Virus record (IMG/VR): IMGVR_UViG_3300046516_001816
Span: 220,984-284,983 of that record
Direction: 5' to 3' (one strand)
DNA from: a virus
Length of the DNA stretch: 64,000 nucleotides
Part shown: positions 1-64,000 of the stretch, one piece after another
Numbering within the stretch: position 1 is the stretch's first letter
Layout: each line of letters starts with the position of its first letter
Notes under the pieces: generated by a model
Seen by the model: the letters and a program-made list of their open reading frames with translations, nothing else
Database searches by the model: none
What the model was told of the DNA's origin: nothing
Made by a program: the position numbers and the translations under genes

Positions 1-159
1 TTCCACGTGGGCACCATCCACAAGGACGTGCGCTATATGCGTGAGAAAACCACGCTGCTCGACGGCTACGTGTCCCGTGTCCCCAAGGACATCGTCGTGA
101 GCAAGATCCGTCGTGTGCGCGGCGGCATTCCTGAAGTCACCGTTCAACGTCTGCACTAA
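1..159 (+). CDS. 3' end of an unknown phage protein (partial)
   Basis: Open from the first base in frame 1 to a TAA at 157-159, giving the last 52 residues of a protein that starts outside the window. The fragment is basic and reads as folded, non-repetitive sequence. Nothing in it identifies a family. The next gene begins 9 bases later with its own Shine-Dalgarno, so the two are probably cotranscribed. Confidence 0.6.
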   Translation, partial: FHVGTIHKDVRYMREKTTLLDGYVSRVPKDIVVSKIRRVRGGIPEVTVQRLH

Positions 160-168
160 GGAACAGAC

Positions 169-378
169 ATGTCGTTTCAACTGATCGCTGTCTTTGCCGT
201 TGTGGCTGCGCTTGCCCTCGCCCTGGGCATCTCGCTTCGCTGGAACACTCGCCAGAAGAAGCGCGCGCAGTTGATTGCGTCTCGCGACAGCGCGCTGTCG
301 ATGTTGTATTCGAAGTCCCCGCTCTCCGAGGCGGAGTACTTTCGTCGTCGAGTGGAACTCGCTCGTCAAGTGCATTAA
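169..378 (+). CDS. small single-pass membrane protein
   Basis: 69 residues. Residues 4-24 form one hydrophobic helix (AVFAVVAALALALGISL), followed by a basic stretch (RWNTRQKKR) and a soluble helical tail. By the positive-inside rule the tail should lie in the cytoplasm. An AGGAAC Shine-Dalgarno precedes the ATG. No family is recognised. It may be one of the many small membrane proteins this phage makes; see the cluster at 6.2-8.1 kb. Confidence 0.65.
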   Translation: MSFQLIAVFAVVAALALALGISLRWNTRQKKRAQLIASRDSALSMLYSKSPLSEAEYFRRRVELARQVH

Positions 379-441
379 GGTTTTTCAGTCGTACATTCCC
401 CGAAGTCGTACACACTAAACTCATTAAGAAGGAAACTGAAC

Positions 442-1422
442 ATGCATAAGAACGTCCAAATCGTCTCGATCGCTGACATCCAGGGCAAGCTGCCGCGTCT
501 GCCGTTCGTCAATATCCTCGGCACGATCGCACCGGCCGACACCCTCGATCGCCTGCCCACCCATATGGTCGAGCTGGCCAACACCAAGTCGGCGTCACGC
601 GCGGTCGTGTTCCTGCGTTTCGAAAAGAACACGCTGCGCAGCGGTGAGCACGACCTCGGCACCTCGGTGATGTTCGTCAAGGGCTGGCTGGAAAAGATGG
701 TCAAGGAACTGAACGCCACGCAAAACGGCGACAACCAGTTCACGATCGCCTACCAGGCAGCCTACGCGGGCTGGACGCCGCCGCAGTCGCGCTATCCGCA
801 CACGCCGGATACGTATCCGCACAACACGATGCCGGGTCAGCGTCCGTTGGCGTGGCCGGATACCCGCTATGGTGCGCCCGGTGGTTTCCGTCCGGCTGGA
901 TACGTGGGTATGGGTGGTCGTCCGGGTTATGCTCCGGATCAGGCCTTCCGTGCTGCGCCGGACTTTTCGGAACAAACGCTCTACGCGCTGGCCGAGGGCT
1001 TTGTGCAGCAGTTGACCGATCCGTACCCGATGGATCCGAAGCAAACCCACTTCGCGGTCAGCATGTACCCGACCAAGGACGGTGTACCGAATATCTCCGG
1101 CAGCGGACGCCTGGGTTATGGTGTGTCGTTCGAGTTCTCGGAAGTGGTCGACCTGGAAGCGCACGACCGGTCGGTGGAGGCGTACAAGGAAAACGAGCAC
1201 AACACGTACGACACGTACCTTGCTGTCTTCCAGCATCTCGGCAAGGGGTATACGGTGAGCTTCACGCACCAGATGCTCGGCGCGCGTCTGCCGGAATTCA
1301 TTACCGACGACGCATTGCAAACCGCGTTCAATACGCTGTGGTGTGACTTCTGGACCAAGCTCACGGGTGCAGAGGTCCGCGGTCCGAAGACGCTCACCTT
1401 CATCAAGCAGAATCAGAAGTAA
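442..1422 (+). CDS. unknown protein with a Pro/Gly/Tyr-rich linker
   Basis: 326 residues. An N-terminal domain (about 1-110) and a C-terminal domain (about 180-326) are joined by a low-complexity Pro/Gly/Tyr/Arg-rich segment (about 112-175), which is probably disordered. AAGAAGGAAA precedes the ATG. The gene ends at an intrinsic terminator (1441-1471). The two-domain-plus-linker design resembles the larger protein at 30210-32264, but I see no clear homology. Function unknown. Confidence 0.8.
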   Translation: MHKNVQIVSIADIQGKLPRLPFVNILGTIAPADTLDRLPTHMVELANTKSASRAVVFLRFEKNTLRSGEHDLGTSVMFVKGWLEKMVKELNATQNGDNQFTIAYQAAYAGWTPPQSRYPHTPDTYPHNTMPGQRPLAWPDTRYGAPGGFRPAGYVGMGGRPGYAPDQAFRAAPDFSEQTLYALAEGFVQQLTDPYPMDPKQTHFAVSMYPTKDGVPNISGSGRLGYGVSFEFSEVVDLEAHDRSVEAYKENEHNTYDTYLAVFQHLGKGYTVSFTHQMLGARLPEFITDDALQTAFNTLWCDFWTKLTGAEVRGPKTLTFIKQNQK

Positions 1423-1440
1423 GTAACACTCGTTGTAAGA

Positions 1441-1471
1441 GAGCGGCCTGACCAGCCGCTTTCTTTTTTTC
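1441..1471 (+). terminator. intrinsic terminator
   Basis: Stem AGCGGC/GCCGCT with a 7-base loop, followed directly by a T-rich tract (TTTCTTTTTTT). It closes the transcript of the 442-1422 gene. Confidence 0.8.
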
Positions 1472-1495
1472 TTACATCAATTCGAAGGCCGAGAT

Positions 1496-1912
1496 ATGTT
1501 AGCCGCCCCTCAAACTGCAAGCATTGTTCCCGGTAGATTTAATCGGGAGATTGAAGCACTCAATGATGACGCGCTGGACCATATCGAGACGCTCTGGTAC
1601 TCGGGCACGCCCCGTATCATCTTCTCGGGCTGGATCAAGCTCGCCTTGGATAGCCTCGCAGGCATTAAGGCATCCCATTGGGTCAAGCAGTTCCAACTCT
1701 ACAAAGCGCAAGACATCGCGCTGAAGTCGGGTGAGAAGGTTAGCGCTCTGCGCTTCGTGATGCTGGCGGTTCCTCCGGAATGCACCGGTGACCCCGTCGA
1801 CTTTACACGCGAGCAAGAACGCGAGTTTCACATGCGAATCCGTACCTATCAGTGCTTCCTCAGGGTAGACGACCTGGGCCGCATTGTGGAGATCGTTCAG
1901 TCGCCCCATTAA
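1496..1912 (+). CDS. unknown protein, 138 aa
   Basis: A soluble, mixed alpha/beta-looking protein with no signal peptide or membrane segment. It contains a Trp/His-containing segment (GIKASHWVKQF) and a C-terminal beta-rich part ending VDDLGRIVEIVQ. It follows a terminator, so it may head the run of short genes to about 3.7 kb. No family is recognised. Confidence 0.7.
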   Translation: MLAAPQTASIVPGRFNREIEALNDDALDHIETLWYSGTPRIIFSGWIKLALDSLAGIKASHWVKQFQLYKAQDIALKSGEKVSALRFVMLAVPPECTGDPVDFTREQEREFHMRIRTYQCFLRVDDLGRIVEIVQSPH

Positions 1913-1942
1913 ACGAAGCTAGAACAAGAGGAGAATAAACCA

Positions 1943-2461
1943 ATGCAGTCCACCGCCACTAAGCTGCGCATCAAGTTTAACAAAGTACGGCGGGACACCC
2001 GCTGGAAGAAACCCAATGCCCGTTTCATTTTGATCAGTCGTGATTTGCGTGAACCGACGGCGGTCCCGTGGCAACCGCTGATCGAGACATGCTACCAGGA
2101 TTACGCTGACTTTATGAAGCGGGGTTGGCACAAAGGACACGTCTACGTCTTCCCCATACGTGGACGTCAACCCGGTGTGGTGTATGACCAGCTGATGGAT
2201 CGGCTGGCACCGGAGCAATCGCCGGAAGAAGACCTCGACACTGATCTGTTAGGACTCGACGCACTTCATCCCTTCGCCTCCACAGGGGGTGAGCTTCGCA
2301 GTCGCAAGCAGATGTTGAGCACACAGGTGAAGGCACCGGTCGAAATCCTCAATGCCGATGGCACGAAAGGCGTCATCGTTCGCCAGGTTACCCCGAGCCT
2401 GGATGAAGAGATGGCACGTCTGAACGCCAGTCTTTCTATCAAAGGGCCGACCCGTGAGTGA
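1943..2461 (+). CDS. unknown protein, 172 aa
   Basis: The ATG follows AGAGGAGAATAAACCA, so a strong Shine-Dalgarno sits beside the AAACCA motif seen at many starts here. The N-terminus is basic (KLRIKFNKVRRDTRWKK) and the C-terminal half more acidic. Its end overlaps the next start by 8 bases, suggesting translational coupling. Function unknown. Confidence 0.7.
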   Translation: MQSTATKLRIKFNKVRRDTRWKKPNARFILISRDLREPTAVPWQPLIETCYQDYADFMKRGWHKGHVYVFPIRGRQPGVVYDQLMDRLAPEQSPEEDLDTDLLGLDALHPFASTGGELRSRKQMLSTQVKAPVEILNADGTKGVIVRQVTPSLDEEMARLNASLSIKGPTRE

Positions 2462-2756
2462 CATCGCGAAGTTGTTTGTCTGGAATGGCGAGCCGGATCT
2501 GAAGCTCAAGAATCTGGACGTCGATATGGATAAGCTCTACGAGCGTCTTAAGGCAGAGATGGCCAAGCGCCATGCGATCGGTCAGTCGATGTTTTTCAGC
2601 AAGACGCTCCCCGATCTGTCTGAAATCTTCATCGGCGTGGACCCCGGTGATCAGGTCAACCGTCCCACGATCATGAAGGTGTTGAAAGCCAAGCCCCAGG
2701 GTGGCGAACGTCTCCAGTTCGTTGTCCTGGATTCGTATTGTGGTTTCAAGGAATAA
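2454..2756 (+). CDS. unknown protein, 100 aa
   Basis: Starts at a GTG inside the end of the preceding gene. The protein is soluble, with a charged amphipathic N-terminal half (for example NLDVDMDKLYERLKAEMAKR). It stops 2 bases before the next ATG, so these short genes form one tightly packed operon. No family is recognised. Confidence 0.65.
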   Translation: MSDIAKLFVWNGEPDLKLKNLDVDMDKLYERLKAEMAKRHAIGQSMFFSKTLPDLSEIFIGVDPGDQVNRPTIMKVLKAKPQGGERLQFVVLDSYCGFKE

Positions 2757-2758
2757 TA

Positions 2759-3313
2759 ATGCTCAGCAAACAAACCAAGGAACGCATCCACAAGAACAAG
2801 CAACGTCGACGGATGTTTCGTAACAAGTCAGCACGGGATCTCTTTCTGTCGCTCTACAGCGATCCGCATATCGCTCGACCGAATCGCAACGGCCTGAATT
2901 TCATGGCGCATCTACGCGAGCACATCAAGGGCGGCATGATGTCGGGTGATCTGTTTGTGATGCCTGCATTGGTCCGTCCCAGTCAATGTAAGTCGGACCT
3001 CGTGGGGTCTGAGGGCCGTCGCGCCCTGATGACTGGTGGTAAGTCTCTCATCGCCACGAAAGACCCCTATTCGGTCGTACTCGACAACGACACGTTGCTC
3101 AAGGGTGGCGACCTCCGGCAGATTTTCACCCGCATGCACGCGCAGCAACAGGTGCGGATGTTGGATGAGGCGCATATGGCGCCGCGCATGATTGTCCATC
3201 CGGATGGCCGCAAAGAAATCATCGGCTGGAGTTACGTCGATGGTCCGTATGACAGGAATAACAAGGAAAACAAAGATGCTCAGCAGTCAAGTGAAAGCAC
3301 GAATCGCCCGTAA
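2759..3313 (+). CDS. unknown basic protein sharing an N-terminal motif with its neighbour
   Basis: 184 residues. I chose the ATG at 2759 because AAGGA lies 8 bases upstream; an in-frame TTG at 2738 has none. The N-terminus MLSKQTKERIHKNKQRRR closely matches that of the next gene (MLSSQVKARIARNKNRRR), while the remaining sequences differ. Such a shared basic tag could be a localisation or packaging signal, which is inference. Function unknown. Confidence 0.65.
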   Translation: MLSKQTKERIHKNKQRRRMFRNKSARDLFLSLYSDPHIARPNRNGLNFMAHLREHIKGGMMSGDLFVMPALVRPSQCKSDLVGSEGRRALMTGGKSLIATKDPYSVVLDNDTLLKGGDLRQIFTRMHAQQQVRMLDEAHMAPRMIVHPDGRKEIIGWSYVDGPYDRNNKENKDAQQSSESTNRP

Positions 3314-3677
3314 TAAGAACCGGCGGCGTTATCGCCTGAAGCTTAAGCAGGATGGTCAGGACTGGATGGACTTTAGCCAAACGTTGCGTTCACGGTTGCC
3401 TGCTGGTCTAGCCCGCATCAAAAGACAGGCGGACGGCGCCATGGAGATTGACTTCCCGCTCAGTACGTCAGACGACAGCACCAACCCCAACAACTGTCTG
3501 ACCTGTGACCATCACCAAAACCCCGACGGCGGGCACTGCTATATGTTCCGTGACGCCCCCACGGAAGTCTGCATGCAGCACACGGGTCGCCAGATGCCGG
3601 GCTTCTTGAAGGAGTTCTACGCTGACATGATGCCTCGGCTTCCGGATGACCAGTGGAAGGTGTTGTTCAAGGGTTAA
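3276..3677 (+). CDS. unknown protein with basic N-terminal tag and Cys/His cluster
   Basis: 133 residues from the ATG at 3276, which has AAGGAAAA just upstream. It overlaps the previous gene by 38 bases in another frame. The basic N-terminal tag resembles the preceding protein's. A central segment has CLTCDHH, then GGHC, then EVCMQH, so several Cys and His could bind a metal such as zinc (inference). No known zinc-finger class is matched exactly. Confidence 0.65.
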   Translation: MLSSQVKARIARNKNRRRYRLKLKQDGQDWMDFSQTLRSRLPAGLARIKRQADGAMEIDFPLSTSDDSTNPNNCLTCDHHQNPDGGHCYMFRDAPTEVCMQHTGRQMPGFLKEFYADMMPRLPDDQWKVLFKG

Positions 3678-3713
3678 GCTGTTCTTTCAATTAAACTAAA
3701 CCAAGGAAACAGA

Positions 3714-5126
3714 GTGAAAAACGAACTCACGATCAGCAAATTGATGATGATGGAAATGCCGGGTTACCGTGAGCAGTACCGACGTATCTATACGGGCTCG
3801 GGTGATCACGTCGGGATTCACCAGTTCGCTGAAACGATCAATACCCTGGATGACGTCGAAGTCACCGGGGCGATCGCCGCGCAGCACGTCCACAAAGTGT
3901 TGCGCTTTGCGGACCAACCCGAACCGAGTGCGCCGATTCCCTTTGGCTGGGACGCGCCACGGTATTCGTTCTTGCTGGTGGTGGAAACGAAAACGCCGAT
4001 GGGCAGCAAAGAGATCACGCATCTGGCTGGTTACACCGACCGCGTGGCGCCGATTGGCGAGCTGGAGTTTCATATCAACAGCACAGCGACCTGGCGAGAA
4101 ATGCCTAATCGCGACGGCAGCGGCTACACGCTCATGTCGCAAGATCACCTGCACATGGATCCGAACGGTCAAGCGCTCTCGGGCGGGAATTACTCGGAGT
4201 TGATGCGCCCGAAGGATATCTTCTCGCGGCTGTCGCTGGGTGACGGACTGGCCATGGAAGAGGTGATCGATTTGCGCACCCGTGTCTCGGCGTATGCGAC
4301 GCGTTCGGACCGCTACAATGTCGTGCCGTCGGCGTGGCTTTCCAAGCTGGTGGAAGCATATCTGTCGGCGCTGCAAGATGAACTGGCCGCCAATGAAAGC
4401 ACGGGGCTCTGGCACGTGTGTCAGGTTCACGCTGAAGAAACCCCGATCCGTTACAATCCGGTCCTCAGTGCCTTGGCGCAATTGGCAGCCAAACAAAACG
4501 GCACGTTCACCTTCGACGATCTGAAACTCCTCGATAGCGAAGTCGCTGAGAAGACGACCGTTGCCAACCAGGGTAGTGATGACGCCAATGCAAAACTGAT
4601 CTACTCGAACAATTATGAGGACTGGGACGTCGCAGTCGGGGAAGGCGAAGTCAGTCACGCTACGATTGCTTATGCGGCTGGCATGGCGTTACCACCCGTG
4701 ATGAATGAGGCGGGGTTGTCCAGTGCGCATTTCGTGGTGCTGTATTCGCCGGACAGTCCGGCGAGCGTCGAAGTGCGCATCATCACAGTGAGCCCGATCT
4801 TTGCAACAAGCGATCTGAAAGCCGCGATTGATTTGTTTGTGTACGAGTTTGAAACGCTGGTCTTGCCGCAACTCGCGCCGCGCGATTACGAAGGCATCGA
4901 AACGTTGTTCCTCGAGATCGACGCGGATCTCTACGGCACCACTGCGGTACGGGTGGCGCTGGATAAGCCCGAGAACACCAAGACGTTTTTGTTGCCCTCG
5001 TTTGCGGATTCGCTGCTGAGCCCGCTGCTGACCATCGAAGCCTGCAACACCACCAAGGACTTTATGGATCTCACGATCCTCGCCCGGGAGCTGGAAGCCG
5101 GACTGTCTCGGTTGACGGTGAAGTAG
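3714..5126 (+). CDS. unknown protein, 470 aa
   Basis: Starts at GTG 3714 behind the recurrent TAAACCAAGGA motif. A large soluble protein with no signal peptide, membrane segment or nucleotide-binding motif visible. Acidic and hydrophobic stretches alternate as in a folded enzyme or structural protein. Two consecutive hairpins (5134-5161 and 5166-5209) follow it, so it ends a transcript. It may be a non-virion jumbo-phage protein, but I cannot assign it. Confidence 0.75.
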   Translation: MKNELTISKLMMMEMPGYREQYRRIYTGSGDHVGIHQFAETINTLDDVEVTGAIAAQHVHKVLRFADQPEPSAPIPFGWDAPRYSFLLVVETKTPMGSKEITHLAGYTDRVAPIGELEFHINSTATWREMPNRDGSGYTLMSQDHLHMDPNGQALSGGNYSELMRPKDIFSRLSLGDGLAMEEVIDLRTRVSAYATRSDRYNVVPSAWLSKLVEAYLSALQDELAANESTGLWHVCQVHAEETPIRYNPVLSALAQLAAKQNGTFTFDDLKLLDSEVAEKTTVANQGSDDANAKLIYSNNYEDWDVAVGEGEVSHATIAYAAGMALPPVMNEAGLSSAHFVVLYSPDSPASVEVRIITVSPIFATSDLKAAIDLFVYEFETLVLPQLAPRDYEGIETLFLEIDADLYGTTAVRVALDKPENTKTFLLPSFADSLLSPLLTIEACNTTKDFMDLTILARELEAGLSRLTVK

Positions 5127-5133
5127 TGCGACC

Positions 5134-5209
5134 CCCGCTTGGTCTTTGACCCCCAAGCGGGTTAAGGGACTCCATGATAAGTCAATACTTTCATGGATCC
5201 CCTTTTTTT
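5134..5209 (+). terminator. double-hairpin terminator
   Basis: First hairpin CCCGCTTGG/CCAAGCGGG at 5134-5161. A second, GGGA-CT-CCATGA paired with TCATGG-AT-CCCC, runs to 5202 and is followed by seven T. The second one has the intrinsic-terminator T run. Confidence 0.75.
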
Positions 5210-5235
5210 ATGACGCACACTCACAAGGAGCTAGC

Positions 5236-5637
5236 ATGAATACCGGGATGTTGCAGTTTGTTCCTACGGCCGATACGTTAATTCCCACCACCGAGAGCGC
5301 GGTGTTAGCCGCGATCAGTACGTACGCCGGCGCTGAGATTGCGGGCAGCAGCGAGCATATCGACGAAGCGTTTCAGATGCTCAAATCGATGGCGATCACG
5401 CAGCTCAATCTAGTGGATGGCAGTTTCGCGTACTACTACTATTTTGATGATAACAACAATGCCTTTCTGGTGTTAGCGGGACCCGCCGGCATGCAGACCC
5501 TGGATCATCATCCGCCTCAGCACGTACGCTTGCAATTGATTCTCGACCCGACGGGCACGATCCTGGGAAGTGGTGAGTGCTATATCACCAACATGCCGTT
5601 CTCTCCAGCTTCTCCCTTCTCGCCTGTTTTTTCCTAA
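5236..5637 (+). CDS. unknown protein, 133 aa
   Basis: The ATG at 5236 is chosen because CAAGGAGCTAGC precedes it and because the terminator sits inside any longer frame. Soluble, with a run of tyrosines and aromatics (FAYYYYF) and a proline/phenylalanine-rich C-terminus. Function not recognised. Confidence 0.65.
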   Translation: MNTGMLQFVPTADTLIPTTESAVLAAISTYAGAEIAGSSEHIDEAFQMLKSMAITQLNLVDGSFAYYYYFDDNNNAFLVLAGPAGMQTLDHHPPQHVRLQLILDPTGTILGSGECYITNMPFSPASPFSPVFS

Positions 5638-5661
5638 CTGATCCGACAACGAGTTAAAAAC

Positions 5662-6015
5662 ATGTCAACCAAACGCGCAGGCTGGCTCATCGGGGCAGCA
5701 GCCGTCGCAACCATTCTTATAACGAACCATTACGAAGCAGGAGCCACCAGCCAGGTGGTGTTTCACTCTGCGTTGACGCAAGGGCCCCGAGATACGCTGG
5801 ATCAGATTGTGCAGGACGCAGCCAACGATGGCGGTCAGATCGTACGCTGTGACGCCATGCAACACTGTATCGATCTGGAGAGCAAAGAAGACATGGGGGA
5901 TGCGCAATCCGGTTATTACGTGGTCTTCCCGTCGGAGCCGAAATATAAAGGCAAGCTGCAACAGTATCAGCAACGCATTCAAAACTGGATGAAGAACCGG
6001 ACAGAAAACGAATGA
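5662..6015 (+). CDS. small protein with N-terminal membrane anchor or signal peptide
   Basis: 117 residues. Residues 6-21 (AGWLIGAAAVATILIT) are a hydrophobic helix preceded by Lys/Arg, so the rest probably lies in the periplasm as an anchored or secreted protein. Two cysteines (RCDAMQHC) could form a disulphide there. A hairpin with the TTTTATGCC tail follows. Role unknown; cell-envelope action during lysis or exclusion is a guess. Confidence 0.6.
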   Translation: MSTKRAGWLIGAAAVATILITNHYEAGATSQVVFHSALTQGPRDTLDQIVQDAANDGGQIVRCDAMQHCIDLESKEDMGDAQSGYYVVFPSEPKYKGKLQQYQQRIQNWMKNRTENE

Positions 6016-6020
6016 CATAC

Positions 6021-6058
6021 AGGCTAGGCTGGGGGCAACCCTGGCCTAGCCTTTTATG
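6021..6058 (+). terminator. hairpin with TTTTATGCC tail
   Basis: AGGCTAGG pairs with CCTAGCCT across a 16-base loop, followed by TTTATGCCCCC. An example of the recurrent hairpin-TATGCC class in this window. Confidence 0.75.
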
Positions 6059-6089
6059 CCCCCTTTTTTCTTTCTATAAATACAAGTAT

Positions 6090-6150
6090 TTAACCCTAAA
6101 ACAACGATTCTAGAAAAAGTCAAACATATATACTACCCGTGAGCTTAGTC
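6090..6150 (+). promoter_or_regulatory. AT-rich candidate promoter
   Basis: An AT-rich island between a terminator and the small-membrane-protein cluster. It contains ACATATATACTACCC, similar to AAATATATAATGTCC before the 14294 gene and GTTATATATTACC before the 27265 gene. Position and similarity suggest a phage promoter, but no start site can be seen. Confidence 0.3.
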
Positions 6151-6202
6151 CAATGAAGACAGCTCAAACCCTTTATAACGCAATAAACCAAGGAGTAGTA
6201 AA

Positions 6203-6658
6203 ATGAACGCACTTCAAATGATCGGTCGCCGTGGCTTTGACGCAGCAACAAACGGTGCAGCGCTGGCTGCTGAAGGCATCATCGAAGGTACGGTGACGCT
6301 GGTCGATACCGCCGGCAACGTGATTGCCGAAGGCGTGCCGGCTACCTTCACCGAGACGCTCGGTGACAAGGTGAAGAAGGTCGCCACCAACAAGTACGTC
6401 ATCGGCAGCGTGGCCGCTGTCGCTGTGGCGGCTGCTGCGTACGGTACGTACCGTTTCCTGAATCGTGACAAGAAGAAGGTCACGAAGAAGGACAAGGGTC
6501 ACGACTTCATGAAGTCCGCGGAGCACGTGGTCGAGATGACGGAAGATCAGGCTGCGGAAGCGGTCGAGCTTGCTCGTGCCAACCTGCAAGCCGCAGAAGC
6601 TGTCCTCACCAAGAGCAAGGCCAAGAAGGCAGGCAAGAAGGACACCGCAGCTGCGTAA
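6203..6658 (+). CDS. small membrane protein with Lys-rich tail (cluster member 1)
   Basis: 151 residues. Behind the motif TAAACCAAGGAGTAGTAAA. One membrane helix at about residues 65-83 (YVIGSVAAVAVAAAAYGTY), then a very basic stretch (RDKKKVTKKDKG), a helical Ala/Glu-rich segment and a Lys/Ala-rich C-terminus. First of five short proteins in a row with Gly/Ala-rich helices. No enzymatic motif. It probably sits in the host inner membrane with the basic part in the cytoplasm. Confidence 0.7.
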   Translation: MNALQMIGRRGFDAATNGAALAAEGIIEGTVTLVDTAGNVIAEGVPATFTETLGDKVKKVATNKYVIGSVAAVAVAAAAYGTYRFLNRDKKKVTKKDKGHDFMKSAEHVVEMTEDQAAEAVELARANLQAAEAVLTKSKAKKAGKKDTAAA

Positions 6659-6677
6659 GCTAGCGGAGTAGGAACGG

Positions 6678-6703
6678 GGGGAGCGCTGAGCTCCCCTTCT
6701 TTC
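6678..6703 (+). terminator. intrinsic terminator
   Basis: GGGGAGC/GCTCCCC stem with a five-base loop, followed by TTCTTTC. Confidence 0.75.
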
Positions 6704-6723
6704 AATCAGTTGGAGAAAAGAAC

Positions 6724-6921
6724 ATGAACGGTCTGAAGGCTTTTGGCATTGGCGTAGGCGCAACAGCAGGGATCATCATCGGCGTCTATGCAGGCGTCAA
6801 GGGCATCGAGATGATCGGTTACATGGCAGCAAAGCGCGAAGGCGCAATGCAAAAGCGCATGGATAAAGAGTTTGATCGTCGGGTCGACGAAGCAGTCAAG
6901 CAGAAGTTGTTCCAGGCTTAA
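6724..6921 (+). CDS. glycine-zipper small membrane protein (cluster member 2)
   Basis: 65 residues. The N-terminal helix GIGVGATAGIIIGVYAGVKG has glycines spaced every 3-4 residues, the pattern of a glycine-zipper membrane helix that oligomerises. A charged tail follows (AAKREGAMQKRMDKEFDRR). It resembles the products at 6974, 7481 and 7825. Function unknown. Confidence 0.65.
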   Translation: MNGLKAFGIGVGATAGIIIGVYAGVKGIEMIGYMAAKREGAMQKRMDKEFDRRVDEAVKQKLFQA

Positions 6922-6973
6922 CCTCAACACCAATAACACATCTAAACCAACTGTTAGGGAAAAGGAAATCATC

Positions 6974-7405
6974 ATGTCGAACGCACTCAAAGTAGCCGCA
7001 GCAGTCGCAGGTATCGCAGCCGTCGGTGCAGCCACGTACTACGGTCTGCGCAAGTACGAAGATCACAAGTTCAACAAGTGGGTCGATGAGAGCCACGGTA
7101 AGGCCAAGGCCAAGGTCGGCGGTGTGGAGGAGTTCAAGACCACGACCGAGAAGACGAAGGAAGATGGCAAGGTGTTCGTGAAGACGGTGTCGGTGCGCGA
7201 GACGGCGGATGCCACCACGACGATCGCGACGCATGCCACGCAGAATCGCAAGCTCGGTATGAACATGGCCAGCACGCTGACGGTCACGGTGCCGAAGGTG
7301 GAAGTGAAAGCAAAGCCGGTCGTGAAGCACGTGACCCGCAAGCCCGCCGCGAAGACCCCGGCTGTGAAGACCGCAGCCAAGCGCACCCTGAAGAAGGCTG
7401 CGTAA
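6974..7405 (+). CDS. membrane-anchored protein with histone-H1-like tail (cluster member 3)
   Basis: 143 residues. The ATG at 6974 follows GGGAAAAGGAAATCATC. An Ala/Gly-rich membrane helix (residues 5-22) is followed by a Lys-rich soluble part. The C-terminus is a Lys/Ala/Pro/Thr-rich tail (KPAAKTPAVKTAAKRTLKKA) like bacterial histone-H1-type proteins. A membrane-tethered nucleic-acid-binding tail is a reasonable inference. A TTCG hairpin terminator follows. Confidence 0.65.
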   Translation: MSNALKVAAAVAGIAAVGAATYYGLRKYEDHKFNKWVDESHGKAKAKVGGVEEFKTTTEKTKEDGKVFVKTVSVRETADATTTIATHATQNRKLGMNMASTLTVTVPKVEVKAKPVVKHVTRKPAAKTPAVKTAAKRTLKKAA

Positions 7406-7413
7406 CGTAAGCC

Positions 7414-7441
7414 GGCCACCTTCGGGTGGCCTTGTAGTTTT
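7414..7441 (+). terminator. TTCG-loop terminator
   Basis: GGCCACC-TTCG-GGTGGCC followed by TTGTAGTTTTC. Confidence 0.75.
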
Positions 7442-7480
7442 CTCCGCAATAAATCCAAACCAATCTTCAGGAGTAGCAAA

Positions 7481-7741
7481 ATGAAAGAAGCAATCAAGAC
7501 CTTCGCTTGTGTCGGTGCTTACGCAGCTGGTGTGGTAGTGGGCATGACGGTGGCAGGCCAGACCATCATCGCTATCGAAAAGCGCAGCGCGCGCAAGAAG
7601 CTGGAAAAGGCTGTGAAGGAAGGTCAGGCTGCTGCTGCGGATCTCGACACGCTCGAGAAGCGCGCCGCGATGGCCACGACCTTCGGTGGCAACGCACTCG
7701 CCATGATGGGTGCCGCCGTCGCCACGACGCACCGCAAGTAA
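7481..7741 (+). CDS. glycine-zipper small membrane protein (cluster member 4)
   Basis: 86 residues. The N-terminal helix (VGAYAAGVVVGMTVAGQTII) carries evenly spaced Gly/Ala, followed by a basic amphipathic helix (EKRSARKKLEKAVKEG) and a second Ala/Met/Gly-rich C-terminal segment. AGGAGTAGCAAA precedes the ATG. Similar in plan to members 2, 3 and 5. No known family. Confidence 0.65.
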   Translation: MKEAIKTFACVGAYAAGVVVGMTVAGQTIIAIEKRSARKKLEKAVKEGQAAAADLDTLEKRAAMATTFGGNALAMMGAAVATTHRK

Positions 7742-7824
7742 AGCGCAGTTCTCCCCCAACAACCCAGCATCCAAGCAGGCGTTCACGAAGAGCGCCTAGT
7801 TAAACACATTCAAGGAGTAGGAAC

Positions 7825-8025
7825 ATGTCGGCATTGAAAGACGTTGCAAAGTGCGCAGCCATTGGTGTAGCCGTGGGCGCAGGTGTGATCGGTGGTTTCT
7901 ACGTGGGTGGCAAGCTCTGCAATGCAAGCTTCAAGGCAGCAGACTGGACCAAGTCGAAGTTCTCGAAGAACAAGGCTGCCCAGGCCGACGCCGCACCCGC
8001 TGAGACGCAAGCCGCAGCGAGCTAA
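7825..8025 (+). CDS. glycine-zipper small membrane protein (cluster member 5)
   Basis: 66 residues. The membrane helix AIGVAVGAGVIGGFYVGGKL has a G-x3-G type pattern. A basic stretch and an Ala/Glu-rich tail follow. AAGGAGTAGGAAC gives a strong ribosome site. A TTCG hairpin with a TATGCCG tail closes the gene. Confidence 0.65.
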   Translation: MSALKDVAKCAAIGVAVGAGVIGGFYVGGKLCNASFKAADWTKSKFSKNKAAQADAAPAETQAAAS

Positions 8026-8043
8026 TCCCCCCTCTCGTAGCGT

Positions 8044-8071
8044 GCCGGGGTTCGCCCCGGCCGCTATGCCG
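8044..8071 (+). terminator. TTCG hairpin with TATGCCG tail
   Basis: GCCGGGG-TTCG-CCCCGGC followed by CGCTATGCCG. It lacks a long T run, so the TATGCCG tail rather than a U tract is the shared element of this class. Confidence 0.65.
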
Positions 8072-8088
8072 TTAAACTGGAGAGCGTA

Positions 8089-8349
8089 ATGAATATCGTC
8101 TTATGGTGGTATGTGAATGATCCGCTGGGGACGATTCTCACTGCACTTTCGTTCCTGGCAGTTCTGGCAATGGTTCTGATCCCTCTGGCTATCGACCGCG
8201 TCTACGGTCATCAGACAGACGAAGAACTGGTCCAACAAATCCTGGCTGAGATTCAAGCCAAACTTAATAACAAATCCCAAACCAACGTCACTGATGAAAA
8301 CGTTCACGAACAACGAAGTCGCAACAACGATGCGCAGGTTGTACGATAG
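8089..8349 (+). CDS. small membrane protein, 86 aa
   Basis: One hydrophobic helix at about 16-34 (TALSFLAVLAMVLIPLAI) after an aromatic N-terminus, then an acidic/polar soluble tail. The 3' end overlaps the next gene by 56 bases in another frame. Function unknown. Confidence 0.6.
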   Translation: MNIVLWWYVNDPLGTILTALSFLAVLAMVLIPLAIDRVYGHQTDEELVQQILAEIQAKLNNKSQTNVTDENVHEQRSRNNDAQVVR

Positions 8350-8596
8350 CAAGGCTGTCTTTTCGCATGTGCTGAAACAGCTGACCCCGGTGGTGCAGGA
8401 CCCCACGCTGGATGACGAACTTATCACCAGCATGGAGCGTGACGCGATCGAGTTTCTGGACAAGGTCCTCCACTCGGTCGCCGGCAGTACCGTCTGGTGT
8501 AAGGCGATTGAGATTGCCTACACCCCCAACACCCTGGTGGGCTACAAGCGTGTCGCGGAATACTACCGCCGCGCTGAAGCCATCCAGGCGCTGTAA
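8294..8596 (+). CDS. unknown helical protein, 100 aa
   Basis: Helical and soluble. The start is uncertain: ATG 8294 overlaps the upstream gene by 56 bases, while ATG 8330 would reduce this to 20 bases; neither has a strong Shine-Dalgarno, so expression may depend on coupling. No family is recognised. Confidence 0.55.
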   Translation: MKTFTNNEVATTMRRLYDSKAVFSHVLKQLTPVVQDPTLDDELITSMERDAIEFLDKVLHSVAGSTVWCKAIEIAYTPNTLVGYKRVAEYYRRAEAIQAL

Positions 8597-8615
8597 GCAG
8601 TAAGTCATAATACCC

Positions 8616-8633
8616 GGGCCTCTTCGGAGGTCC
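8616..8633 (+). terminator. TTCG hairpin between genes
   Basis: GGCCTC-TTCG-GAGGTC, without a T run. A compact hairpin between two genes; it may terminate weakly or protect an RNA end. Confidence 0.45.
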
Positions 8634-8662
8634 ACACATAAACCAAGACTAGGAGCATCACC

Positions 8663-9274
8663 ATGAACGCAATCGTTAAGCAAGCTGCTGTGAAGAACGT
8701 GAAGAAGGCATCGGACGGCGTGCTGCGTATGGCCGCCAGCGCACTGAAGTTCCGTGAAGACGAATTCCGTATCGGCCAGACCACCACCGCGCAACTCGGT
8801 AACCCGGGTGACACGGACTGGACTGATGAAACGCACGCCAACGTGCCGGTCGTGATTATCGACAAGCAACGCTGCACCGTGACGTTCAAGATGTATTACC
8901 TGATCACCAAGGTGGGCGATCGGGAATACGTCGGCCGTGCGAGCGACTCACGCGGCAGCGACAGCGTCGAGGGTGACGTGTACTGCACGAACGCCCGGCG
9001 CTTTGGTAGCAAGGCGCAGAAATGGACGGGTATCACGACTTTCCTGGGCGCGGCGGACTCGCTGCATTTCACGTTGCCGATCTACGACGCGGAGATGAAC
9101 GCGCAGAAGATCACGAGCGCCCAGCTCGATGCCGCACTCCAGTGTCTGCGTGCTTACTTCGATCCGCTGATCGCGGAAGCAGAAGCCGAAGGCAACATGG
9201 AAGCGCGCCAACTGTGGGCACACGACTTCGCAGAGAAAGAGTTGATCGTGCGCCTGATGTGGCAAAACTCGTAA
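8663..9274 (+). CDS. unknown protein, 203 aa
   Basis: Begins after CTAGGAGCATCACC. A basic helical N-terminus (VKQAAVKNVKKASDG) leads into a beta-rich middle and a helical C-terminus. No membrane segment. A T-rich-tailed hairpin follows. Function not recognised. Confidence 0.7.
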   Translation: MNAIVKQAAVKNVKKASDGVLRMAASALKFREDEFRIGQTTTAQLGNPGDTDWTDETHANVPVVIIDKQRCTVTFKMYYLITKVGDREYVGRASDSRGSDSVEGDVYCTNARRFGSKAQKWTGITTFLGAADSLHFTLPIYDAEMNAQKITSAQLDAALQCLRAYFDPLIAEAEAEGNMEARQLWAHDFAEKELIVRLMWQNS

Positions 9275-9279
9275 TTGCA

Positions 9280-9308
9280 GGGGTGTCATCCGGCACCCCC
9301 GTTCTTTT
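9280..9308 (+). terminator. intrinsic terminator
   Basis: GGGGTG pairs with CACCCC, followed by GTTCTTTT. Confidence 0.65.
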
Positions 9309-9320
9309 AAGGAGAACAAC

Positions 9321-9476
9321 ATGGACAAGTTCATGTGGTGGGTGCGGGAAGACGGCTCGGCCGAGTTGGTCGAGGTGTTGAAGCAGGTGCGTACGGGCGC
9401 TTTGGCGATACGCGATCGCAACGTGTATCACCTGGTGCTGGCGGATGAGCTCCAGAAGGAACATCCGTATTGGTAA
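9321..9476 (+). CDS. 51-residue protein
   Basis: A short open frame with an ideal ribosome site (AAGGAGAACAAC then ATG) and terminators on both sides, so it is very likely a real gene. The product starts MDKFMWWVREDGSAELVEVL and ends KEHPYW; it is charged with several Trp, and not obviously a membrane protein. Function unknown. Confidence 0.65.
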   Translation: MDKFMWWVREDGSAELVEVLKQVRTGALAIRDRNVYHLVLADELQKEHPYW

Positions 9477-9483
9477 TCTCATG

Positions 9484-9508
9484 GGGGAACTTCGGTTCCC
9501 CTCTTATT
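9484..9508 (+). terminator. TTCG-loop terminator
   Basis: GGGGAAC-TTCG-GTTCCCC followed by TCTTATTA. Confidence 0.7.
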
Positions 9509-9532
9509 ACACTAAACCATTCGAGGCAGTTC

Positions 9533-9955
9533 ATGGATTACATTTTCGGTATTTCGTACGCGCAGTCAGTTTACCTGATGGGCGTGTCGTTGTGCATTCT
9601 GTTTCAGCTTGTGGTCGGCAGCTGGCTGCATTTCGGCAAGAGCGACATGGCAGTGGTTGCGCGCATGACGCGTGAGGAGAAGCTCGCCACGCTCTACCTG
9701 CGTGTGGGTTTGGTGGGCTACGTCTGCTGGATGCTGGTCGCCACCGCGTTCTTCACGTATTTCTTTCTCACGCTGGGTTGGTACGTCGCCCTCGTCGTGG
9801 GATTGATCGGTGGTGCAGTGCTCATGCCGTTCCAGTTCTACAAGCTGGTGAAGATCAGCAAGAATCAAGACGCACTCAATCGTGCGAAACTTTTCATGGA
9901 TTACGATCTGCAATGGCCGAGCATGCGCTCGCTGAGCGTAAAGCGCGGTCGTTAA
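9533..9955 (+). CDS. multi-pass membrane protein, 140 aa
   Basis: The ATG at 9533 follows GAGGCAGTTC and the TAAACCA motif. There are about four hydrophobic helices: residues 10-30, 55-75, 78-98 and possibly a split one near the end of that block, then a basic C-terminus (SVKRGR). The plan could fit a holin or another inner-membrane phage protein, but no family is recognised. Confidence 0.6.
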   Translation: MDYIFGISYAQSVYLMGVSLCILFQLVVGSWLHFGKSDMAVVARMTREEKLATLYLRVGLVGYVCWMLVATAFFTYFFLTLGWYVALVVGLIGGAVLMPFQFYKLVKISKNQDALNRAKLFMDYDLQWPSMRSLSVKRGR

Positions 9956-9972
9956 ACGTTTAGGAGGTTGTC

Positions 9973-10182
9973 ATGGTCCGCCGCATCGATGCTATTCCCG
10001 CGTTTCAATCGTTTCAGCAATACCTGAATCAGGCGCCTGCACAACCTCTTGTGAAAGGTGTGGTAAAGGCGCAGTTGAACGAGCTTCCGAGCTCGACGCA
10101 TGTCGTGATTTCCGCTGAAGGTCGCCGTCGTTTGGCCGCCGCTCAGTTGGAAGCACGGGTGCCTTACGACATCGAACTGTAA
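9973..10182 (+). CDS. small soluble protein, 69 aa
   Basis: ATG after TAGGAGGTTGTC, an excellent ribosome site. The sequence is soluble and basic, without repeats or cysteines. A T-run terminator follows. Function unknown. Confidence 0.6.
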   Translation: MVRRIDAIPAFQSFQQYLNQAPAQPLVKGVVKAQLNELPSSTHVVISAEGRRRLAAAQLEARVPYDIEL

Positions 10183-10203
10183 GAGTTTCCTCTGCTGTAT
10201 CTT

Positions 10204-10230
10204 TGAGGGGCCTTCGGGTCCCTCTTTTTT
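10204..10230 (+). terminator. intrinsic terminator
   Basis: GAGGGGCC-TTCG-GGTCCCTC followed by seven T. A strong bacterial-type terminator. Confidence 0.85.
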
Positions 10231-10266
10231 TGTTTAATCCTGTGTCTTTTACAGGAGATCCTTGCT

Positions 10267-10629
10267 ATGTTTCAAAAGCTCCAGGCTTTATGGGCGCGTG
10301 TGCAACCACTCATCACCTTTGCGCAGACGCGTCGTCTGACAGCCAAGACCTTTAGCGATATGTTCACCAACTGGAACGGCGACGTCGATCCAGCACGCTT
10401 GGTGGGCTATGGTTTCGTGATGCTCGGTGGCATTCAGTTTCTGTCGCTCTCGCTCTACGACACCCTGAAAAATCACACGTTCAATTACATGGGGTTCTCC
10501 ACTGGCCTCGTGGCGATCTCCGGTGCCATCACAGCTGCGGCCGCTGGGGTGCGCTGGAAGCAACTGGCTGAAGCGCCGATGCCTCCGGCAGGTGACCCCG
10601 TGTTCAACCCGCCGAACGCGAATGGTTGA
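10267..10629 (+). CDS. two-helix membrane protein, 120 aa
   Basis: ATG after ACAGGAGATCCTTGCT. Two hydrophobic helices, roughly 47-65 (GYGFVMLGGIQFLSLSL) and 78-95 (FSTGLVAISGAITAAAAG), follow a soluble N-terminal segment; the C-terminus is proline-rich. A two-helix topology of this size is common among holin-like proteins, but this is only a possibility. The large structured RNA region starts immediately downstream. Confidence 0.6.
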   Translation: MFQKLQALWARVQPLITFAQTRRLTAKTFSDMFTNWNGDVDPARLVGYGFVMLGGIQFLSLSLYDTLKNHTFNYMGFSTGLVAISGAITAAAAGVRWKQLAEAPMPPAGDPVFNPPNANG

Positions 10630-11230
10630 TAGTATTTACCGCCGCCCAGTAGAAAGTTACTCGGGCGTTATGGTATGCGGAGAGAAATCTCTGGATCATG
10701 GAATGCGTTAGATAGGGTTAGACACTGTCTGATGAGCGGTGCAAGTCCGCAGCGGTTTTGGGGGGATGCGCAATGCTAACTCTTGAGGCCGCCCAGGTGC
10801 AACGCCTGCGAAACCTCGTGGCACAGACTCCCTGGGTCTGGTGGTGGTAGGGATGGCTTTAGCTCAGATACTGTCGGGATGACAGAAAAATGGCGGGCAG
10901 CGGAAGGAGAGAACGGGCCTTCTTTGATCCTTATCGGTTTAGCCGCGTTGTAACAGTCTGCTCACGAGTTACCGTGCTCGACTGCCAGGTTTACCAGACC
11001 TGGAACGGTACGCCCAGTATAGCTGGGAAGTTGTAGCCTAGTTGATGCTTCGGCTCCTAGGACGCAGCCTGCAAGAGATGATGGTGTTCGGTGCGTGGGT
11101 CATTCACGCAAGCGTCAGAGACTGGCTGTCTCTGGAACCAGGATAAACTTATCGAAACGGTCGTCTCCCCGGATGAGATAAGCGGAACTGCTTCACACCC
11201 GTCTCTTGTGGGATGCGGATCCCTTTTTTT
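10630..11230 (+). ncRNA. candidate large structured non-coding RNA (about 600 nt)
   Basis: The longest stretch in the window without a credible gene. It contains many clear hairpins in series: CGCCC-AGTA with TACT-C-GGGCG (near 10643), GAGA-GAAA-TCTC with a GNRA loop, GCGG/CCGC, CAGAC/GTCTG, CTGTC/GACAG, GAAGG/CCTTC, CCAGGT/ACCTGG, CCCAG/CTGGG, CCTAG-GC-TTCG-GC-CTAGG, GCGTG/CACGC and CAGAGAC/GTCTCTG. It ends in a perfect terminator at 11210-11230. The size and packing recall ornate phage/bacterial RNAs such as GOLLD and ROOL, but I cannot place it in a family. The 5' end is unknown; it may be processed from the upstream transcript. Confidence 0.75.
11210..11230 (+). terminator. intrinsic terminator of the structured RNA
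   Basis: GGGAT-GCGG-ATCCC followed by seven T. It defines the probable 3' end of the RNA and separates it from the oxygenase genes. Confidence 0.85.
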
Positions 11231-11251
11231 ATTTTGTCAACTTGCCATGAC

Positions 11252-11845
11252 ATGCAAACGTATACAAACGAAGCGTTGCTAGCCCGTATTCAAGTGATCG
11301 ACGGATTCTTTAGTGAGGCCGCGCTACGAGACCTGGAGTTCTTCTGGCGAGCGCCGATCTGGAAGTACGACTGGAAGACCAGTGGCACCGAGTATAACTT
11401 CTGGGGTACCCGACTGATGGGACTGGGGCAAGCCGAAACCCTCACCAACTGCGAGCACCAGTTTCAGGACAGTGCGATGAATGCGTTTCTGGGACGTGTC
11501 TGGTATGCGATTCGGGACCACTATCTGCCCGATCATGAACTCATTCGTTGTGCAGGAGCAGCGTACAACCAGGGGGCGGATGGCTTTATCCACACGGACA
11601 ATGCAGCGGAAGGTTACACGAGCATTCTGGTGTACACGCATCCGTACTGGGAAGCGCATTGGGGTGGCGAGATTGGCTATTACACTCTGGATCAGAGTGA
11701 GCTACTCACCATGATTGCCCCCAAGCCTGGACGCTTACTCATTGCCCCGGGGTTTATTCCGCATCGTCCGTTTGCCCCCGGTCGTAATGTCGATAGTTTG
11801 CGCGCCGCACTGAATTTTAGATCAAGACCAAAGGTAAACAAATGA
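11252..11845 (+). CDS. 2-oxoglutarate/Fe(II) oxygenase-like protein (paralogue A)
   Basis: 197 residues from ATG 11252; the longer in-frame start at 11213 lies within the terminator. Features of the double-stranded beta-helix 2OG oxygenases are visible: GFIHTDN gives the iron ligands H114 and D116, HWGGE lies at 136-140, PHRP gives the distal H171, and R184 could bind 2-oxoglutarate. The prolyl-4-hydroxylase-like branch fits best. The reaction would be an O2-dependent hydroxylation; the substrate is unknown. It overlaps paralogue B by 4 bases, so they are coexpressed. Confidence 0.75.
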   Translation: MQTYTNEALLARIQVIDGFFSEAALRDLEFFWRAPIWKYDWKTSGTEYNFWGTRLMGLGQAETLTNCEHQFQDSAMNAFLGRVWYAIRDHYLPDHELIRCAGAAYNQGADGFIHTDNAAEGYTSILVYTHPYWEAHWGGEIGYYTLDQSELLTMIAPKPGRLLIAPGFIPHRPFAPGRNVDSLRAALNFRSRPKVNK

Positions 11846-12465
11846 AACAATTGGGGAATCTGGAAGACGAGATCTGGGTGCTCGATGATCTGATTCCTAA
11901 GGATGTCCAGGCACGCTTATCCGCTACGGTCCAAAGTCCCGTCTGGGGGTATGATTGGCGCACGTCTTTGTCGGATCGCTATCCGGTCTGGGGTCGCAGT
12001 GTGGCTTCCCCGATGCGCGGGGACTTGAATGTCCAGGAGCAGTTACTCCAAGACACCCAGCAGCTCGACTCCGCTGAGATCTGGAAACTGTTCACGAAGA
12101 GCTTTCTGCGCGGACACAGTCTGCTGCGCGCCTTTGTGATTGGCTTTCACCATGGCTGCGAAGGCTACGCCCACGGGGACAACGTCGATCCGGAAACGGG
12201 CACCGAGATGGGTAACGGGCTGAACCTCACCAACTATCGCTCTACCATTGTGTTTGCCTTCAATGAGTGGGACGCCGCGTGGGGCGGGGAAATGGTGCTC
12301 TATAACCGGGAGATGACGGACATTGTCATGGCCGTTGAGCCCAAACCCTTTCGAGTGCTGAGCTTTCCGGGGTTCCTGCCGCATAAACCGAATGGTCCGA
12401 CCCGTGTCTCGGATCAGTTCCTGCCGCTTTTGTCGTATCGCTCCAAACAAATCCTTCGCAAGTGA
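11842..12465 (+). CDS. 2-oxoglutarate/Fe(II) oxygenase-like protein (paralogue B)
   Basis: 207 residues. Same fold signature as its neighbours: GYAHGDN (H111, D113), AWGGE (146-150), LPHKP (H181). Where A and C have an Arg that may hold 2-oxoglutarate (R184 and R187), B has a hydrophobic residue in the stretch DQFLPLLSYR. B may therefore bind a different ligand or be a non-catalytic partner (inference). It also has a longer loop after the HxD motif. Confidence 0.7.
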   Translation: MKQLGNLEDEIWVLDDLIPKDVQARLSATVQSPVWGYDWRTSLSDRYPVWGRSVASPMRGDLNVQEQLLQDTQQLDSAEIWKLFTKSFLRGHSLLRAFVIGFHHGCEGYAHGDNVDPETGTEMGNGLNLTNYRSTIVFAFNEWDAAWGGEMVLYNREMTDIVMAVEPKPFRVLSFPGFLPHKPNGPTRVSDQFLPLLSYRSKQILRK

Positions 12466-12472
12466 GACCACT

Positions 12473-13093
12473 GTGAGTATTATTCAAACGTCCCGTAAAG
12501 AGTTGGCCGACCGCGTACAAGTCCACGATGGACTGATTCCTGTCGGCCTGCAAGAACACCTCACCGCCCTGGTGACCAAGCCCATTTGGGCGCATGGCTG
12601 GAAGTCCAATGCCGAGAACGACAAGTATTCGTTCTGGCACGCCCACTTCGCCGGCGGCGATCTGCACAACCGTGTCAGCTGCGAAACCGAGCTTGACGAG
12701 AAGGGACCGGTGGCGGTGGCTCGCCTCTGGGATCTGCTGAGGAAGACGATTCTGCAAGGTCATGAGCCGTTGCGTGCGTACGGCAACGCCCACACGTTTG
12801 GCTGTGAGGGCTACATCCATGTCGACAATCGAGACAGCGACAACTATTTCTCGACCATCATCTATACCAACAAGAACTGGAAAGCCTGGTGGGGTGGTGA
12901 AACGCTCTTCTACGGACTGGACCAGAAGGACATTATCAAGGCCTGTGCCGCGCTGCCGTTTCGGATCGTGACCTTCCCGGGACATATCCCGCACAAGGCC
13001 AACGCGCCGGCGCGCGACGTGCCCGACCTGCGCACATGCATCGTGTTCAAGTCGCACCTGAAACAGGCCCCGGCACAACCGACGGAGGTGTAA
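12473..13093 (+). CDS. 2-oxoglutarate/Fe(II) oxygenase-like protein (paralogue C)
   Basis: 206 residues from GTG 12473, 8 bases after paralogue B. GYIHVDN supplies H116 and D118, WWGGE lies at 139-143, IPHKA supplies H174 and R187 may contact 2-oxoglutarate. All residues expected for an active enzyme are present. The three genes look like an old tandem duplication, because identity is mainly confined to the motifs. Confidence 0.72.
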   Translation: MSIIQTSRKELADRVQVHDGLIPVGLQEHLTALVTKPIWAHGWKSNAENDKYSFWHAHFAGGDLHNRVSCETELDEKGPVAVARLWDLLRKTILQGHEPLRAYGNAHTFGCEGYIHVDNRDSDNYFSTIIYTNKNWKAWWGGETLFYGLDQKDIIKACAALPFRIVTFPGHIPHKANAPARDVPDLRTCIVFKSHLKQAPAQPTEV

Positions 13094-13094
13094 C

Positions 13095-13610
13095 GTGCTT
13101 GTGGACCGTGAAAAAATCATGGCCTTTTTAGAGGCTCACCATGCCTCTACGGCCGGTCACAGTGGTAGGACCTTCCTGCGCCATTTGGAGGGCACTGAGC
13201 GCATTCTAAGGGACTGGGGATGCCCTCAACACTTGCAGCTGGCTGGATTGTTCCATTCGATCTATGGGACGAACATTTTCACGGTTCAAAGCGCGTCGTT
13301 TGGTGAGCGCGAAGTGATCTCGTCCTTGATTGGACCGATCGGCGAATGGTTGGCGTATCTGTTTTGTGTGACGGCGCGACCCGATGCCTTCTTCATTGCC
13401 AAGACCTCCAAGAGCATGCGGCATCGCTACACGCAGATGCCCATTGCGGTGCGTGACGATGATTTGCGTGATCTGTTTCTGCTCGAAGCGGCGAACCATA
13501 TCGAACAGAACATGAACCCTCCGCTCGTGAAACGCATCCACGACCTCTACCAAGACGATCCTACTGTTACCGACGCCGCCAAGTACGGGATGTGGGAATT
13601 CTTTAGCTAA
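13095..13610 (+). CDS. HD-like (DUF6817-like) protein
   Basis: 171 residues from GTG 13095, directly after paralogue C. The segment FLRHLEGTERILRDWG and then LAGLFHSIYGTNIF match the pattern I associate with DUF6817, an HD-superfamily branch (H30; H54 followed by Ser rather than the classic Asp). Some HD proteins are metal-dependent oxygenases that act after a 2OG enzyme, as in PhnY/PhnZ. A shared pathway is inference from the gene order. Confidence 0.6.
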   Translation: MLVDREKIMAFLEAHHASTAGHSGRTFLRHLEGTERILRDWGCPQHLQLAGLFHSIYGTNIFTVQSASFGEREVISSLIGPIGEWLAYLFCVTARPDAFFIAKTSKSMRHRYTQMPIAVRDDDLRDLFLLEAANHIEQNMNPPLVKRIHDLYQDDPTVTDAAKYGMWEFFS

Positions 13611-13615
13611 GAACA

Positions 13616-14116
13616 ATGAAAACCATTCTCTACCATGGTTCTGGGTTTGACCAGGACGAACTGATGCCAGGCTTTTTACGCTCCGGCAAGCTGGTGCAGT
13701 GGGATCAAACGGAGTCGAACGAATGGCTCTACACGACGACCGACAAGCAAGAAGCGATCAGTCAGGCGTTCGCGTCGATGATCGAGAAAACCTACGAGAG
13801 CATGGGGTATGCCACCCACGGCAATCGGATCGAGATTCAGTTCCCGAAGGAAGTGGCGCCCAGTGTGGAGGAGTTGAAAAAGCTCCAGCTGTTCCTGTAC
13901 ACGATCCGTCTGGAGGACGAGGACGGGTGGGTCAAGAACAACAACGAACACAACCAGATCAAGACCGAGTGGAAAACGCAGTCGATTATCGATCGCAACA
14001 TCATCCACAAGGAACAGATCGATCTGGCTGGGTGGCTCGCAAACAAGCAATTGGATTTACGAGTGGGCGGTAAGGCGAATAATCCGAACGCCGCACCCGG
14101 TTGGTTACTCTGGTAA
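13616..14116 (+). CDS. ADP-ribosyltransferase-like protein (tentative)
   Basis: 166 residues. The N-terminus LYHGSG, then PGFLRSG and WLYTTTDKQEAISQAF, follows a layout (HGS, then a glycine-containing turn, then Tyr-Thr and a helix) seen in small ADP-ribosyltransferase-fold proteins. The catalytic glutamate cannot be placed with certainty. If correct it would transfer ADP-ribose from NAD to a host or phage target. It closes the oxygenase cluster before a TTCG terminator with the TATGCCG tail. Confidence 0.4.
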   Translation: MKTILYHGSGFDQDELMPGFLRSGKLVQWDQTESNEWLYTTTDKQEAISQAFASMIEKTYESMGYATHGNRIEIQFPKEVAPSVEELKKLQLFLYTIRLEDEDGWVKNNNEHNQIKTEWKTQSIIDRNIIHKEQIDLAGWLANKQLDLRVGGKANNPNAAPGWLLW

Positions 14117-14120
14117 TAGA

Positions 14121-14149
14121 GGTCAGGCTTCGGCCTGGCTTTTATGCCG
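14121..14149 (+). terminator. TTCG hairpin with TTTTATGCCG tail
   Basis: GTCAGGC-TTCG-GCCTGGC followed by TTTTATGCCG. It closes the oxygenase cluster. Confidence 0.75.
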
Positions 14150-14159
14150 ACTGAAAGAA

Positions 14160-14222
14160 ATCTCAGAAATATATAATGTCCTTGGTATCCCTGGATAAAA
14201 ATATACCCCAGGACCATCTATG
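14160..14222 (+). promoter_or_regulatory. AT-rich candidate promoter
   Basis: Contains AAATATATAATGTCC and a downstream GGTAT/ATACC dyad, between a terminator and the 14294 gene. The AT-rich core resembles those at 6.1 and 27.2 kb. Confidence 0.3.
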
Positions 14223-14293
14223 AGAAGAGGGGGTTTCCCCTACCTATGCCGTCTCTTCATTCAATCAAGCAACGAAACCAAGGAGTCGTACAA

Positions 14294-16138
14294 ATGAAGC
14301 AAGAACAATTTGTGGTTGCAAAGCAGGAATTCGAAATGGGTCTGGTCGGTCAGTTCTGCTGGGCTGAGTTCCGCGACAATATGAAGGCGGTCGCTGTCGA
14401 CGAAGACCAGATGGAAAAGTGGTTCGACTGGCTCGCGAACCTGATGGCCAATGACATGACGGGCGCGGATGACGACGGTTTCCGGCCGCAGGAATTCGAG
14501 TACAAGCTCGACGTCGAAATCATGTATCGCGATGAAGCGAAAGAAAATTCGGACGAAGTCGATGTCTCGAAAGCGGGACTGGTGCTGCGTCTGGTGCCGA
14601 TGAGCGAGCGCGTGCAGGCAGTGATCCAAGAAGGCATGAGCATGACCGCGTTTCGTTGGCCGGTGATCAACAATGAGGGCGTGTTGATGATCGAAGCGTT
14701 CAGCTACGACATGCTCAGGTATGCGCGGCCGGTCGTCTCGAAACTGGTGCAGGGAGTGCAGGCGCCGGCGACCATGGCCGAAGACACGCTGGTGCAAGAG
14801 CGCGATCCGGATTGGGGTGAAGAGCCGGCAAGCCAGAAGAAACTGACGACGCGTCCGGTGTTTGGCTGGCTGAAGGAAGCCCTCACCAAGGGCGTGGTCT
14901 CGTACGAGGATTTGAAGGAGCTCCTCAAGCAGCCGCTGTTCTTCAGTCTGGCTCACAAGGAAGACACGTATGTTTCGTTCTTCCGCAAGCTGGACAAGTA
15001 TCTCGAAGGTGAATTCCCGGTGCTGAACAAGGAGCGCCCGCTCTTTGGTCTGCGTTTTTCCAACACTCAGGAGACCATGTATGGTCTGCTCACCATCACG
15101 TACCACTCGCAGCGTCACGACGCCGACGTCAAACGCAATACGCTGAACGTACTCTGCCCGCTATCCTGGGGCAATGACGCCGATTGGCCGGTGATCATCG
15201 ATCCGGAAGTGTCGTTCCAGCCGATGCACTACACAGGCACGTTGGCCGAACACGCGGCCACCGAAGTGCGCTTCAGTCTGCAACGCGCAGCGAGCCGCAT
15301 CAACCTGGAAGCACCGGTAGTGGATCAGCTGCAAAGCTTCCTGAACGACGGTACGTTGGCGCAGATTATCGATCGCCGTCTGGTGGAAGCCAATATCCAC
15401 CATGAAGTGAAAAGCGTCTTCGTGCAGCCGAAGGGAAGTTTTACCTACGTGCAAACCGAAGAGCCGCTGCAATTCCATGCTCAGGCGTTCTTCTTCCCCG
15501 CTCATGAGCCCTCGTGGGAGCCGAACGAAGCGATCGCACTCCTGGATCTGGTGATGGACTACACGGAGCCGTTTTTCGTGTGGCGCCATGACGCGGGGCA
15601 GGTGGAATTGTTGGAGCGCAAGCCGAGCAGCGACAAACATGCGGGTGTGTCGCAGACGCTGAAGTTCTCGGTGGGCGACGGAGCGAAGTTCCAGACCATG
15701 GCGGATCCTGCCCAGCAGGCTGAGAGCACGATGGATCTGAACGCACTGCGCGCCCAAGCGGCCAAGCATGCGATGGAAAGCAGTGCCAATGCTCGCCCCA
15801 TCGTCGGTCAGGCCGCGATGCCGATGGAAGCCGTGCATCAGGGTTTTGACATCGCCCTGGAAATGACCTTCCTGGATTCGCGTGTGCCCTATCCGGTGCT
15901 CAATGCCTTTATGGGTTTGTTCCCGGATCTGTTTGTAAAGTATGCGCGACTGCTGGAAGAGCTTAGCTATCGTGGCGTGCAGATCAATCAGGAACCGGTG
16001 ATGCTGGAACTGAGGGGGCAAGTCAGTGACATCCTGGGCGATCAGAAGACGGAGGTGGTGTTGCGGCTGGTCTGCGTCGATGTGTCCGATGATAGTATCG
16101 GCTCGTCGGTGGATGTGAAGTACTGTTTCAAGCGTTAA
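14294..16138 (+). CDS. large unknown protein, 614 aa
   Basis: ATG 14294 sits behind AAACCAAGGAGTCGTACAA; an in-frame ATG at 14246 would make that motif part of the coding sequence and is less likely. Soluble and acidic, with no membrane segment or nucleotide-binding loop. A short low-complexity Ala-rich stretch occurs near residue 500. It has its own promoter-like region and terminator, so it may be strongly expressed. I cannot assign a function. Confidence 0.75.
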   Translation: MKQEQFVVAKQEFEMGLVGQFCWAEFRDNMKAVAVDEDQMEKWFDWLANLMANDMTGADDDGFRPQEFEYKLDVEIMYRDEAKENSDEVDVSKAGLVLRLVPMSERVQAVIQEGMSMTAFRWPVINNEGVLMIEAFSYDMLRYARPVVSKLVQGVQAPATMAEDTLVQERDPDWGEEPASQKKLTTRPVFGWLKEALTKGVVSYEDLKELLKQPLFFSLAHKEDTYVSFFRKLDKYLEGEFPVLNKERPLFGLRFSNTQETMYGLLTITYHSQRHDADVKRNTLNVLCPLSWGNDADWPVIIDPEVSFQPMHYTGTLAEHAATEVRFSLQRAASRINLEAPVVDQLQSFLNDGTLAQIIDRRLVEANIHHEVKSVFVQPKGSFTYVQTEEPLQFHAQAFFFPAHEPSWEPNEAIALLDLVMDYTEPFFVWRHDAGQVELLERKPSSDKHAGVSQTLKFSVGDGAKFQTMADPAQQAESTMDLNALRAQAAKHAMESSANARPIVGQAAMPMEAVHQGFDIALEMTFLDSRVPYPVLNAFMGLFPDLFVKYARLLEELSYRGVQINQEPVMLELRGQVSDILGDQKTEVVLRLVCVDVSDDSIGSSVDVKYCFKR

Positions 16139-16148
16139 CGCGCGCTGG

Positions 16149-16179
16149 GCCCCGGGCTTCGGCTCGGGGCTGTATGCCG
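16149..16179 (+). terminator. TTCG hairpin with TGTATGCCG tail
   Basis: GCCCCGGGC-TTCG-GCTCGGGGC followed by TGTATGCCG, without a T run. Confidence 0.65.
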
Positions 16180-16257
16180 TTGGGTAGTTTTGTCCACCCC
16201 CGAGATCGTATGAAAAGGGGGTAAATATTATCTTACAACAAACCAAAGGAAACGAAC

Positions 16258-16833
16258 ATGTCCCACTCTCTCGAAAGTCAACACCTGGTGGAAGTCGATA
16301 AGCTTCTGAAGCTGTCGATGAGCGGAAGCTGGTTCTTTAAGAATCAGATGCAGGACTATGCAGACGAAAGCGAAATCGCTGAAATCGCCAAGCGCCTGGA
16401 TACGCTCTACGACCAGGGCGTGAAACACAACGCGGGTCGCAGCTTTAACCCGAAGTACCAGTTCCATCGGGTCGCCGATATGGACACGCAGACCCCCAAG
16501 GTCTACTTGCAATTGCTGCTGCCGGGCAACCATTTCAACGCTGCCAAGTTGGTCGGCGAGATTTGCCTGCATCTGAGTCTCGAAGACCACGGATGCATCC
16601 GACTCTCGCTGCCGCTGGAAACGGCTGCGCAGAAGTTGGCACGGGAGCATCACTGGAAGGTGTCAGAGGCTGAGTTGGAGGCACTCACCACGCTCATCGA
16701 AGCAGCAAAAGCGCTCCAGGACCTGGGCAGTAAGAATCTGCCCGTGACGCTGGATGTCGGTCGCGACGGTGTGAAGATCAGCACCGGCTATTATAATCCG
16801 GTTGACCAAGTGCGGGCTGCACTCGCTCGCTAG
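16258..16833 (+). CDS. unknown protein, 191 aa
   Basis: ATG after ACAAACCAAAGGAAACGAAC. Soluble, with a helical N-terminal half. Its segment ending IRLSLPLET loosely resembles IYASLPLTT in the next gene, so the two may be distant relatives. Function unknown. Confidence 0.7.
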   Translation: MSHSLESQHLVEVDKLLKLSMSGSWFFKNQMQDYADESEIAEIAKRLDTLYDQGVKHNAGRSFNPKYQFHRVADMDTQTPKVYLQLLLPGNHFNAAKLVGEICLHLSLEDHGCIRLSLPLETAAQKLAREHHWKVSEAELEALTTLIEAAKALQDLGSKNLPVTLDVGRDGVKISTGYYNPVDQVRAALAR

Positions 16834-16885
16834 GTTGACCACTTTCAACCATTCGGCCATGATTACCAGAAAGGCGCAGTACTTC

Positions 16886-17248
16886 ATGACCCTGGAGCAG
16901 TTCGAGCAATCGATCATCCAGGGTCTGGTGAAAAACAACACGGACTACCAGACGATCGTTACTGCTTTGAATAGCCTGATCGCCCAAGTCCAAGCCGCCC
17001 TTCCGGCCGTCACGTTGCACTTTGCTGCCATCGCGTATAACGATGGGACGGGTCAACTGGTGATGCAGTTGGAAGTCGGACATGCACTGTCCTCCCGCGT
17101 GATGCACTGGGATGCCGCGATCCTGATGAATGCCTATCTGGAGTCCGGTACGATTTACGCGAGCTTACCACTCACGACGAAGTTGTATACGCCGAATGCC
17201 TCGCCCATCAGCAGTGACGTGACGGGCTTGGCTCCGCAGTCCAATTAA
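16886..17248 (+). CDS. unknown protein, 120 aa
   Basis: ATG 16886 is preferred because AGAAAGG lies upstream; ATG 16859 has none. A soluble alpha/beta-looking protein with LYTPNASPISSD near its end. A hairpin with the CTTTATGCCG tail follows. It may be a distant paralogue of the preceding gene. Function unknown. Confidence 0.6.
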   Translation: MTLEQFEQSIIQGLVKNNTDYQTIVTALNSLIAQVQAALPAVTLHFAAIAYNDGTGQLVMQLEVGHALSSRVMHWDAAILMNAYLESGTIYASLPLTTKLYTPNASPISSDVTGLAPQSN

Positions 17249-17254
17249 GCTTTA

Positions 17255-17286
17255 CCCAGGGGCTGCGGCTCCTGGGCTTTATGCCG
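17255..17286 (+). terminator. hairpin with CTTTATGCCG tail
   Basis: CCCAGG-G-GC-TGC-GGC-T-CCTGGG followed by CTTTATGCCG. Confidence 0.7.
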
Positions 17287-17316
17287 TCTAATTAATCTAA
17301 ACCAAGGAGTAGAATC

Positions 17317-17553
17317 ATGGAAGACTATTTCGTGTTGTGCATTGGCGCCGGCTTTGTGTTGGGCTTGTTGGCCATCTGGTTGAAAGCATTCTGGTGGGAT
17401 CCCCGCCAGCGTAACAAGAAGATTCAGCAGCGCTTGTGTGAAGCCGTCCGGAATATCCCGGGCAAGATGCATCCCGATTGCTACCACCACGGCTGCCGTG
17501 GTCAGGGGCATTGCTTTCGCTGTGTGACGATGGCGAAACTGGATGCGCAGTAA
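17317..17553 (+). CDS. membrane protein with Cys/His-rich cytoplasmic tail
   Basis: 78 residues behind CTAAACCAAGGAGTAGAATC. Residues 5-25 are a membrane helix (FVLCIGAGFVLGLLAIWL). After a basic stretch comes a compact Cys/His cluster (HPDCYHHGCRGQGHCFRC), which could bind zinc or another metal. The combination of a single helix and a metal-binding tail is unusual for so short a protein. Function unknown. Confidence 0.6.
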   Translation: MEDYFVLCIGAGFVLGLLAIWLKAFWWDPRQRNKKIQQRLCEAVRNIPGKMHPDCYHHGCRGQGHCFRCVTMAKLDAQ

Positions 17554-17633
17554 CGATCTCAGTGCGGGAGACCAGAGCCCCAGAGAGGGCCGTAGTAACC
17601 TTAGTGCCTGAGAGGCAGTAAGCAAGTGCAAGA

Positions 17634-17688
17634 CGGCATAAAGCCCTCCCCGCAAGGGGAGGGCCTATGCTTAGCCTTCTTTTTTTGG
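17634..17688. terminator. bidirectional terminator between convergent genes
   Basis: CGGCATA-AA-GCCCTCCCC-GCAA-GGGGAGGGC-CTATGC, then a T-rich tract. Reading either strand gives a hairpin followed by TATGC(CG). It lies between the convergent genes 17317-17553 and 17701-20238. Confidence 0.75.
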
Positions 17689-17700
17689 TTTCAAACCCAA

Positions 17701-20238
17701 TTACTTCTTGAAGGCACGTGCAAAACGGGAACCAAAGGACTGCGGATCGATGCTTTCCGTTGCCGGCGCTTCTTCTGCATCCACTTGCTCCTGGTACTCC
17801 GCCAGCGCTTGCTGCATTTGCGCCACCAGGTTCTTCACCGCTTCCTTGGCCACGCCGTGCTTCTCAGGACTGTCCGCATCCTTCAGCAACTTCTGCTGTT
17901 GGTCGTGCGCGTCATTGAGTCGCTTCATGCGCTTGGCGTGCTTGGTGTGGATGTCCTCACCTTCGCTTTCACCTTCCGCTTCGCCTTCCGCCTTTTCCGC
18001 AGCGGGCGTCACGTCATCCGAAGCATTGGTGGCCGGCGCTGCGTCGGCCGGGGGCGCTTCGTCGTGGTTTTCCATCGACACCACTTTTTCCTTGCCCGTG
18101 AAGTTGTAGAGCGTCCGAGCCGCTTCGTCACTGTGCGACGAATGACGATGGGTGATCTTCAGGCTGTCGCCCGATTCTTCCGCCGTCGCGTACTCGTTCT
18201 TCTCTTCATCTTCCTTGACCAGGTATTGCAGCTTCGGGCCGTTCATGCGCACATCCACGATCCGACCGACACCAGCGACGTGCTGGCCCTTATGGAACTT
18301 GGCCTCGTCGAGGTTTTCCAGTGCCGGATGCGAGAGGTTGAACTTCTGACGAATGTTGAACTCTTCGTGCGCCTGTTCTTGCTTGAGCGCCTTGAACTTC
18401 GCTTCGTCATGCGCTGCGGCTTTCAGCTTGGCTTCGTACTTCACGTGCAGGGCGTCGAGCGCTTCGTCCATCTTGCGGATGTTTTCTTGCGCGTCTTCGT
18501 CCCGACCTTCGGTAGCGACTTCATGCTTGTCTGCCATCGTGAGCGGCCAGAGGTCATGGCCACGCAGTTCTCGGCTCAGACGGCTCAGATGCGCCTTGAC
18601 GACTTCCAGGCGGGCGCCCGTTGCGTGGGCTTCTTCAGCCTTCAGCTTGTCGTACTGGTGCTTCGTCTGCTCGTACTTGGCCTTCATCGCCGGCGACGGC
18701 TCTTCGTAATCTTCCGTGGAGACTTGCTTGCGATCAGCGTTGTACATCGCACGCAGGGCCAGGTAGTTACAGTACTTCGCGGCACGCAACGAACGCGCCG
18801 CTTCACCATGCACCGGCTTCTGGATCGCACGACGCAGCGCATTGGCAAACGCCATGATCTGCTCAAACACGTGGCAGGCTTCCTGGAATTCGTTCCAGCC
18901 CTTGTTCGCGCCATCCCGGTCGGTCTTCTCGAGCTTGATCAGCTCTTCAACCACGTCGTCCGAGCTGTTGTTCGCGCGTTCGATTGCTGCATCGAGCTCG
19001 TCCATCACGCGCACGATTTCACGCTCGTAACCCACGCAGGCGCGCACGTTGTCGAGGTAAGCTTCGGCGATGTCAAGCACCGTCTCGATTTCCTTGACCT
19101 TGAACGTAAACGCCATTTCCTTGGTGGACGTGAGCGCTGCCGTCGGCAAGGCTGTCGACAGCTTGTGCACGCCGTACATCATCGTGCCGATGCCGGGTGC
19201 GGCCACGTTCAGGGCGGTGGCGCCCGCTGCTGAAGACACTGCGCCAGAAGCCCGCAGGAACTTCATGTTGTTCGAGCCTTTGTAGCCGACGTGCTTGGCA
19301 CCGGCCATCTCGGCCATACGCGGCATTGCCTTGTAGGTCGTGGCCGGCGGCAGCTTGCGCGTGCGCGGTGCTTGGGCGTGCAGCTGCGCTGCCCCCAGGA
19401 GTTCCTGGCTGTGGTACTTCGAATCGAAGAGTTCGACCGGGGTCTTGAGCTTTTCGACTTGGCTAGCCATCTTGATGATGTCGCCCGAGCGCTTGAAGTT
19501 CGCGCTGCGCAGGATCGACGCCAGCGACTTCATTTCCTGCATCACGGCCTTCGGGTACTGCGTGAGGATGTACTTCGAGACCTTCACGTCTTCCTTCAGG
19601 GCCTCGAGCAGCTTGCCGGAACCGAGCAGCTTGCCCACCGTCGGGTCTTGCGTGCCCTTGGCGAAGAAGTAGAGCAGGCCGTTGGCGCCCACCGAGACGT
19701 CCGCACCGAGATCCACTTCCTTCTTGACGTCGACCCAGTGACGGGAATTCTCGAGCGTCTTCTTCTCGTACTTCGCGGTGATCTCCGACGTGGTGCGCAG
19801 GAACTCGCCGATCAGGTCCTTGTGGTGCTTGAAGCCCAACACGAACTCTTGCACGACGTTGTTCAGGAAGTTCTTGAAGCTTTCCAGCGCAATCGTGGAC
19901 TGCGCTTCGATCGAGATCGTTTCGACGTCTTCGAGGGCCGGCATCGTGAGTTCACGACCCATGCGGCGCGCTTGTTGCTGGACCGCGTGACGGATCAGAC
20001 CGAGGGCGACGGCATTGCATTCGCCGCAGTTGATCATCGAGGCGAGCTGGTCCGAGTGGTCTCGGATCGCTTCGAGCGCTTGCGACTGCACTTCGCTGTC
20101 TTCGAACTGGGCATCGCAGGCTTCTGCATACGAACCGAGCGCCGAATCCCCGCCTTCAGGCAGGTCGTCGTCCAGATTCTCCAACGTCAGACCCTTGCTG
20201 CCGTGGGCCGCCTTGTGGGCGAGGAGTGTGAAGTCCAT
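17701..20238 (-). CDS. large alpha-helical protein, possible internal virion protein
   Basis: 845 residues, predominantly helical, with long Lys/Glu/Ala-rich heptad-like stretches and an acidic Ala/Glu-rich linker near residues 720-765. A Gly/Ala-rich hydrophobic segment lies near residues 325-370. No enzyme motif. In jumbo phages long helical proteins near capsid and replication genes are often internal head or inner-body proteins. That role, and possible processing at S-x-E sites, is inference. Confidence 0.6.
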   Translation of the reverse strand: MDFTLLAHKAAHGSKGLTLENLDDDLPEGGDSALGSYAEACDAQFEDSEVQSQALEAIRDHSDQLASMINCGECNAVALGLIRHAVQQQARRMGRELTMPALEDVETISIEAQSTIALESFKNFLNNVVQEFVLGFKHHKDLIGEFLRTTSEITAKYEKKTLENSRHWVDVKKEVDLGADVSVGANGLLYFFAKGTQDPTVGKLLGSGKLLEALKEDVKVSKYILTQYPKAVMQEMKSLASILRSANFKRSGDIIKMASQVEKLKTPVELFDSKYHSQELLGAAQLHAQAPRTRKLPPATTYKAMPRMAEMAGAKHVGYKGSNNMKFLRASGAVSSAAGATALNVAAPGIGTMMYGVHKLSTALPTAALTSTKEMAFTFKVKEIETVLDIAEAYLDNVRACVGYEREIVRVMDELDAAIERANNSSDDVVEELIKLEKTDRDGANKGWNEFQEACHVFEQIMAFANALRRAIQKPVHGEAARSLRAAKYCNYLALRAMYNADRKQVSTEDYEEPSPAMKAKYEQTKHQYDKLKAEEAHATGARLEVVKAHLSRLSRELRGHDLWPLTMADKHEVATEGRDEDAQENIRKMDEALDALHVKYEAKLKAAAHDEAKFKALKQEQAHEEFNIRQKFNLSHPALENLDEAKFHKGQHVAGVGRIVDVRMNGPKLQYLVKEDEEKNEYATAEESGDSLKITHRHSSHSDEAARTLYNFTGKEKVVSMENHDEAPPADAAPATNASDDVTPAAEKAEGEAEGESEGEDIHTKHAKRMKRLNDAHDQQQKLLKDADSPEKHGVAKEAVKNLVAQMQQALAEYQEQVDAEEAPATESIDPQSFGSRFARAFKK

Positions 20239-20290
20239 TATAAGCTCTTGTCGGAATTGTTAATAGGGTGACAACTGCATGTCAAAAGAT

Positions 20291-22384
20291 TTACCACAAT
20301 GCCCAAAACGGATCCAGCTCTTCGGTAAAGAAACCTTCCTCGGTAATGCCTTCCATGGCCATGCATTGATCGAACTCATCCATGACCACGCTGGTGATCG
20401 TTTCATAGTGCGCATGCTGAGCACCGGTGGGCATCTCGTCATACGCTTCGACCGCGATCAGGTTGGCGTTTTCAAAGCCCAGGATCTCATCGACCTGCTG
20501 GCGCGACCAGTTCATGATGTCGATCGTGCGACTAGAGATATTGGGTTCCTCGCCGGTATCCAAGACCACATCCCAAATCGTCACGTTTTCATCTTGCCCG
20601 AGTCGTTTCACCCGCGCCACCGCCTGATCGTATTCAAACGAGCGAAACGGCGAGTTCATCATGATCTCTTCGTTCGCCATGATCAAGGGCACCGCCGAGG
20701 AGAGCGACTGGTAAGTGGCAATCATCGGGTTGGCGTCTTCTGAGTTCTTATACTCAGTGACCATCGAGGCCAACTCATTGTTGGTTTCCCCGTACACGCG
20801 CAACGGATGGTAGCCCTTCGCCTTCAGGTAATCGCCCGCGGCATCTACCGCCCCCACGTAACTGGTAAAGATCAGCGTCTTTTTCAGCGCCTCATCGATG
20901 ATCTTCTCCAGCCCCATATGCGGGACCATGTCCATGATGCACTGCCCGCGCTTCTTACCGAGCACCTGTCCGAGCGCTTCGCCCTGCACCTTGAGCTTAT
21001 AGTACTTGACCACGGACTTGGAGGCCTTCAGGTCTTCCCTCAGCTTCTTGGGCAACGCCGGCTGAATCACGCTGCGCTCGTACTTGTTGCACCAGACCGC
21101 GGCTTCCTTGTGCAGCTTCGGATCGTAGCCCCGGCGAATCGACTTCATGAACTTTTCGTATTGCTTGAACTGGTCTTTCTGTTCGGAAGTGATAAGGGTG
21201 CGGTAGAAGGCGTCGATGGCGGCTTCATACATCCGTTCGTACACGCGCATATTGGTTCGGTAGTGCTGGACGCGCTCGTCGATGAATTTGCGCATCTCCC
21301 CACGAATCGAAGCAAGCGTGTAATCTTTGCCATTGGGAATCTCCACTTTGAGCGACACGTGCTTGACATCAATCTTGACGACCTGGTTGCTGTCGACCTT
21401 GTACGTGACCTTGCCCAGCCGATGCGCCAGCACGTCGTTGGCCCGTGCACTGTTCTTGCCATAGATCGCCTGGAAGCGACGCTGAGCATCCTCATCGAAC
21501 ATGGAGTCAATGGTGCGGAACAACGGCGCCATTTCGCCGCCAATGGCCTTCACGGGGGTGCCCGACTCCCACAGCACGTACTGACAGCGTGTGCGGTTGC
21601 AGAGCTCAATAAAGAGCTGCGTGCGCAAGGCTTCCATTTCATTCATACCGTGCGACTCGTCCAACAGAATCACGGGCTTGTTCCAGTGCTGCGTCTTGGC
21701 AAACTCCAGGAACTTAGGCAGGTAGTCGTAATGGACGATATAGAACTTCTTGCCGCGCACGGGCGGCGTGCCCATCTGCGAATGCCAATACGCCTGGGGA
21801 CGTTTAAACAACTCGACCACCGTGTCTTCCCAGACTTTCTTCACGGCCCGGGGTGGACACACCACAATCGTGACATCCGCATGCAAGCAGACGGTGAGCG
21901 CACAGCCCATAAAGGTCTTGCCCGTGCCGGGACCCGCGCCCAGCAACGCTCCTTTCAGTCGGAAGCGCGGCACCATCTCGTTGAACCATTTGAGGAACCC
22001 CATCTGGTGGTCCATCGCCGACCATTTCAACTGGTTGAGCTGGCCGAAGTCCAGGATGTCAGGATGCTTGATCAGCGTCTCTTTCATCCAGGTGTGTTCG
22101 TACATCCCCTCGACGACTTTTCGCAGCGCGCGGATATTGTGGCCGCGCTGCTTGTTATTGATAATGCGCGTGAACGCATAGACAATGTCCGGGGCAAAAA
22201 AGCGATTGAAGATAATCTCGTTGGGCGTGACCCGCGTGAACATATGTTCCGCGATCTTGGTCGTCCCCCAGATTTGCGCAATCGTGTTGGCAACCGAGTT
22301 GCCGGGTAAGCCTGTCACTTTAATCTGATCGCCACTTTCTTGGACTTGGATCAGACCGAGTACACGCCGTAAGGACGCGAACAT
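20291..22384 (-). CDS. SNF2-type superfamily 2 helicase/translocase
   Basis: 697 residues. Walker A GAGPGTGKT at 149-157; motif Ia-like VVCPPRAVKKVW; DESH box at 242-245; SGTP at 274-277; a C-terminal RecA domain with TLIFTSYVGAVD and QAVARVKRLGQ, the arginine-finger motif VI of SNF2 enzymes. All ATPase motifs are intact. It should use ATP to move along or remodel DNA during replication, recombination or transcription. It lies downstream of the DnaB-like gene on the same strand. Confidence 0.85.
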   Translation of the reverse strand: MFASLRRVLGLIQVQESGDQIKVTGLPGNSVANTIAQIWGTTKIAEHMFTRVTPNEIIFNRFFAPDIVYAFTRIINNKQRGHNIRALRKVVEGMYEHTWMKETLIKHPDILDFGQLNQLKWSAMDHQMGFLKWFNEMVPRFRLKGALLGAGPGTGKTFMGCALTVCLHADVTIVVCPPRAVKKVWEDTVVELFKRPQAYWHSQMGTPPVRGKKFYIVHYDYLPKFLEFAKTQHWNKPVILLDESHGMNEMEALRTQLFIELCNRTRCQYVLWESGTPVKAIGGEMAPLFRTIDSMFDEDAQRRFQAIYGKNSARANDVLAHRLGKVTYKVDSNQVVKIDVKHVSLKVEIPNGKDYTLASIRGEMRKFIDERVQHYRTNMRVYERMYEAAIDAFYRTLITSEQKDQFKQYEKFMKSIRRGYDPKLHKEAAVWCNKYERSVIQPALPKKLREDLKASKSVVKYYKLKVQGEALGQVLGKKRGQCIMDMVPHMGLEKIIDEALKKTLIFTSYVGAVDAAGDYLKAKGYHPLRVYGETNNELASMVTEYKNSEDANPMIATYQSLSSAVPLIMANEEIMMNSPFRSFEYDQAVARVKRLGQDENVTIWDVVLDTGEEPNISSRTIDIMNWSRQQVDEILGFENANLIAVEAYDEMPTGAQHAHYETITSVVMDEFDQCMAMEGITEEGFFTEELDPFWALW

Positions 22385-22419
22385 ATGAGTTGTCCTTCTT
22401 TTATTTTAGACCAGCCAGC

Positions 22420-22490
22420 CGACATAAACCAGGAGCCAGCCCAGGTAACCCCAAGTAGGAAAGGGTTACCTGGAGCTGACTCCCAACTAG
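22420..22490 (-). terminator. long imperfect hairpin between the two helicase genes
   Basis: GGAG-C-CAGC-C-CCAGGTAACCC pairs with GGGTTACCTGG-A-GCTG-A-CTCC around an 11-base loop. On the minus strand the hairpin is followed by GGTTTATGTCGG, close to the TTTATGCCG tail of other terminators here. It therefore probably terminates or attenuates transcripts leaving the DnaB-like gene. Confidence 0.55.
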
Positions 22491-22528
22491 AACTACTGTT
22501 TCACATTATTTACAAGCGAGTATGTTGC

Positions 22529-24109
22529 TTAGGCTGCCATGGGTGCCCAGAAGGGTGTTTCGTTTGCACTGCCGATCGCCCCACCCCCCACCTTGCGTCG
22601 CGTCGTATCCGCACGGCCCACGTCAAACGTGATGCCCCACTTGGAGAACGGCAGAACGCAGTACAGATCCTTCGGGTTGGTTTGACCGATAATACGATGC
22701 TTGCCACGTTGAACCGTGAGGAACGATTCGCCGTTGACCTTTTCGATGTGAATGAAAATCTCCAGGTCCACTTCCTGGTCAATCTGTTTACAGCCGCGAT
22801 AGTAACCCTTACCCGGCAACTCCTGCACGAAGTCCGCTTTACCGTCTCGGATCATCTGTTTGGCGTCGGTGGACAGCTGATGCGGCGTGACGATCGCGAT
22901 GTTCTTCGCTGACATAAAGTTGCGAATGCGGCGGAACATGTCCTGCACGTCAGTGCCGGTCGGACCCTGGATACAGCCCGTGGTCGGAATCATCGACAGG
23001 TAGTCGAGCATGCACATGTGGATTTCGAAGCCTTCCGCTTCAAACTCCAGAATCTTGTTCTGAATGCTGCGGTAGCTCCACTCCGACGGATTGACGCGCA
23101 GCATCTCCACGTGCCATCCGTTTTCCATCATGCGCTTACTGACGTACGACGCGATCGGCTTGACGAACTCGAGCTTCTCCTCCTCCGACATCGCCTTGAT
23201 TTCTTCCGGCGTCTTCGACGATGTGATCTCGTTGCCGCGGCCGTCATAGTCCATCAGCACTTCGTACATGTACTGGAAGTTCAGTTCCAGGTCATCTTCG
23301 AAGGAGATGCGCAAGAGCATCGGTTTGGCGTCGGGTCGTTTCGGGTTCGGCTCGGGCGTATTGAACAGCGCGACGCCCACAAACGTGCCGAGGCTGAAAC
23401 CGGTCTTGAAGTTGTGTTGCAGCGCGCCGATGACCGTCTCTTGTCCTCGCCGATAGCCGCCGCGCAACATCCGGTTAACACCTTGCCAGCCCGTTTGCAG
23501 AATGCCGCCGCCTTCCTCGTTCTTCTGGATGTTGGAGTAGATCCCCACCATCTCATCCATATTACCGAGGTTCACGCGCTTGGTGATGGCCGGATCGTTG
23601 GTTTCGCGGTCTTGCTGGTAGGGCTCCAGCATCGAGACCGTTTCGGCAATGAACTGCTTCCAGTTATTAATCTGGCCGCGCTGGAACCGGACTTTGTTCG
23701 TTGCTTCAAACAGAATCTTCTGCGCTTCTTCCTCACGAATGTGCTCGTGCAAGAACCGTTGCAGATTGACGGTGACCTTCTTCGTTTTGGCGTCGGTGAG
23801 TTCCTTATCGATACCATCCACAAATGTCTGGTACAGCGTCTCGTCTTCGGAGCAGTCGACTTTGAGCTGTTGCAGCAAATCGGTGGATTCGTGTTCGTAG
23901 TCCAACGGCATCTCGCACATCTTCAATGCCGTCTTTTTCAGCGCGACAATCACATCCCGCTCGTGGTCCAGACCAATGTTGACTTGGGGGTCCTTGATGG
24001 TATTCAGGATGCCACGAACCAGCCCCGAGGAGTTCTCACTCGAACTCGGCAGCTGTGACTCGCGGTAGAGCAAGGTGATCGCCTTCACCAGGAGTAGCTT
24101 ATGGTTCAT
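22529..24109 (-). CDS. DnaB-like replicative helicase (RecA-fold)
   Basis: 526 residues. A helical N-terminal domain (1-190) precedes a RecA-like core. The phosphate loop is divergent, GALQHNFKTG at 228-237, keeping the Lys-Thr pair. MCMLDYLSMI at 365-374 is the Walker B strand as in DnaB (LDYL), and PHQLS near 409-413 fits the DnaB H4 region. An insertion of about 60 residues follows the first beta strands. It should unwind DNA at the phage fork. Confidence 0.75.
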   Translation of the reverse strand: MNHKLLLVKAITLLYRESQLPSSSENSSGLVRGILNTIKDPQVNIGLDHERDVIVALKKTALKMCEMPLDYEHESTDLLQQLKVDCSEDETLYQTFVDGIDKELTDAKTKKVTVNLQRFLHEHIREEEAQKILFEATNKVRFQRGQINNWKQFIAETVSMLEPYQQDRETNDPAITKRVNLGNMDEMVGIYSNIQKNEEGGGILQTGWQGVNRMLRGGYRRGQETVIGALQHNFKTGFSLGTFVGVALFNTPEPNPKRPDAKPMLLRISFEDDLELNFQYMYEVLMDYDGRGNEITSSKTPEEIKAMSEEEKLEFVKPIASYVSKRMMENGWHVEMLRVNPSEWSYRSIQNKILEFEAEGFEIHMCMLDYLSMIPTTGCIQGPTGTDVQDMFRRIRNFMSAKNIAIVTPHQLSTDAKQMIRDGKADFVQELPGKGYYRGCKQIDQEVDLEIFIHIEKVNGESFLTVQRGKHRIIGQTNPKDLYCVLPFSKWGITFDVGRADTTRRKVGGGAIGSANETPFWAPMAA

Positions 24110-24208
24110 GTTGTTTGCTTATAAATAATGTGATAACTTCATTTCCGGGGACATAGTGTTGTCCTCGTGTGTTTTTTCTTACTGCACATCCTCTACGGAG
24201 CCAGACAC

Positions 24209-24790
24209 GTGAACTCTGCTCGCCCCATGAAGAAGGTGGTTCTCATCCCATACTGGGTGCAAGAAGCACTTTCGCGTAACAACTGCGCCTTGGCAGATGC
24301 GTTGAACTTCGATCAAGTCATCAAGTGTGTTAACGTTAATGATTTGATTGGCTTCCTCGCGTTGCAGGAATACATGCTGGAGCTTGGCGGCTATGAAGTG
24401 TCGGGCAGCGCCCTGATGCTGTCGTGGTCGGCAAGTGCCAAAGACGAGGGGTCGGACTCTTTGCTCACGCAAACTATTATTCCGTTCACCTCGCAAGCGG
24501 AGTATATCGAGGACGTGCACAGTCGGTTGTTCACCCGGGACAGCCAATGTGACCGCCTTGCGCACCATGTAGAACCCTTTAATATGTATGACATTACGCA
24601 TGACGTTGCTGGCGTAGTGGTACATCCGGGTTTCTTCACGGAAGAAGTCGGTTCGAATGGGTACCGCGCGGCGCTCATTTGTGCAATTCTGAAAGTATTG
24701 TATGCGTACAACGCATACCACGAGGTGGCGAGCACGCCTCTGTTTAAGCGTTATCTTGGATTGCTAGCTGAGAAGCAGCTGTCAATTTGA
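24209..24790 (+). CDS. unknown protein, 193 aa, upstream of the major capsid gene
   Basis: GTG 24209 is chosen because GGAG lies 9 bases upstream; ATG 24227 lacks a ribosome site. Soluble and mildly acidic, with several aromatic and histidine residues. No motif is recognised. Its position next to the capsid gene suggests a head-assembly role, which is inference. Confidence 0.6.
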   Translation: MNSARPMKKVVLIPYWVQEALSRNNCALADALNFDQVIKCVNVNDLIGFLALQEYMLELGGYEVSGSALMLSWSASAKDEGSDSLLTQTIIPFTSQAEYIEDVHSRLFTRDSQCDRLAHHVEPFNMYDITHDVAGVVVHPGFFTEEVGSNGYRAALICAILKVLYAYNAYHEVASTPLFKRYLGLLAEKQLSI

Positions 24791-24843
24791 GGTTAACAAA
24801 GCCCCAGTAGTCTCTTTTTAACTGCAAAAGGTTGGGATCACTC

Positions 24844-27054
24844 ATGACCGCACTGTTCCAAAACAAGAGCCGCATCGGCTCGCAACCGGCGACTCAGCTG
24901 GACAAGCTGGTGGGCTCGCTGCGTGAAGAAATGAACGGCCACGGTGCCGCATTCGCAGACCGCCACATCTCGAAGGCAGCCCTGTCGCTCGAATCGATCG
25001 ACGCATCGCTTGCCCGCGAACTCGAAGGCTCGCTCTCGCAGCTGAACTCCGCCCTCGAAGGCATCGTCAACGAGCACGGCCTGTCGGGTGACCTGACGGC
25101 GTCGCAACGTGACGCAGCTCTGGCTGCCATGGCCATGACCGGCGACATGGGCTCGTTCCTGCACGGCCAGATCAAGCACGACATGGTCAGCACGGAATCG
25201 ATGAAGTTCATCACCGTCGGTGGCGAAGACCACATGTACGAGCGTGTCAAGCCGGCACTCGAAGCGTACGACGAGAAGGAAAACAAGAACGCGGTGGTGT
25301 ACTCCGTCGCGTACAACTTGCAAGCTGCACGCCAGGACGAATTCGGCGAAGCCTTCTACCCGACCGTCGTCGTGACGCCGGACCAAGTGGGCTACACGGT
25401 TTCGATCCGCCTGATCGAAGTGTACAACGAGCCGAAGCGCGCAATCAGCGGCGCTCCCTCGCAGAACTTCGGCCGCAAGAACATCGTGCAAGCCGTGATC
25501 GATCCGTCGATCCTGCGCAACGACCAAACGAAGATCGTTCCGGTCTATCGCACGGAAAGCGCACCGTACTTCGTGACGAACGCGGCCGTCGAGCCGTACA
25601 ACGTCATGATGACGGACAACACGTCGGTCCTGACCGCACCGCTGGCAGTGGGCCAGAAGTTCTCGCTGCTCGGCCTGTCGCAAACGGAAGCGCTGCTCGA
25701 AACGGGTATCCTCGACGTCACCGACGCCATCGACAGCTCGATCTACCTGTCGGCTGTGTACGTCCAGTTCACGACCGGTGGCGCAACGCCGACCGTGGAA
25801 ACGGTGAAGTTCAACACGCGTCAACTGCCGCTCGCGTCGTTCAACTACGCACAGCAGAACGTCTACCGTCAGATGAACCTCCAGTTCAAGACGGAAACGC
25901 TGCTCATCGGCGCGAACACGGTTCAAGCTGACGGCGCTGCATCGACGATCCTCGCACCGATCGTGTCGGGCGACTACGAAGCGCGTTTCGGCTTCTCGAT
26001 GTTCGGTTCGGTGAACCTCGAACTCGGCGACACCGAAATCAACGCATCGAACGTCGGCGTGAACACGATCAAGAATTCGAGCGATCAGTCGCTGGATCTG
26101 ACGACGGGCACGGGCGCGACGCTGGCTGCGCTGTTCGCAGGCGCGAAGGTCGTGGGTTACGACCTGGAAGCTCATCGTACCAACAGCAACCGTCGTCAAC
26201 GCGGCCAGCTGCTGAACACGAACTTCTACAACCAGATCTACACGGTGCCGCTGCTGGCTCCGATCTCGATTCCGCGTCCGATGGCTGTGGGCGATTCGAA
26301 CGACTCGAGCGATCTGGCTTCGCTGATCACGGCAACGCGTATCCGTACGTCGAACGCCGCAGTCGACGCCATCTTCACGATGCAAGACCTGCTCGCGGAA
26401 ACGACGTCGGCGCTGAACACCGGTGCTGCTCCGAATGCTGCTGCCGACACCCCGGAAATCCTGGGCGTGACGCGCTTCATCATTCAGCCGGCGTACATGA
26501 CGAAGAACCTGGCAATCGACACGCAGACGGACAGCCTCTCGGCTCACCAACGCGCGGCCGACATCCAAGCTTCGCTCATCAACTGCCTGCGCGACATGGC
26601 GTACACGCTGTACGTGCAATCGGGCTACAAGGCAGCTGCGGACGCACTCGCAGGTGGCGTGGGTCCGGTGCCGACGGTCATCATCGGTACGGATCCGTAC
26701 ATCGCGCGTTACCTGATGGTGACGGGCGACCTGCGTACGCTGGGTGGTCAGTTCGACGTGAAGATCGTGTCGACGCTGAACGAACGCATGACGGGCAAGA
26801 TCGTGATGAGCTTCGGCGACTTCTCGAACGAGCGCGCTGGCGTGCCCAACCCGCTGCACTTCGGTAACATGGCATGGAAGCCGGAAGTCACGGTCGTCCT
26901 GCCGATGATCCGCAACGGCGCACAATCGAAGGAACTCACGGTCCAGCCGTCGTTCCTGCACGTCACGAACCTGCCGGTTCTCGGCGTGGTCAACGTCTCC
27001 GGTATCAGCAACATTGCGTACAGCAAGGTGCCGGTCAACTTCCATACCGTTTAA
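24844..27054 (+). CDS. major capsid protein
   Basis: 736 residues from ATG 24844 (a TTG at 24832 is less likely). Size, extremely biased codon choice (a sign of very high expression) and position fit a phiKZ-like HK97-fold major capsid protein. The first 118 residues are helical and Ser/Ala/Glu-rich and could be a scaffolding domain removed by a prohead protease; STE|S at 116-119 and SLE|S at 48-51 match the S-x-E type cleavage site known in such phages. An internal domain at about 271-465 is duplicated in the 33210 gene. Confidence 0.8.
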   Translation: MTALFQNKSRIGSQPATQLDKLVGSLREEMNGHGAAFADRHISKAALSLESIDASLARELEGSLSQLNSALEGIVNEHGLSGDLTASQRDAALAAMAMTGDMGSFLHGQIKHDMVSTESMKFITVGGEDHMYERVKPALEAYDEKENKNAVVYSVAYNLQAARQDEFGEAFYPTVVVTPDQVGYTVSIRLIEVYNEPKRAISGAPSQNFGRKNIVQAVIDPSILRNDQTKIVPVYRTESAPYFVTNAAVEPYNVMMTDNTSVLTAPLAVGQKFSLLGLSQTEALLETGILDVTDAIDSSIYLSAVYVQFTTGGATPTVETVKFNTRQLPLASFNYAQQNVYRQMNLQFKTETLLIGANTVQADGAASTILAPIVSGDYEARFGFSMFGSVNLELGDTEINASNVGVNTIKNSSDQSLDLTTGTGATLAALFAGAKVVGYDLEAHRTNSNRRQRGQLLNTNFYNQIYTVPLLAPISIPRPMAVGDSNDSSDLASLITATRIRTSNAAVDAIFTMQDLLAETTSALNTGAAPNAAADTPEILGVTRFIIQPAYMTKNLAIDTQTDSLSAHQRAADIQASLINCLRDMAYTLYVQSGYKAAADALAGGVGPVPTVIIGTDPYIARYLMVTGDLRTLGGQFDVKIVSTLNERMTGKIVMSFGDFSNERAGVPNPLHFGNMAWKPEVTVVLPMIRNGAQSKELTVQPSFLHVTNLPVLGVVNVSGISNIAYSKVPVNFHTV

Positions 27055-27062
27055 CGACGGAG

Positions 27063-27140
27063 TGGAAAAGTGAAAGGGTGAGTGATTCGCAGTGGCTCGC
27101 TACACGGGAGTCGCTGCCCTTTCACAGTAGAATCAGACGT
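27063..27140 (+). other. structured 3' untranslated region of the major capsid gene
   Basis: GTGAAAGGG (27070-27078) pairs perfectly with CCCTTTCAC (27117-27125), with GCAG/CTGC-type pairs inside. It lies between the capsid stop and the terminator at 27153, so the capsid mRNA would end in two stacked structures, possibly stabilising it. Confidence 0.45.
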
Positions 27141-27152
27141 ACGCTGGGGCTT

Positions 27153-27195
27153 GGCCTCTGTCTGCCCTTCGGGGTGGGCAGAGGCCTCTATGCCG
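27153..27195 (+). terminator. long TTCG hairpin with TCTATGCCG tail
   Basis: GGCCTCTG...CAGAGGCC outer stem, with TGCCC-TTCG-GGG at the top, followed by TCTATGCCG. Terminator of the major capsid transcript. Confidence 0.75.
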
Positions 27196-27199
27196 TCAA

Positions 27200-27240
27200 T
27201 TTATTTTTGGTTATATATTACCTACCTGAGCAGGATTAGA
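27200..27240 (+). promoter_or_regulatory. AT-rich candidate promoter
   Basis: TTATTTTTGGTTATATATTACCTACC after the capsid terminator; its TATATA core resembles those at 6.1 and 14.2 kb. Confidence 0.3.
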
Positions 27241-27264
27241 AGGGGAACATTGGGAGCTCAGGAA

Positions 27265-28446
27265 ATGAGTCTTGACTATTTTATTCCAGATGCGTTTTTC
27301 GGGAATACAGAGCTCAGTCAGATCAATGCCAGTGCGCACGCCGTCTTTTTAAAGGAGGACGTGTTTACGAAAACCACCCGGTATTTTAATTATACTGGAC
27401 AAGTGGTGACCGTAATTGAGCGCTCGGGCATCCAGCATGAGTTTGGGTCAATACCCAGCTACAGCCGGGCTGACTTTATGATCGTCACGGATTGGAAGAT
27501 TCATAAGTCCTTGCACTTGGGACTGGTGAATTTCCTCAAGGTAGAAAAGGAGAATGAAACCGCTGTGATTCGTAAGCTTCGGGAAGTGGTGCTTAAATAC
27601 CAGCCTACCATCCACGAAGAGTTCATCTTCCTCAGAACGGAAGAGAAGATATTATTAGGAGACTTGGAGAAGCATCGCAAGGAGATTTATGTCCATGATC
27701 ACGACGTCGTGGTATCGTTGTATCGGGGCATAGAAGCCGGACCTCATCCGTATAGTCCTCTGGGTCGTGCGTTGGATATGACCACCGCCATGGAGCGCGA
27801 TGCTGATAGCAAAGCGTTTTGTGAGACCATTCGGATTGTCGACAACCTGGGGACGTATGGAGATCGATTCATCAACCGGAATAAAAGTGTTTATCGAATC
27901 GAAGCCGTGCGGGACGCAACGCGTGAGGATGGCGTGTGGGTGATACGGAACAAACCGTTTGAAAACACCCGGTTGCCGTCGAAGGTGGGTTGGCGACGCT
28001 ACACATTTGAGGAAGCTGACGGAATCCTCGAATTGTACAAAACTTACGCAGAAGCGGAACATTGTGGTGATGCCGAGTATAAACGCAAGCAAGAACTGCT
28101 CGAACTTGAGACGAGGCTCACTCGGGAGAAGACAGAGCTTGCGGAACAGAAGCTGCGTCATCAAAGTCAACAGCAAGAATGGGACATGGATAAAGCACGT
28201 CAGTTGTCGCAGTTCGAGCGGCAACAGGCGGCTTATGCCGAAGAGGCATTCCGTGCTCGGCAGGAGCTGGATCGACAGAAACATTTCTACGAGCGGCAGA
28301 TGCTCGATCTGCGCAGCAGTGCGGAGCGTAGGAAGGATGTGTCGGACTGGCTGAAACACCTCCCCGCGATTATGGGTGCTGTCGGTGTAGCCTGGCTAAG
28401 CTACAAGACGGCCCAGTTTGCGGCCAATCGTGCGAGTGCCCCCTAA
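27265..28446 (+). CDS. coiled-coil protein with C-terminal membrane anchor
   Basis: 393 residues from ATG 27265. A mixed N-terminal domain (1-265) is followed by a long charged coiled coil (about 270-365, rich in Glu/Gln/Arg/Lys). A single hydrophobic helix near the end (LPAIMGAVGVAWLSYKTAQF) looks like a tail anchor. Its codon use is less biased than that of the flanking capsid genes, so it may be a recent insertion in the head module. Function unknown. Confidence 0.65.
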   Translation: MSLDYFIPDAFFGNTELSQINASAHAVFLKEDVFTKTTRYFNYTGQVVTVIERSGIQHEFGSIPSYSRADFMIVTDWKIHKSLHLGLVNFLKVEKENETAVIRKLREVVLKYQPTIHEEFIFLRTEEKILLGDLEKHRKEIYVHDHDVVVSLYRGIEAGPHPYSPLGRALDMTTAMERDADSKAFCETIRIVDNLGTYGDRFINRNKSVYRIEAVRDATREDGVWVIRNKPFENTRLPSKVGWRRYTFEEADGILELYKTYAEAEHCGDAEYKRKQELLELETRLTREKTELAEQKLRHQSQQQEWDMDKARQLSQFERQQAAYAEEAFRARQELDRQKHFYERQMLDLRSSAERRKDVSDWLKHLPAIMGAVGVAWLSYKTAQFAANRASAP

Positions 28447-28483
28447 AGAAACGATAAACCTACTTTTACAAGGAAGAACTGGT

Positions 28484-30127
28484 ATGGATGATGGACTGAT
28501 CTATCGGATCGAAGAGTATATGCCGAAGCTGAATCCGGCGATAGCGAACGGCTTCGCATCTTACCAGATGACCGAACACAACGTCGTCAAGTATATCGAC
28601 AGCGTGTTTCGTTCGGCAGCCAAAGGGTTCCCCGAAGGTTTGACCTACGAAGGCTGCCGGCGCTGTACGCCCCTGGAAGACTTCAACGAGTCGTCCAAGA
28701 AAAAGGGCAATAACAAACGTACCTTCGATGTCGCGGTCTCGTACACGTACATGATGAAATATCTGTTCAAGTACAAGGGCGAAGACATCACGCGCTTTAT
28801 CAATCTGCCGTTTGTCGGCGATGCGGGCTCGATCGTGATGAGCGGCTCGCGCTTCAATATCTCACCCGTGCTCTCCGATCGGGTGATCTCCGTGGGCACC
28901 GAAACCGTCTTCGTGCGTCTGCTGCGCGATGTGCTCACCTTCCAGCGGGTTCCCCAGAACATCAACGTCAATGGCCTGCGTGAACAGGTCAACGTCGCGT
29001 GGGCGATGATTTACCACAAGTCCGCGAAAGACAAGCGCATTCGTCCGACGGTCAAGATGCATTCGACCATGGTGCATTACTTGTTCTGCAAGTACGGTCT
29101 CATGAAAACGTTCGAGATGTTTGCGCGCTGTACGCCGGTGATCGGTGGTCCGGAAATCAACACCAATACCTATCCGGCTGACGAGTGGGTGATCATTGCG
29201 TCGACTCAGATCAAACCGAAGGGCTGCGGCAAGGGCCTGTATGAACCGACCAATCTGCGTGTGGCGGTGCATAAAACGGATTGGTCGCGCATGATGGTGC
29301 GCAATCTGATTGGGGGGCTGTTCTATGTCGCCGATCACTTTCCGGGTCGCGTGCGCGCGGAGTATATCAACAACACGGACCCCAAGTGGATGGATAACAC
29401 CAGCACCTGGATCAGTCTGATGGGCTGGGTGATCTGGGGCGGCAACCAGCACGAAGGCGTGTTGCGCGAACGGGTAGAAGAACACCTGCGATCGCTGGAT
29501 GAATACATCGACAATATTGTCCTGGACAAGTTCCGTCAGATTGGAGTGCAAGCCACCGATCTGTATCAGTTCATGGCAGTTATCATCGAGAACATCACCG
29601 ATATGCTGCACAAAGCGAGTGATAAGGTCAACAGCATGTACGACAAGGAACTGTCGGTGCTGTACTTTGTGCTCAAAGATATCACGAGCGAGATCTTCAA
29701 GCTGTACTTCAAACTGAAGGCGGCGAGCAAGAAGGAGCTCACGAAGAAGGATATCGACGAGCGCATGAACAAGACCATCTCGATGGGGCGCATTTTCAGC
29801 ATCACCAAACAGCACCCAGAAGTCACGACCATCAGTAGTTCGGGTGACAATATGGCGCTGAAGATCACCGGGGTGTTGGTGCCACAGTCGAGTAGTTCCA
29901 AACAGTCGGGTCGCAAGGACCGGGTGGTGATTGATGATCCGTCGCGCTTTCTGCATGTGTCGTATGCAGAGATCGGTGGCTATTCGAATCTGCCCAAGTC
30001 CGACCCGATTGGTCAGTCGCGGATCAGCGGCTGGTGCGAGACCGACCCCGATGGGCTCGTGCTGCGTCGTCCGAAGTTCTACGACATGCTCAATGCGTAT
30101 CAAGACCAGATCCGCAGACGGCGTTAA
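28484..30127 (+). CDS. unknown 547-aa protein; candidate RNA polymerase beta-like subunit
   Basis: ATG 28484 after ACAAGGAAGAACTGGT. No simple motif is decisive. The segment INLPFVGDAGSIVMSG and the following beta strands up to FVRLLRDVLTF recall the region near the N-terminal lobes of multi-subunit RNA polymerase beta. In phiKZ an RNA polymerase subunit gene (gp123) lies between the capsid and portal genes, as this one does. This is a tentative assignment from weak sequence resemblance plus synteny. Confidence 0.4.
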   Translation: MDDGLIYRIEEYMPKLNPAIANGFASYQMTEHNVVKYIDSVFRSAAKGFPEGLTYEGCRRCTPLEDFNESSKKKGNNKRTFDVAVSYTYMMKYLFKYKGEDITRFINLPFVGDAGSIVMSGSRFNISPVLSDRVISVGTETVFVRLLRDVLTFQRVPQNINVNGLREQVNVAWAMIYHKSAKDKRIRPTVKMHSTMVHYLFCKYGLMKTFEMFARCTPVIGGPEINTNTYPADEWVIIASTQIKPKGCGKGLYEPTNLRVAVHKTDWSRMMVRNLIGGLFYVADHFPGRVRAEYINNTDPKWMDNTSTWISLMGWVIWGGNQHEGVLRERVEEHLRSLDEYIDNIVLDKFRQIGVQATDLYQFMAVIIENITDMLHKASDKVNSMYDKELSVLYFVLKDITSEIFKLYFKLKAASKKELTKKDIDERMNKTISMGRIFSITKQHPEVTTISSSGDNMALKITGVLVPQSSSSKQSGRKDRVVIDDPSRFLHVSYAEIGGYSNLPKSDPIGQSRISGWCETDPDGLVLRRPKFYDMLNAYQDQIRRRR

Positions 30128-30155
30128 GCAGTCTACAAGGAAAACGTAATAACCC

Positions 30156-30181
30156 GGTGAGTGAGCTGGGCTTCACTCACC
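30156..30181 (+). other. hairpin between genes
   Basis: GGTGAGTGA pairs perfectly with TCACTCACC across an 8-base loop. No T run follows; the next gene's TAAACCAAGGA motif is just downstream. It may be an attenuator or mRNA-stability element. Confidence 0.45.
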
Positions 30182-30209
30182 CCAAGCTAAACCAAGGAAA
30201 ACAAACGTC

Positions 30210-32264
30210 ATGTACCAGCAACAACTCCCCTTCAGCCCGGATCAACTGCAACAAGGGTTCCTCCAGGGTATTGGGCCGGGCTGTCCCCCGTTCGTTCCGC
30301 AGCTCACGGGTATCCAGCCGTGGTTGCAGAACTACGTACCGGCCATCGCAGGTTATGTCGCCGCGGAGATTCAGAATCAGGCGGAAAAGAATCACTTGCG
30401 TCGGTTCTTCTTCAATATGTTCGGTCGCAACAACTTCGCCAACGAGGACTATATCTCGGTGGTGCAGGCCGCAGCCGACTATCTTCAGTCGCAAGTCGCA
30501 CAGAACCCCAATGTGCGGATTGAGGCGATGATCGATCAGATCGTGCCGCAGACGGTGGAATTGTTCACGTCGCAGATGACGCGTGCCTTTCCGCAGCTGA
30601 ACGCGTATCTCACGCCGAACATGCAGTACAGTGTGTCGCAACAACACGCTGCGTTCGATAACGTGAAGATGCAGATCGAGCGCTTCAAGGGCGGGATGCA
30701 GGCGCCCATGGGAATGCAGCCTCCGATGGGGATGGCGGCGCCCCAGCAAGGCATGATGATGATGCAGCCGACGGGCTATCAGCAGCCGGGCGCGATGATG
30801 CGTGGCGATCCGCGTCTGGGGGGCAATCCGGGCAGTCTCGGGGTGAGCCTCACGGGTCCGGTCACGAGCCTCGCACCGCAAGGTGTGGCGATGGCACCCA
30901 ATCCGCAAGGCAACAGCATGGCGGCCACGAGCCGTTGGGCCATGCCGGATTTGTCGACCCCGCCGGTGCGCACGATCTCGATCGCCCAGCAGGAACAGCA
31001 ACAAGATTCGGGCAATGTGCATATTGCACGCAGCGCGATGCCGGTCCAAAGCACTACCAATCAAACCACGGAGGCCAGCAGTATGAATACCCCGGTACAA
31101 GAACAGGCAGCGCCGCAGGAAGGTCCGATCGAGCCGCTGGCCACGACGTCGCTGAAATGGAAGCGTAGCGCCATTCAGCCGTATTTCCCGGCTTGGGATC
31201 CCCAGCAACAGGATCTGTATTTGCAACGCTTGGCCACCGGCGAGGTGGTGGTCAAGATGAAGGTGAAACAAAAAGGAGCGGAAGTGGAGTACGATCGTCA
31301 CAAAATCCCGAGCGTGTTCGGACCGGCCTTGCCGACGCTCGACCTGAGCAACACGGCGAAGACCCTGGAAATCGTGCAAAAGGGACTCACCGAAATCGAA
31401 CAGGAAAAGAAGGAACGCCTGGAATCGGTGGAACCGTCGTTCAGCACGCGCGTGAATCCGAACTGGTATGTCGATGTGTCGCCCGAGATGGTCTGGTTGA
31501 CGGGTTCGGTGAACTGGCTCGCGTCGATGGAAAACGGCAAGGTGCCCGACATCTATCGTCAGTACGGTCAGGTCGTCGAGATGATCGTCGGCACGGAAAA
31601 CGAAGACAACTACATCGAGTCGTTCCGCGATGCAGGGACCTTCGTGAACCTGCATCGCATGTTGAACGAAACCCAGGGCAAATGCAGCACCCAGCTCTGG
31701 TATCGTCTCAACGATCGGATCACGGAACTGGTGAACCGGGCCCTCGAATTCAACCTCTCGCTCACGGGTCTGACGATCGACTCGTTTGCGAACGACGGCT
31801 TGGATATCATCGAGTATCTGGGCAACCACTACGGTGATACGGTCAAGGGCGCGTTCTTGCACAACCAGGCGTATCTGATTCGCAGCATCTTCGAATCGAT
31901 CTCGCAGGAAAATGCTGACGCGCTCGACGGCAACTTCATCCCGCATCCGGAAGAAGGCGCCGAAGTCGACCCCGAAGCGAAGCCGCCGGTGTTCACGCAT
32001 CTGGTGTCCAACGGCAGCTTCACCTTCCTCAACTGCCTGGCACACGAACTGTCGCTGGAATTCGACAAGGATCACCCGGCGCTCCTGACGGACAGACTCA
32101 CCCCGGTCTTGTATCGTCTGGCCAAGGGCATCATCGAGGACGCCAAGAGCTACACGGGTGCCACCATCGGGCGTCATTTCGTCCAGACGCTCGACGGTCA
32201 CATCCTCGAAGTCGACACCGCGTTCCTGGGTGAAGAAGCGTACCTCGTACGCAAGCTGAAGTAG
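30210..32264 (+). CDS. large protein with Met/Gln/Gly/Pro-rich disordered linker
   Basis: 684 residues. A helical N-terminal domain (about 1-155), a low-complexity linker of about 170 residues with Met-Gln-Pro-Gly repeats (GMQAPMGMQPPMGMAAPQQG is typical), and a C-terminal domain (about 340-684). TAAACCAAGGAAAACAAACGTC precedes the ATG. Such linkers can drive condensation or link scaffold-like domains. Function unknown; the position among head genes suggests virion assembly. Confidence 0.65.
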   Translation: MYQQQLPFSPDQLQQGFLQGIGPGCPPFVPQLTGIQPWLQNYVPAIAGYVAAEIQNQAEKNHLRRFFFNMFGRNNFANEDYISVVQAAADYLQSQVAQNPNVRIEAMIDQIVPQTVELFTSQMTRAFPQLNAYLTPNMQYSVSQQHAAFDNVKMQIERFKGGMQAPMGMQPPMGMAAPQQGMMMMQPTGYQQPGAMMRGDPRLGGNPGSLGVSLTGPVTSLAPQGVAMAPNPQGNSMAATSRWAMPDLSTPPVRTISIAQQEQQQDSGNVHIARSAMPVQSTTNQTTEASSMNTPVQEQAAPQEGPIEPLATTSLKWKRSAIQPYFPAWDPQQQDLYLQRLATGEVVVKMKVKQKGAEVEYDRHKIPSVFGPALPTLDLSNTAKTLEIVQKGLTEIEQEKKERLESVEPSFSTRVNPNWYVDVSPEMVWLTGSVNWLASMENGKVPDIYRQYGQVVEMIVGTENEDNYIESFRDAGTFVNLHRMLNETQGKCSTQLWYRLNDRITELVNRALEFNLSLTGLTIDSFANDGLDIIEYLGNHYGDTVKGAFLHNQAYLIRSIFESISQENADALDGNFIPHPEEGAEVDPEAKPPVFTHLVSNGSFTFLNCLAHELSLEFDKDHPALLTDRLTPVLYRLAKGIIEDAKSYTGATIGRHFVQTLDGHILEVDTAFLGEEAYLVRKLK

Positions 32265-32269
32265 TATCG

Positions 32270-32296
32270 GTGGGCGGGGCTGCGGCTCCGCCTCAG
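32270..32296 (+). other. hairpin between genes
   Basis: GGCGG-G-GC-TGC-GGC-T-CCGCC, without a T run or the TATGCCG tail. A possible weak terminator after the 684-residue protein. Confidence 0.4.
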
Positions 32297-32342
32297 ACAA
32301 CGCAATACAACTAAACCATCTTTAAGTACCAAGGAAAGAATC

Positions 32343-32765
32343 ATGACGACGCAAAAAGATCCGCTCGAAGTCATCGTGCAAGGTGGTGACGTCGAAGCTA
32401 ACACGCTCGTCTTCGGAGTGGTTCAGCACGCGCTGGATAACGCCGGATTCACGGACGTGTCGGTGCATTCGCCGCAAGGTGATGTGCCGTGCGATGTGGA
32501 AGAAGTCCCGACCCTGCTGGACGTCGTGCGCGCCAACCGACCGCACCTGTTCGATACGCCGATCCGTGTCGAGCAACGCGCGCTGGGTGAAGACGTGCTG
32601 GCAATGTCCACGGACGATCCGGGCGCGATTGGCCTGGCGAAGGTAGTCTACGGCGGTGGGCTGGAAGAAGCGGGTGTTGTGGCCACGGTCGAAGCAGAAG
32701 TACTCCAAGCGATGGAGCGCGATGACTTTGCCGATCCGGTGCAAGACGAAGACGTCGCCTATTAA
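32343..32765 (+). CDS. small acidic protein, 140 aa
   Basis: Strongly acidic with few Lys/Arg, especially in its C-terminal third (ERDDFADPVQDEDVAY). Soluble. Acidic small phage proteins sometimes mimic DNA or bind host enzymes, but nothing specific is visible. It is followed at 21 bases by another small acidic protein. Confidence 0.6.
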   Translation: MTTQKDPLEVIVQGGDVEANTLVFGVVQHALDNAGFTDVSVHSPQGDVPCDVEEVPTLLDVVRANRPHLFDTPIRVEQRALGEDVLAMSTDDPGAIGLAKVVYGGGLEEAGVVATVEAEVLQAMERDDFADPVQDEDVAY

Positions 32766-32786
32766 TCCATTATCCCCGGGACTGAT

Positions 32787-33125
32787 ATGGCCAAAACTGT
32801 CAAGATTCATCTGGGGCTCAGCGTTGTCTGTACCGTCGCTGACGATGTGGATGAGCAAGGACTCGTCGATGAATTTGTACGACGCACCGAAATCGCGATC
32901 GGTAACGGCATGATTGAAAGTGGGCCGAGCGTGGAGATTGATGAGCATTCACTCTGCGGCACGCTGATTCCGCTGGTGACGGATCCCCTGGAGGACTTTA
33001 TGCATCAGCGTATTGAAGATGGCGAGATGGAGCTCGAAAAAATTCCGGAGCGCCTCGTTCAGTACGGGTTGATGGAGCCGGCTGACTTCCTATCGGAAAT
33101 GACTGAACGCATGCAAGCGCAGTAA
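32787..33125 (+). CDS. small acidic protein, 112 aa
   Basis: Acidic and soluble (VTDPLEDFMHQRIEDGEMEL). It shares its neighbour's general composition but no clear sequence similarity. A T-rich-tailed hairpin follows. Function unknown. Confidence 0.6.
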   Translation: MAKTVKIHLGLSVVCTVADDVDEQGLVDEFVRRTEIAIGNGMIESGPSVEIDEHSLCGTLIPLVTDPLEDFMHQRIEDGEMELEKIPERLVQYGLMEPADFLSEMTERMQAQ

Positions 33126-33148
33126 GTTTGCCGCGGTCCTTTGATTCG

Positions 33149-33180
33149 AGGAGGCTTCGGCCTCCTTTTTCTTTTATGCT
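33149..33180 (+). terminator. TTCG terminator with T run and TTTTATGC tail
   Basis: AGGAGGC-TTCG-GCCTCCT, TTTTCTTTTATGCTGG. It combines a classical T run with the TATGC tail. Confidence 0.8.
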
Positions 33181-33209
33181 GGTCGCACAAATTTAAACCA
33201 AGGTTCGTC

Positions 33210-33803
33210 ATGAAAATCGTTCCCTTCTATACGCCTGAAGTCGCCAAGTATTTCTCCGAGTACGGCCCCGTGATGACCGTACCGCGCGGGCTGCAACTCT
33301 ATCAAACCAAGCTGCTACGGCCCGACGTAGCGATCCCGCTGCTGCACCTGGGGGAATCCACGGCGCTGCTGGAAACGTCGATTCTCGACACGACCGATTA
33401 TATCCAGATGGATCCGGCGCCGGCGGTCGACGGGCTGCTCTTCCGTATCATCAAGGAAGGCGAGCCGGACGAACTGTTTTATCAGGAGATCGACGAAACC
33501 GATCACCTCTCGGGACGCTTCCGACCGAATCCGGATGATTATTCGGTGGCCTTGCTGCATACCGACGTCAGCATCGTCCTGCACCGGGTGAACGAAGACA
33601 GCACGCTGGCGATTGCACAAATCAAGGGCACGTTCTTCGCCGATATGGCCACGGTCGAGCTCAAGGGGCGGGTAATCATCAAGGATGAAGACTTCGCCGA
33701 CGGCGTGGAGCTCGTGGGGTATTCTATCGATACGCATCGCTTCAATAGCAAGAGCAAACCTGCCAAGCATCAGATCACACCGACGCGTTACAAGAAGATT
33801 TAA
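33210..33803 (+). CDS. stand-alone paralogue of an internal major-capsid domain
   Basis: 197 residues from ATG 33210 (TTTAAACCAAGGTTCGTC). Residues about 46-68 (LLHLGESTALLETSILDTTD) align with the MCP segment LLGLSQTEALLETGILDVTD. The end (LVGYSIDTHRFNS then YKKI) aligns with MCP VVGYDLEAHRTNS and YNQI, with similar spacing overall. It therefore looks like a detached copy of MCP residues of about 271-465. It could be a minor capsid, vertex or decoration protein. The homology is seen; the role is inference. Confidence 0.7.
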   Translation: MKIVPFYTPEVAKYFSEYGPVMTVPRGLQLYQTKLLRPDVAIPLLHLGESTALLETSILDTTDYIQMDPAPAVDGLLFRIIKEGEPDELFYQEIDETDHLSGRFRPNPDDYSVALLHTDVSIVLHRVNEDSTLAIAQIKGTFFADMATVELKGRVIIKDEDFADGVELVGYSIDTHRFNSKSKPAKHQITPTRYKKI

Positions 33804-33808
33804 GCTGA

Positions 33809-33854
33809 CGGCATAGAGCCCGGCCCCCACATGGGGAGCCGGGCCTTTATGCCG
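33809..33854. terminator. bidirectional CGGCATA-hairpin-TATGCCG terminator
   Basis: CGGCATA, then CCCGGC...GCCGGG, then CCTTTATGCCG. It lies between convergent genes and is symmetric, so both strands end in hairpin plus TATGCCG. Confidence 0.8.
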
Positions 33855-33880
33855 CCTTCTTTTTTTGGCTTCAAACGAGC

Positions 33881-36799
33881 TTAGGACTTGGGTTGCTGAT
33901 CCTTGTCCTGGTTCTCGTCCTCTTCCCCTTCCTTCGGCTGCGCGTTAGCGTCGGCGCCAGGTGCTGCATTCTGGTCGGCGTTATCGCTCGGTGCCGCTTC
34001 GCCCGGGGCTGCGGGCATCGTATCACCCTGACCGTTGCCCGTATCGAGCTCGGGTGCGTCAAACCCGGTCTGATCTCCAAACCCACCACCGCTGTTCTCA
34101 TCGGTGCCCGACGTGTCCGTGGAACCGAAGTCCGTGCTACCCCCTGCGGCTGTGGTGGTGAGCTTGCCCTCGGTGTCCTTGAGCTCCTCGTTGGATTTGT
34201 TGGTGATCGAGACCAGATCCTTGAAGAACTCACCAAACGTCTTCTGCAACGTTTCGATGTGTTCCGATTGGATCTTGAAGACGTCCACCGCCGGCTTGCC
34301 GTCTTCGGTTTTCGTCGTGAGCTGCGAGAGTTCCGTCATCATGCCGTTCTCGCTCATCCATTGACGCAAGAAGTAGGCTTTCGCCACTTCCTTGAGCACC
34401 GTGATCTTCTCGGCGACATTGCCACCCGTATCCGGCGTGAAGAACTTCTCCGACAGCCAGGCATCGAGCGCCATGTCCAGGGCTTCACTGTAACTCTTGA
34501 ATGCGGCGAACTGGTTTTCCAGTGTCGTCGAATTTGGACGCGGCAGGGTCACTGTCACGTTCATCAAGAATTCATTGAGGACCTGGTTGACGATGTACTC
34601 CTGATCATCCTCGCTCAGGTTGCCGGTGCCGTCCGAGTTATCGCTGCGCTTTTCGTCGATGATCGGCACACCCGTGTTGTTGCCGTAGTTGCGCGGATCA
34701 CTTGACTTCCTTTTCGCGTTCTTCTTCTCGTCCTTCGTGATGGTGAGTTTCTTGAAGTTCTCACGGAGAATCTCTTTCAAGTCCTCCACGAGCTCTTCCG
34801 AATTCATCGCGTGCTGACGCATATGCGTGGCCAGCTGCGGATGGAACTCGTCCTGAATCTGCATCACGCGCTTGGAGAGCAGGATGTTGTTGGTCACCAC
34901 CGAGGTCGCCAACTCCGGCTGGTAGGCCGCGTCAATCGTTTCCGGCGGCACACCCGTCTTCATGATCGCCCGCTTGCGCAGGTTATCTTCAAGCTCGGTG
35001 TCGGGCTTGGTGTACTGGCTGTTCTTCTCGCCGAAGTCAATCGACACGTCCGGCATGCCCGGGTGCCCTTCGTACGTGAATTCAAAGCCTGCGCGCGTAA
35101 TGAAGTCCACCACTTCAGCCGGCGAATTCACCCCCAGCGGCAAGAAGTTCTGACGGCTGCGGATGATTTCATGCATCGCCGTCTCAAGCGTCTTCTCCGG
35201 ATTGGCGTCATCCTCGTCGAACTTGAGTTTGACTTCCGTGCGACCGATCGAGTTCTTGATGCCGGCCATCACGTTGGCAAACAGCAGCATCGAGCGCAGA
35301 CTGTTCAGGATCTTCAGCTCGTCGAGCAACGACTCCCCGATGCCATCCTTATTGAAGCGGAAGGCAAAGTACGTCATGAACTCCGCCGGGATAAAGAGCA
35401 ACTGCGTATGCTGACGGGCCAAGGCCCGTGCAAACATAATGCGGTAGATCTCTTCACGCTTGCCGATCGCCACGCTGTTGCCATACGGTCCGTTGCGCAG
35501 ACGGGCGAGCAAGTCCTGCTCCACCATGTCCCCGTAGACTCGCGACGAGTAATCGAGGTGGTCCCGGTTATGGACATCAAAGCCTTCCATCTGGCTTTTG
35601 ACCTTGGTGAGCATCGCACTGGGGAAGCTCCCCGACGTCGACATCCGTTGCTGCATCTGCTGGTAGTGGTCGGTGATCTGTTGACGCACCACCGGATGGC
35701 CGTCCTGATCGAGCAGCACAAAGAAGCCGATCTGGTTTTGCGGCGTGCCCGGCACGTGCACCGGAATGATGGCTTCCGAAGGGATATGCATCACCATCGG
35801 GTTGCCCACCATGCGACGATCCAGCTGCTCGTGGGTTTTGACAGTCGCCACCGGCTGGTAATTAAACCGGCGGTTGCGATACAGCAAGCCCGTGAGTTCC
35901 CGATCGTTCATCTTCTGCATCGGGCTATTGTTACCCACCCCCAGCGATTCCAACGCGGACGAGCCCCAGGCCTTGAGCGTCTTATGCTCGCGCAGCTTCT
36001 GGTTGATCAGTGGCACCTTGAGCGCGGTCGGATTGTCCGTGACGGTCAAGAACACGTCTTCCTTATTGAGCGGCTTCGAAAAGCTGCTCTCAAAACGCAC
36101 CAGCCCGATCTCCTGCTCGATGGCGATATTTTCGTCATTGAACTGCTCGATCGCCAAACCCGGACCGCGGGCTTCTTCGGTGGGCTTCTTCTTTTGCACC
36201 GGACCCAGCAAACCCACCGGACGGATCGTGCCATCGGGGTTGATATGCTCAGCGAGGTTTTCCATGGCCATGCGCACTTGGCCGTTGATCACTTCGTCGA
36301 CCGAGTTTTCCGGGATCACCGCAATGCCGTAGGAGCCCGTGCGGAACAGCGTGTCGCGCAGGATCTTGGGAATGAGCGGTTTAATCTTATGGACTTGTTC
36401 GAAATGCTGCCGGTAACGGTCGATCATGGCGCCGGCGACGTCGGGGGCCATGAGGCCTTCAGGCGCTGTGTAGGTCAGCTCCAGCGTCATCATGTCCTTG
36501 GGCGAACCCACGGATGACACCAGAATCTGCTGCGACAACTCCATGTCGGGCAAGAGCTGCATGACCGTTTCAGCGTCATTGACGTTTTGCGCGGTCTGTT
36601 CAGCAGCGTTTCGGAAACTGTACAAGTTAGGCTGCACCGGTTCACGGTTGCCCTTATCGTTGTACTGGTTGGGGTGCTGCGACGGAATCAGCTTAGCCAA
36701 AGTGGCGGCTGTACCCGGGTCCTGTCGCACCAATTGCATGACAGGAAATCTTTTACCGCTACCCGCCAATTCAATGGCTTTGTCGTATCCGTTAGACAT
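33881..36799 (-). CDS. portal protein
   Basis: 972 residues. The core around 470-590 has the portal pattern: FIPAEFMTYFAFRF, GIGESLLDELKILNSLRSML, then KNSIGRTEVKLKF, as in the large myovirus portals. It forms the dodecameric ring at one capsid vertex through which DNA is packaged and where the tail joins. The N-terminal part has a barrel-like beta region. The C-terminus is a disordered Gly/Ser/Asp/Gln-rich tail (about 900-972). A good Shine-Dalgarno (AAGAGGTAGC) precedes the ATG. It is transcribed against its neighbours. Confidence 0.75.
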   Translation of the reverse strand: MSNGYDKAIELAGSGKRFPVMQLVRQDPGTAATLAKLIPSQHPNQYNDKGNREPVQPNLYSFRNAAEQTAQNVNDAETVMQLLPDMELSQQILVSSVGSPKDMMTLELTYTAPEGLMAPDVAGAMIDRYRQHFEQVHKIKPLIPKILRDTLFRTGSYGIAVIPENSVDEVINGQVRMAMENLAEHINPDGTIRPVGLLGPVQKKKPTEEARGPGLAIEQFNDENIAIEQEIGLVRFESSFSKPLNKEDVFLTVTDNPTALKVPLINQKLREHKTLKAWGSSALESLGVGNNSPMQKMNDRELTGLLYRNRRFNYQPVATVKTHEQLDRRMVGNPMVMHIPSEAIIPVHVPGTPQNQIGFFVLLDQDGHPVVRQQITDHYQQMQQRMSTSGSFPSAMLTKVKSQMEGFDVHNRDHLDYSSRVYGDMVEQDLLARLRNGPYGNSVAIGKREEIYRIMFARALARQHTQLLFIPAEFMTYFAFRFNKDGIGESLLDELKILNSLRSMLLFANVMAGIKNSIGRTEVKLKFDEDDANPEKTLETAMHEIIRSRQNFLPLGVNSPAEVVDFITRAGFEFTYEGHPGMPDVSIDFGEKNSQYTKPDTELEDNLRKRAIMKTGVPPETIDAAYQPELATSVVTNNILLSKRVMQIQDEFHPQLATHMRQHAMNSEELVEDLKEILRENFKKLTITKDEKKNAKRKSSDPRNYGNNTGVPIIDEKRSDNSDGTGNLSEDDQEYIVNQVLNEFLMNVTVTLPRPNSTTLENQFAAFKSYSEALDMALDAWLSEKFFTPDTGGNVAEKITVLKEVAKAYFLRQWMSENGMMTELSQLTTKTEDGKPAVDVFKIQSEHIETLQKTFGEFFKDLVSITNKSNEELKDTEGKLTTTAAGGSTDFGSTDTSGTDENSGGGFGDQTGFDAPELDTGNGQGDTMPAAPGEAAPSDNADQNAAPGADANAQPKEGEEDENQDKDQQPKS

Positions 36800-36823
36800 T
36801 GATGCTACCTCTTAGTTTTTAGG

Positions 36824-39136
36824 ATGACTGTCGTGGCTTCCACAAATTCAAATTACTTCCAGGTCTACCTGAACGCGTGCGTCGCGTTGGCCCAGACCAT
36901 GGTCATCAAATCGACCGAATCAGAACAAGGACTAAACCAATTCGTTATTGACAACTATGGCGCGGCGGCCTGGGACGAGACCGATCCGACGTCGTGGAAA
37001 TACTACATGAATCTTTCTGGCAAATATCATTTTACTGACCAGATGATGTATGTTATCTCCCTCGACACGATGGAGCGCATCGAGTTCACGCCGGCGAACC
37101 TGTTGATCCATACGGCGACCGCGCAAGCGTACCAGTTTGGCTCGACGTATTACCAGGCGCTGGTGGACCAGTACCCGCGTCAGGTCTCGTTGATTCTGGG
37201 CATTCTGTATCCCGTGGATCAAGCCACTGCCATCGCTGCAAAGGATGGACAGATCCTCGGTTGGCCCGCCCAGTATATCGAGGTGAACGAGTACAGCCTG
37301 GTGGAGAAACTGCAAGCGTGGATCTATGGCTTTAAACAGCGCTGGATCAACCCGCAATTTGGGCTGAGTGACGAATTGTATTTCACGGTGCAGCTGCACC
37401 ACATGTATCAGGGTTTGCTCCAGGCGATCATTGCGTACCGCGAAGAAGCGTGTCGCACTGCGGAGATGCACAGCTTTCATCAGCAGCAGTTTCTGGCCTC
37501 CCATCAGGGACTGGACCAGTACATGGACCAGCTGAGCTTGAACCAGATCGTCTGGCTGTGTCGCAATATCAACTATATCCAGCGCAATGTGGGCAAGCGC
37601 TCGACGTTTCAAACGCTGATCCAGAACATCTTGACGGTGCGCAATATTCCGCTGGCGGCGTACACCATGCGGCACAACACTGGCCACATGCCCACGCTGA
37701 CGAGCCCCGAAGTGTTCTTCCAGTCGGACCCGTTGAATTTCGACGAGAACCTGGTGGCTTCCACCAACTGGACGCTCGCCACGATGCTGGACACTGAGCA
37801 GCCGCTGGCGACCATGAACGCGCAGATTCAAACGGATCAGGCGGCGGACATTCAGTTGCGCATGGAAAACGCGCTGTCCAATACGCTGCAAACCAAGGTG
37901 CTCAATAGCGCCATGGTGGACGAAACCGATTCGACGCCGTACACGATGGAAGACATCCTCGTGAACCACTGGCTGCTCTTCTCGCAACAGGATCTGTACA
38001 CTGCCTTCTTGGTGGTGAACAATCCCGTGACGGGTGAGCCGATTGTGCCGATGAATGCGAAGGATGGCTTTGTGTTCATGTGGTACTGCTACTCGCGCAG
38101 CATTGGCATTGATTTGACCAACGCGGTAATCCCAGCGGTGCTGGCCCAGCGCGTTGTGCGTACCCCCCTCCCCAACGTGACCGACTTGATGTCAGTGGTC
38201 GATTGGAGCTTGGTCTCACAGGATATCGCCACGCAAATGCTCGGTTATATGCCTGCGATTAACCCGATGATCTCCACCACGTCGTTCTTTGCGACGTGTA
38301 AGGCGATCTGGACAGCGGCCAATAATCAGCGGGGACTGGTGTCGCGCCAAGAACATTACCTGCGCCGCGGGATGGTGTACGGCATGAGTGAGCGCTGCTA
38401 CCAGGACGTGATGATCCAGCTGGGTGACCAATCGGGTGAGACGTTCTACGAATGGTTCCATCTGCGCAATATCGATCTGGGCAACTTTAGCCAGAACGAC
38501 TGGGGGCTGATGTACACCTCGCTCGTGCAAGCGGCGACTGGCATTGACCTGCTCAATACAAACTCGGTGGCCAACCTCCAGAAAGCCATGATCGGCATCA
38601 TGGAGAAGCTCTCGAGCTATTCGGTGCAGTATCTGTACGAGATTAACAACGGCGCGATTCAGGACATCGACTGGCCGATGGTGCGCGTGGGCGACATCCA
38701 TACCGACGCGGCCATGGAGCTTTATGGCGAGCAAGTCCTCGATACGTACAACGAACGCGTGAGTGGCGTGCTCGGTGACGAGTTCGACATCGGGGCGGCA
38801 ACCTGTGAAGTCTTGAGCGTGGGGGCGAGCGTGCGCAAGGATGAAAACATCTGCATGAGCACCTGGCTCGGTGACAATGCGATGGTGTTTAAGATGCACA
38901 CGCATCAGCTGGTGGGGGTCCGGTCCGCCACGCCCTTGCAAGAAAACAGCCGCGGCATCATTCCGGTGATTGGCCTGGATAACTGGCTCGCCATGGACGA
39001 AGCCGCGCAAGATACATCGTTGGTCAGTATCTATCAGTCCAACTGGAATAACGCACCCAATGCACCGGTGAAACAACTGGCCAGCGTCTGGCCGGTGCGG
39101 AACTTGTCGGGCTTGACCTACACCCCGCCCAATTAA
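36824..39136 (+). CDS. large virion structural protein (putative)
   Basis: 770 residues, rich in Gln, Tyr, Trp, Met and Asn, with no membrane helix, signal peptide or enzyme motif; this composition is typical of tail or neck structural proteins. Its start lies 24 bases from the divergent portal gene. The N-terminus (YFQVYLNACVALAQTM) weakly resembles that of the next gene (VWGAYLQTCLLLKLQY), suggesting a common interaction surface. Exact role unknown. Confidence 0.6.
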   Translation: MTVVASTNSNYFQVYLNACVALAQTMVIKSTESEQGLNQFVIDNYGAAAWDETDPTSWKYYMNLSGKYHFTDQMMYVISLDTMERIEFTPANLLIHTATAQAYQFGSTYYQALVDQYPRQVSLILGILYPVDQATAIAAKDGQILGWPAQYIEVNEYSLVEKLQAWIYGFKQRWINPQFGLSDELYFTVQLHHMYQGLLQAIIAYREEACRTAEMHSFHQQQFLASHQGLDQYMDQLSLNQIVWLCRNINYIQRNVGKRSTFQTLIQNILTVRNIPLAAYTMRHNTGHMPTLTSPEVFFQSDPLNFDENLVASTNWTLATMLDTEQPLATMNAQIQTDQAADIQLRMENALSNTLQTKVLNSAMVDETDSTPYTMEDILVNHWLLFSQQDLYTAFLVVNNPVTGEPIVPMNAKDGFVFMWYCYSRSIGIDLTNAVIPAVLAQRVVRTPLPNVTDLMSVVDWSLVSQDIATQMLGYMPAINPMISTTSFFATCKAIWTAANNQRGLVSRQEHYLRRGMVYGMSERCYQDVMIQLGDQSGETFYEWFHLRNIDLGNFSQNDWGLMYTSLVQAATGIDLLNTNSVANLQKAMIGIMEKLSSYSVQYLYEINNGAIQDIDWPMVRVGDIHTDAAMELYGEQVLDTYNERVSGVLGDEFDIGAATCEVLSVGASVRKDENICMSTWLGDNAMVFKMHTHQLVGVRSATPLQENSRGIIPVIGLDNWLAMDEAAQDTSLVSIYQSNWNNAPNAPVKQLASVWPVRNLSGLTYTPPN

Positions 39137-39210
39137 GACCGCAGTAGATTTTCACTTAGTAATTTTACATCTTGTGTAGGCTTTCTTTTTAAGACCGTTT
39201 AGGATTCGAC

Positions 39211-40056
39211 ATGGAACAAACCACCAGAACAGTTTGGGGCGCGTATTTGCAAACCTGCCTGCTGCTCAAGCTCCAATACCAGATGATGACGGACTCGACG
39301 CTGAACGAAAAGTTCAATGTCCAATCGGGGATTGCACCGGCCGCTTCGGTGATCCCGACGCAAGGCTACTACTGTATCGGCAACGGCGGCCACGCCATGA
39401 CCGTGGGTACCGACGGCCTCACCGCCCCGACGCCCCTGCAACACGAAGCGACCGACGCGGCGCTGTTCAACCACCTGCCGTTTATCATGCGTCCGGTCGC
39501 GAGTGACCTCTCGCAAAGCCAGATGGCGCAGTACGCGCTGCGCGTGGTGCAGCCGTTCAATGGCGTGCCCTACGCTTGCTACTACCTGCGTCGCATCAAC
39601 TTCACGAACGTCGCCGCGCAGATCCAGATGAACACGGTCGCCTCGGGCGTGACCACGGTGGCGCCGTACAGCGCGAACACGGCCAACCTGAACCCGACCC
39701 CGCCGGTGGTGGCCAATGGTCAATCGAATGTCGTGTCGCCGGACTACCTGACCGCGGCTGCGATTCTCGGCCTGTCGTTCTCGCAACAAGACGCTGCTGA
39801 GCTCGTGAACTGCGCGAACATCATCTACGGGGATCCGCGCTACGCGATCGTCTCGGAAGTCGGCCTCGTCTCGGGCGTGGACGCCGTCGTGCAAGTCCCG
39901 TCGGTGGCAGGCTCGTTCAATATGAACGAAGTCATCGCTGCGCAAATCGATTCGTTCATCAATACGTTCATTCCGATGAACTACCTGAACGATGGCACCA
40001 CCATCAATCTGAACGTGGGTTCCACCGAACCGCTGTTCCAGTTGCAAGCTGCCTAA
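39211..40056 (+). CDS. virion structural protein (putative), 281 aa
   Basis: Preceded by TTTAGGATTCGAC. Ala/Asn/Thr/Val-rich, with strongly biased codon use like the major capsid protein, so probably made in quantity. No catalytic motif. It may be a head-neck or tail component next to the 770-residue protein. Identity unknown. Confidence 0.6.
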   Translation: MEQTTRTVWGAYLQTCLLLKLQYQMMTDSTLNEKFNVQSGIAPAASVIPTQGYYCIGNGGHAMTVGTDGLTAPTPLQHEATDAALFNHLPFIMRPVASDLSQSQMAQYALRVVQPFNGVPYACYYLRRINFTNVAAQIQMNTVASGVTTVAPYSANTANLNPTPPVVANGQSNVVSPDYLTAAAILGLSFSQQDAAELVNCANIIYGDPRYAIVSEVGLVSGVDAVVQVPSVAGSFNMNEVIAAQIDSFINTFIPMNYLNDGTTINLNVGSTEPLFQLQAA

Positions 40057-40067
40057 GAGGTGACAGG

Positions 40068-40673
40068 ATGCTCCGCGTGCCCTATGGTTCGGGGTCCATC
40101 ATCTCCATCGTAGGGATTGACCCGGGGAGCGACACCCTGGGTACCGCGATTCTTTGGGTCGATCTCGCTGCGATGCAGATTGTGTCGTCGTCTGCCAAGA
40201 CGTTTCGAGGGGAGAAGCTGCTCTCGAATGACTCATGGACCGAATCGCTTTATGGCAATCGCTTGGCGCGTATCTGGGCACTGGAGAATGAGCTGGTTCA
40301 TCTCTTCGAGCACGTGCAGCCGTTCATGATTGCCAGTGAGGCGCCGTTTGTAAACAAACGGTTTCCGCAAGCGGGCTTAGCGCTCACGGAAGTCGTCTGT
40401 GCTGTAAAGTCAGCTGTGATCCGGTTTGACAAATGGAAGCCACTGTATCTGATCGATCCTCCCACCGTAAAGCGGGCTATCAACGCGAAGGTGATGGGGG
40501 GTGAGAAAGGTAAAGAGGAAATGAAACGGGCGGTATTGGAAGTCTCTGATCTCCACTACGCCGGTGACACTCCACTCGACACTCTGGACGAGCACAGCGT
40601 TGATGCGCTAGCGGTGGCGTATAGCCGCTGGCACTCTTTTTTGAAGGAGATGAACTGTGTCGAAAATCCTTGA
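40068..40673 (+). CDS. RuvC-like Holliday-junction resolvase
   Basis: 201 residues. RNase-H-fold resolvase motifs: GIDPGSDTLGTAI near residues 16-28 (first Asp), MIASEAPF (Glu) near 87-94, and LDEHSVDALAVAY (acidic pair) near 172-184; DPPTVKRAINAK matches the basic substrate-contact strand of RuvC. All acidic catalytic residues seem present. It should cleave branched DNA before packaging or during recombination. Its stop overlaps the next start by 17 bases. Confidence 0.8.
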   Translation: MLRVPYGSGSIISIVGIDPGSDTLGTAILWVDLAAMQIVSSSAKTFRGEKLLSNDSWTESLYGNRLARIWALENELVHLFEHVQPFMIASEAPFVNKRFPQAGLALTEVVCAVKSAVIRFDKWKPLYLIDPPTVKRAINAKVMGGEKGKEEMKRAVLEVSDLHYAGDTPLDTLDEHSVDALAVAYSRWHSFLKEMNCVENP

Positions 40674-41220
40674 CCTGTTAGGGCTCGGGCAGATCAAACT
40701 GTCGGTGACCACGGTGGTGTGTATTGTCGCGGCGCTGGCGTTTGCAGGCGTCGTGGGCTACGGTGTGTATGAAGCGAAGCAAATCAAGACGCTGGAAACA
40801 GCAGCTGGAAAAGCCTCGCAGCAAATCACCGATCTCACCAATACCAACAAAGACTTGAGCACCCAGCTCAAGCTCGCGCAACAGTCCGCCAAAATCAATA
40901 CCGATGTCAGCACGGCGGACGTGCAAGCCAAACAGCAAGCGCAGAGCAGCTCGACGGCGATCGCGACCAACGCGCAAAAGCAAATCACCACCATCGTCAA
41001 GAAGTATCAACCGCAAGGTCCCGCGCAAGTGCTCACGCCCGTGCAGGCCAAAGCGGAACGCGATGAAATCAGTACGGTGCGATTGAATAGCGCATGGCAA
41101 ACTTACTGCCAGGCCGTGCCCAAGGAGTCCAAAGGCTGCGTGCTGGTGATGCCGGAGACGCCGCTTCAGGCGCCGGTGGACAACAACCATCCGCCGGCTC
41201 AAGTGGGGCCGAGCGCGTGA
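40657..41220 (+). CDS. inner-membrane spanin-like protein (i-spanin)
   Basis: 187 residues from GTG 40657. One N-terminal membrane helix (about 16-38, LSVTTVVCIVAALAFAGVVG) and then a long Gln/Ala/Lys-rich coiled coil in the periplasm, the layout of Rz-type i-spanins. The next gene is a short lipoprotein, as expected for the partner. Together they would fuse inner and outer membranes at lysis. Assignment by architecture, not by sequence identity. Confidence 0.6.
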   Translation: MSKILDLLGLGQIKLSVTTVVCIVAALAFAGVVGYGVYEAKQIKTLETAAGKASQQITDLTNTNKDLSTQLKLAQQSAKINTDVSTADVQAKQQAQSSSTAIATNAQKQITTIVKKYQPQGPAQVLTPVQAKAERDEISTVRLNSAWQTYCQAVPKESKGCVLVMPETPLQAPVDNNHPPAQVGPSA

Positions 41221-41255
41221 CGTAACAACACCAAGAAATCTCGGGGAAACCAATC

Positions 41256-41612
41256 ATGAAACGTATCGGACGTTGGGTCGCGCTGCTTGCGACCGTCGCA
41301 CTTGCTGCCTGTACCACCGCGCCTACGACGGTGGAGCATTACCAGATGTATTTGCCGGAATTCCCGAGTCTCTTGGTGGCCCACACGCAAGCGGCGCCGC
41401 CCCCGGATCTCTCGCAGTACCTCGCAGCCAATGCCGACGCACGTGAGCAGATGTGGACTGACGCGTATAACGCGCAAACCACCAACCTGTGGACTTGTAA
41501 TATCGACAAAGACAAGGTGCAGGACTGGTGGACTAAACAACAAGCAGCGGTGGCCGCCGCAAACGGGGCTAGCGCCTCCGTGGCGGCCTCGGCTGCGCAG
41601 GTGGGGCAATGA
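41256..41612 (+). CDS. outer-membrane lipoprotein, probable o-spanin
   Basis: 118 residues. The N-terminus MKRIGRWVALLATVALAACT is a type II signal with lipobox LAAC; Cys19 would be lipidated. Thr at +2 predicts sorting to the outer membrane. The mature part is Ala/Gln-rich with a Pro-rich segment (AAPPPDL). Position directly after the i-spanin-like gene supports the o-spanin (Rz1-like) role. Confidence 0.6.
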   Translation: MKRIGRWVALLATVALAACTTAPTTVEHYQMYLPEFPSLLVAHTQAAPPPDLSQYLAANADAREQMWTDAYNAQTTNLWTCNIDKDKVQDWWTKQQAAVAAANGASASVAASAAQVGQ

Positions 41613-42106
41613 GTCATACTGAGCGATGCGGCCTCCTGGAGGCCATTCTCGCAGGTATTAGCGATACTCGGACACTGGGTGATCATGATGGTGGTCCTTC
41701 GCCGCTCGATGAGCTGGTCAAGGGCTACCGTCGTGAAGCCAAGATCGACGATCGCTTGCCGGCGATTACCAGTGAGAGTACGGGTCGGGAGTTGAAAGAT
41801 GCAGTAGGGTTGTTGCGACCGGAAGTCCAAGTCGCACTACTGCAAGACTACAACCACGCGACCAAGAACCTCTCGACCCCAACTGAATACGACCCCAAGG
41901 TCCTGAAGGAGCAAACCAAGAGCCTGCGCAACCAAGTCTGGTGGTTGGCGGGGGCGCTGTTATTCTTTATGGTCGCCGTGTTGGTGGGTGCTACCATTGC
42001 GACGGCGGTTCACATGAACGTCGTGAGCGAAGGCGAAGTGCTCAAGAACCTGCTGGAAACGGCAAAAGAAATCATCATGCTCTTCCTGGACATGGAGGGC
42101 GGTTAA
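41609..42106 (+). CDS. membrane protein in lysis cassette, 165 aa
   Basis: Starts in the ATGA overlap with the lipoprotein gene. A soluble N-terminal 110 residues is followed by a membrane helix (VWWLAGALLFFMVAVLVGATIA), then an amphipathic C-terminal helix (EVLKNLLETAKEIIMLFLDM). Its linkage to the spanin-like pair suggests a lysis or envelope role, perhaps holin-related; this is inference. Confidence 0.55.
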   Translation: MSHTERCGLLEAILAGISDTRTLGDHDGGPSPLDELVKGYRREAKIDDRLPAITSESTGRELKDAVGLLRPEVQVALLQDYNHATKNLSTPTEYDPKVLKEQTKSLRNQVWWLAGALLFFMVAVLVGATIATAVHMNVVSEGEVLKNLLETAKEIIMLFLDMEGG

Positions 42107-42116
42107 GGAATCGATT

Positions 42117-43241
42117 ATGGATGTGGATTTTCTGAAAGTCGCGCTCGGCGAACACGTCGCTGTGGAAGAACGCAGCGATGGCGAGGCGCAAAAAGAAATT
42201 GAGCTAGTCTACTACGCTCGCTTGGATGTGGCGAAGCTGCCTGCCACGCAGTTGCGCGAAGCGCAGGAGCAGTGGTCGATCAAGATTGCTCACTCCGACG
42301 AGAACGCCGCGAAGGGCGACATCCGGGTACGCAAAACGGACTTCTACGACGATGGTGATCTTGGTCGCACGGAGTACGTGCTCACCACCAAAGTGCGGCT
42401 GGAGGACGGCACGACCGATGAAATCCCGATTCAGTCAACTGTTGACCAGTTCGAGCATTTCAAGAAGCTCGCCGCCAACGGCATGCACAAGGTGCGCCAC
42501 ACCTATCCGATCGATGGCACGGACCTCGCCTGGGAAGTCGACTGCTTTGTGAATCCGCAAGGTGGCTTTCATCCCTGGGTGAAGATCGACCTGGAACTGC
42601 CGGAAGGCTACGCGGGTGGGATTCCCGAGCCGGAAGACATGTTCGAGATCGACGAGATCATCAAGGGTCAGAACGGTAAGCGTTTGCCGGCAGAAGAACA
42701 GCAGGTGCGTGATCTGTATGAAACGATGTTCTTGACCAAGAACCCGGGTGCCAAAGAGAAGACGCCGAAAGTCGACGCAGAGGACGAACAGGACGATAAC
42801 CCGGTGGGTCACAAGCCTGCGGTGGAATCCGAATGGACCGCGGCGTGGCCGGAGCTCGACGGTACCCCGGTGAGTCCGGATCTGGTGCCAGGGGCGGAGA
42901 TCTTTGAAGGCGAGAACGGTGAAGTGCGTTCAGAACCCGATGAGAGCAAACCCGTGGTGGGCGTTGAGCAGATGCAGGAGTTCAAGGACGAGCTCGTGCG
43001 CGGTGTCTCGGATCTCGGCGCGCGCCTCGTGAAGCTATCAGAAGGTCGCGGGTATTTACCTGTCGAAGAGATGATGGCGTTGCTCGCGCAGCGTGCACCG
43101 GAACGCGTCGTGATTGATCGAGGCGGGGTGGGTGGATCCAACTTCTACTATCTGAAGGACCCCGCACCGGGTGGTCTGATGATGGGCGTAGGGTTTCACA
43201 TGAATCATCCGACGCTTTCGAGCGATCAGGTGCAGTTCTAA
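42117..43241 (+). CDS. CYTH-domain (triphosphate tunnel metalloenzyme-like) protein
   Basis: 374 residues. Residues about 25-165 show the CYTH series: EIEL (E27, E29), RVRK (70-73), YVLTTKVRL (K92), KVRHTY (K125, R127), WEVDCF (E140, D142) and VKIDLEL (K156, E160). This alternation of Glu and Lys/Arg lines the tunnel that binds a triphosphate and two metals. Known members hydrolyse or cyclise triphosphates (RNA 5' ends, thiamine-PPP, PPPi). The ExExK lysine is replaced, so the substrate is open. The remaining 200 residues are acidic and unassigned. Confidence 0.7.
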   Translation: MDVDFLKVALGEHVAVEERSDGEAQKEIELVYYARLDVAKLPATQLREAQEQWSIKIAHSDENAAKGDIRVRKTDFYDDGDLGRTEYVLTTKVRLEDGTTDEIPIQSTVDQFEHFKKLAANGMHKVRHTYPIDGTDLAWEVDCFVNPQGGFHPWVKIDLELPEGYAGGIPEPEDMFEIDEIIKGQNGKRLPAEEQQVRDLYETMFLTKNPGAKEKTPKVDAEDEQDDNPVGHKPAVESEWTAAWPELDGTPVSPDLVPGAEIFEGENGEVRSEPDESKPVVGVEQMQEFKDELVRGVSDLGARLVKLSEGRGYLPVEEMMALLAQRAPERVVIDRGGVGGSNFYYLKDPAPGGLMMGVGFHMNHPTLSSDQVQF

Positions 43242-43247
43242 GCAGAC

Positions 43248-43286
43248 AGCATAGAAGCCCGGCCAAGCGCCGGGCCTTTATGCCGC
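43248..43286. terminator. bidirectional hairpin-TATGCCG terminator
   Basis: AGCATA, GCCCGGC-CAAGC-GCCGGGC, CTTTATGCCG, at a convergent gene end. Confidence 0.8.
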
Positions 43287-43430
43287 TTAGCAGCCAGGAA
43301 TATTCGGGATGATATTGTCCTTCCAGTGATGGGTCCACATGGCCTCCCAATAGTCTTGGTAGGTCGGTCGCGGTAGCCACCAGAAAGCCCAGTCCGTTGC
43401 ATGCGCTAACAGGACGTTGTAATGATACAT
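43287..43430 (-). CDS. 47-residue tryptophan-rich protein
   Basis: Reads on the minus strand from ATG (43430) behind GGGGGAGAC to a TAA abutting the bidirectional terminator. The product starts MYHYNVLLAHATDWAFWWL and contains several more Trp and His. Ribosome site, stop beside a terminator and position at the end of the tail-fibre transcript all argue that it is a gene. Function unknown. Confidence 0.5.
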   Translation of the reverse strand: MYHYNVLLAHATDWAFWWLPRPTYQDYWEAMWTHHWKDNIIPNIPGC

Positions 43431-43496
43431 GTCTCCCCCGGTCCAACAGAAGTTATGGTCTCAGAGCATAGCAAGGAAACCATAAGAAAAAACTGC

Positions 43497-44120
43497 TTAG
43501 AAGAATACTCCTGTCTGCCCATCGATGTTGTATGGATCGCCCTGAGGCGGCGGGGCCGTCCCATCACCGCCCGTGCCACCGGTGCCACCCCCCGAGGTAC
43601 CATCTCCACTCGTGCCATCGGAAGTCGGAGGCGGCGGCGGGGTCACGCCCGCGATATTTAGCACGACACTGCCACTGAACGCGGGGGAGGCCGGATTGGC
43701 AGTCATCGTGATCGGCCACACGGGCGCAGGGATCGGCGTATTGAGCACGTCCGCTTGCGTGAGCTGCAACCCGTAGTAGGCATTGATCAAGGGTAGCAGC
43801 GTCCAGATGTCCGTCGGGTAGGCGGTGATCGGAATCGGTACCACGGTCCCGCCTGACGCATTCGCCGCGGGCAGGAAGTCCGCGAGGTTCACCCGTTTAT
43901 ACAACAGGGTTTGCGTGCCGGTGAGTTGCTGCCAGGGCATCGCGGGATCCGCTTCGATGGTGATCACGGTGTCGCGCTGATAGCGATCGCCGGTCAACGG
44001 CGTCTGGGCAATCGGATTGCCGAAGAGAATGCCTTGTGGGGGCACCAGGAAACCATTCGTGGCAAAGATCAAATCCCGCAGAATCTGCTCGGCGGGTTTG
44101 TTGTAATTGAAGTACGACAT
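43497..44120 (-). CDS. tail-associated protein with Gly/Thr/Pro-rich C-terminus
   Basis: 207 residues; ATG after CCAAGGAGTCCCC. A beta-rich N-terminal domain of about 150 residues is followed by a flexible tail with PPPPPTSDGTSGDGTSGGGT and further Gly/Thr. It lies downstream of the fibre array on the same strand, after a terminator. It may be a fibre connector or chaperone. Function unknown. Confidence 0.6.
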   Translation of the reverse strand: MSYFNYNKPAEQILRDLIFATNGFLVPPQGILFGNPIAQTPLTGDRYQRDTVITIEADPAMPWQQLTGTQTLLYKRVNLADFLPAANASGGTVVPIPITAYPTDIWTLLPLINAYYGLQLTQADVLNTPIPAPVWPITMTANPASPAFSGSVVLNIAGVTPPPPPTSDGTSGDGTSGGGTGGTGGDGTAPPPQGDPYNIDGQTGVFF

Positions 44121-44135
44121 GGGGACTCCTTGGTA

Positions 44136-44166
44136 ACAAAATAAAAGCCAGGGATTGCTCCCTGGC
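44136..44166 (-). terminator. intrinsic terminator of the Hint-containing fibre gene
   Basis: On the minus strand GCCAGGGA-GCAA-TCCCTGGC followed by TTTTATTTTG. It comes after the gene at 44176-46680. Confidence 0.8.
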
Positions 44167-44175
44167 TCTCAAGCT

Positions 44176-46680
44176 TCAGGCAGCGATGCCCATCACTTCA
44201 GCCCGAGCAATACGCTCACCCGCAGCATGGGCTTGATGCAAGAAGCGCCAGTCCAGCTGCTCGTAATCGTAGTTCCACTCGTTAAAGAACGCCGCCGCCA
44301 CGTAACCGTTCACGATACAGGGCGGACCTTCCAACACCGGAATGTAGACCGGCGTCATCGGATCTTCATCCAGCTCGACCACGGTGCGTTTGACGAAGCC
44401 GTTCAGGTGCGCGTACTCGACTTCGCCCTCGTAGACACTGTTGATGTCCTTGAGGCCTTGAGTGAGCCCACCTTCGACTTCAGCGCGCATATACGCCGCG
44501 TCGCCCGACCACCACCACTGCTTGCCGCCCGCCGCCGGTCGACTCCAGAGCGGATGGTCAGCCACCCAGCGCGTGTGTGGATCTTCCTTCATGGTGAGCA
44601 TCTTGCGACCCGTACCCAGAATCGCTTCATGCAAGCGCAACATCTTCGCCGGACCCGTGGGCGTCATCAACAGATCCCCGGGTACCAGCGACTCGATCGG
44701 CTGCCAGGTATAGTCGCCCATCAGCACGCGCGAGCCCGCGACGAAACACGACACGGAGCAATGACTGCCAGTACCGCCACCGGTGCAGACCGGCGGAGGC
44801 GGAGGCGGCTGACCGTTGATATAACCAGCCGGCGGTTGACCCGACTGCGGCCAGCCCGAGATATGACAGTAGCCCGAACGCGGACCACCTTGCCACACAC
44901 CCGTGTATGCACCGTACGCCGTGTAGACCCCGTTGCCGTTGGCCAGCCAGCTGTACGACCAGCTGTTGGAGAGCGTGAAGTTATCGCCCAGACTCGAGGA
45001 GAACGTCATGCCATCGAGCGACCCGTTCAGCACAATCACCGTGATCACGTTGTTCCAGCGGTAAAAGCCCTGGACTTGTGCGCCACCCGGCGCATTGAAC
45101 CAGGTCCAATTCCCCGTGACCGTGTTGTCCCCGCCGGTGATCACCGGGCTGGTCCCCTGATAGATCAGCAAGTCACGACCAAAGTTCCCACCACACGCGC
45201 CCGAGTAGTTCACGTTGTAGTACTGCGTGCCTGTCTCATAGAACGCAAAGCCCGAGTTGTTAATCTGACCCTGGCCCCAGTTCAAGTCGGCTTCCAGCTG
45301 ACCGAGGTTCCACGGCCCCAACGCCCCGAGGTGATACTGCGCGGACGTGCCGTGCGGATTCGAGCGGTTGTTGATGTGGCCCCACATCACGTTGTAGTTC
45401 GAATTGAAATAATTCTGGTACGCCGTTTGGGCTGCGCTCAAGGCCGCATTGAACTGGTTCGCCGTGTAGCCACTGATCTGGCTGATATTCACCGCGTGCG
45501 GATTCGCGGTATTGGCGATGTGGTTGTTGAGCGTCGTCTGCAAGCTCGCCAGGGCGCTCGCCGTCCACGTACCAATCTGCGCCGGCGTCACTACGTGCGG
45601 GTTGGCCTTATTGGCAATGTGCGTATTGAGCGTCGTGGTGTCGGCACTCGCCTCGGTCGACACGGGGGTTGTTGCATTGGTGATCGCCGTCTGAATCTGC
45701 GAGATCGTCAACGTCCCCAATCCCGTGGTCGAATCCTGGTGGGGATTGTTCAGGTTGTTGATGTGCGCATTCATCGTGGTCGCATTCGTGCTGATCGTAC
45801 TGGTGATCGCCGTTTGCGCTGCACTGATGTTGCTGTTCACGGTGGACGTCGCATACATCCCCAACTGGACCAGGGTGACCTGGTGCGGATTGTTGGTGTT
45901 GGCTTCGTGGGTATTTAACGTCACCACCAACGCCGCATCGCCTGCCTGCATCGCGGTATGTTCCACCGCAATCGCGGCGGTTTCTTCCGCTTGCGTGTAG
46001 GCGCCCAACTGATGCGCCATCAACTGGTGCGGGTTGGTGCGATCCGCTTCGTGGGCTGCGAGCAGCGCCATCTGCGTATTGAGCGGACCCAGCGCCAGTT
46101 GTTCCTGCGCGTCAGCGTAGGCTTTAATCGCATCCTGCGAGATCGGGTCACCCATCAACGAGAGCTGCGTCATGCGTTGCAGCGTATGCACCACGTATTC
46201 AAACGTGATCATCCCCGCTTGCCCGATGTCATGATACTGCGCGGACACGGGGGTTGATTGCAGCGAATCAATCACTGAGGGCCACTTGGTCGGACGGGTA
46301 TCGGGTTCAGCTTGCAGCAGGTCAGCGACGATCCCATTTTGCGGCGTCTGATAACCCGCACCCAGGGCCTGATAGTCGATCTTCACATTGGCCGACACAG
46401 CCGGATCCAGAATCACCACCACACCACAGATCGTGTCGGCGTTGGGTTTACCGTACTTGGTCGTGGCTAAGTCATACACCACGGCAGCGAAGTACTGGGC
46501 ACTGGTGAGCTTCTGACCGCTCGCCACGTCCGTCACCACGAGCGTCGACGCGAAGAACGCCCCGTAGTTCGGCGCCAGCGCCCGAATCTTCGTGGTCCCA
46601 ATCGCATGCACTTCGCCCGTAATGTCGTTCGTTGTCGCCTTCCCCGTGGGGTCCAGCGGCAAAGTCAAAACGGTTGACAT
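44176..46680 (-). CDS. tail fibre with C-terminal Hint (intein-like) domain
   Basis: 834 residues. N-terminal module (1-110) starting with PLDPTG is shared with three neighbours and probably attaches to the baseplate. Residues of about 215-500 contain repeats of the form H-I-x-N-x-x-N-P-H-x-V-T, typical of phage fibre shafts. After a Pro-rich linker, Cys645 opens CFVAGSRVLMGDYTWQPIES and VPGDLLMT, the start of a Hint domain; ADHPLW and CIVNGYVA follow. A terminal His-Asn is missing, so the domain may cleave rather than splice. It is unusual as a fibre tip. Confidence 0.75.
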   Translation of the reverse strand: MSTVLTLPLDPTGKATTNDITGEVHAIGTTKIRALAPNYGAFFASTLVVTDVASGQKLTSAQYFAAVVYDLATTKYGKPNADTICGVVVILDPAVSANVKIDYQALGAGYQTPQNGIVADLLQAEPDTRPTKWPSVIDSLQSTPVSAQYHDIGQAGMITFEYVVHTLQRMTQLSLMGDPISQDAIKAYADAQEQLALGPLNTQMALLAAHEADRTNPHQLMAHQLGAYTQAEETAAIAVEHTAMQAGDAALVVTLNTHEANTNNPHQVTLVQLGMYATSTVNSNISAAQTAITSTISTNATTMNAHINNLNNPHQDSTTGLGTLTISQIQTAITNATTPVSTEASADTTTLNTHIANKANPHVVTPAQIGTWTASALASLQTTLNNHIANTANPHAVNISQISGYTANQFNAALSAAQTAYQNYFNSNYNVMWGHINNRSNPHGTSAQYHLGALGPWNLGQLEADLNWGQGQINNSGFAFYETGTQYYNVNYSGACGGNFGRDLLIYQGTSPVITGGDNTVTGNWTWFNAPGGAQVQGFYRWNNVITVIVLNGSLDGMTFSSSLGDNFTLSNSWSYSWLANGNGVYTAYGAYTGVWQGGPRSGYCHISGWPQSGQPPAGYINGQPPPPPPVCTGGGTGSHCSVSCFVAGSRVLMGDYTWQPIESLVPGDLLMTPTGPAKMLRLHEAILGTGRKMLTMKEDPHTRWVADHPLWSRPAAGGKQWWWSGDAAYMRAEVEGGLTQGLKDINSVYEGEVEYAHLNGFVKRTVVELDEDPMTPVYIPVLEGPPCIVNGYVAAAFFNEWNYDYEQLDWRFLHQAHAAGERIARAEVMGIAA

Positions 46681-46696
46681 GATTGTTTCCTATTCT

Positions 46697-48103
46697 TTAA
46701 TGGTACGAATTCGCGTACACCTGCGCATTCAACTGATTGACCCAGTCCTGATACAACCAGCCCCCGATCTGATACGCGGTCACCCCGTGCGGATTGCTAC
46801 CATTGCCTGTGTGACCATTGATCCAGTTCGCTTGGGAGTTCAACGCGTTGGCTGCCGGCGTCGAGTACCCGTTCTGAATCTGGGCCGTGATCTGGGCACC
46901 CGTCCACGTGCCCACTTGGGCGGCCGTCACCCCGTGCGGGTTCGAATGGTTCGCAATATGGTTGTTGATCGCGGTCTGCTCGGCGTTGATACTCGCCGTA
47001 TCCCATGCGCCGATTTGAGTCAGGGTCAACTGGTGCGGATTGGCGCGACTGGCCACGTGAGCCGTAAGCGCAGCATCCTGCGTATTCATCTGCGTCGAGA
47101 TCGGCGTGATCGCGGCACTGATCGTGGTGCTGATCTGCGCGGTGGTTTGCGCATTCAATTGAACCAAGGTGACCTGGTGCGGGTTACTGTGGTTGGCGAT
47201 GTGCTCGTTCATATCGAGCGAGTCCGACGCCAGCTGCGCATTGATCGCGTTTTTGATCGCGTTCAGGTTCGCATCCGTTTCCGCCGTGGTGTAGCCACCA
47301 ATGCTGTCCGCGGTATCGTGGTGCGGATTGTTGTGGTTGGTCGCATGCGCCTGAATGTCGTTGTTGACCCCCAGGTCAGCGCTTTGACGGTTGCTCGCTT
47401 CCACCGCAATCTGACTGTCCACATTGCTCGACGCGTACACATTCACCTGTGTAAGTGTCGTTTGGTGTGGATTGTTGTAGTTCTGGATATGGGCCTGCAA
47501 GGCGGCGGCAAACGTCGAGATGTCCAACGTGCGACCGGTCAACTGCTGGTCAATCCAGGTGAGCGTAGAGTCGTAGCTCGCGGTCTTGGCCAAAGCCATC
47601 GCATTCAAGCACAGCTCCAGTGCCGTGACGACGTAGTCCCAGTCGTACGTATCACCCAGCCAGTGCATATGCGGCACCACCGGGTAGGCGTTGGGCTTGC
47701 CTGTGATATTGTTCAGCGCCACCGCTCGATCATCGTTGGCGAGCGTCTCCAATTCCTGAAGCAAGGTGCCCGTCGGATTGGACTTCGGACCCCCCAGGGC
47801 TTGATACGAGAGCGACACATTGGGCGAGACCGTGGGGTCGGTGACGACGACCACGCCCCAGACTTCTTCGCCGGTGAGCTGCGTGGCTTCGGTGTCCAGA
47901 AACTGGAACTCAAACTGCGCGCTTGTCAGGGGCTTGTTGGTGAACAGGTCCCACAACTGCATGCTCGCGCCAAAGAACGCGCCTGCTTGCGGAGCGATCG
48001 CCCGGTTCGGCGCCGTCCCAATCGCGCGGTTTTCCCCCGTCACGTAGTTGTTATTGCTGTCCCCCGTCAAATCCAACGGGTAGCGGTAGATATTCGGAAT
48101 CAT
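46697..48103 (-). CDS. tail fibre with NPH repeats (paralogue)
   Basis: 468 residues. The N-terminal module begins IYRYPLDLTGDSNN and resembles those of the 44176, 48117 and 49668 genes. Repeats such as HIANHSNPHQVTLVQL run through about residues 205-460. It has no separate C-terminal domain, so it ends in the shaft; it may be a short fibre or a connector on which another tip assembles. 16 bases upstream of the Hint fibre gene. Confidence 0.7.
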   Translation of the reverse strand: MIPNIYRYPLDLTGDSNNNYVTGENRAIGTAPNRAIAPQAGAFFGASMQLWDLFTNKPLTSAQFEFQFLDTEATQLTGEEVWGVVVVTDPTVSPNVSLSYQALGGPKSNPTGTLLQELETLANDDRAVALNNITGKPNAYPVVPHMHWLGDTYDWDYVVTALELCLNAMALAKTASYDSTLTWIDQQLTGRTLDISTFAAALQAHIQNYNNPHQTTLTQVNVYASSNVDSQIAVEASNRQSADLGVNNDIQAHATNHNNPHHDTADSIGGYTTAETDANLNAIKNAINAQLASDSLDMNEHIANHSNPHQVTLVQLNAQTTAQISTTISAAITPISTQMNTQDAALTAHVASRANPHQLTLTQIGAWDTASINAEQTAINNHIANHSNPHGVTAAQVGTWTGAQITAQIQNGYSTPAANALNSQANWINGHTGNGSNPHGVTAYQIGGWLYQDWVNQLNAQVYANSYH

Positions 48104-48116
48104 CTCGTCTTCCTAC

Positions 48117-49589
48117 TTAGTTGTGCACGCTGGCCAAGTAGTTGATCGCGTTGGCCGCCGACCCACCCGGACCCTGCAAAAGACTGATGGCATACGCCAG
48201 CTGACCCGACGTGTACGCGCCTCCGGTGTTGGAGACGTTATCGCCGTGGGGGTTGCTGTAGTTCGTCACGTGCGACTGGATCGTCCCGTTCAACGAGTTG
48301 ATCTGATTGGCCAGTGACGTCCACGCGGAGTTGATGCTGTTGTTCATCGTCGTCGCACTGTAGACGCCGGAGCCGTCCACGTTCGAGGTGACGATATTGG
48401 AATACACATCGCCGTGCGGATTGCCTGCGTTATTGGCATGCGAGTTAAACGGCACGATGATATTGGTGCTGATCGTATTGTACGTCCACGTGCCCACGTT
48501 CGCCGCGGTGTCGCCGTGCGGATTGTTCGTGTTGCCCGTGTGCGCTTGCAATGCGCTTTGAAACGTATTGACCTGCGACTGCAAGGTATTGGCAGCGGCC
48601 GTGACAGCGGCCGCAATCTGCGGGGTCGTCCACGTGCCGATCTGGGCAGCGGTGACCTGGTGCGGATTGTTGTAGTTCTGGATGTGCGCGTGTTGCGTGC
48701 TTTCATTGGCCGCAATCGTGGCTTCCAGCGCCGTTTGCATCGCTGTCATCGCGGCATCGGACTGCGCGCGCGTCATGCCACCGACTTGCGCCGGGGTCAA
48801 AGCGTGCGGGTTATTGCCGTTGTTGATGTGCGCGGTGAGCGAGGCTTCCACCGCCGCATCGCCTGCCTGACGGGTGGTGGTTTCCCCGGCGATATTCGCA
48901 ACCGTTTCCGTGGTGGTGAACGAACCGATCTGATGCGCGCTCACTTGGTGCGGATTGGTAAAGTCACTTTCGTGCGCTTGCAGTGCCGCATTGGCCGTGG
49001 CAATGTAGTTCTGCAATTCGGCGACCACGCCCTGGGCATAGGCGAGCAGAGCTTCTTGCGCTGCGCCCTGACCTTGCGTAATCGCTTTACCCAGCGTGTC
49101 GGTGGCCGAAACCAGATACTCGGTCCCAAACACATCATCGGCGTGGTGCTTGTGGGGTGCAGGCGGATACACACTTTGCTTGGCCTGTACTTCATCCCAC
49201 GTCACCGGTGCATCATTGAGATCGAGTCCCGCCAACGCTGCTTGGGCGGCAACACTGTTGAGGCTATTGATGCCACCCACAGCCTGATAGGTGACGCTCA
49301 CTTGATTGCTGACCGTGGTGTCTACAATCAGAATCACGGCATCGACTTGCTGACCGTATGCCACCGAGCTATCCAGATCCATCTCAGCCGGATAATACTG
49401 CACGTCTTTGGTGAGCGTGAGTCCCGAGGTGAGGTCTTTCACCACCACCGAGTCGCGAAAGAACAACCCGTAGTTCAACGGGAAGGCGCGCGTACCGACG
49501 GTGCCGATGCTGTGTACTTCGTTTTGAATGAGGTTGCTTGACGCCGAACCCGTGGGATCCAGCGGCAACACTAAATTCGGCGTGCTCAT
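48117..49589 (-). CDS. tail fibre with NPH repeats (paralogue)
   Basis: 490 residues from the ATG at 49589 (GGAG upstream). N-terminal module LVLPLDPTGSASSN is shared with its neighbours. The middle and C-terminal parts carry HxxNxxNPHxVT-type repeats (for example HIQNYNNPHQVTAAQIG) throughout. Like the 46697 product it lacks an evident globular tip. Confidence 0.7.
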   Translation of the reverse strand: MSTPNLVLPLDPTGSASSNLIQNEVHSIGTVGTRAFPLNYGLFFRDSVVVKDLTSGLTLTKDVQYYPAEMDLDSSVAYGQQVDAVILIVDTTVSNQVSVTYQAVGGINSLNSVAAQAALAGLDLNDAPVTWDEVQAKQSVYPPAPHKHHADDVFGTEYLVSATDTLGKAITQGQGAAQEALLAYAQGVVAELQNYIATANAALQAHESDFTNPHQVSAHQIGSFTTTETVANIAGETTTRQAGDAAVEASLTAHINNGNNPHALTPAQVGGMTRAQSDAAMTAMQTALEATIAANESTQHAHIQNYNNPHQVTAAQIGTWTTPQIAAAVTAAANTLQSQVNTFQSALQAHTGNTNNPHGDTAANVGTWTYNTISTNIIVPFNSHANNAGNPHGDVYSNIVTSNVDGSGVYSATTMNNSINSAWTSLANQINSLNGTIQSHVTNYSNPHGDNVSNTGGAYTSGQLAYAISLLQGPGGSAANAINYLASVHN

Positions 49590-49620
49590 CTGAATGAACT
49601 CCAGACCCTTATTAACAGAC

Positions 49621-49656
49621 AAAAGGGCTCAAGGTGCCCGAAAGCACCCTGAGCCC
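49621..49656 (-). terminator. terminator of the SPRY-containing fibre gene
   Basis: On the minus strand GGGCTCAGGGTGC, loop TTTCGG, GCACCTTGAGCCC, then TTTTG. Confidence 0.75.
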
Positions 49657-49667
49657 CAAAGAGAGAT

Positions 49668-52556
49668 TTACGACGAGAGGTTCCAAGCCGAGAAGCCCGA
49701 CGGCACTGCGTTGGTAAACGCATTGACGCCTGGATTGAGCGTGAGCGTATCGCCCTTCTCGGAGATCGACACGCCGAGGTACACCGGACCGGTCGTGCCG
49801 CCCGGGGCGAGAATCGCCGCGATCGAGATACCGCCCGTACCGGTGGCCGGGTTTTGGTTCGCGAGGATGTCGCCATTCCACTGACCCGAAGCCGGGTTGT
49901 AGAACCACACCTTCTGCGCGGCGAAGTCCACCGCTACGCCGAGTTCGTCGCCTGTGGCGGGCAGGGTGGCCCCGATGCCGCCATTGGTGAACGCACCGTT
50001 GTAGCTGATGCCGCTGGTGGCGGTCGACGGCTGCGTGAACATCATGATCGAGTTCGTATCGAAGCCGAGCGAGTGCGTGCCGGCGGTGCTGGCATTGCCC
50101 AGACCGAAACCCACCCCGCCATCGAGACTGTTGATCGACACTTCTGCGTAGACCTTGCCCGTGGTGCGACCGTAGGTGGCGAGCTCCGTGCGCCAGGCAT
50201 TGCTGGTATTGCTGGTGACCGTCATGTTGCCATTGGAGAGCACCATGTCGGACGGCAACACCGTCACGTTGAAGCTCATCGCGGTCGTCGCCGGCGGCGT
50301 CGTACCCGAGTTGTTCACAGCCTGGACCACGGTCTTGAACGCGGTGGTCAGCTGCGACACGACGTTGTTCAATTCCGACACGGTGGCAAAGGTTTCGGCC
50401 ACCGCGTAGATGATCCCAGCCGGTGCGGTGTTTTGCACCGAGATCGAGCCCAGGAAGTTGTTGTTGTACTCGCTGAAGCCATTGACCGTGATCTGGTTGG
50501 CGCCGCCCGGCGTTTGCATCCACAGCGTGGCGAGCTTGGTCCCGGAATTCACCGTGTAGCCAAACTTCACCGTCGTGGTGTTGCGTCCCGTGAGCGAGAG
50601 CACTTGCAGCTCCACGCTATCCGCCGAGGCGGTGTTACGCACCGACATGCGCACGTACCACGAACCCGATTGCGTGTCGCCCGTGGCATCGCCACCGGTC
50701 ACCAGCATCTGCAAGTCCGGATAGACGGTTTGACCCGCCGTGCCTTGCATCGCCATTTGCGCGATCGGGGTCCAGAGCAACGGATCCGTCGTATCAACTG
50801 CGGCCGGAATCGTGTCCTGCGGGGTGACCATTTGACTGGTCCACAACTGAGCATTGGTCGACGCCGTGATCGAGCTCGAGAGGGCTGCTTGCGACAGACC
50901 ATTCAAAGCCGTCGCGTTGGCTGCCGTCCCACTCAGAATCGCCGAGGTCAGCTGCGCTTGCGTGAGACCAAACGCTTGCGTGGCATTGGCTGCGGTGCCC
51001 GACAGGATCTGTGTGGTGAGCGCCGCAATCGTCATGCCGCCCAGCTGGTTAGCGTTCGCCGCCGTACCGTTCAGGATCTGCGTGGTCAACTGCGCCACCG
51101 TCATGCCGTTGAGCTCCGTGGCGTTGGCCACCGTCGCATTCGCAATGTAGGTATCCCATTGCGCCGGGGTCATGCCGCCGAACATTTCCGAGTCGCTTGC
51201 CGTGCCACCGGAGACGTACGAGATCAGCTGCGCGGGCGTCATGCCGCCCACCATCGTCGCGTTGTTCGCCGTACCAGCCAGAATAGCGGACGTCACCTGC
51301 GCCATCGTCTGGCCACAGAAGAGCGACGTGTCCGCTGCCTTACCCGTCTTGAGCAAGTAGCTCGCCAGCGTGCTGTCCATCTGAGCCGTCGAGTAGGCTC
51401 CGACTTGCGCTGCCGTCACCTGGTGAGGGTTGGCATAGTTCGTAATGTGGGTGTTGAGCACCGCATTCGAACCCTGGTTCGCAATGGCCGCCGCGGTTGC
51501 CGCCGGCGTCATGAACAGGTTGTTGGCCGTGCCTGCGACCGCATCGCTATTTTGCGCGACACTGAAGTTCGGCACATTGCCCAAGCCCACTTGCGCCGCA
51601 CTGGTTTGGTGCGGGTTGTTGTAGTTGAGAATGTGCGCTTGCAGGTTATTGCCCACCGAACTGTTGATCGCGACCATGGTGGTGGCCGGGGTCATATACA
51701 GATTCGTGGCCGTGCCCGTCTGGGCATCGGTGTTGCTCGCCGGTGCGTAGTTCGCGACATTGCCCAGCCCGACCTGCGTTTGCGTTACGCGGTGCGGATT
51801 GTTGTAATTGGCAATGTGAGCGTTAAACGAACCCAGCACCTGCGTTTGGATCGCCGCGGCGGTGGCCGCCGGTGTCATATACAGCGTCGTCGACGTGCCC
51901 GCTGCCGCGTCGCTGTTTTGCGCCACCGCGTAGTTCTGGACATTGCCCAGCCCGACTTGCGCGGAGCTCACATGGTGCGGGTTGCCGAAGTCGGCTTCGT
52001 GCGCAGCCAAGCCCGTGGAGCCGGTCGATTGCAGTGCGGTCGTGACGCTGTTAATCGCCCCCACCACGCTACCCATATTAACCATGTCATTCACGTCCCA
52101 CGCATGCGCGGTGGGCGGGAACGCATAGGGCGTACCACTGACTTCTTCCCACGACGTGATGCGCGGGTTGTCCGCGACGTCGGCGAGAATCGTGTTGATC
52201 TGGGAGGTCGCCACCGTCCACTGTCCACCAACGGTTTGGTAGTTCAGCTTAACGATGCCAGCCAGATTCGTGTTGATAAACAAAAGCGAACCGTAGACGC
52301 GCATAGCGGTCGAACGGCTGGCCGAGATAAACCAATGCGCCGGGTAATAATCGACGCCTTCCTCCAAGGTGTGCAGGGTACCCTGCGTGTCTTGATAGGT
52401 AACAGCGAGCGTATCAGCGAAGTACGGGGCAAACTCCGGCACGATGATGTGCTGATCCCGAAAGTTCTGCGCGACCAGTTGCTGCTGTTCCCCTGAAATC
52501 AGGTTCGAAACCAACGAACCCGTCGGGTCGAACGGATATGAGATGGGTGTTGTCAT
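49668..52556 (-). CDS. large tail fibre with NPH repeats, 22-residue repeats and SPRY-like tip
   Basis: 962 residues. N-terminal attachment module (SYPFDPTGSLVSN), then NPH shaft repeats (about 170-405), then about seven copies of a roughly 22-residue unit such as GTAANANQLGGMTIAALTTQ (about 420-590). A C-terminal domain of about 190 residues (YAEVSINSLDGGVGFGLGN, then NSIMMF and VWFYNP) looks like a SPRY/lectin-type beta sandwich, also present in the 59336 gene. It probably binds the host receptor. GGGAG precedes the ATG. Confidence 0.75.
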   Translation of the reverse strand: MTTPISYPFDPTGSLVSNLISGEQQQLVAQNFRDQHIIVPEFAPYFADTLAVTYQDTQGTLHTLEEGVDYYPAHWFISASRSTAMRVYGSLLFINTNLAGIVKLNYQTVGGQWTVATSQINTILADVADNPRITSWEEVSGTPYAFPPTAHAWDVNDMVNMGSVVGAINSVTTALQSTGSTGLAAHEADFGNPHHVSSAQVGLGNVQNYAVAQNSDAAAGTSTTLYMTPAATAAAIQTQVLGSFNAHIANYNNPHRVTQTQVGLGNVANYAPASNTDAQTGTATNLYMTPATTMVAINSSVGNNLQAHILNYNNPHQTSAAQVGLGNVPNFSVAQNSDAVAGTANNLFMTPAATAAAIANQGSNAVLNTHITNYANPHQVTAAQVGAYSTAQMDSTLASYLLKTGKAADTSLFCGQTMAQVTSAILAGTANNATMVGGMTPAQLISYVSGGTASDSEMFGGMTPAQWDTYIANATVANATELNGMTVAQLTTQILNGTAANANQLGGMTIAALTTQILSGTAANATQAFGLTQAQLTSAILSGTAANATALNGLSQAALSSSITASTNAQLWTSQMVTPQDTIPAAVDTTDPLLWTPIAQMAMQGTAGQTVYPDLQMLVTGGDATGDTQSGSWYVRMSVRNTASADSVELQVLSLTGRNTTTVKFGYTVNSGTKLATLWMQTPGGANQITVNGFSEYNNNFLGSISVQNTAPAGIIYAVAETFATVSELNNVVSQLTTAFKTVVQAVNNSGTTPPATTAMSFNVTVLPSDMVLSNGNMTVTSNTSNAWRTELATYGRTTGKVYAEVSINSLDGGVGFGLGNASTAGTHSLGFDTNSIMMFTQPSTATSGISYNGAFTNGGIGATLPATGDELGVAVDFAAQKVWFYNPASGQWNGDILANQNPATGTGGISIAAILAPGGTTGPVYLGVSISEKGDTLTLNPGVNAFTNAVPSGFSAWNLSS

Positions 52557-52651
52557 GCTGTGGACTCCCGAGCCGGCAAGTTCATCGTATGGGGTTTTTA
52601 AAGTCGATACTGACTATACGATGTACGATCAAATTTATCGGAGAAAGCGTT

Positions 52652-53902
52652 ATGTACACATTGCAGAGCGCGCTCGGAAAGTCACTTTCTGGCGGCCAAC
52701 AGTGGAGCGCAATCGATTTGAGTGGCATGACGTTCGCTACCGTCGTTGAAAACTATTCCGTGGTTTACGCTGTACTCACCAATCCGTTCCTTGCGGGACC
52801 GGTGAGTTTGAACCTGAATAGCATTCTGCCCACAATCACTAACCAGCAACAAACCTTCGGCGCGTATCTGGCGAGCCTGGGCAATAAGGCCTTGCCCACC
52901 TCTACCAGCATTCCGTCGATCAAGACGCAATACGCACGCTATCAGGATGGCGTGAAGGCAGGCTACACGATTCAGCCAATTGGCACCACGCAGTCCTTGC
53001 AGTATGGGGCGACCATTGCCAACAAGCCCGATGTGTTGCTCACCCGGGCCAACACCAACTACACGACGTTCTACCAGAGTTGTCTGGTGTCGATCAATGG
53101 ATTCTTCCATATGACCGATACCGATGGCAAGACGGGCGTGTGGGTGACCAACGGCATGGCGAGTTGCGTGAAGTCTAAAAAGAACAAGCTCGGCATTCTG
53201 AATTTTCAGGATCTGGGTAAGCTTACGATGATCCCGATTACGGGCGACATGATCTACAAGCAGAACACGAGCCAGGCGCTCAAGAACCGCGCGTATCTGA
53301 ATGTCGGCAAGGATCTGTCCAACTCGACCGTGATGGTGGTGATTGGCGGCTACTTGCATATCCTCGATGGCAAGACGTTCAAGCTGGTGGGTAAGCAGTC
53401 GCTAATGATCGATTTCAACAACTACCCGCTCTTTGAACGCTACTACGAGTCGAAGGATTTCATTGACCTCTCGACGCTCGCGTTCACGGCCTACCCGACC
53501 AATGCGCAAGCGGTGGCGGTCGACGAGATCACCTCCGACGCCGCGATCAAGGCGCTGCTGACACTCTCGCAATCCTTTATCGTGCTGCTGGATAACACCC
53601 AGATCTCGGTGCAGTTGGAGAAAGTGCGCGCGGCCAAGATTCCCGGGCAGTACGTGAGCTACGTGGAACCGATCTGGCCGTTGATTACGGGCTACGGCAA
53701 GGTGAACGAATACTGGTCGGTGCAAGATGCCGGGCAGTGGGCGCTCTACGTGGAGGACAATATCCAGCCGAATTACGTCTTCAATACGGTGGATACCTCA
53801 CGCAAGCAAGAGACTATCACGGATCAACGCGATCCGATGCGACCCACCAGGGTGAGCCTCGGGCATTACTTGCAGATCAGCTGTGATGTGAGTTTTAGCT
53901 AA
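52652..53902 (+). CDS. virion structural protein (putative), 416 aa
   Basis: ATG 52652 follows GGAGAAAGCGTT. Rich in Thr, Asn, Gln and Tyr; beta-rich, with no membrane helix or catalytic motif. It lies between fibre and spike genes on the opposite strand, so a tail or baseplate component is likely. No family is recognised. Confidence 0.55.
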   Translation: MYTLQSALGKSLSGGQQWSAIDLSGMTFATVVENYSVVYAVLTNPFLAGPVSLNLNSILPTITNQQQTFGAYLASLGNKALPTSTSIPSIKTQYARYQDGVKAGYTIQPIGTTQSLQYGATIANKPDVLLTRANTNYTTFYQSCLVSINGFFHMTDTDGKTGVWVTNGMASCVKSKKNKLGILNFQDLGKLTMIPITGDMIYKQNTSQALKNRAYLNVGKDLSNSTVMVVIGGYLHILDGKTFKLVGKQSLMIDFNNYPLFERYYESKDFIDLSTLAFTAYPTNAQAVAVDEITSDAAIKALLTLSQSFIVLLDNTQISVQLEKVRAAKIPGQYVSYVEPIWPLITGYGKVNEYWSVQDAGQWALYVEDNIQPNYVFNTVDTSRKQETITDQRDPMRPTRVSLGHYLQISCDVSFS

Positions 53903-53938
53903 CGGCATAGAGGGCGGGCTGCGGCCCGCCCCTTATGA
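53903..53938. terminator. bidirectional hairpin terminator (CGGCATA ... TTATGACC)
   Basis: CGGCATAG then GGGCGGGC-TGCG-GCCCGCCC and CTTATGACC. A convergent junction; the right-hand tail is TATGACC instead of TATGCCG. Confidence 0.7.
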
Positions 53939-53941
53939 CCC

Positions 53942-54931
53942 TTAGTTGTACCGCAGGTTCGGTGCGGTAATCGAGGCGGTCGCGGCAATCGTGACTGCCG
54001 ACACGCCCCCCTTGACGTCCATATCGCCCAGCAGTTCGGTCTGACCCGCAATGGTGATCTTGCCCGTGCCCGCGGTGGATCCTTCTCCACCGCCGGCTTT
54101 CGTGGTCATATCGCCATTCAGACCCAGCGCACCATTTTCCGTGAAGTCCCCGGTGTGCGTGGTGGTGGCCTTGATGCCAAACGTATTGCTATTGATCGTG
54201 GCGGTTTGCGTGTCGAGGCTGAACCGCTTGGTCTTCAGGGCAATCGAGTCCTGCGTGGTGAGCGCCATCTGCTGCTTCAAGATTTGCAGCACCGACTGGT
54301 CACCATTGCCAAATTCAAAATGGTTCTGGGTGGAGTCCAGCAGCGCGTAATTCCCGATGTCGTCCTGCATCCGGAAATATCCTTCCTTGGTGTTCAACTG
54401 GATGTCGTACCCATAAGGCTCCCCATTGGCTTTGGACGTGTGCAGCGTAATCATCCCCGTATGCGTGCTGATTTCAATATAGTAGCTGGAGTCCGCATCG
54501 GTGGATTTGCTTTCATCGCTGGTCCCACTGAAGGCCCACACCACGGTTTCCAGCTTGCGCAGGCTCGAATCATCGAGCATGGTGGTCCAGTAATACGTGT
54601 CGGCATCCCCAAACTGGTAGAGGGCGACCTGCGCGCCGCGCCGAATATCGGGACTGGTCTTGCGATTGCCCTGACCGAGCTTAAGCCACGTGGCTTTGAT
54701 GGTCACGGAAGAGGCAACTTGGGTGCTGTACTGACCCCCAGCATTGTCCGTGCCTTGCGCTTGCACGGGGGTGCCGGCGTCGGTCAGCTGACCATCCACA
54801 AACGGCAAATGTTCGATCGGTGTGACTTCCACTTCATCACTGGACATGGGTTTGTTATTGGCGACCACGCCGACGCTATAGAAGCGCAGCTGCGACGCTT
54901 GCGGGTGCTGATTGGTTGGGCGACTGGCCAT
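53942..54931 (-). CDS. putative baseplate spike protein
   Basis: 329 residues. An N-terminal beta-rich domain (1-130) is followed by a region with regularly spaced short beta strands (about 190-329: QDSIALKTKRFSLDTQTATI, GTGKITIAGQTELLGDMDV) like the triple-stranded beta-helix of gp5/VgrG-type spikes. Such proteins form the membrane-piercing tip of contractile tails. Assignment rests on the pattern and on the neighbouring tail genes. Confidence 0.5.
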   Translation of the reverse strand: MASRPTNQHPQASQLRFYSVGVVANNKPMSSDEVEVTPIEHLPFVDGQLTDAGTPVQAQGTDNAGGQYSTQVASSVTIKATWLKLGQGNRKTSPDIRRGAQVALYQFGDADTYYWTTMLDDSSLRKLETVVWAFSGTSDESKSTDADSSYYIEISTHTGMITLHTSKANGEPYGYDIQLNTKEGYFRMQDDIGNYALLDSTQNHFEFGNGDQSVLQILKQQMALTTQDSIALKTKRFSLDTQTATINSNTFGIKATTTHTGDFTENGALGLNGDMTTKAGGGEGSTAGTGKITIAGQTELLGDMDVKGGVSAVTIAATASITAPNLRYN

Positions 54932-54999
54932 TGTTGTCTCTTAGATAAAAGATACACCATCGCGGCATGGTGTGGAAAACAGATAAACGGGTGTGCAAA

Positions 55000-57525
55000 A
55001 TGCGATACACCGCTTTGATTTTGAAGCATTTCAAGCGCTTTGCGCTCAATCAGATCTCGCTGTTCGATCTGCGTCCCACGGAGCAAATCCAGCTGATCCT
55101 CGGCACCAATGGGTCAGGCAAGTCCTCGCTGCTCGGTGAGCTCACGCCCCTGCCCGCGAACGCCGCGGACTATCTCAAAGGGGGCAGCAAAGAGATCCAT
55201 ATCTCGCATCGGGGTTCGACCTATGTGCTCATCAGTTCGTTTGAATCGGGTAACAAACACTACTTCCGTAAAGACGACGAAGAGCTGAATCCGGGTGGCA
55301 CCCAAGCGGTGCAAAAGGAACTGTGCAAACAGGAATTCGGCGTCACACCGGATACGCACGAATTGTCCACAGGATTGTTGCGCTTCACGGGCATGGGTCC
55401 GTCTCATCGTAGGGAATGGTACACCCGGATGTCCGACGTCTCGTTCGACTATGCCATTGGAGTCTATGACAAACTGCGTAAGGAACACCGCAGTGTGGTC
55501 GGGGCGCTGGATCTGGATAAGAAACAACTGGTCACCGAGCAGTCCAAGATCATCACCGAAGAAGAGCAGCAGTTGCTTGTGAATGACGTGAAGGATCTGC
55601 ACCGGGAACTGGAACGTTTGCTGGAAATCAAACGCCGCCCAGATCGCCCGATGGACGTCGTGGAAGAGCAACGCCGCTTAACCGAACGCGATCTGCTGGA
55701 GCTCTCCAATAAGCTGCTGAACCTCAAGGTCGAATCGCCCGCGCACCTATACCGGGACGAGTGGGGCATTCTCCAACCGCTGGAGTTTAAGTCGATCGAT
55801 GGCGTCAATGCCTATATCGACGATCTGCGTGAACAGATTGCCGCACAGAACGCGGTGATGGAAAAGCTGGTGGCCGATCACAGCAAGCAGAAAGACACGG
55901 TCGAAGTCCTCAAGAAGCAAGGGGCGGACGGGATCGAGTCGGTGCGCAAGAAGATCAATGAGTGGGCTGAGAAACGCGTGGAGGCCATGAAGGGCCTGCG
56001 TCTGAAGCTGGACTTTAGTCATACTGACCCCGTGCAAGCCAAACGCACGATTGAAGCCATCAAGCACGATCTGGAAGCCTTGGTGTTTGAGCTACCGGTG
56101 AATACCAGCAAGACGTTTGGATCAGCGGTGCTCGGCGAGCTGAAACAATCGGCGCAGACCCTGAAGGACCAGCACCGGCGTAAGGTGAATGAGCAAGCGC
56201 AACTCAGCGCGCGTAAGCAACACGCGGAAGAACATCGCGAGAAGGGCGTCACTACCTGTCCGAAGTGCAATCATTCTTTCCATATGGGCATGTCCGATGC
56301 GCAGATGGACGAGCTCAAAAAGCGACTCGTGATCGTGGGGCAAGAGATCGAGAAGCTCGAGGAACATCTCAAGAAGCTCGAGGCAGCCATTGCGGAACAG
56401 GAAGAGTACGGGGCACGGTATCGAGCGATTATTCAGTTGACGCGTTCCACCCCGGCGCTGAAACCGTTCTGGGAGTACGTGGCCGAGAAGGAACTCTTGG
56501 TGAATGCGCCGCGCAGCGTGATGAGCACGATGCAGATCCTTGAGAACGACGTCGACCTCGAGTGCATGATCGATGCGATGAATGCAGAGATCGAGGAGTT
56601 GAAGAAACTCCTGGCGAAATCCGAAGAGCTCGGCGATCAGAATCTGGGCGAAGCGGTGGAGAAGCTTAACACCCTCACCACGGAAATCGAAGCCCACACC
56701 AAAGCACTGGCGCAGTCACGGCGCGAACTCAACGACTTCCATACCTATCGCAAGCAGTTGCAAGAAGCGATGGCGTTGGAGTTGAAGATCAATGTGGCGA
56801 TGGTGACGTTTGAAAACCTCACGCATGAAGCCGTGGAGACGCTGCGCCTCAGCACGATCGAACAGTGTTTCCGCCAAACCCAGTCGACACTCGCCCGTAA
56901 GGAAGAAGTACTCAAAGCGGTGCATCAGCAAAAGGCCATTGTCGAGCATCTGAAGACGACCATTGTGCGCCGGACGATGGAAGAAGAAGCGCTTAAGCAT
57001 TGTGTGCGCGAACTCTCCCCCACGGACGGGCTCATTGCAGAGGGCTTACTCGGGTTCATTAAGAATTTTACCCACCAGATGAATCAATTGATTCGCAAGA
57101 TCTGGGCGTACCCGTTGGAAGTCCTGCCGTGCGGGATCTCCAGCGAACGCGGCGCGGAACTGGATTATAAGTTTCCGCTGATGGTCGGCACACGGGACAA
57201 TATCGTCTCGGATGTCAGCCGCGGCAGCTCTGGAATGCAAGAGATCGTGGACCTGGCGTTTAAGGTGATCGGTCTTAAGTATCTGGGACTGGAGCACGGC
57301 ACGTTGATGCTGGATGAATTCGGCAAGACGCTCGACTTGGAGCACCGCACAGCGGCCGTCATGGCCATTAAGATGCTGATGGAAACGAAACCGTTCTCGC
57401 AGCTCTTTATGATCTCGCACTACGAATCGCATTACGGAGCTTTCTCGAACGCGCAGGTCTGTGTTCTCGATGCTCGCAATATCGCTGTTCCTAAAACCCA
57501 TAACACTCACGTCACCATTCAGTAA
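55000..57525 (+). CDS. Rad50/SbcC-like SMC-family ATPase
   Basis: 841 residues from ATG 55000. Walker A GTNGSGKS at 35-42; two long coiled-coil arms separated by a zinc-hook CPKC (Cys420, Cys423); the ABC signature region VSRGSSGMQEIVDL; Walker B LMLDEFG (D772, E773) and a C-terminal switch His (MISHYES). Such proteins work with an Mre11/SbcD nuclease to process DNA ends. No nuclease partner is in the window. The preceding gene is tail-related, so the context gives no further clue. Confidence 0.82.
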   Translation: MRYTALILKHFKRFALNQISLFDLRPTEQIQLILGTNGSGKSSLLGELTPLPANAADYLKGGSKEIHISHRGSTYVLISSFESGNKHYFRKDDEELNPGGTQAVQKELCKQEFGVTPDTHELSTGLLRFTGMGPSHRREWYTRMSDVSFDYAIGVYDKLRKEHRSVVGALDLDKKQLVTEQSKIITEEEQQLLVNDVKDLHRELERLLEIKRRPDRPMDVVEEQRRLTERDLLELSNKLLNLKVESPAHLYRDEWGILQPLEFKSIDGVNAYIDDLREQIAAQNAVMEKLVADHSKQKDTVEVLKKQGADGIESVRKKINEWAEKRVEAMKGLRLKLDFSHTDPVQAKRTIEAIKHDLEALVFELPVNTSKTFGSAVLGELKQSAQTLKDQHRRKVNEQAQLSARKQHAEEHREKGVTTCPKCNHSFHMGMSDAQMDELKKRLVIVGQEIEKLEEHLKKLEAAIAEQEEYGARYRAIIQLTRSTPALKPFWEYVAEKELLVNAPRSVMSTMQILENDVDLECMIDAMNAEIEELKKLLAKSEELGDQNLGEAVEKLNTLTTEIEAHTKALAQSRRELNDFHTYRKQLQEAMALELKINVAMVTFENLTHEAVETLRLSTIEQCFRQTQSTLARKEEVLKAVHQQKAIVEHLKTTIVRRTMEEEALKHCVRELSPTDGLIAEGLLGFIKNFTHQMNQLIRKIWAYPLEVLPCGISSERGAELDYKFPLMVGTRDNIVSDVSRGSSGMQEIVDLAFKVIGLKYLGLEHGTLMLDEFGKTLDLEHRTAAVMAIKMLMETKPFSQLFMISHYESHYGAFSNAQVCVLDARNIAVPKTHNTHVTIQ

Positions 57526-58703
57526 TGAATCAAGACTATTATTCAGGCCTCTCGTCGGTTGCTGTTTTACCGGACGGACGAGAGGTCGTGACGCACTATC
57601 CGATCCTTGGACCGGAGTCTTTTGAAATCAGAAACGGAAAAAACATGGCCATCACGAAAGAAGAACTTTTTAAAGAACTGAGCGCAGCGCATCAGCAATT
57701 CACCGAAGCCACCCGGCGCGTCTTTATGTTGATGATGCAGGTGCAGAACATGCCGGACTTCGACGCTGCGTTGGAATTCGTGCGTCAACACAAGGCGGGA
57801 CTCACGCAGCTTCCGCCGATGGGATCGGCCTCGGCGCAAGCGGCACCGGGGCTGTCGTTCAATCCGACCAGCCATCCGCATGATCGTTCGGGTCATACAG
57901 ACGGTGTCGGGGTTCAACCGACGGCTGCCGCCGCCGCAGCCGCCGCCTCGTCGGCCGCCGCGACCAAGCTCTTCGAGACACAAGCGATCGTCGCCCCGGC
58001 GGAAACGATCACGAACCTGACGGGTCAGAAGCCGGCCGAAGCACACGTGTGGCAACTGAATACGGCAGAAACGGTGAACGCCGGTGCTGCGGAGCAGGTC
58101 CCGCAAGGCAACGAGGTGGTAGCCGGCGCACTGGCCGATGCCAAGGGTGTTGTCACGCAACTCCTGAAGGACAAAGGACTGCCCGCTGAAGTCATTGCGA
58201 TGGTTGAGCAGGTCAGCGTGCAAGATCTTCTCAATCGCGGCAAAGTGGTCACGCCCCCGCAACTGCCGGCCGGTCCGACTGAAGTCGTCGATGCCGTGCA
58301 AGAACCCAGTCCGTTGCAACTGCTGGTGGGCATGGGTAGTGTCTTCTGTGAGTATCTGCATCCGGATGTGATTCGCGGCGGTCAGGGTGAGATTCAGCCC
58401 AAGTGCAACGATGACATCAAGCGTTACTCGCAGGACGCGATGATCACGGAGATCAAGACGCTCATCGGCTACCCGACCGGTTTCTACACGAACTCGCAAA
58501 GCAAGGCGATGCAGTTCTTCGTGAAGACCGATCAGTTCCTGGCCGTGGTCGACGGGTTGCCCTCGGAAGTCGCGCCGCTGTACATCCACTTCCTGGGTGA
58601 CCCGACCGGCTGGACGCATGCTCAAAACCTGGGACCGAGCGAGCTGCGCCTGATTCATTCGAAGCTCGACTTCGTGTTGGGCGGCGTAAAAAAAAAGAAC
58701 TGA
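57525..58703 (+). CDS. unknown protein with C-terminal domain repeated downstream (frameshift upstream half)
   Basis: 392 residues if started at the ATG that overlaps the rad50-like stop (TAATG); ATG 57645 after GGAAAAAAC is an alternative. A helical N-terminal part, an Ala-rich linker (TAAAAAAAASSAAATK) and a C-terminal domain (about 270-390). That domain resembles the next open frame: FYTNSQSKAMQFFVKTDQFL against FYLSPENQIQLFVNLGMGAV. The gene ends GVKKKN-stop at a run of nine A, where a -1 slip would fuse it to the next frame. Function unknown. Confidence 0.65.
   Translation: MNQDYYSGLSSVAVLPDGREVVTHYPILGPESFEIRNGKNMAITKEELFKELSAAHQQFTEATRRVFMLMMQVQNMPDFDAALEFVRQHKAGLTQLPPMGSASAQAAPGLSFNPTSHPHDRSGHTDGVGVQPTAAAAAAAASSAAATKLFETQAIVAPAETITNLTGQKPAEAHVWQLNTAETVNAGAAEQVPQGNEVVAGALADAKGVVTQLLKDKGLPAEVIAMVEQVSVQDLLNRGKVVTPPQLPAGPTEVVDAVQEPSPLQLLVGMGSVFCEYLHPDVIRGGQGEIQPKCNDDIKRYSQDAMITEIKTLIGYPTGFYTNSQSKAMQFFVKTDQFLAVVDGLPSEVAPLYIHFLGDPTGWTHAQNLGPSELRLIHSKLDFVLGGVKKKN
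57548..57585 (+). other. perfect inverted repeat near the 5' end of the 57525 gene
   Basis: CCTCTCGTC (57548-57556) pairs with GACGAGAGG (57577-57585). If the gene starts at 57645 it lies in the leader and may regulate translation. Confidence 0.4.
58688..58697 (+). promoter_or_regulatory. candidate -1 frameshift site (A AAA AAG in a nine-A run)
   Basis: Frame 0 reads GTA AAA AAA AAG AAC TGA. Slipping one base back at A AAA AAG gives GTA AAA AAA AAA GAA CTG ACT and stays open through 59167. A CGCGGG-GCGA-CCCGCG hairpin lies about 55 bases downstream. The heptamer is the dnaX-type slippery sequence. Confidence 0.55.
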
Positions 58704-58741
58704 CTGGCACCCCACGCGCGCTCGGTGAAAGCATTGACGCA

Positions 58742-59167
58742 GTGAACTACGCGGGGCGACCCGCGGAGCTCGGTCAGGCGTACTTGCCGTACTTCGGTGA
58801 GGGGGGCATTTTCGAACGCTACCTCTCGCCGAATCTGATTGAAAATGGCAAGGGTACCATTCAGGCCTTTGGTGACCTCAAGCAGTACTCGTACGACGTC
58901 TTTGAGATGATCAAGCACGCGGGCATTGGTGAGGTGCGCACGGGCTTTTATCTGTCACCGGAGAACCAGATCCAGTTGTTCGTGAATCTGGGCATGGGCG
59001 CGGTAATCTATGAGGGCCTGCCGAGTAGCCAGGGCAAGGTCACGTTCGATTACTACGGGGACGCGTTGGGACTGCGTGGGTTTGATGTCACGCCCTATCA
59101 CATCAAAGCGGAACTGCTGAGGGATCTGAACGAAGCGTTCAAGATGCTGACGCAAGAAATGGAGTAA
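58742..59167 (+). CDS. second copy of a duplicated domain, probably made by frameshift
   Basis: 141 residues from GTG 58742, but the frame is open upstream without a stop to the nine-A run at 58688. No good ribosome site precedes the GTG, so expression may be only as a fusion with the upstream frame. It is homologous to that gene's C-terminal domain (LSPNLIENGKGTIQAFGDLK against LHPDVIRGGQGEIQPKCNDD). A fusion would carry two tandem copies. Confidence 0.6.
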   Translation: MNYAGRPAELGQAYLPYFGEGGIFERYLSPNLIENGKGTIQAFGDLKQYSYDVFEMIKHAGIGEVRTGFYLSPENQIQLFVNLGMGAVIYEGLPSSQGKVTFDYYGDALGLRGFDVTPYHIKAELLRDLNEAFKMLTQEME

Positions 59168-59170
59168 TGG

Positions 59171-59287
59171 ATGTCGTTTTTCAAGAAGTCGTTTTTCAAG
59201 AAGCGTAGGAATGTCGTGGATGTAGCGGTTCTGTCGACTTGGGTGGTGTTGATTGCGGTGGTGATTCAATCCGGTCATCACATCTGA
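59171..59287 (+). CDS. 38-residue membrane protein
   Basis: GGAG, then ATG at 59171. The product MSFFKKSFFKKRRNVVDVA continues into a hydrophobic helix (VLSTWVVLIAVVIQ). The first codons are a perfect tandem repeat of 15 bases (TCGTTTTTCAAGAAG twice). It sits between the frameshift pair and a terminator. A tiny single-pass membrane peptide with a strongly basic N-terminus. Confidence 0.5.
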   Translation: MSFFKKSFFKKRRNVVDVAVLSTWVVLIAVVIQSGHHI

Positions 59288-59292
59288 GTTAG

Positions 59293-59331
59293 CGGCATAG
59301 AAGCCCGGCTTGTGGCCGGGCCTTTATGCCG
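59293..59331. terminator. bidirectional CGGCATA-hairpin-TATGCCG terminator
   Basis: CGGCATAG, GCCCGGC-TTGTG-GCCGGGC, CTTTATGCCG at a convergent junction. Confidence 0.8.
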
Positions 59332-59335
59332 TCGA

Positions 59336-60631
59336 TTAGATGCCTGTGACTTGGGTGTTCCAAGCCAGGTAGCCTGTCGGGAGCGGATTGACAAACGTGC
59401 TGCTACCAGGATTAAACGTGACCGAGTCAGTGACCTGCCAGAGTGAGGCGGCTGGGAACACTTGCGCGGACAAGTTATTCTGTTTACAGATGCTGTTAAT
59501 CGAGATCCCGCCGACATTGCCGACTGGGTTTTGCTTGGCTGGGGTGTCGCCGTTCCACTGCTTGGTGATCGGGTTATAGAACCAGACCAAGCCGAGGTTC
59601 AGATTCACCGCCATACCCATGGTCGAGCCTTGGACCGGGGCTTGCGAGCCAATCGTGTCGATGTTGCCCCCCAGGTAATAAATCCCGGAGGTGACCTTGG
59701 CCAGATTGCTGAACATCATGATACTGTTCGCATCCGCGCCGAGCTCGCCGTTGGCGGCCGCCAGCTGGTTGCACAGACCAAAACCCACGGCGCCGGTGAG
59801 GCGATTGATCGTGAGTTCGGCGTAGAACAAGCCTGCGGTTTGCGCGTAGGTCGTGCGGGCGGTCTGCCACTGGTTGAGCGTAGAGACCACCTGCATATTG
59901 CTCGCTTGAAGCTGCAAGCCTGCCGGCAAGGTTGCCGGATCGAAGGTCGCCGTCACCGTAACGGTCTGCGGCGGGGTGGTGCCGTCGCCTCCGCCACCCA
60001 AGACCGTGCCTGCCGCAATCGCTTGTTGAATCCAGGTGACAAGGGCAGAGTACTGCTGCTGCAATGTCGCGTGCTGGGCCTGCAAGGCGGTGAGTTGCGC
60101 AGTAGGCGTGCCGCTCTTACTCATATTCGCCTGACGCTGCGCGGTCATCGACTGATCTTCCGCGGGACTCACCAGCGTCTTGGCCGATACTGCCACGGCT
60201 TTCACCGTCGGGTTCGCAATGCCCAACGAATCCTTCACGGCTGCGGCGACGGCGGACTTCACATAGGTGAGGTCCAGCTTATCGGGCAGCGGTCCCAGAT
60301 TCACCCCGAGCACGATGGACGTGTACGGGATGTTGTTCTGGTTCGGCATCGCGGTGATATACGTATTGGGCAGATACAGCCACTGCCCACCGGATGCTTG
60401 CAAGGACACAATCGACGCACCGGCGGCAATGTCTGCCTGGTAGTCCGACTGCTGAAGGTTGTTGGGTTTGTAATACAGCGTGTAGGGGTCTCCCCCTGCG
60501 GCGACAATATCTGCGAGCAACCGAACGGCCACCACCGAGTACGACACGTTCGTTTGAAGCTGAGCAGCGAAGGGCGCCTTAAGCGTCCACAAGCCCCCCA
60601 TTCCAATACTGGGTGAAAGTACAGTAGCCAT
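59336..60631 (-). CDS. tail protein with C-terminal SPRY-like domain
   Basis: 431 residues. A beta-rich N-terminal domain, a short Gln-rich helical segment (near 170-205), a Gly linker (GTVLGGGGDGTT) and a C-terminal domain of about 190 residues (YAELTINRLTGAVGFGLCNQ, NSIMMFSN, VWFYNPITKQWNGD) closely matching the tip of the 962-residue fibre. The same tip on two different stems suggests tip exchange by recombination. Confidence 0.7.
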   Translation of the reverse strand: MATVLSPSIGMGGLWTLKAPFAAQLQTNVSYSVVAVRLLADIVAAGGDPYTLYYKPNNLQQSDYQADIAAGASIVSLQASGGQWLYLPNTYITAMPNQNNIPYTSIVLGVNLGPLPDKLDLTYVKSAVAAAVKDSLGIANPTVKAVAVSAKTLVSPAEDQSMTAQRQANMSKSGTPTAQLTALQAQHATLQQQYSALVTWIQQAIAAGTVLGGGGDGTTPPQTVTVTATFDPATLPAGLQLQASNMQVVSTLNQWQTARTTYAQTAGLFYAELTINRLTGAVGFGLCNQLAAANGELGADANSIMMFSNLAKVTSGIYYLGGNIDTIGSQAPVQGSTMGMAVNLNLGLVWFYNPITKQWNGDTPAKQNPVGNVGGISINSICKQNNLSAQVFPAASLWQVTDSVTFNPGSSTFVNPLPTGYLAWNTQVTGI

Positions 60632-60641
60632 GCTTTACCTT

Positions 60642-62045
60642 TTATTGCCCTTGCGGTGTGCTGCCGTCGCTGGACGTGCTGGTGCCATCGGCACCAAAGA
60701 GCGGCACATCGGCCAAGGGGAAGTTCGAAGCGCAGGCCATGAGATAATTCACGTTCTCAAAAGTCTGCACCAAATAGAAGATGCCGTCACGCGTGAGCGT
60801 CGACATCCCGGCGGGCACGTTGCCGTAGAGCGTGAGCGTTTCGGCCGCAATCAGCATCGAGCCCAGCATCAGGAAGAAGTTCTGCGTGTCCGTCCCCATG
60901 CGGGCAAAGTCGGTCGACTGACTCGGCACTGACAGCAGATCCGGGAAGACGTCTTCGAGCTGATACCAGGCGTTCTTGTTGTTGGGTGAGCCGCACGAGA
61001 TCACCGGGGTGCATTTCCAGGGGTACGTCTGGACGCACGTGTTGGAATTAATATGAGCGCTCGGATAGCTCTGTGCGACCTGCGTCATCATCTTGAGGAC
61101 GCGGGAGGCATTGGCCACCGGCGAGTAAATCCCGCTCTTCTGATTGCGGTTCGGAATCGCAAACTGGTCCCACATCGGCACCAGAATGAACTCCGTCTGC
61201 TTAAACAGATCGGGCAGGATCGCCGTCCACTCGGCCTGGGTGTGCGTGCTGTTGGCGAGGATATAGCCGATCAACGCATTTTGAATCGCGTCGATATTGT
61301 TGCCGGCCGCACCATAGATCAGCACACTCCAGTTCGTCGGAATGAGGTTGGTGTCATTCGTCGGATCCACGTAGTTGTACGACTCACCCACGTAGAGCGT
61401 TTCCGGGTTGTTGCCCTTGGCGGCCTGGATATTGGCCACCGTGGTCGGGAACGTCGCCGCGTCGATCAAGGCCCGCACATTCGCTGACGGCGTGAAGAAG
61501 TCGTCGAGGTTCGCAATCGGGGGCACGATCACAAAGCTGTACTGATCGTACTGACCCTTAAACGAATTGTCGGCAAACCAAATCTTGATCAGATTCTGAC
61601 CGCCCGTGGCAATCGAGCCATAGGTGGGGTCGGTGGTGTTTTCCCACTGGATCCATTCCGGCACCCAGTAGGTCCCATCCGTCACCATGTTACCGGCGCT
61701 GAAATTCGTGGCGCTGGATTCAAACTGGGCGAGCAGACCATTGAGGATCGTGGCCTGAGCAATCTCACCCGGGTTGGGCAGGGCTTGCGTTTGGGCAAAG
61801 ATCCACGCCGCAATTTGCAAGACCTGCTGAGCCAGATTCGTCGGCACCGCAACTTGACCGCGCACCGAATCATTGCTCGTCATGGCGACCAGCGTCAGAT
61901 CCGGAGCAACCGATTCCTTGAAGTATTCGGACTTGGTTGTTGAATAGGTGCTCGACAGCGTGGAGAGTTCACCGATGGTGGATGTGCCCCCAGGGACAGC
62001 ATCCAGAAAGGTGTTGTTCTCAATAAACCCTTTTAAGACGTACAT
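60642..62045 (-). CDS. tail/virion structural protein (putative), 467 aa
   Basis: Start set at the ATG at 62045 (AGAGGACAGG upstream), not the longer frame. Asn/Thr/Gln-rich and beta-rich, without membrane or enzyme motifs. It sits 10 bases upstream of the SPRY-like tail gene on the same strand, so they are cotranscribed. Unknown family. Confidence 0.55.
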   Translation of the reverse strand: MYVLKGFIENNTFLDAVPGGTSTIGELSTLSSTYSTTKSEYFKESVAPDLTLVAMTSNDSVRGQVAVPTNLAQQVLQIAAWIFAQTQALPNPGEIAQATILNGLLAQFESSATNFSAGNMVTDGTYWVPEWIQWENTTDPTYGSIATGGQNLIKIWFADNSFKGQYDQYSFVIVPPIANLDDFFTPSANVRALIDAATFPTTVANIQAAKGNNPETLYVGESYNYVDPTNDTNLIPTNWSVLIYGAAGNNIDAIQNALIGYILANSTHTQAEWTAILPDLFKQTEFILVPMWDQFAIPNRNQKSGIYSPVANASRVLKMMTQVAQSYPSAHINSNTCVQTYPWKCTPVISCGSPNNKNAWYQLEDVFPDLLSVPSQSTDFARMGTDTQNFFLMLGSMLIAAETLTLYGNVPAGMSTLTRDGIFYLVQTFENVNYLMACASNFPLADVPLFGADGTSTSSDGSTPQGQ

Positions 62046-62153
62046 CCTGTCCTCTCTGCAAAGTCGGGCTAAGAAATAGGGAAGGCAAGGGGGTTGATCT
62101 GTCCCCTTTACCTGTGTTAAACTCAAACTATAAAATTAACCACGAGGACCATT

Positions 62154-62567
62154 GTGAATCCGCTCGAGTTTGTCTTTAAGCTCCTCTGGAACGCGTGGCC
62201 GTTTGTCAAGGAAATGGTGCTGGATGGCCGGTCTTTGAAACACGCATTCCAGTTCAACCGCCGCCGTGCCATTTTCAGTGTAGTGGTAATGGCAAGTTTT
62301 GCGTTTAACATGCTCAACTTTGGCATCGATGGCCGCATGGTGTCGGTCATGATGAAGTATGTCAAGTTGGAGAAAGACCATGTCGCTATGGGTAAGGAGC
62401 TTGACCGTTTGAAGACGTCGATGGTGACCAACAACTGCCCGTTGCCAGCGCCTGCTGAACCGGCTTCGGCGCCCGCGCCTGAAGTGATCACGGTGCCGGA
62501 TACGGCTGGTCAACAAAACCGGTACGATGCGCTGCAAAGTACCTTCACAAATCTGAACCGTCAATAA
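62154..62567 (+). CDS. inner-membrane protein paired with a lipoprotein gene
   Basis: 137 residues from GTG 62154 (GAGGA upstream). A basic N-terminal part, one membrane helix (about 39-57, AIFSVVVMASFAFNMLNF), a short coiled segment and a Pro/Ala-rich tail. The next gene is a lipoprotein, as in spanin pairs, though the periplasmic domain is shorter than usual. It may form a second spanin-like or envelope complex. Confidence 0.5.
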   Translation: MNPLEFVFKLLWNAWPFVKEMVLDGRSLKHAFQFNRRRAIFSVVVMASFAFNMLNFGIDGRMVSVMMKYVKLEKDHVAMGKELDRLKTSMVTNNCPLPAPAEPASAPAPEVITVPDTAGQQNRYDALQSTFTNLNRQ

Positions 62568-62572
62568 AACGA

Positions 62573-62597
62573 AGGGGAGGCTTGGACCTCCCCGACC
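62573..62597 (+). other. hairpin between paired membrane-protein genes
   Basis: GGGGAGG-CTTGGA-CCTCCCC, without a T run; probably an mRNA structure rather than a strong terminator. Confidence 0.4.
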
Positions 62598-62607
62598 AGG
62601 GGTTATC

Positions 62608-63090
62608 ATGCATAAACGTACCAGACTGGCGATTGTGATTGGCGTGTTATCGCTCGGCGCGTGTGACAGCTTCACGCTTTCGTACACGCACGGGGACCGC
62701 CCCGATCCATCGCCGCAAGCCCCGGCTCCCACCAATCCCGCAAGCGGTGTGGTCCAAACCGATCCGGTGCAAACCCAATCGAGTGTGATTAAAAGCCTCA
62801 CCGACATTCAACAGAAACAGCAAGGCGTGCAGAACCAGGTCATGCAGAGCTGGTGTCCGAAATGGAACCCGCCGCGGCTGCCCGCCGTGCCGGCCGCCCC
62901 CGCCGCGGCGCTGGCGCAGCTCAAGCCCAATGAGACCGATGCGATCGCTGCCTTGACCCGACAACACATTGTGGAGCTGCACGCATGGGCAAGTCGCGCG
63001 CAGGCGATCTACGCGCAGTCGTACCGCGAGTATCTCACCAACTGTGCCAAAGCCAAGCAGCAGGTGGCGATCGACGCACCGAATATGTAA
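62608..63090 (+). CDS. lipoprotein, possible second o-spanin-like protein
   Basis: 160 residues. MHKRTRLAIVIGVLSLGACD ends in a lipobox LGAC with Cys19 lipidated. Asp at +2 is the classical signal for retention in the inner membrane of enterobacteria, unlike the Thr in the 41256 lipoprotein. The mature part is Pro/Ala/Gln-rich with a helical end. It may act with the 62154 product. Confidence 0.55.
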   Translation: MHKRTRLAIVIGVLSLGACDSFTLSYTHGDRPDPSPQAPAPTNPASGVVQTDPVQTQSSVIKSLTDIQQKQQGVQNQVMQSWCPKWNPPRLPAVPAAPAAALAQLKPNETDAIAALTRQHIVELHAWASRAQAIYAQSYREYLTNCAKAKQQVAIDAPNM

Positions 63091-63096
63091 AAAACA

Positions 63097-63128
63097 CTGT
63101 TCGGAGGTATGGTTTAGTACCCGAACAG
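63097..63128 (+). other. hairpin before the RNase H gene
   Basis: CTGTTCGG and CCGAACAG form a perfect 8-bp stem with a 16-base loop. It lies between the lipoprotein stop and the TAGGA ribosome site of the RNase H gene; no T run. Confidence 0.45.
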
Positions 63129-63142
63129 ATTAGGATCACACC

Positions 63143-64000
63143 GTGAGTGAAATCAATAACCTCGAAGAACAGGTTGTCACCGCCCTGGAAATCAAAGACA
63201 CGGAAGTTGTAGAGTCCGTTGAAATTATTCCGGCCAAAGAAGCCGAGAGTAACCAGGGACTGATGATCTATGCAGACGGATCGGCCGCGCCCACCAATCC
63301 CGGTCCGACCGGCTGGGGGATTCACGGCTTTCTCTATGCAGATGTCAAACCCAAAAAGGGCACCGGCAACAGTGGTTGGAACCTGACCAAGAATGGCTAC
63401 GTCGCTAAGACCGACGCCAGTCAGAAAGGCACCTTCGGCGACATCACGCCGATTCACTATGTCGATGGCTTTGGCTCCATTCCCGATCCGGGTTGGGGCG
63501 CACCGAACCGACCGAGCAATAACGTCGGTGAACTGATGGGTGCCACCCGTGCTCTCGAACACGCCTTGAACTACAGCGTGAAGTTCGTGCATGTGCGCAC
63601 TGACAGCGAGTATGTCCGTAAGGGCATCGAAGGCTGGGTCGAGAACTGGGAGCGCAATAACTGGCTCAAGCGTGACGGCAGTCCGCCGGCGAATATTGAC
63701 TACTGGAAGAACCTGTGGTCCATTCGCAACCAGCTGACTGATCGCGGTGTCGATGTGAAGTTCTCCTGGGTCAAGGGGCACAACAATCACATCGGCAATG
63801 AGCTCGCCGATAAGCTGGCGGGTCTGGGCTCGATGATGGCCAAGAGCACGGGTGAGCATCGCAACGAAATCAATATCAAGGTGGCCGAAGGCTACTGGAA
63901 GTATGATAGCGAGCGCCACCCGTTCGTGTCCCAGCAGCGGATGTATTTCAATACGCTCAAAGAGTACTGCAAGCCGGGTGAGTACTACCTGGGCAACCAC
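63143..64000 (+). CDS. ribonuclease HI (3' end beyond window)
   Basis: 286 residues from GTG 63143 with no stop in the window. After an N-terminal extension of about 40 residues: IYADGSAAP (first Asp), NNVGELMGATRA (Glu), VRTDSEYVR (Asp), VKGHNNHIGNELADKLA (His and last Asp), the complete RNase HI active site. It should remove RNA primers or RNA-DNA hybrids during phage replication. An insert of about 40 residues lies between the first strand and the Glu helix, and the protein continues after the RNase H fold. Confidence 0.85.
   Translation, partial: MSEINNLEEQVVTALEIKDTEVVESVEIIPAKEAESNQGLMIYADGSAAPTNPGPTGWGIHGFLYADVKPKKGTGNSGWNLTKNGYVAKTDASQKGTFGDITPIHYVDGFGSIPDPGWGAPNRPSNNVGELMGATRALEHALNYSVKFVHVRTDSEYVRKGIEGWVENWERNNWLKRDGSPPANIDYWKNLWSIRNQLTDRGVDVKFSWVKGHNNHIGNELADKLAGLGSMMAKSTGEHRNEINIKVAEGYWKYDSERHPFVSQQRMYFNTLKEYCKPGEYYLGNH

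Follow-up and report, generated by a model that had tools for sequence, protein, structure and literature searches.

Coding content and folding of the locus

What does a stretch of about 600 bases encode when no gene can be recognised in it? This question is raised by positions 10630-11230 of the window, the 64-kb stretch of DNA analysed here, which is the final part of a 285-kb virus record. A sequence-only reading had proposed a large structured non-coding RNA of a jumbo phage. Such a source is borne out by the length of the record together with genes for a phiKZ-type major head (capsid) protein (24832-27054) and for a member of an RNA-polymerase-like family (28418-30127). The claimed lack of a credible gene at 10630-11230 agrees with an ORF scan, in which just two short overlapping ORFs were found from the stop codon at 10629 up to the next gene. 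A conserved reading frame, named earlier as one outcome that would tell against an RNA, was sought in relatives and none is kept; translated similarity is short and scattered across all six frames, with no long frame. Judged from these comparisons, 10630-11230 is conserved as RNA and not as protein. Downstream, three tandem related genes (11213-13093) match PHROG 274, labelled 'DNA endonuclease V', and also give Pfam matches to 2OG-Fe(II) oxygenases that are weak and do not reach the cut-off; for these genes the PHROG label seems doubtful.

The region is highly structured, as proposed. As a whole it folds better than all of 20 dinucleotide shuffles (z -2.28), and its 3' half better than all of 200 (z -3.32). 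Both tetraloop types mentioned earlier, GNRA and UUCG, were located, in a GAAA hairpin (about 10679-10692) and a C(UUCG)G loop. Scanning the window RNA against Rfam gave no match at gathering thresholds and two at E ≤ 10, both due to chance. ARAGORN and Rfam detected no tRNA or tmRNA in the region, and the earlier statement that it has no tRNA, RNase P or intron core stands for the Rfam and ARAGORN models, those for group I and II introns included. Models for hammerheads, GOLLD, ROOL, RNase P and introns also failed to match when relatives were scanned along with the window, at gathering as well as at loose thresholds. The proposal of a large, structured and conserved non-coding RNA absent from Rfam is backed by homologues and covariation (see below), and we conclude that this jumbo-phage genome contains a real, unannotated, non-coding RNA of roughly 550 bases.

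Relatives in cultured and uncultured phages

A search with the capsid protein gave 28 related contigs. With the DNA of the RNA as query, homologues were found in several of 25 searched records of capsid-related contigs, some of them beside, or close to, the same upstream gene as in the window. A pattern taken from the best conserved stretch, CTGATGAG..GGTGCAAGTCC, served to search IMG/VR, and blastn with relatives as queries led to the named phages PaBG, FLC9, SURPRISE13, FLC6 and FLC8. The window RNA itself gave no blastn match among phages because divergence is too high, and no relatives were found via the 2OG oxygenase gene. The homologues called for by the earlier reading therefore exist, many in jumbo phages: relatives occur in more than 20 phage records, and in all five cultured phages the element sits in a gap with no annotated genes. 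It lies near or within tRNA clusters in PaBG and in contigs L091, L120, L127 and L129. The PaBG element is compact:

KF147891.1, 121564-121642: compact element of ~79 nt

Matches to the core pattern in bacterial genomes (L099-L101) and in L098 were attributed to chance, as the second hairpin is missing and the sequence is apparently coding. Most matches of relaxed scans (L112-L169) have no hairpin a and were likewise set aside.

Several relatives have features of their own. A compact double-T-loop hammerhead is present in L130 (contig 3300031862_000081, about 4354-4418, minus strand). In L149 (about 2166 downwards, minus strand) nucleotide 10.1 is C and, by eye, the stem III insert is roughly 280 nt and includes ACUCCCGUG with CACGGGAGU. 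The sequence GTTCTTTAACAA, common to SURPRISE13, FLC6 and FLC8, lies just upstream of the core in L104, L109 and L110; it resembles the boxA antitermination element of rRNA operons.

A hammerhead core in the middle of the RNA

Sequence and pairing indicate a complete hammerhead-ribozyme core at 10724-10957, in the middle of the RNA, which was not seen in the first reading. CUGAUGA, CGAA, A15.1-U16.1 and H17 = A are all present. The elements are as follows:

10724-10728, + strand: stem I, 5' strand ACUGU, with covariation
10729-10735, + strand: core CUGAUGA (C3-A9); N7 is U, A or C in relatives
10736-10750, + strand: hairpin a, GCGG(UGCAAGU)CCGC, T-loop heptaloop; paired 100%, 18/18
10751-10793, + strand: helix b, a variable hairpin in the branched stem II region; its length in relatives is 3-61 nt
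10794-10808, + strand: hairpin c, CAGG(UGCAACG)CCUG, T-loop-like heptaloop; 97.2% of cells paired in 18 sequences
10809-10812, + strand: core CGAA (C11.1, G12, A13, A14)
10813-10822, + strand: stem III, 5' strand ACCUCGUGGC, A15.1 first; two adjacent mismatches inside
10823-10941, + strand: stem III insert domain, 119 nt, with hairpin ACUGUC-GGGA-UGACAG
10942-10951, + strand: stem III, 3' strand GCCGCGUUGU, U16.1 last
10952-10953, + strand: H17 (A10952) and, from its position in the core, predicted self-cleavage at 10952/10953
10953-10957, + strand: stem I, 3' strand ACAGU

This order (stem I, CUGAUGA, hairpin a, helix b, hairpin c, CGAA, stem III 5' strand, insert, stem III 3' strand, A10952, stem I ACAGU) is common to every relative. 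C3 U4 G5 A6 N7 G8 A9 is invariant in 18/18 cores except at N7 (U/A/C). The search patterns account for part of this invariance, but SURPRISE13 was recovered by blastn via hairpin c only, and FLC9 by blastn. Position N7 is free in hammerheads, and it is the variable core position among the relatives. G12 A13 A14 is followed by A15.1-U16.1 in 17 of the 18, with G-C in L095. At H17 every member of the known set has A, C or U, even with G allowed, and in all of the first-found sequences the best-scoring 3' site yields stems I and III that set 15.1-16.1 and H17 correctly.

A covariation test, a kind of check proposed earlier, showed that pairing is kept. In the 18 trimmed cores 94.4% of cells are paired (62.8% when shuffled, ≤ 43.2% when slid), a percentage that is partly selected because stem I and III sites were chosen by maximising pairing; hairpins a and c, unlike these, were not picked by pairing score. 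Both sides have changed in 110 cells, compared with 34.6 in shuffles; for the covariation score the values are 0.833 in the cores and 0.209 in shuffles. Stem I is paired in 98.9% of cells, and each of its positions shows several Watson-Crick types; its variants include ACUGU/ACAGU, GCUGU/ACAGC, GCUCU/AGAGC, GCGGA/UCCGC, UCGCA/UGCGA, ACCC/GGGU, CAUUA/UAAUG and GGCUU/AAGCC, among others. Stem III is paired in 85.2%, and double changes occur at every pair of both stems; the stem III pair next to the core, for example, is U-A in FLC6 and C-G in SURPRISE13. Stem III varies widely in extent: in PaBG and L091 it is just a few base pairs capped by a short loop, and at the other extreme the helix encloses more than 100 nt.

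The window has a single occurrence of the core pattern, against 0.00 expected. Per-sequence shuffles of the downstream sequence gave p = 0.03 for the window, 0.001-0.05 for most relatives and 0.32 for L077; it is the joint covariation, not the single-sequence p, that carries the case. The hammerhead fold is the minimum free energy structure in PaBG, L091 and L095 and lies within 10 kcal/mol of it elsewhere; constraining the full window RNA to it costs 7.9 kcal/mol. For the covariance model, a closer ACAG at about 10824 is a rival, less canonical cleavage site in the window. It lacks U16.1 and was observed in neither L073 nor L074; we therefore prefer the long-range site.

Stem II is rebuilt from two T-loop hairpins

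On the evidence of the alignment, stem II is replaced by two T-loop hairpins and a variable helix, and the RNA is not a canonical hammerhead. Helix b folds in most relatives and is absent from L095 and L102. The closing pair of hairpin a, which holds nucleotide 10.1, is G-C, U-A, A-U or C-G, and 11.1 is constantly C. Since 10.1 covaries with the 3' end of hairpin a, and 11.1 is fixed, 10.1 pairs inside hairpin a. No stem II starting with a 10.1-11.1 pair is shared by the family, as several members have U, A or C at 10.1 and the classical pair with C11.1 is therefore impossible there. Its loss could impair catalysis, which casts real doubt on the predicted activity. Both heptaloops, in hairpins GGUUCAAGUCC and GGUGCAAGUCC, fit the T-loop pattern U-N-N-R-A; the heptaloops UUCAAGU and UUCGAGU are those of tRNA T-arms.

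The 5' end, the stem III insert and the 3' domain

Outside the core, the following features were identified:

10674-10677, + strand: TATG, candidate phiKZ-type late promoter, with a predicted start at G10677
10679-10692, + strand: 5' hairpin GGAGA(GAAA)UCUCU; a hairpin of differing sequence is at the same place in L073, L074 and L075
11013-11027, + strand: hairpin CCCAG(UAUAG)CUGGG, directly 5' of AAGUUGU
11030-11068, + strand: helix alpha, GUUGU...GCAGC, ending in conserved GACGCAGCCUG; outer 5 bp invariant
11072-11208, + strand: helix beta, CAAGAGAUG (11072-11080) with CGUCUCUUG (11200-11208)
11210-11230, + strand: conserved GGGAUGCGG motif and short intrinsic terminator

TATGCG occurs at the same place in L073, L074 and L075. 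The phiKZ non-virion RNA polymerase requires TATG, of which the final G is the start (PMC4666361). A sigma-70-type promoter match falls within the upstream gene and does not surpass those in shuffles.

Insert hairpins of the type ACUGUC-GNGA-GACAG are also found in L073, L074 and L075. In these three and in the window the hairpin repeats the 5' strand of stem I plus C3. Judged from this repeat, it is a possible alternative partner able to switch the predicted ribozyme off.

The succession of a hairpin, AAGUUGU..ACGCAGCCUG (helix alpha) and the long-range helix beta is common to the window clade, L076-L081 and FLC9, and in the other large relatives the hairpin just before AAGUUGU differs in sequence (by eye). 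Helix alpha is largely invariant. Helix beta shows strong covariation, with 11/12 pairs changed on both sides in seven relatives, and the helices of the 3' domain together have 22 double-change cells, compared with 8.8 in shuffles. The 3' regions of other lineages are different, so the domain that follows the ribozyme is specific to the lineage. A second such region, GGAAT.TCCTGCTG...ATGAATTGCGGA, seems common to L120, L127, L129, L091 and L103, the compact members of the tRNA-cluster group. The RNA had been said to end at a perfect intrinsic terminator. There is a terminator-like site at 11210-11230 (GGGAT-GCGG-ATCCC-T7), and the end in L073 is similar, but 'perfect' is generous since the stem is short (5 bp).

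Proposed maturation of a 3' RNA and alternative explanations

In hammerhead cores the backbone is cleaved after position 17 through internal transfer, and the ends produced are a 2',3'-cyclic phosphate and a 5'-OH. The reading that we favour, with a probability of roughly 80%, is that a self-cleaving core of this type matures the ~270-nt 3' RNA of a ~550-nt non-coding RNA. This RNA (about 10677-11225) would be built round the hammerhead-type core, with stem II split into two T-loop hairpins and the 119-nt insert held in stem III. Transcription would begin at TATG (10674-10677), a late promoter of the phiKZ kind, and from such a start the ~550-nt transcript would thus be cut to pieces of ~276 and ~270 nt. 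The RNA would break its own backbone between 10952 and 10953; the upstream piece would keep the cyclic phosphate and the downstream piece, carrying the conserved 3' domain and ending at the terminator, would receive the 5'-OH. The most likely role of the hammerhead would be to mature the 3' RNA, separating it from upstream messages.

That a structured stretch merely happens to contain CUGAUGA and CGAA, and is no ribozyme, fits a single-sequence p of only 0.03 for the window; it is contradicted by covariation over 18 sequences from many phage groups and by a closing pair in hairpin a that takes all four Watson-Crick types, and is scarcely credible. Considerably more plausible, though still unlikely, is an mRNA processing site, at which the hammerhead cuts polycistronic phage messages between genes, setting their ends and stability, and the remaining RNA is incidental. 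The core lies a few bases past a stop codon in L095 and L130, and in L130 the 3' strand of stem I, GGAGGU, doubles as a good ribosome-binding site for the ORF that follows; from its position, predicted cleavage there would set an mRNA 5' end just before this likely ribosome-binding site. Hammerheads that flank phage genes have been described (PMC3088659). However, the window-clade RNA is closed by a terminator, and a processing site has no need of the strongly covarying ~270-nt 3' domain that follows the cut.

The hammerhead core may instead be a folded scaffold or regulated switch that is mostly uncut, the RNA working intact, for example in GOLLD- or ROOL-like assembly. Large size, extensive structure and conserved insert and 3' domains would suit this, as would the tRNA clusters around some relatives, a setting also seen for GOLLD and ROOL (PMC12286853), and the window-clade insert hairpin, whose repeated ACUGUC could trap an inactive form. 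Yet conservation falls on the bases essential to the hammerhead reaction (G8, G12, A15.1-U16.1, non-G at 17), with drift at N7; G12 and H17 would be dispensable in a pure scaffold, and GOLLD and ROOL gave no Rfam match. We consider an intact scaffold improbable. We also put forward tentatively, as an idea we hold less likely than not to be correct, that the split-stem-II hammerhead is an integral and regulated part of a new kind of large phage RNA machine, of ~550 nt, in which the lineage-specific 3' domains are functional RNAs. The double T-loop module would then be a tertiary clamp in place of stem II, and the stem III insert a switch or sensor.

Relation to known RNAs and significance

The RNA shares with type I hammerheads the CUGANGA and GAA core, A15.1-U16.1, an H17 that is not G, stems I and III, and 5' and 3' ends that exit through stem I. 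It differs in that stem II consists of two T-loop hairpins and an optional helix, 10.1 pairs in hairpin a rather than with 11.1, and stem III may hold more than 100 nt. The T-loop hairpins are alike in pattern to those of tRNA and cobalamin riboswitches; here they replace a ribozyme stem II. Rfam hammerhead models matched neither the window nor its relatives at E ≤ 5 to 10. Because stem II is rebuilt and both the 10.1-11.1 pair and an Rfam match are lacking, we do not file the RNA as a canonical hammerhead; it appears to be a hammerhead variant with a rebuilt stem II inside a previously unannotated large phage RNA. Natural hammerheads include short stems II, pseudoknots and core variants, according to the portion of Perreault et al. 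(2011, PMC3088659) covered here. That portion makes no mention of a branched or T-loop stem II; the literature covered was open-access, and an earlier report elsewhere is possible.

RAGATH-1 (RF03152) is likewise a phage-associated type I hammerhead variant; its stem II is very short, and a hairpin lies upstream, near stem I. Its model matched no member of the present family. In the same Rfam scan it matched two variants in phage contig L117 (E = 0.0097 and 0.028, below the gathering score), which served as a positive control. Weak matches lie close together in L117 (582-661, 1069-1183 and 1696-1775), namely twister-P1 and the two RAGATH-1 hammerheads.

GOLLD and ROOL are also large ornate phage RNAs, of unknown function and often near tRNA islands (PMC12286853); the term 'self-cleav' is absent from that structural study. 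The likeness to them drawn earlier comes down to size, phage context and tRNA clusters in some relatives, and their Rfam models match neither the window nor its relatives. The suggestion of a new class is right in that this large RNA was unannotated, and only partly right because its conserved heart is a variant of the hammerhead, a known ribozyme class.

Few ribozymes have been studied as well as the hammerhead, yet its double-T-loop branch escapes current covariance models, although it occurs across cultured as well as uncultured phages, of which many are jumbo. With PaBG growing on P. aeruginosa PAO1 and its compact element of ~79 nt, the predicted activity is testable by ordinary methods. 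The finding bears on two questions: what purpose phage hammerheads serve, and what role large ornate phage RNAs play.

Follow-up and report, generated by a model that had tools for sequence, protein, structure and literature searches.

Gp24 of phage T4 is built on the full-length HK97 fold of a major capsid protein (MCP). It is a vertex paralog of the T4 MCP, gp23 (PMC5694885). The MCP of phage phiKp24 was divided by its authors into a triangular body, an arm (residues 89-166) and a hand (residues 167-313); arms and hands link the capsomers in a decoration-like manner, and the capsid was reported to be assembled from the MCP alone (PMC9700779). Our analysis concerns a protein, P0001, whose sequence profile and predicted fold correspond to such an arm and hand encoded by a gene of its own.

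The gene belongs to a phiKZ-like jumbo phage represented by a virus record of 285 kb. The last 64 kb of this record contain the gene and are referred to below as the window. The relevant features are as follows:

24832..27054, plus strand: MCP gene, proposed parent of P0001 (PF25620 'PhiKZ_MCP', E 3e-185; 740 aa when read from TTG)
25528..26238, plus strand: arm+hand module within the MCP (residues ~233-469), counterpart of P0001 and equivalent of the arm (89-166) and hand (167-313) of phiKp24 gp372
30210-32264, plus strand: JADA homolog, 684 aa (Pa36 gp316; phiKZ gp124), matching PDB 9rp3 (E 1e-7)
32343-32765, plus strand: protein of 140 aa from a small family with several copies, resembling FLC9 gp82-gp85 and gp88
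33148..33167, plus strand: terminator-like hairpin (8 pairs, loop TTCG, T-rich tail), from a consensus scan only
33210..33803, plus strand: P0001, 197 aa, free-standing arm+hand domain of a phiKZ-type MCP, assigned by homology, profile and fold
33881..36799, minus strand: portal protein gene, matching phiKZ gp129 (E 7e-120) and the solved 'Portal Protein gp36'

The open reading frame of P0001 runs from the ATG at 33210 to the stop at 33803 (197 aa). Its GC content at third codon positions (74%) resembles that of the neighbouring genes (58-81%), and the reading frame is real. The window contains, in order, the MCP gene, an ORF of about 390 aa (454 aa if read from the listed GTG at 27082), a polymerase-like ORF (phrog_2943), the JADA homolog, two small ORFs, the hairpin, the P0001 gene and the portal gene. 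The position beside the portal, already proposed in the preliminary description, was confirmed by the two portal matches listed above; the portal and P0001 genes are convergent, with stop codons 77 bp apart. Since the hairpin separates the P0001 gene from the upstream block, this gene probably forms its own transcription unit. Translation of the MCP itself probably begins with the ATG at 24844 rather than with the TTG at 24832, because the MCP of Burkholderia phage FLC9 (53% identity) begins there in the alignment. The 140-aa protein had no match in the PDB; four of its homologs are arranged in tandem in the related locus L087.

JADA is the trigger of the Avs5 defence, and its gene is reported to keep a conserved position 3' of an RNA polymerase-like gene (PMC12931631). 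The homolog in the window occupies this same position. Some bacterial defences, e.g. CapRel and Lit, are triggered by capsid proteins. With a JADA homolog encoded nearby, P0001 might thus be imagined as an MCP decoy that occupies bacterial sensors of capsid proteins; no known sensor has been reported for this module, however, and we consider such a role extremely improbable.

Both motifs on which the preliminary description relied (ALLETxILDxTD and xVGYxxxxHRxNS...YxxI) are present in P0001. In a two-sequence blastp comparison with the window MCP, the N-terminal part of the protein was identical at 27 of 68 positions (40%, E 1e-6) and the C-terminal part at 30% over 33 aa, and the Smith-Waterman score was 83 (maximum of 60 among 2000 shuffles). 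At the level of sequence the pairwise similarity is weak and real. P0001 residues 2-197 aligned in one piece with residues 233-465 of the FLC9 MCP (E 4e-5, database size 1e6). Moreover, an HMM of 18 MCP modules, built without the free-standing copies and run against 698 six-frame ORFs (the window and two other loci) and 1000 shuffles, found P0001 with 27.3 bits (E 2e-7; best shuffle 5.3 bits). Chance similarity was ruled out by the Smith-Waterman and profile shuffles. The start methionine of P0001 coincides with the start of the module (MKIVPFY in P0001, TKIVPVY in the MCP). The alignment with MCP residues of about 271-465, as first proposed, was therefore upheld by blastp and profile in terms of homology, whereas its left boundary had to be moved to residue ~233, so that P0001 is all module to about residue 183. 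Homology is confined to MCP residues ~233-465: the HK97-fold body (P and A domains), the N-arm and the propeptide have no counterpart in P0001.

Against PF25620, P0001 scored 15.7 bits, i.e. under the curated Pfam cut-off of 27 bits; phmmer gave no match in the PDB, and none was obtained in PHROGs at E<=1, phrog_36436 included. Peptide patterns detected no close orthologs in IMG/VR viral contigs or GTDB genomes, and among phage records they retrieved the FLC9 MCP only.

Two AlphaFold2 models were compared with known structures. Model 1 was based on nine free-standing proteins, all MCP sequences being left out (pLDDT 75.7, pTM 0.73), while in model 2 the MCP modules were added (pLDDT 77.9, pTM 0.75). 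For model 1, the phiKp24 MCP (8bfl) and phiKZ gp120 (8y6v) were the sole PDB entries at E<0.001. Superposition with VIA-align 2 placed this model on residues 92-312 of the phiKp24 MCP (Z 18.0, 177 residues, 2.4 A) and on residues 251-468 of phiKZ gp120 (Z 17.3), followed by the MCP of the Staphylococcus jumbo phage S6 (Z 9.7), all other listed matches having Z <5. The superpositions of model 2 agreed with those of model 1, and with both reference MCPs the fold was shared over 172-178 residues (Z 17-18, rmsd 2.2-2.4 A). The modelled likeness to the MCP extends beyond the short motifs, and the preliminary description was not refuted on this point, for which it had named a lack of such similarity as the refuting outcome. 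A bias of the model introduced by MCP sequences was ruled out, as the MCP-free model of nine copies gave the same fold. TRPML and PLpro, which Foldseek ranked after the capsid proteins, and the low VIA-align matches (T-cell receptors and others) were rejected as low-scoring generic similarity. The modelled fold comprises P0001 residues 1-183, the last ~14 residues being of low confidence. Among the capsid chains of phiKZ, in which the minor capsid proteins were judged by fold search, the MCP alone matched the P0001 fold.

The matched limits in phiKp24 (92-312) are those of the published arm and hand, which indicates that P0001 is precisely arm plus hand, without the HK97 body. Together, profile homology and modelled structure show that P0001 is the arm+hand (insertion) domain of a phiKZ-type MCP in detached and diverged form, in agreement with the earlier proposal of a detached MCP domain, and it is predicted to fold alone into the layered beta-sheet module of the MCP. 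P0001 resembles the arm+hand of phiKZ-type MCPs (PF25620; phiKp24 gp372, 8bfl; phiKZ gp120, 8y6v) in fold, boundaries and profile similarity, but it is free-standing, lacks both the HK97 body and the N-terminal propeptide, and is ~40 residues shorter than the module of the window MCP, to which it is 29% identical. With T4 gp24 it shares the status of a separately encoded MCP paralog in the same phage; however, gp24 is full-length and forms pentamers, whereas P0001 consists of the inserted module only and cannot form a capsomer. A parallel with capsid decoration or cement proteins can be drawn through the decoration-like linking role of the parent module (PMC9700779). In the literature searched (partial coverage, without the phiKZ capsid paper) we found no description of detached MCP arm/hand proteins.

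A joint-profile search of 39 records revealed an MCP with the module in all of them and further free-standing copies in some. The copies considered individually, including two probable shortened members of the family, are the following:

Record positions 214775-215317 (L006 10776-11318), 6 kb upstream of the window: second copy in the same phage, 180 aa (PF25620 34 bits)
L075 (IMG/VR): copy of 190 residues, syntenic with P0001 (PF25620 76 bits)
L001 19524-20669: FLC9 gp87, 381 aa (PF25620 58 bits)
FLC9 gp132: free-standing copy, 250 aa
L071 2728-3294: 201phi2-1 gp106, 188 aa, encoded immediately after the chimallin gene gp105
201phi2-1 gp282: free-standing copy, 406 aa
Phabio 274: free-standing copy (PF25620 105 bits)
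Viktualia 496: free-standing copy
L087 18779-19936: copy with a C-terminal extension similar to that of FLC9 gp87
L138 2814-3245: phiKZ gp266 (phrog_16574, unknown function), probable shortened member
L139 2772-3212: PhiPA3 gp326, ortholog of phiKZ gp266 according to its GenBank note, probable shortened member

The PF25620 cut-off (27 bits) was passed by the L075 copy, the second copy of this phage, FLC9 gp87 and Phabio 274. None of the copies in this phage, FLC9, 201phi2-1, Phabio, Viktualia and the IMG/VR jumbo phages carries a protein name. Longer copies were also detected in the IMG/VR loci L086, L087, L088, L090 and L100 and in L091 and L095, and two copies in tandem in L136. Extra N-terminal domains (~110-190 aa) are present in Phabio 274, 201phi2-1 gp282 and Viktualia 496, and an extra C-terminal part (~160 aa) in FLC9 gp87 and the L087 copy; these extra domains gave no clear family in Pfam or PHROGs. 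In BFVD the same predicted fold was observed in proteins of RP12 (A0A1L7N135), Edwardsiella phage pEt-SU (A0A4D6DWC6, A0A4D6DWR7), 201phi2-1 (B3FIW9) and Phabio (A0A1Y0SWN0), among others, all listed as uncharacterised. The family phrog_36436 (229 aa, unknown function) matches residues 270-455 of the window MCP; the L075 copy matches it (E 2.9e-6), and a 229-aa protein of RP12 shares its predicted fold with P0001. P0001 itself scores with no PHROG. The assignment of phiKZ gp266 and PhiPA3 gp326 is based on scores of 17 and 15 bits, respectively, with one profile (best shuffle 8.5), which fall near shuffle level with another; PhiPA3 gp326 matches the P0001 model also by fold. In Psa21, a match to PF25620 positions 126-202 (269478-269711; L074 about 3479-3712) contains an internal TAG and spans two annotated genes, and is possibly a decaying free-standing copy.

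Comparison with L075, in which the gene order is as in the window and the copy occupies the same slot, revealed uneven divergence: the MCPs are 82% identical, the MCP modules 81% and the portals 74%, while the free-standing proteins share only 30% identity. The L075 copy is closer to the module of its own MCP (43%) than P0001 is to the module of the window MCP (29%). It also retains the junction residues of the MCP (RVNYNRRPRE versus RTNSNRRQRG); these lead the MCP chain back to the body and have no obvious use when detached, which is what one would expect if the copy had been cut out of an MCP. In the close relative L081 (MCP 78% identical) homologs of the 140-aa ORF and of the portal are present and the slot contains no copy, and none was found within the 10-kb flanks in L078 and L092, which are also close relatives. 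The free-standing gene is thus dispensable.

Every MCP in the records searched carries the module, whereas free-standing copies occur sporadically and have diverged. It is therefore simpler to assume that the module broke away from the MCP than the reverse, and we infer that it was set free by segment duplication. The same distribution across the 39 records does not support the earlier suggestion that the protein could be an intermediate in capsid evolution. In the phylogenetic tree, 201phi2-1 gp106 and Phabio 274 group with the MCPs of Pseudomonas phages on starred branches, the remainder forming a weak separate group. The tree therefore favours at least two origins of the free-standing copies, a reading made unsure by long branches; a single origin was not rejected by the AU test (p 0.21).

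Fast divergence and patchy presence, together with the decayed appearance of the Psa21 copy, might suggest that P0001 is a non-functional leftover of an MCP gene duplication. This we regard as very improbable: the reading frames are intact in many phages, including the syntenic copy in L075, the modelled fold is retained, and the ends of the protein fall cleanly on domain edges. Furthermore, dN/dS values of 0.04-0.08 in the well-sampled family formed by the L086, L087, L090 and L100 copies reveal strong purifying selection, so that here selection acts on the function of the protein.

As to what this function may be, we tentatively favour (with a probability of roughly 40%) a substoichiometric minor component that binds the capsid or procapsid. 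A segment of the MCP gene would have been duplicated and then set free as a separate gene, whose product would use the surface of its parent and bind MCP capsomers where the arm or hand of a neighbour would sit. As the parent module grips neighbouring capsomers, the free copy should bind the same capsomer edges. P0001 might then serve, in few copies, as a cap or cement at partner-short sites, e.g. the five hexamer edges turned towards the portal, at a vertex that lacks its pentamer; alternatively, it might act transiently on the procapsid. The preliminary description had proposed that the protein may cap special vertices or decorate hexamers. The homology and fold, with match limits equal to those of the published arm and hand, are in line with such a role, as is the location of the P0001 gene in the head block, with the syntenic L075 copy, and FLC9 gp87 and the L087 and L091 copies in the same neighbourhood. 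The selection for protein function in the L086/L087/L090/L100 family points the same way. On the other hand, the fold is matched in the phiKZ capsid chains by the MCP only, and the phiKp24 capsid was reported as MCP-only. The phiKp24 hand salt-bridge residues, as read off the alignment, are too little conserved in the window MCP to probe the contact surface.

A stable place in the virion is further questioned by the GenBank notes of 201phi2-1, in which gp106 and gp282 carry no mass-spectrometry mark, unlike the MCP, gp277 and gp280 (the last two near gp282). It is also at odds with the location of several copies away from the head genes (FLC9 gp132, 201phi2-1 gp106 and the second copy of this phage), with the dispensability of the gene, and with divergence far faster than that of the parent module (30% versus 81% identity), which is unusual for a lattice contact. 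The missing marks and the fast divergence would also suit a modulator of capsid assembly or docking that is absent from mature particles: a chaperone, a brake or a phage-nucleus adaptor that would bind MCP or procapsids during infection, or a dominant-negative factor directed against the capsids of co-infecting relatives. In the MCP, contact with neighbouring capsomers is made by this very module, the distribution is that of an accessory, patchy, multi-copy gene, and one of the unmarked copies of 201phi2-1 adjoins chimallin. The copy in the window, however, lies in a structural block beside the portal, and the low dN/dS in one family gives no hint of a short-range arms race; we judge this possibility somewhat unlikely.

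It is also conceivable, and slightly less plausible, that the beta-sheet module was exapted for a role unconnected with the capsid (in host take-over, in the nucleus shell, or in binding another ligand), with its fold kept and its MCP-binding surface lost. Many copies reside among small genes of unknown function and not among head genes, as does the second copy of this phage, and some carry the extra N- or C-terminal domains described above. P0001, however, has little beyond the module itself, and the syntenic L075 copy keeps the MCP junction residues.

Whichever way P0001 acts, the finding differs from the known MCP paralogs, which are whole proteins such as T4 gp24, in that the recurrent family described here consists of the lattice-linking module alone. 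Its recurrence shows that the module can be separated from the MCP, with a predicted ability to fold by itself, and that evolution has re-used it. The analysis also provides a fold and an origin for uncharacterized proteins of phiKZ-like phages, among them 201phi2-1 gp106 and probably phiKZ gp266 and PhiPA3 gp326. These three phages serve as laboratory models, and 201phi2-1 forms a phage nucleus. A broader and quite speculative proposal is that jumbo phages have repeatedly freed the MCP arm+hand as a capsid-aimed accessory, directed either at special sites of their own capsids (the portal vertex) or at poisoning or redirecting the assembly of co-infecting relatives; if true, the MCP itself would be the source of a new class of capsid-targeting proteins. 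The family opens a directly testable question, namely whether an arm and hand alone can bind, cap or disturb the capsids of jumbo phages.

Follow-up and report, generated by a model that had tools for sequence, protein, structure and literature searches.

Self-processing Hint domains occur in inteins, hedgehog proteins and secreted proteins of bacteria, and in bacterial secreted toxins Hint domains stand ahead of the toxin tips (PT-HINT). We came across no account of their repeated occurrence at the ends of phage tail fibres: among the papers searched on Hint domains in tail fibres no such study turned up, and the phage inteins that did were those of terminase, reductase and further enzymes. 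Among the described systems, hedgehog-type (hog) domains perform the first acyl shift only (PMC7664689), and, of the intein motifs, B-type BIL domains lack only the C-terminal one and are known to undergo N-terminal cleavage (PMC7765530). Self-removing domains at the ends of phage fibres include the Peptidase_S74 chaperones, e.g., those of T5 pb1 and K1F endosialidase. The C-terminal chaperone of T5 pb1 removes itself, competition for the receptor is seen with the processed protein alone, and the cleavage has been suggested to uncover the tip that binds (PMC4690869).

The locus described here lies in a stretch of 64,000 nucleotides (hereafter the window; positions 220,984 to 284,983 of IMG/VR record IMGVR_UViG_3300046516_001816), which forms the end of a virus record of 284,983 bases. 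A virion protein encoded at 33881-36799 shares 51% identity with a protein of Burkholderia jumbo phage FLC9 and around 28–30% with those of large Pseudomonas phages, e.g., Phabio; we take FLC9 and the Phabio-type phages to be phiKZ-like jumbo phages. We found four adjoining genes on the complementary strand that encode fibres with NPH repeats, all matching PHROG 2163 (virion structural protein). The last of them (44176..46680, minus strand) is an intact ORF for a tail fibre protein of 834 amino acids with a C-terminal Hint domain, and it matches PHROG 2163 at E 1e-57 as well as several tail fibre PHROGs. The three upstream paralogues, at 46697..48103 (PHROG 2163 at E 3.9e-73), 48117..49622 and 49668..52556 on the same strand, carry no Hint domain, the first of them serving as a within-genome control. 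Other genes of the window include a RuvC-like Holliday junction resolvase gene at 40068-40673, positioned among virion genes (PHROG 159, E 6e-19), and a gene for an SbcC-like nuclease subunit at 54967-57525 (PHROG 77); PADLOC gave no matches.

From its N-terminus, the fibre consists of a region common to the three upstream paralogues (residues ~1-190; 46111..46680, minus strand, as for all parts that follow), which is probably the virion-attachment end and has homologues without Hint in phiKZ-like phages. It is followed by a shaft of HI.N..NPH..T..Q.G repeats matching tail fibre PHROGs (residues ~191-470; 45271..46110) and by a tip domain common to relatives (residues ~471-628; 44797..45270), modelled by AlphaFold2 at low confidence (pLDDT 62). 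The tip domain also occurs in loci L002, L003, L044, L045 and L046 and in L116, an orthologue that lacks Hint, while a search among named phages gave no relative. A Pro/Gly linker (44749..44796) ends at the Ser that precedes Cys645 (44749-44751). The Hint core extends from Cys645 (Cys1, base 44748) to about residue 800 (44281..44748), with the block-B His709 in the motif VADH at 44554..44556, and is followed by a C-terminal extension with a DYxxxDW motif and then a helix to the end (44179..44280); D169, Y170 and W175 are conserved in this extension, and the AlphaFold2 model places the helix at 175-197. Just past the stop codon lies a hairpin resembling an intrinsic terminator (44143..44167, minus strand; AGCCAGGGA-GCAA-TCCCTGGCT-TTT), and the next gene, starting at 44120, encodes a DUF7941 virion protein (43497..44120, minus strand; PF25613, E 1.6e-21). 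This gene serves as a synteny marker: DUF7941-like genes are also present in L002 and in L116, in the latter downstream of the Hint-less orthologue.

The preliminary description of this locus, made from the sequence alone, had proposed a Hint domain at the fibre C-terminus, and the proposal is borne out by family profiles and by an AlphaFold2 model. The 190-residue part starting at Cys645 indeed carries the CFVAGSRVLM, VPGDLLMT, DHPLW and CIVNGYVA stretches listed there, and the NPH shaft repeats and Pro-rich linker are seen ahead of it. Searched alone against Pfam, NCBIfam, PHROGs and the PDB, the window domain gave nothing above cut-off, its only match in Pfam being a sub-threshold one to Hint_2 (E 0.039, 14.8 bits). 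Since this match is weak, the window sequence taken by itself could be a chance match, and relatives were therefore gathered for a family profile. Once these are included, a chance match is no longer tenable: Pfam Hom_end_hint is matched at E <= 0.01 by 28 of the 31 family members (best 7.8e-13), and the profile search that the preliminary description had suggested, run with 16 sequences, finds PI-SceI at 1.3e-9 along with other inteins. The model of the domain (28 sequences; pLDDT 91.9, pTM 0.88) is placed among Hint domains by both Foldseek and VIA-align. The best 50 of the 82 chains aligned by VIA at Z >= 5 are all Hint domains, a list in which the absence of other families carries no weight as evidence. 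Cys9 of the model (i.e., Cys645) aligns with residue 1 of inteins. Lack of a Hint fold on prediction had been named beforehand as grounds for abandoning the proposal; the model matches Hint structures, and the C-terminal 190 residues are thus predicted to be a Hint domain, a fold settled as far as prediction allows. Peptidase_S74 has no Pfam match in the window protein.

The closest solved structure is the intein-like BIL2 domain of the Tetrahymena BUBL1 locus (6y75; Z 16.0, 2.2 Å over 138 residues by VIA), yet identity between the two is 13% and, unlike the window domain, BIL2 possesses a C-terminal Asn (N143, which is mutated in 6y75). With class 1 inteins (PI-SceI, DnaB, gp41-1) the family shares the fold and blocks A and B, including the block-B His, but it lacks the terminal His-Asn, the C-extein and the endonuclease. 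As the preliminary description had noted, the terminal Asn and the downstream extein are missing: the window Hint ends in IVNGYVAAAFF, and about 34 further residues lead to the stop and the terminator-like hairpin. Identity as an intein is rejected, as the His-Asn terminus and the C-extein are both absent. Nor does the domain correspond to an A-type BIL, since columns 158-164 of our alignment (A3, see below) hold no His-Asn pair. It is nearer to the B-type BIL domains in fold, in its N-terminal motifs (block A and the block-B His) and in the missing C-terminal His-Asn motif, but the block-B Thr is replaced by Ser or Val and the family has its own invariant Arg, Trp, Glu and Ala; moreover, known B-type carriers are hypervariable bacterial proteins, whereas here the domain is always the last one of a phage fibre. 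The hedgehog Hint domain (1at0, Z 12.0) resembles the family in fold, the CF start, an IVVN-type end without His-Asn, the C-terminal place and an extension past the Hint fold, the family end IIVNGYVVGAG aligning with the hedgehog end IVVNSVAASCYA. In contrast, hedgehog Asp46 and the block-B Thr are not kept in the family, and the sterol-recognition region is not recognisable, the DYxxxDW extension being conserved but short. In an hhalign comparison, which is a sequence alignment only, the sterol-activating Asp46 falls on the variable column 54/55, while the adjoining Arg47 aligns with the invariant R56. The domain thus resembles hog or B-type BIL domains, in which case at most the N-terminal thioester step would be possible.

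The family was assembled from Achromobacter phages 2-1 and JWF and Providencia phage PSTNGR1, then from IMG/VR and GTDB contigs, and A3 contains 31 phage-type sequences that span the whole Hint domain. No exceptions to Cys1 and the block-B His are seen among the 31, and F10, L17, M18, G32, R56, W76, E98 and A121 (model numbering) are likewise invariant. The residue before Cys1 is Ser in 14, Thr in 12 and Cys in 5, with no others. Against a share of 24% for Ser, Thr and Cys together in the upstream region, such a restriction would hardly arise by chance, also when the 18 types of fibre module described below are taken as the only independent cases. Three positions before the block-B His, where inteins have Thr, 29 sequences have Ser and two, the window protein and L002, have Val. 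In nearly all members the Hint fold is followed by DYxxxDW and then by a variable tail. Most members had been recovered with N-terminal motifs; when the C-terminal half (A6), which leaves out the Cys1/His region, was used by itself, 15 loci were obtained with one new sequence (L132/L133, one protein on two contigs), in which Cys1, EEH and the preceding Ser are all present. Within our collection there is, in view of this outcome, no sign of Cys1-less members hidden by the search. When 385 and 398 bacterial genomes were compared with the family profile, only seven matches were obtained at E <= 1e-12, all weak, for which a motif scan gave no resolution; the domain thus looks phage-bound and uncommon in bacterial genomes. 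We found no curated family of its own covering these sequences, some relatives being labelled "Hint domain containing protein" or "Hom_end-associated Hint" in BFVD and GenBank. One of these is PJWF_00028 of Achromobacter phage JWF ("Hom_end-associated Hint family protein"), a fibre-like protein with a C-terminal Hint, 32% identical, for which the depositors recorded a T4-gp36-like match; it differs in having a Cys-rich linker and a nearby radical-SAM gene, and is known from annotation only. Taken together, these sequences form a branch of the one-sided Hint domains that belongs to phage fibres.

Hint is the last domain in every member, while the N-terminal parts of the 31 proteins fall into 18 unrelated clusters that include NPH shafts, collagen-like, Gly-rich and other types. 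In L116 the window fibre has a syntenic orthologue (L116:1585-3597) that agrees with it in N-terminus, shaft, tip domain, Pro linker and flanking genes but has a long Gly/Asp-rich repeat tail in place of Hint. The matching fibre of FLC9, in turn, ends in an S74-like domain (identified by motif only). As L116 demonstrates, fibres of this type occur without Hint, which is therefore optional: it is one of several interchangeable fibre ends. The existence of this Hint-less orthologue also counts against an obligatory role as a folding chaperone, a reading that we considered and that is weakened accordingly. Neighbouring or related NPH fibres that end in a Peptidase_S74-like motif (again by motif only) were observed at L003:3850-5334 and L110:5001-6482.

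The two closest pairs of relatives show how selection acts on the domain. Between the window protein and L002, identity is 79% in Hint and 57% in the tip domain; between L045 and L046 it is 94% and 77%, respectively. The corresponding dN/dS ratios, which are rough because dS exceeds 1 in some segments, are 0.139 (Hint) and 0.440 (tip) for the former pair and 0.059 and 0.129 for the latter. In both pairs Hint has the lowest dN/dS in the fibre and the tip is the fastest-evolving domain; in more distant pairs the identities of Hint and tip are about equal. The contrast is that between a domain whose task stays constant, under enzyme-like constraint and unlike a host-range tip, and a tip that changes.

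The family has kept Cys1, the block-B His and a Ser, Thr or Cys before Cys1, and it has lost the His-Asn pair and the extein. Because the parts for the N-terminal step are retained, we propose that recombination has placed a one-sided, hog- or B-type-BIL-like Hint behind the tip domain and a flexible linker at the fibre end, where it acts as a self-removing cap, a reading to which we assign a probability of roughly 55%. Everything beyond the Hint fold and its conservation we infer. In the window fibre, which is presumably trimeric, Cys645 would attack the preceding carbonyl in an N-to-S acyl shift, and the fibre tip would then be held at residue 644 as a thioester still attached to the Hint domain. 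The thioester would then be resolved by a nucleophile such as water or a thiol, releasing Hint (~21 kDa) and leaving the end of the linker as the mature, possibly chemically modified fibre tip. The domain would most likely serve transiently, capping the fibre or aiding its assembly before removing itself. In this the family may be likened to the S74 chaperones, which are also C-terminal fibre domains removed after assembly, though these are unrelated in fold, being trimeric coiled coils with tentacles and Ser chemistry, whereas Hint is a single-chain fold. The conserved Cys1, His and preceding Ser, Thr or Cys are consistent with self-processing at Cys645, which the preliminary description had raised as a possibility. 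On the other hand, the window protein and L002 have Val in place of the block-B Thr, which could impair the acyl shift there or prevent it altogether, and this is the strongest reason for doubting activity of the window protein itself. That the column aligned with the nucleophile-activating Asp of hedgehog is variable likewise tells against the proposal.

The same N-terminal chemistry is used by hog domains, and the thioester of the fibre tip might be passed to a specific nucleophile, yielding a covalently conjugated tip, with the DYxxxDW extension recognising the adduct; the nucleophile could be another virion protein, a small molecule, or an amine or hydroxyl of the host surface. The hog-like C-terminal sequence agrees with such a transfer, as does the conserved extension past Hint in nearly all members, which recalls the sterol-recognition region of hog proteins (PMC7765530). 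However, the activating Asp of hedgehog lands on a variable column, the extension is short and has no recognisable kinship to known recognition regions, and no partner was found, so that we regard the transfer as a rather doubtful alternative.

Of similarly low likelihood, in our judgement, is a catalytically dead Hint fold taken over as a structural knob or adhesin. Hint folds tolerate changes of the active site (PMC7664689), the domain sits at the fibre tip, and the window protein has Val where Thr or Ser is found in block B. Yet Cys1 and His are strictly invariant over 31 divergent sequences in which the preceding residue is limited to Ser, Thr and Cys, in close pairs the Hint has changed less than the tip domain, and its distribution over 18 module types in unrelated phages is unlike that of a host-specific adhesin. 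We consider it very improbable that the domain is a decaying mini-intein, i.e., a remnant of a selfish element in the fibre gene that lost its C-extein: membership in the intein superfamily and the absent C-terminal Asn would suit this, but purifying selection (dN/dS 0.06-0.14), the coherence of a family with its own invariant R56, W76, E98 and A121 that is always C-terminal over 18 fibre types, and the lack of any homing endonuclease part speak against it. Release of a C-terminal effector in the style of polymorphic toxins, for which the PT-HINT arrangement offers a precedent, has next to no probability and is rejected, as no domain is encoded in the ~34 residues between the Hint fold and the stop with its hairpin, and PT-HINT is absent from the Pfam matches.

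If active, the self-removing cap would give fibres a second, independent route, beside the S74 chaperones, to a tip that they complete themselves once assembled; its occurrence on 18 unrelated fibre types would also make this route portable. The prediction is a narrow one that concerns a single Cys and a single bond. That about 30 fibres from other phages, many of them otherwise unrelated, share the Hint end suggests self-trimming or chemical finishing of fibre tips. Hint domains are not restricted to these fibres; L064, L095, L019, L021, L063, L070 and L085 are other phage proteins, several of them virion-like, with at least one Hint domain. The Hints of L064 and L095 end in FVVHNK right before the stop, with His-Asn kept and hardly any C-extein, and those of L019, L021 and L070 are arranged in tandem.

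One branch of the family is marked by a Cys-rich linker ahead of Hint (e.g., CNCDCNCS|CFPAG), found in twelve members. A radical-SAM gene lies downstream in 12 of 12 of these (L004, L005, L010, L011, L012, L015, L016, L020, L047, L049, L050 and L057) versus 1 of the 19 others; with near-identical loci merged the counts are 9/9 versus 1/19 (Fisher p 1.4e-6), for linkers sorted by eye after the data had been seen, L034 and L035 being borderline cases from short contigs and one contig contributing two loci. L132, a later find, fits the association. The Pfam Radical_SAM cut-off was passed by all ten proteins tested and that of the SPASM domain by at least five of the eight scanned, while NCBIfam matches were mostly to peptide maturases (PapB, QhpD-type, CcpM), far under the equivalog cut-offs. 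The linker of the window fibre is not of the Cys-rich type, and no radical-SAM gene was found in its own genome record. The association suggests modified fibre tips in the relatives and is a lead that does not concern the window protein. A broader and quite tentative scheme, which we think unlikely as a whole, is one of fibre-tip maturation in which Hint would act as a "follower" that makes the end thioester and removes itself, and in one branch a radical-SAM/SPASM maturase would first modify the Cys-rich peptide, giving a RiPP-like, perhaps thioether-bridged or conjugated, tip. Should the radical-SAM link be real, some virions carry modified peptide tips. The linker rule has one exception, L013:5683-8480, where the linker of the Hint fibre is not Cys-rich and two radical-SAM-like genes follow one another downstream. 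On one phage contig of 109 kb there are two Hint fibres (L010:3323-4504 and L047:3449-4522), each with its own radical-SAM gene and one of them with a collagen-like shaft.
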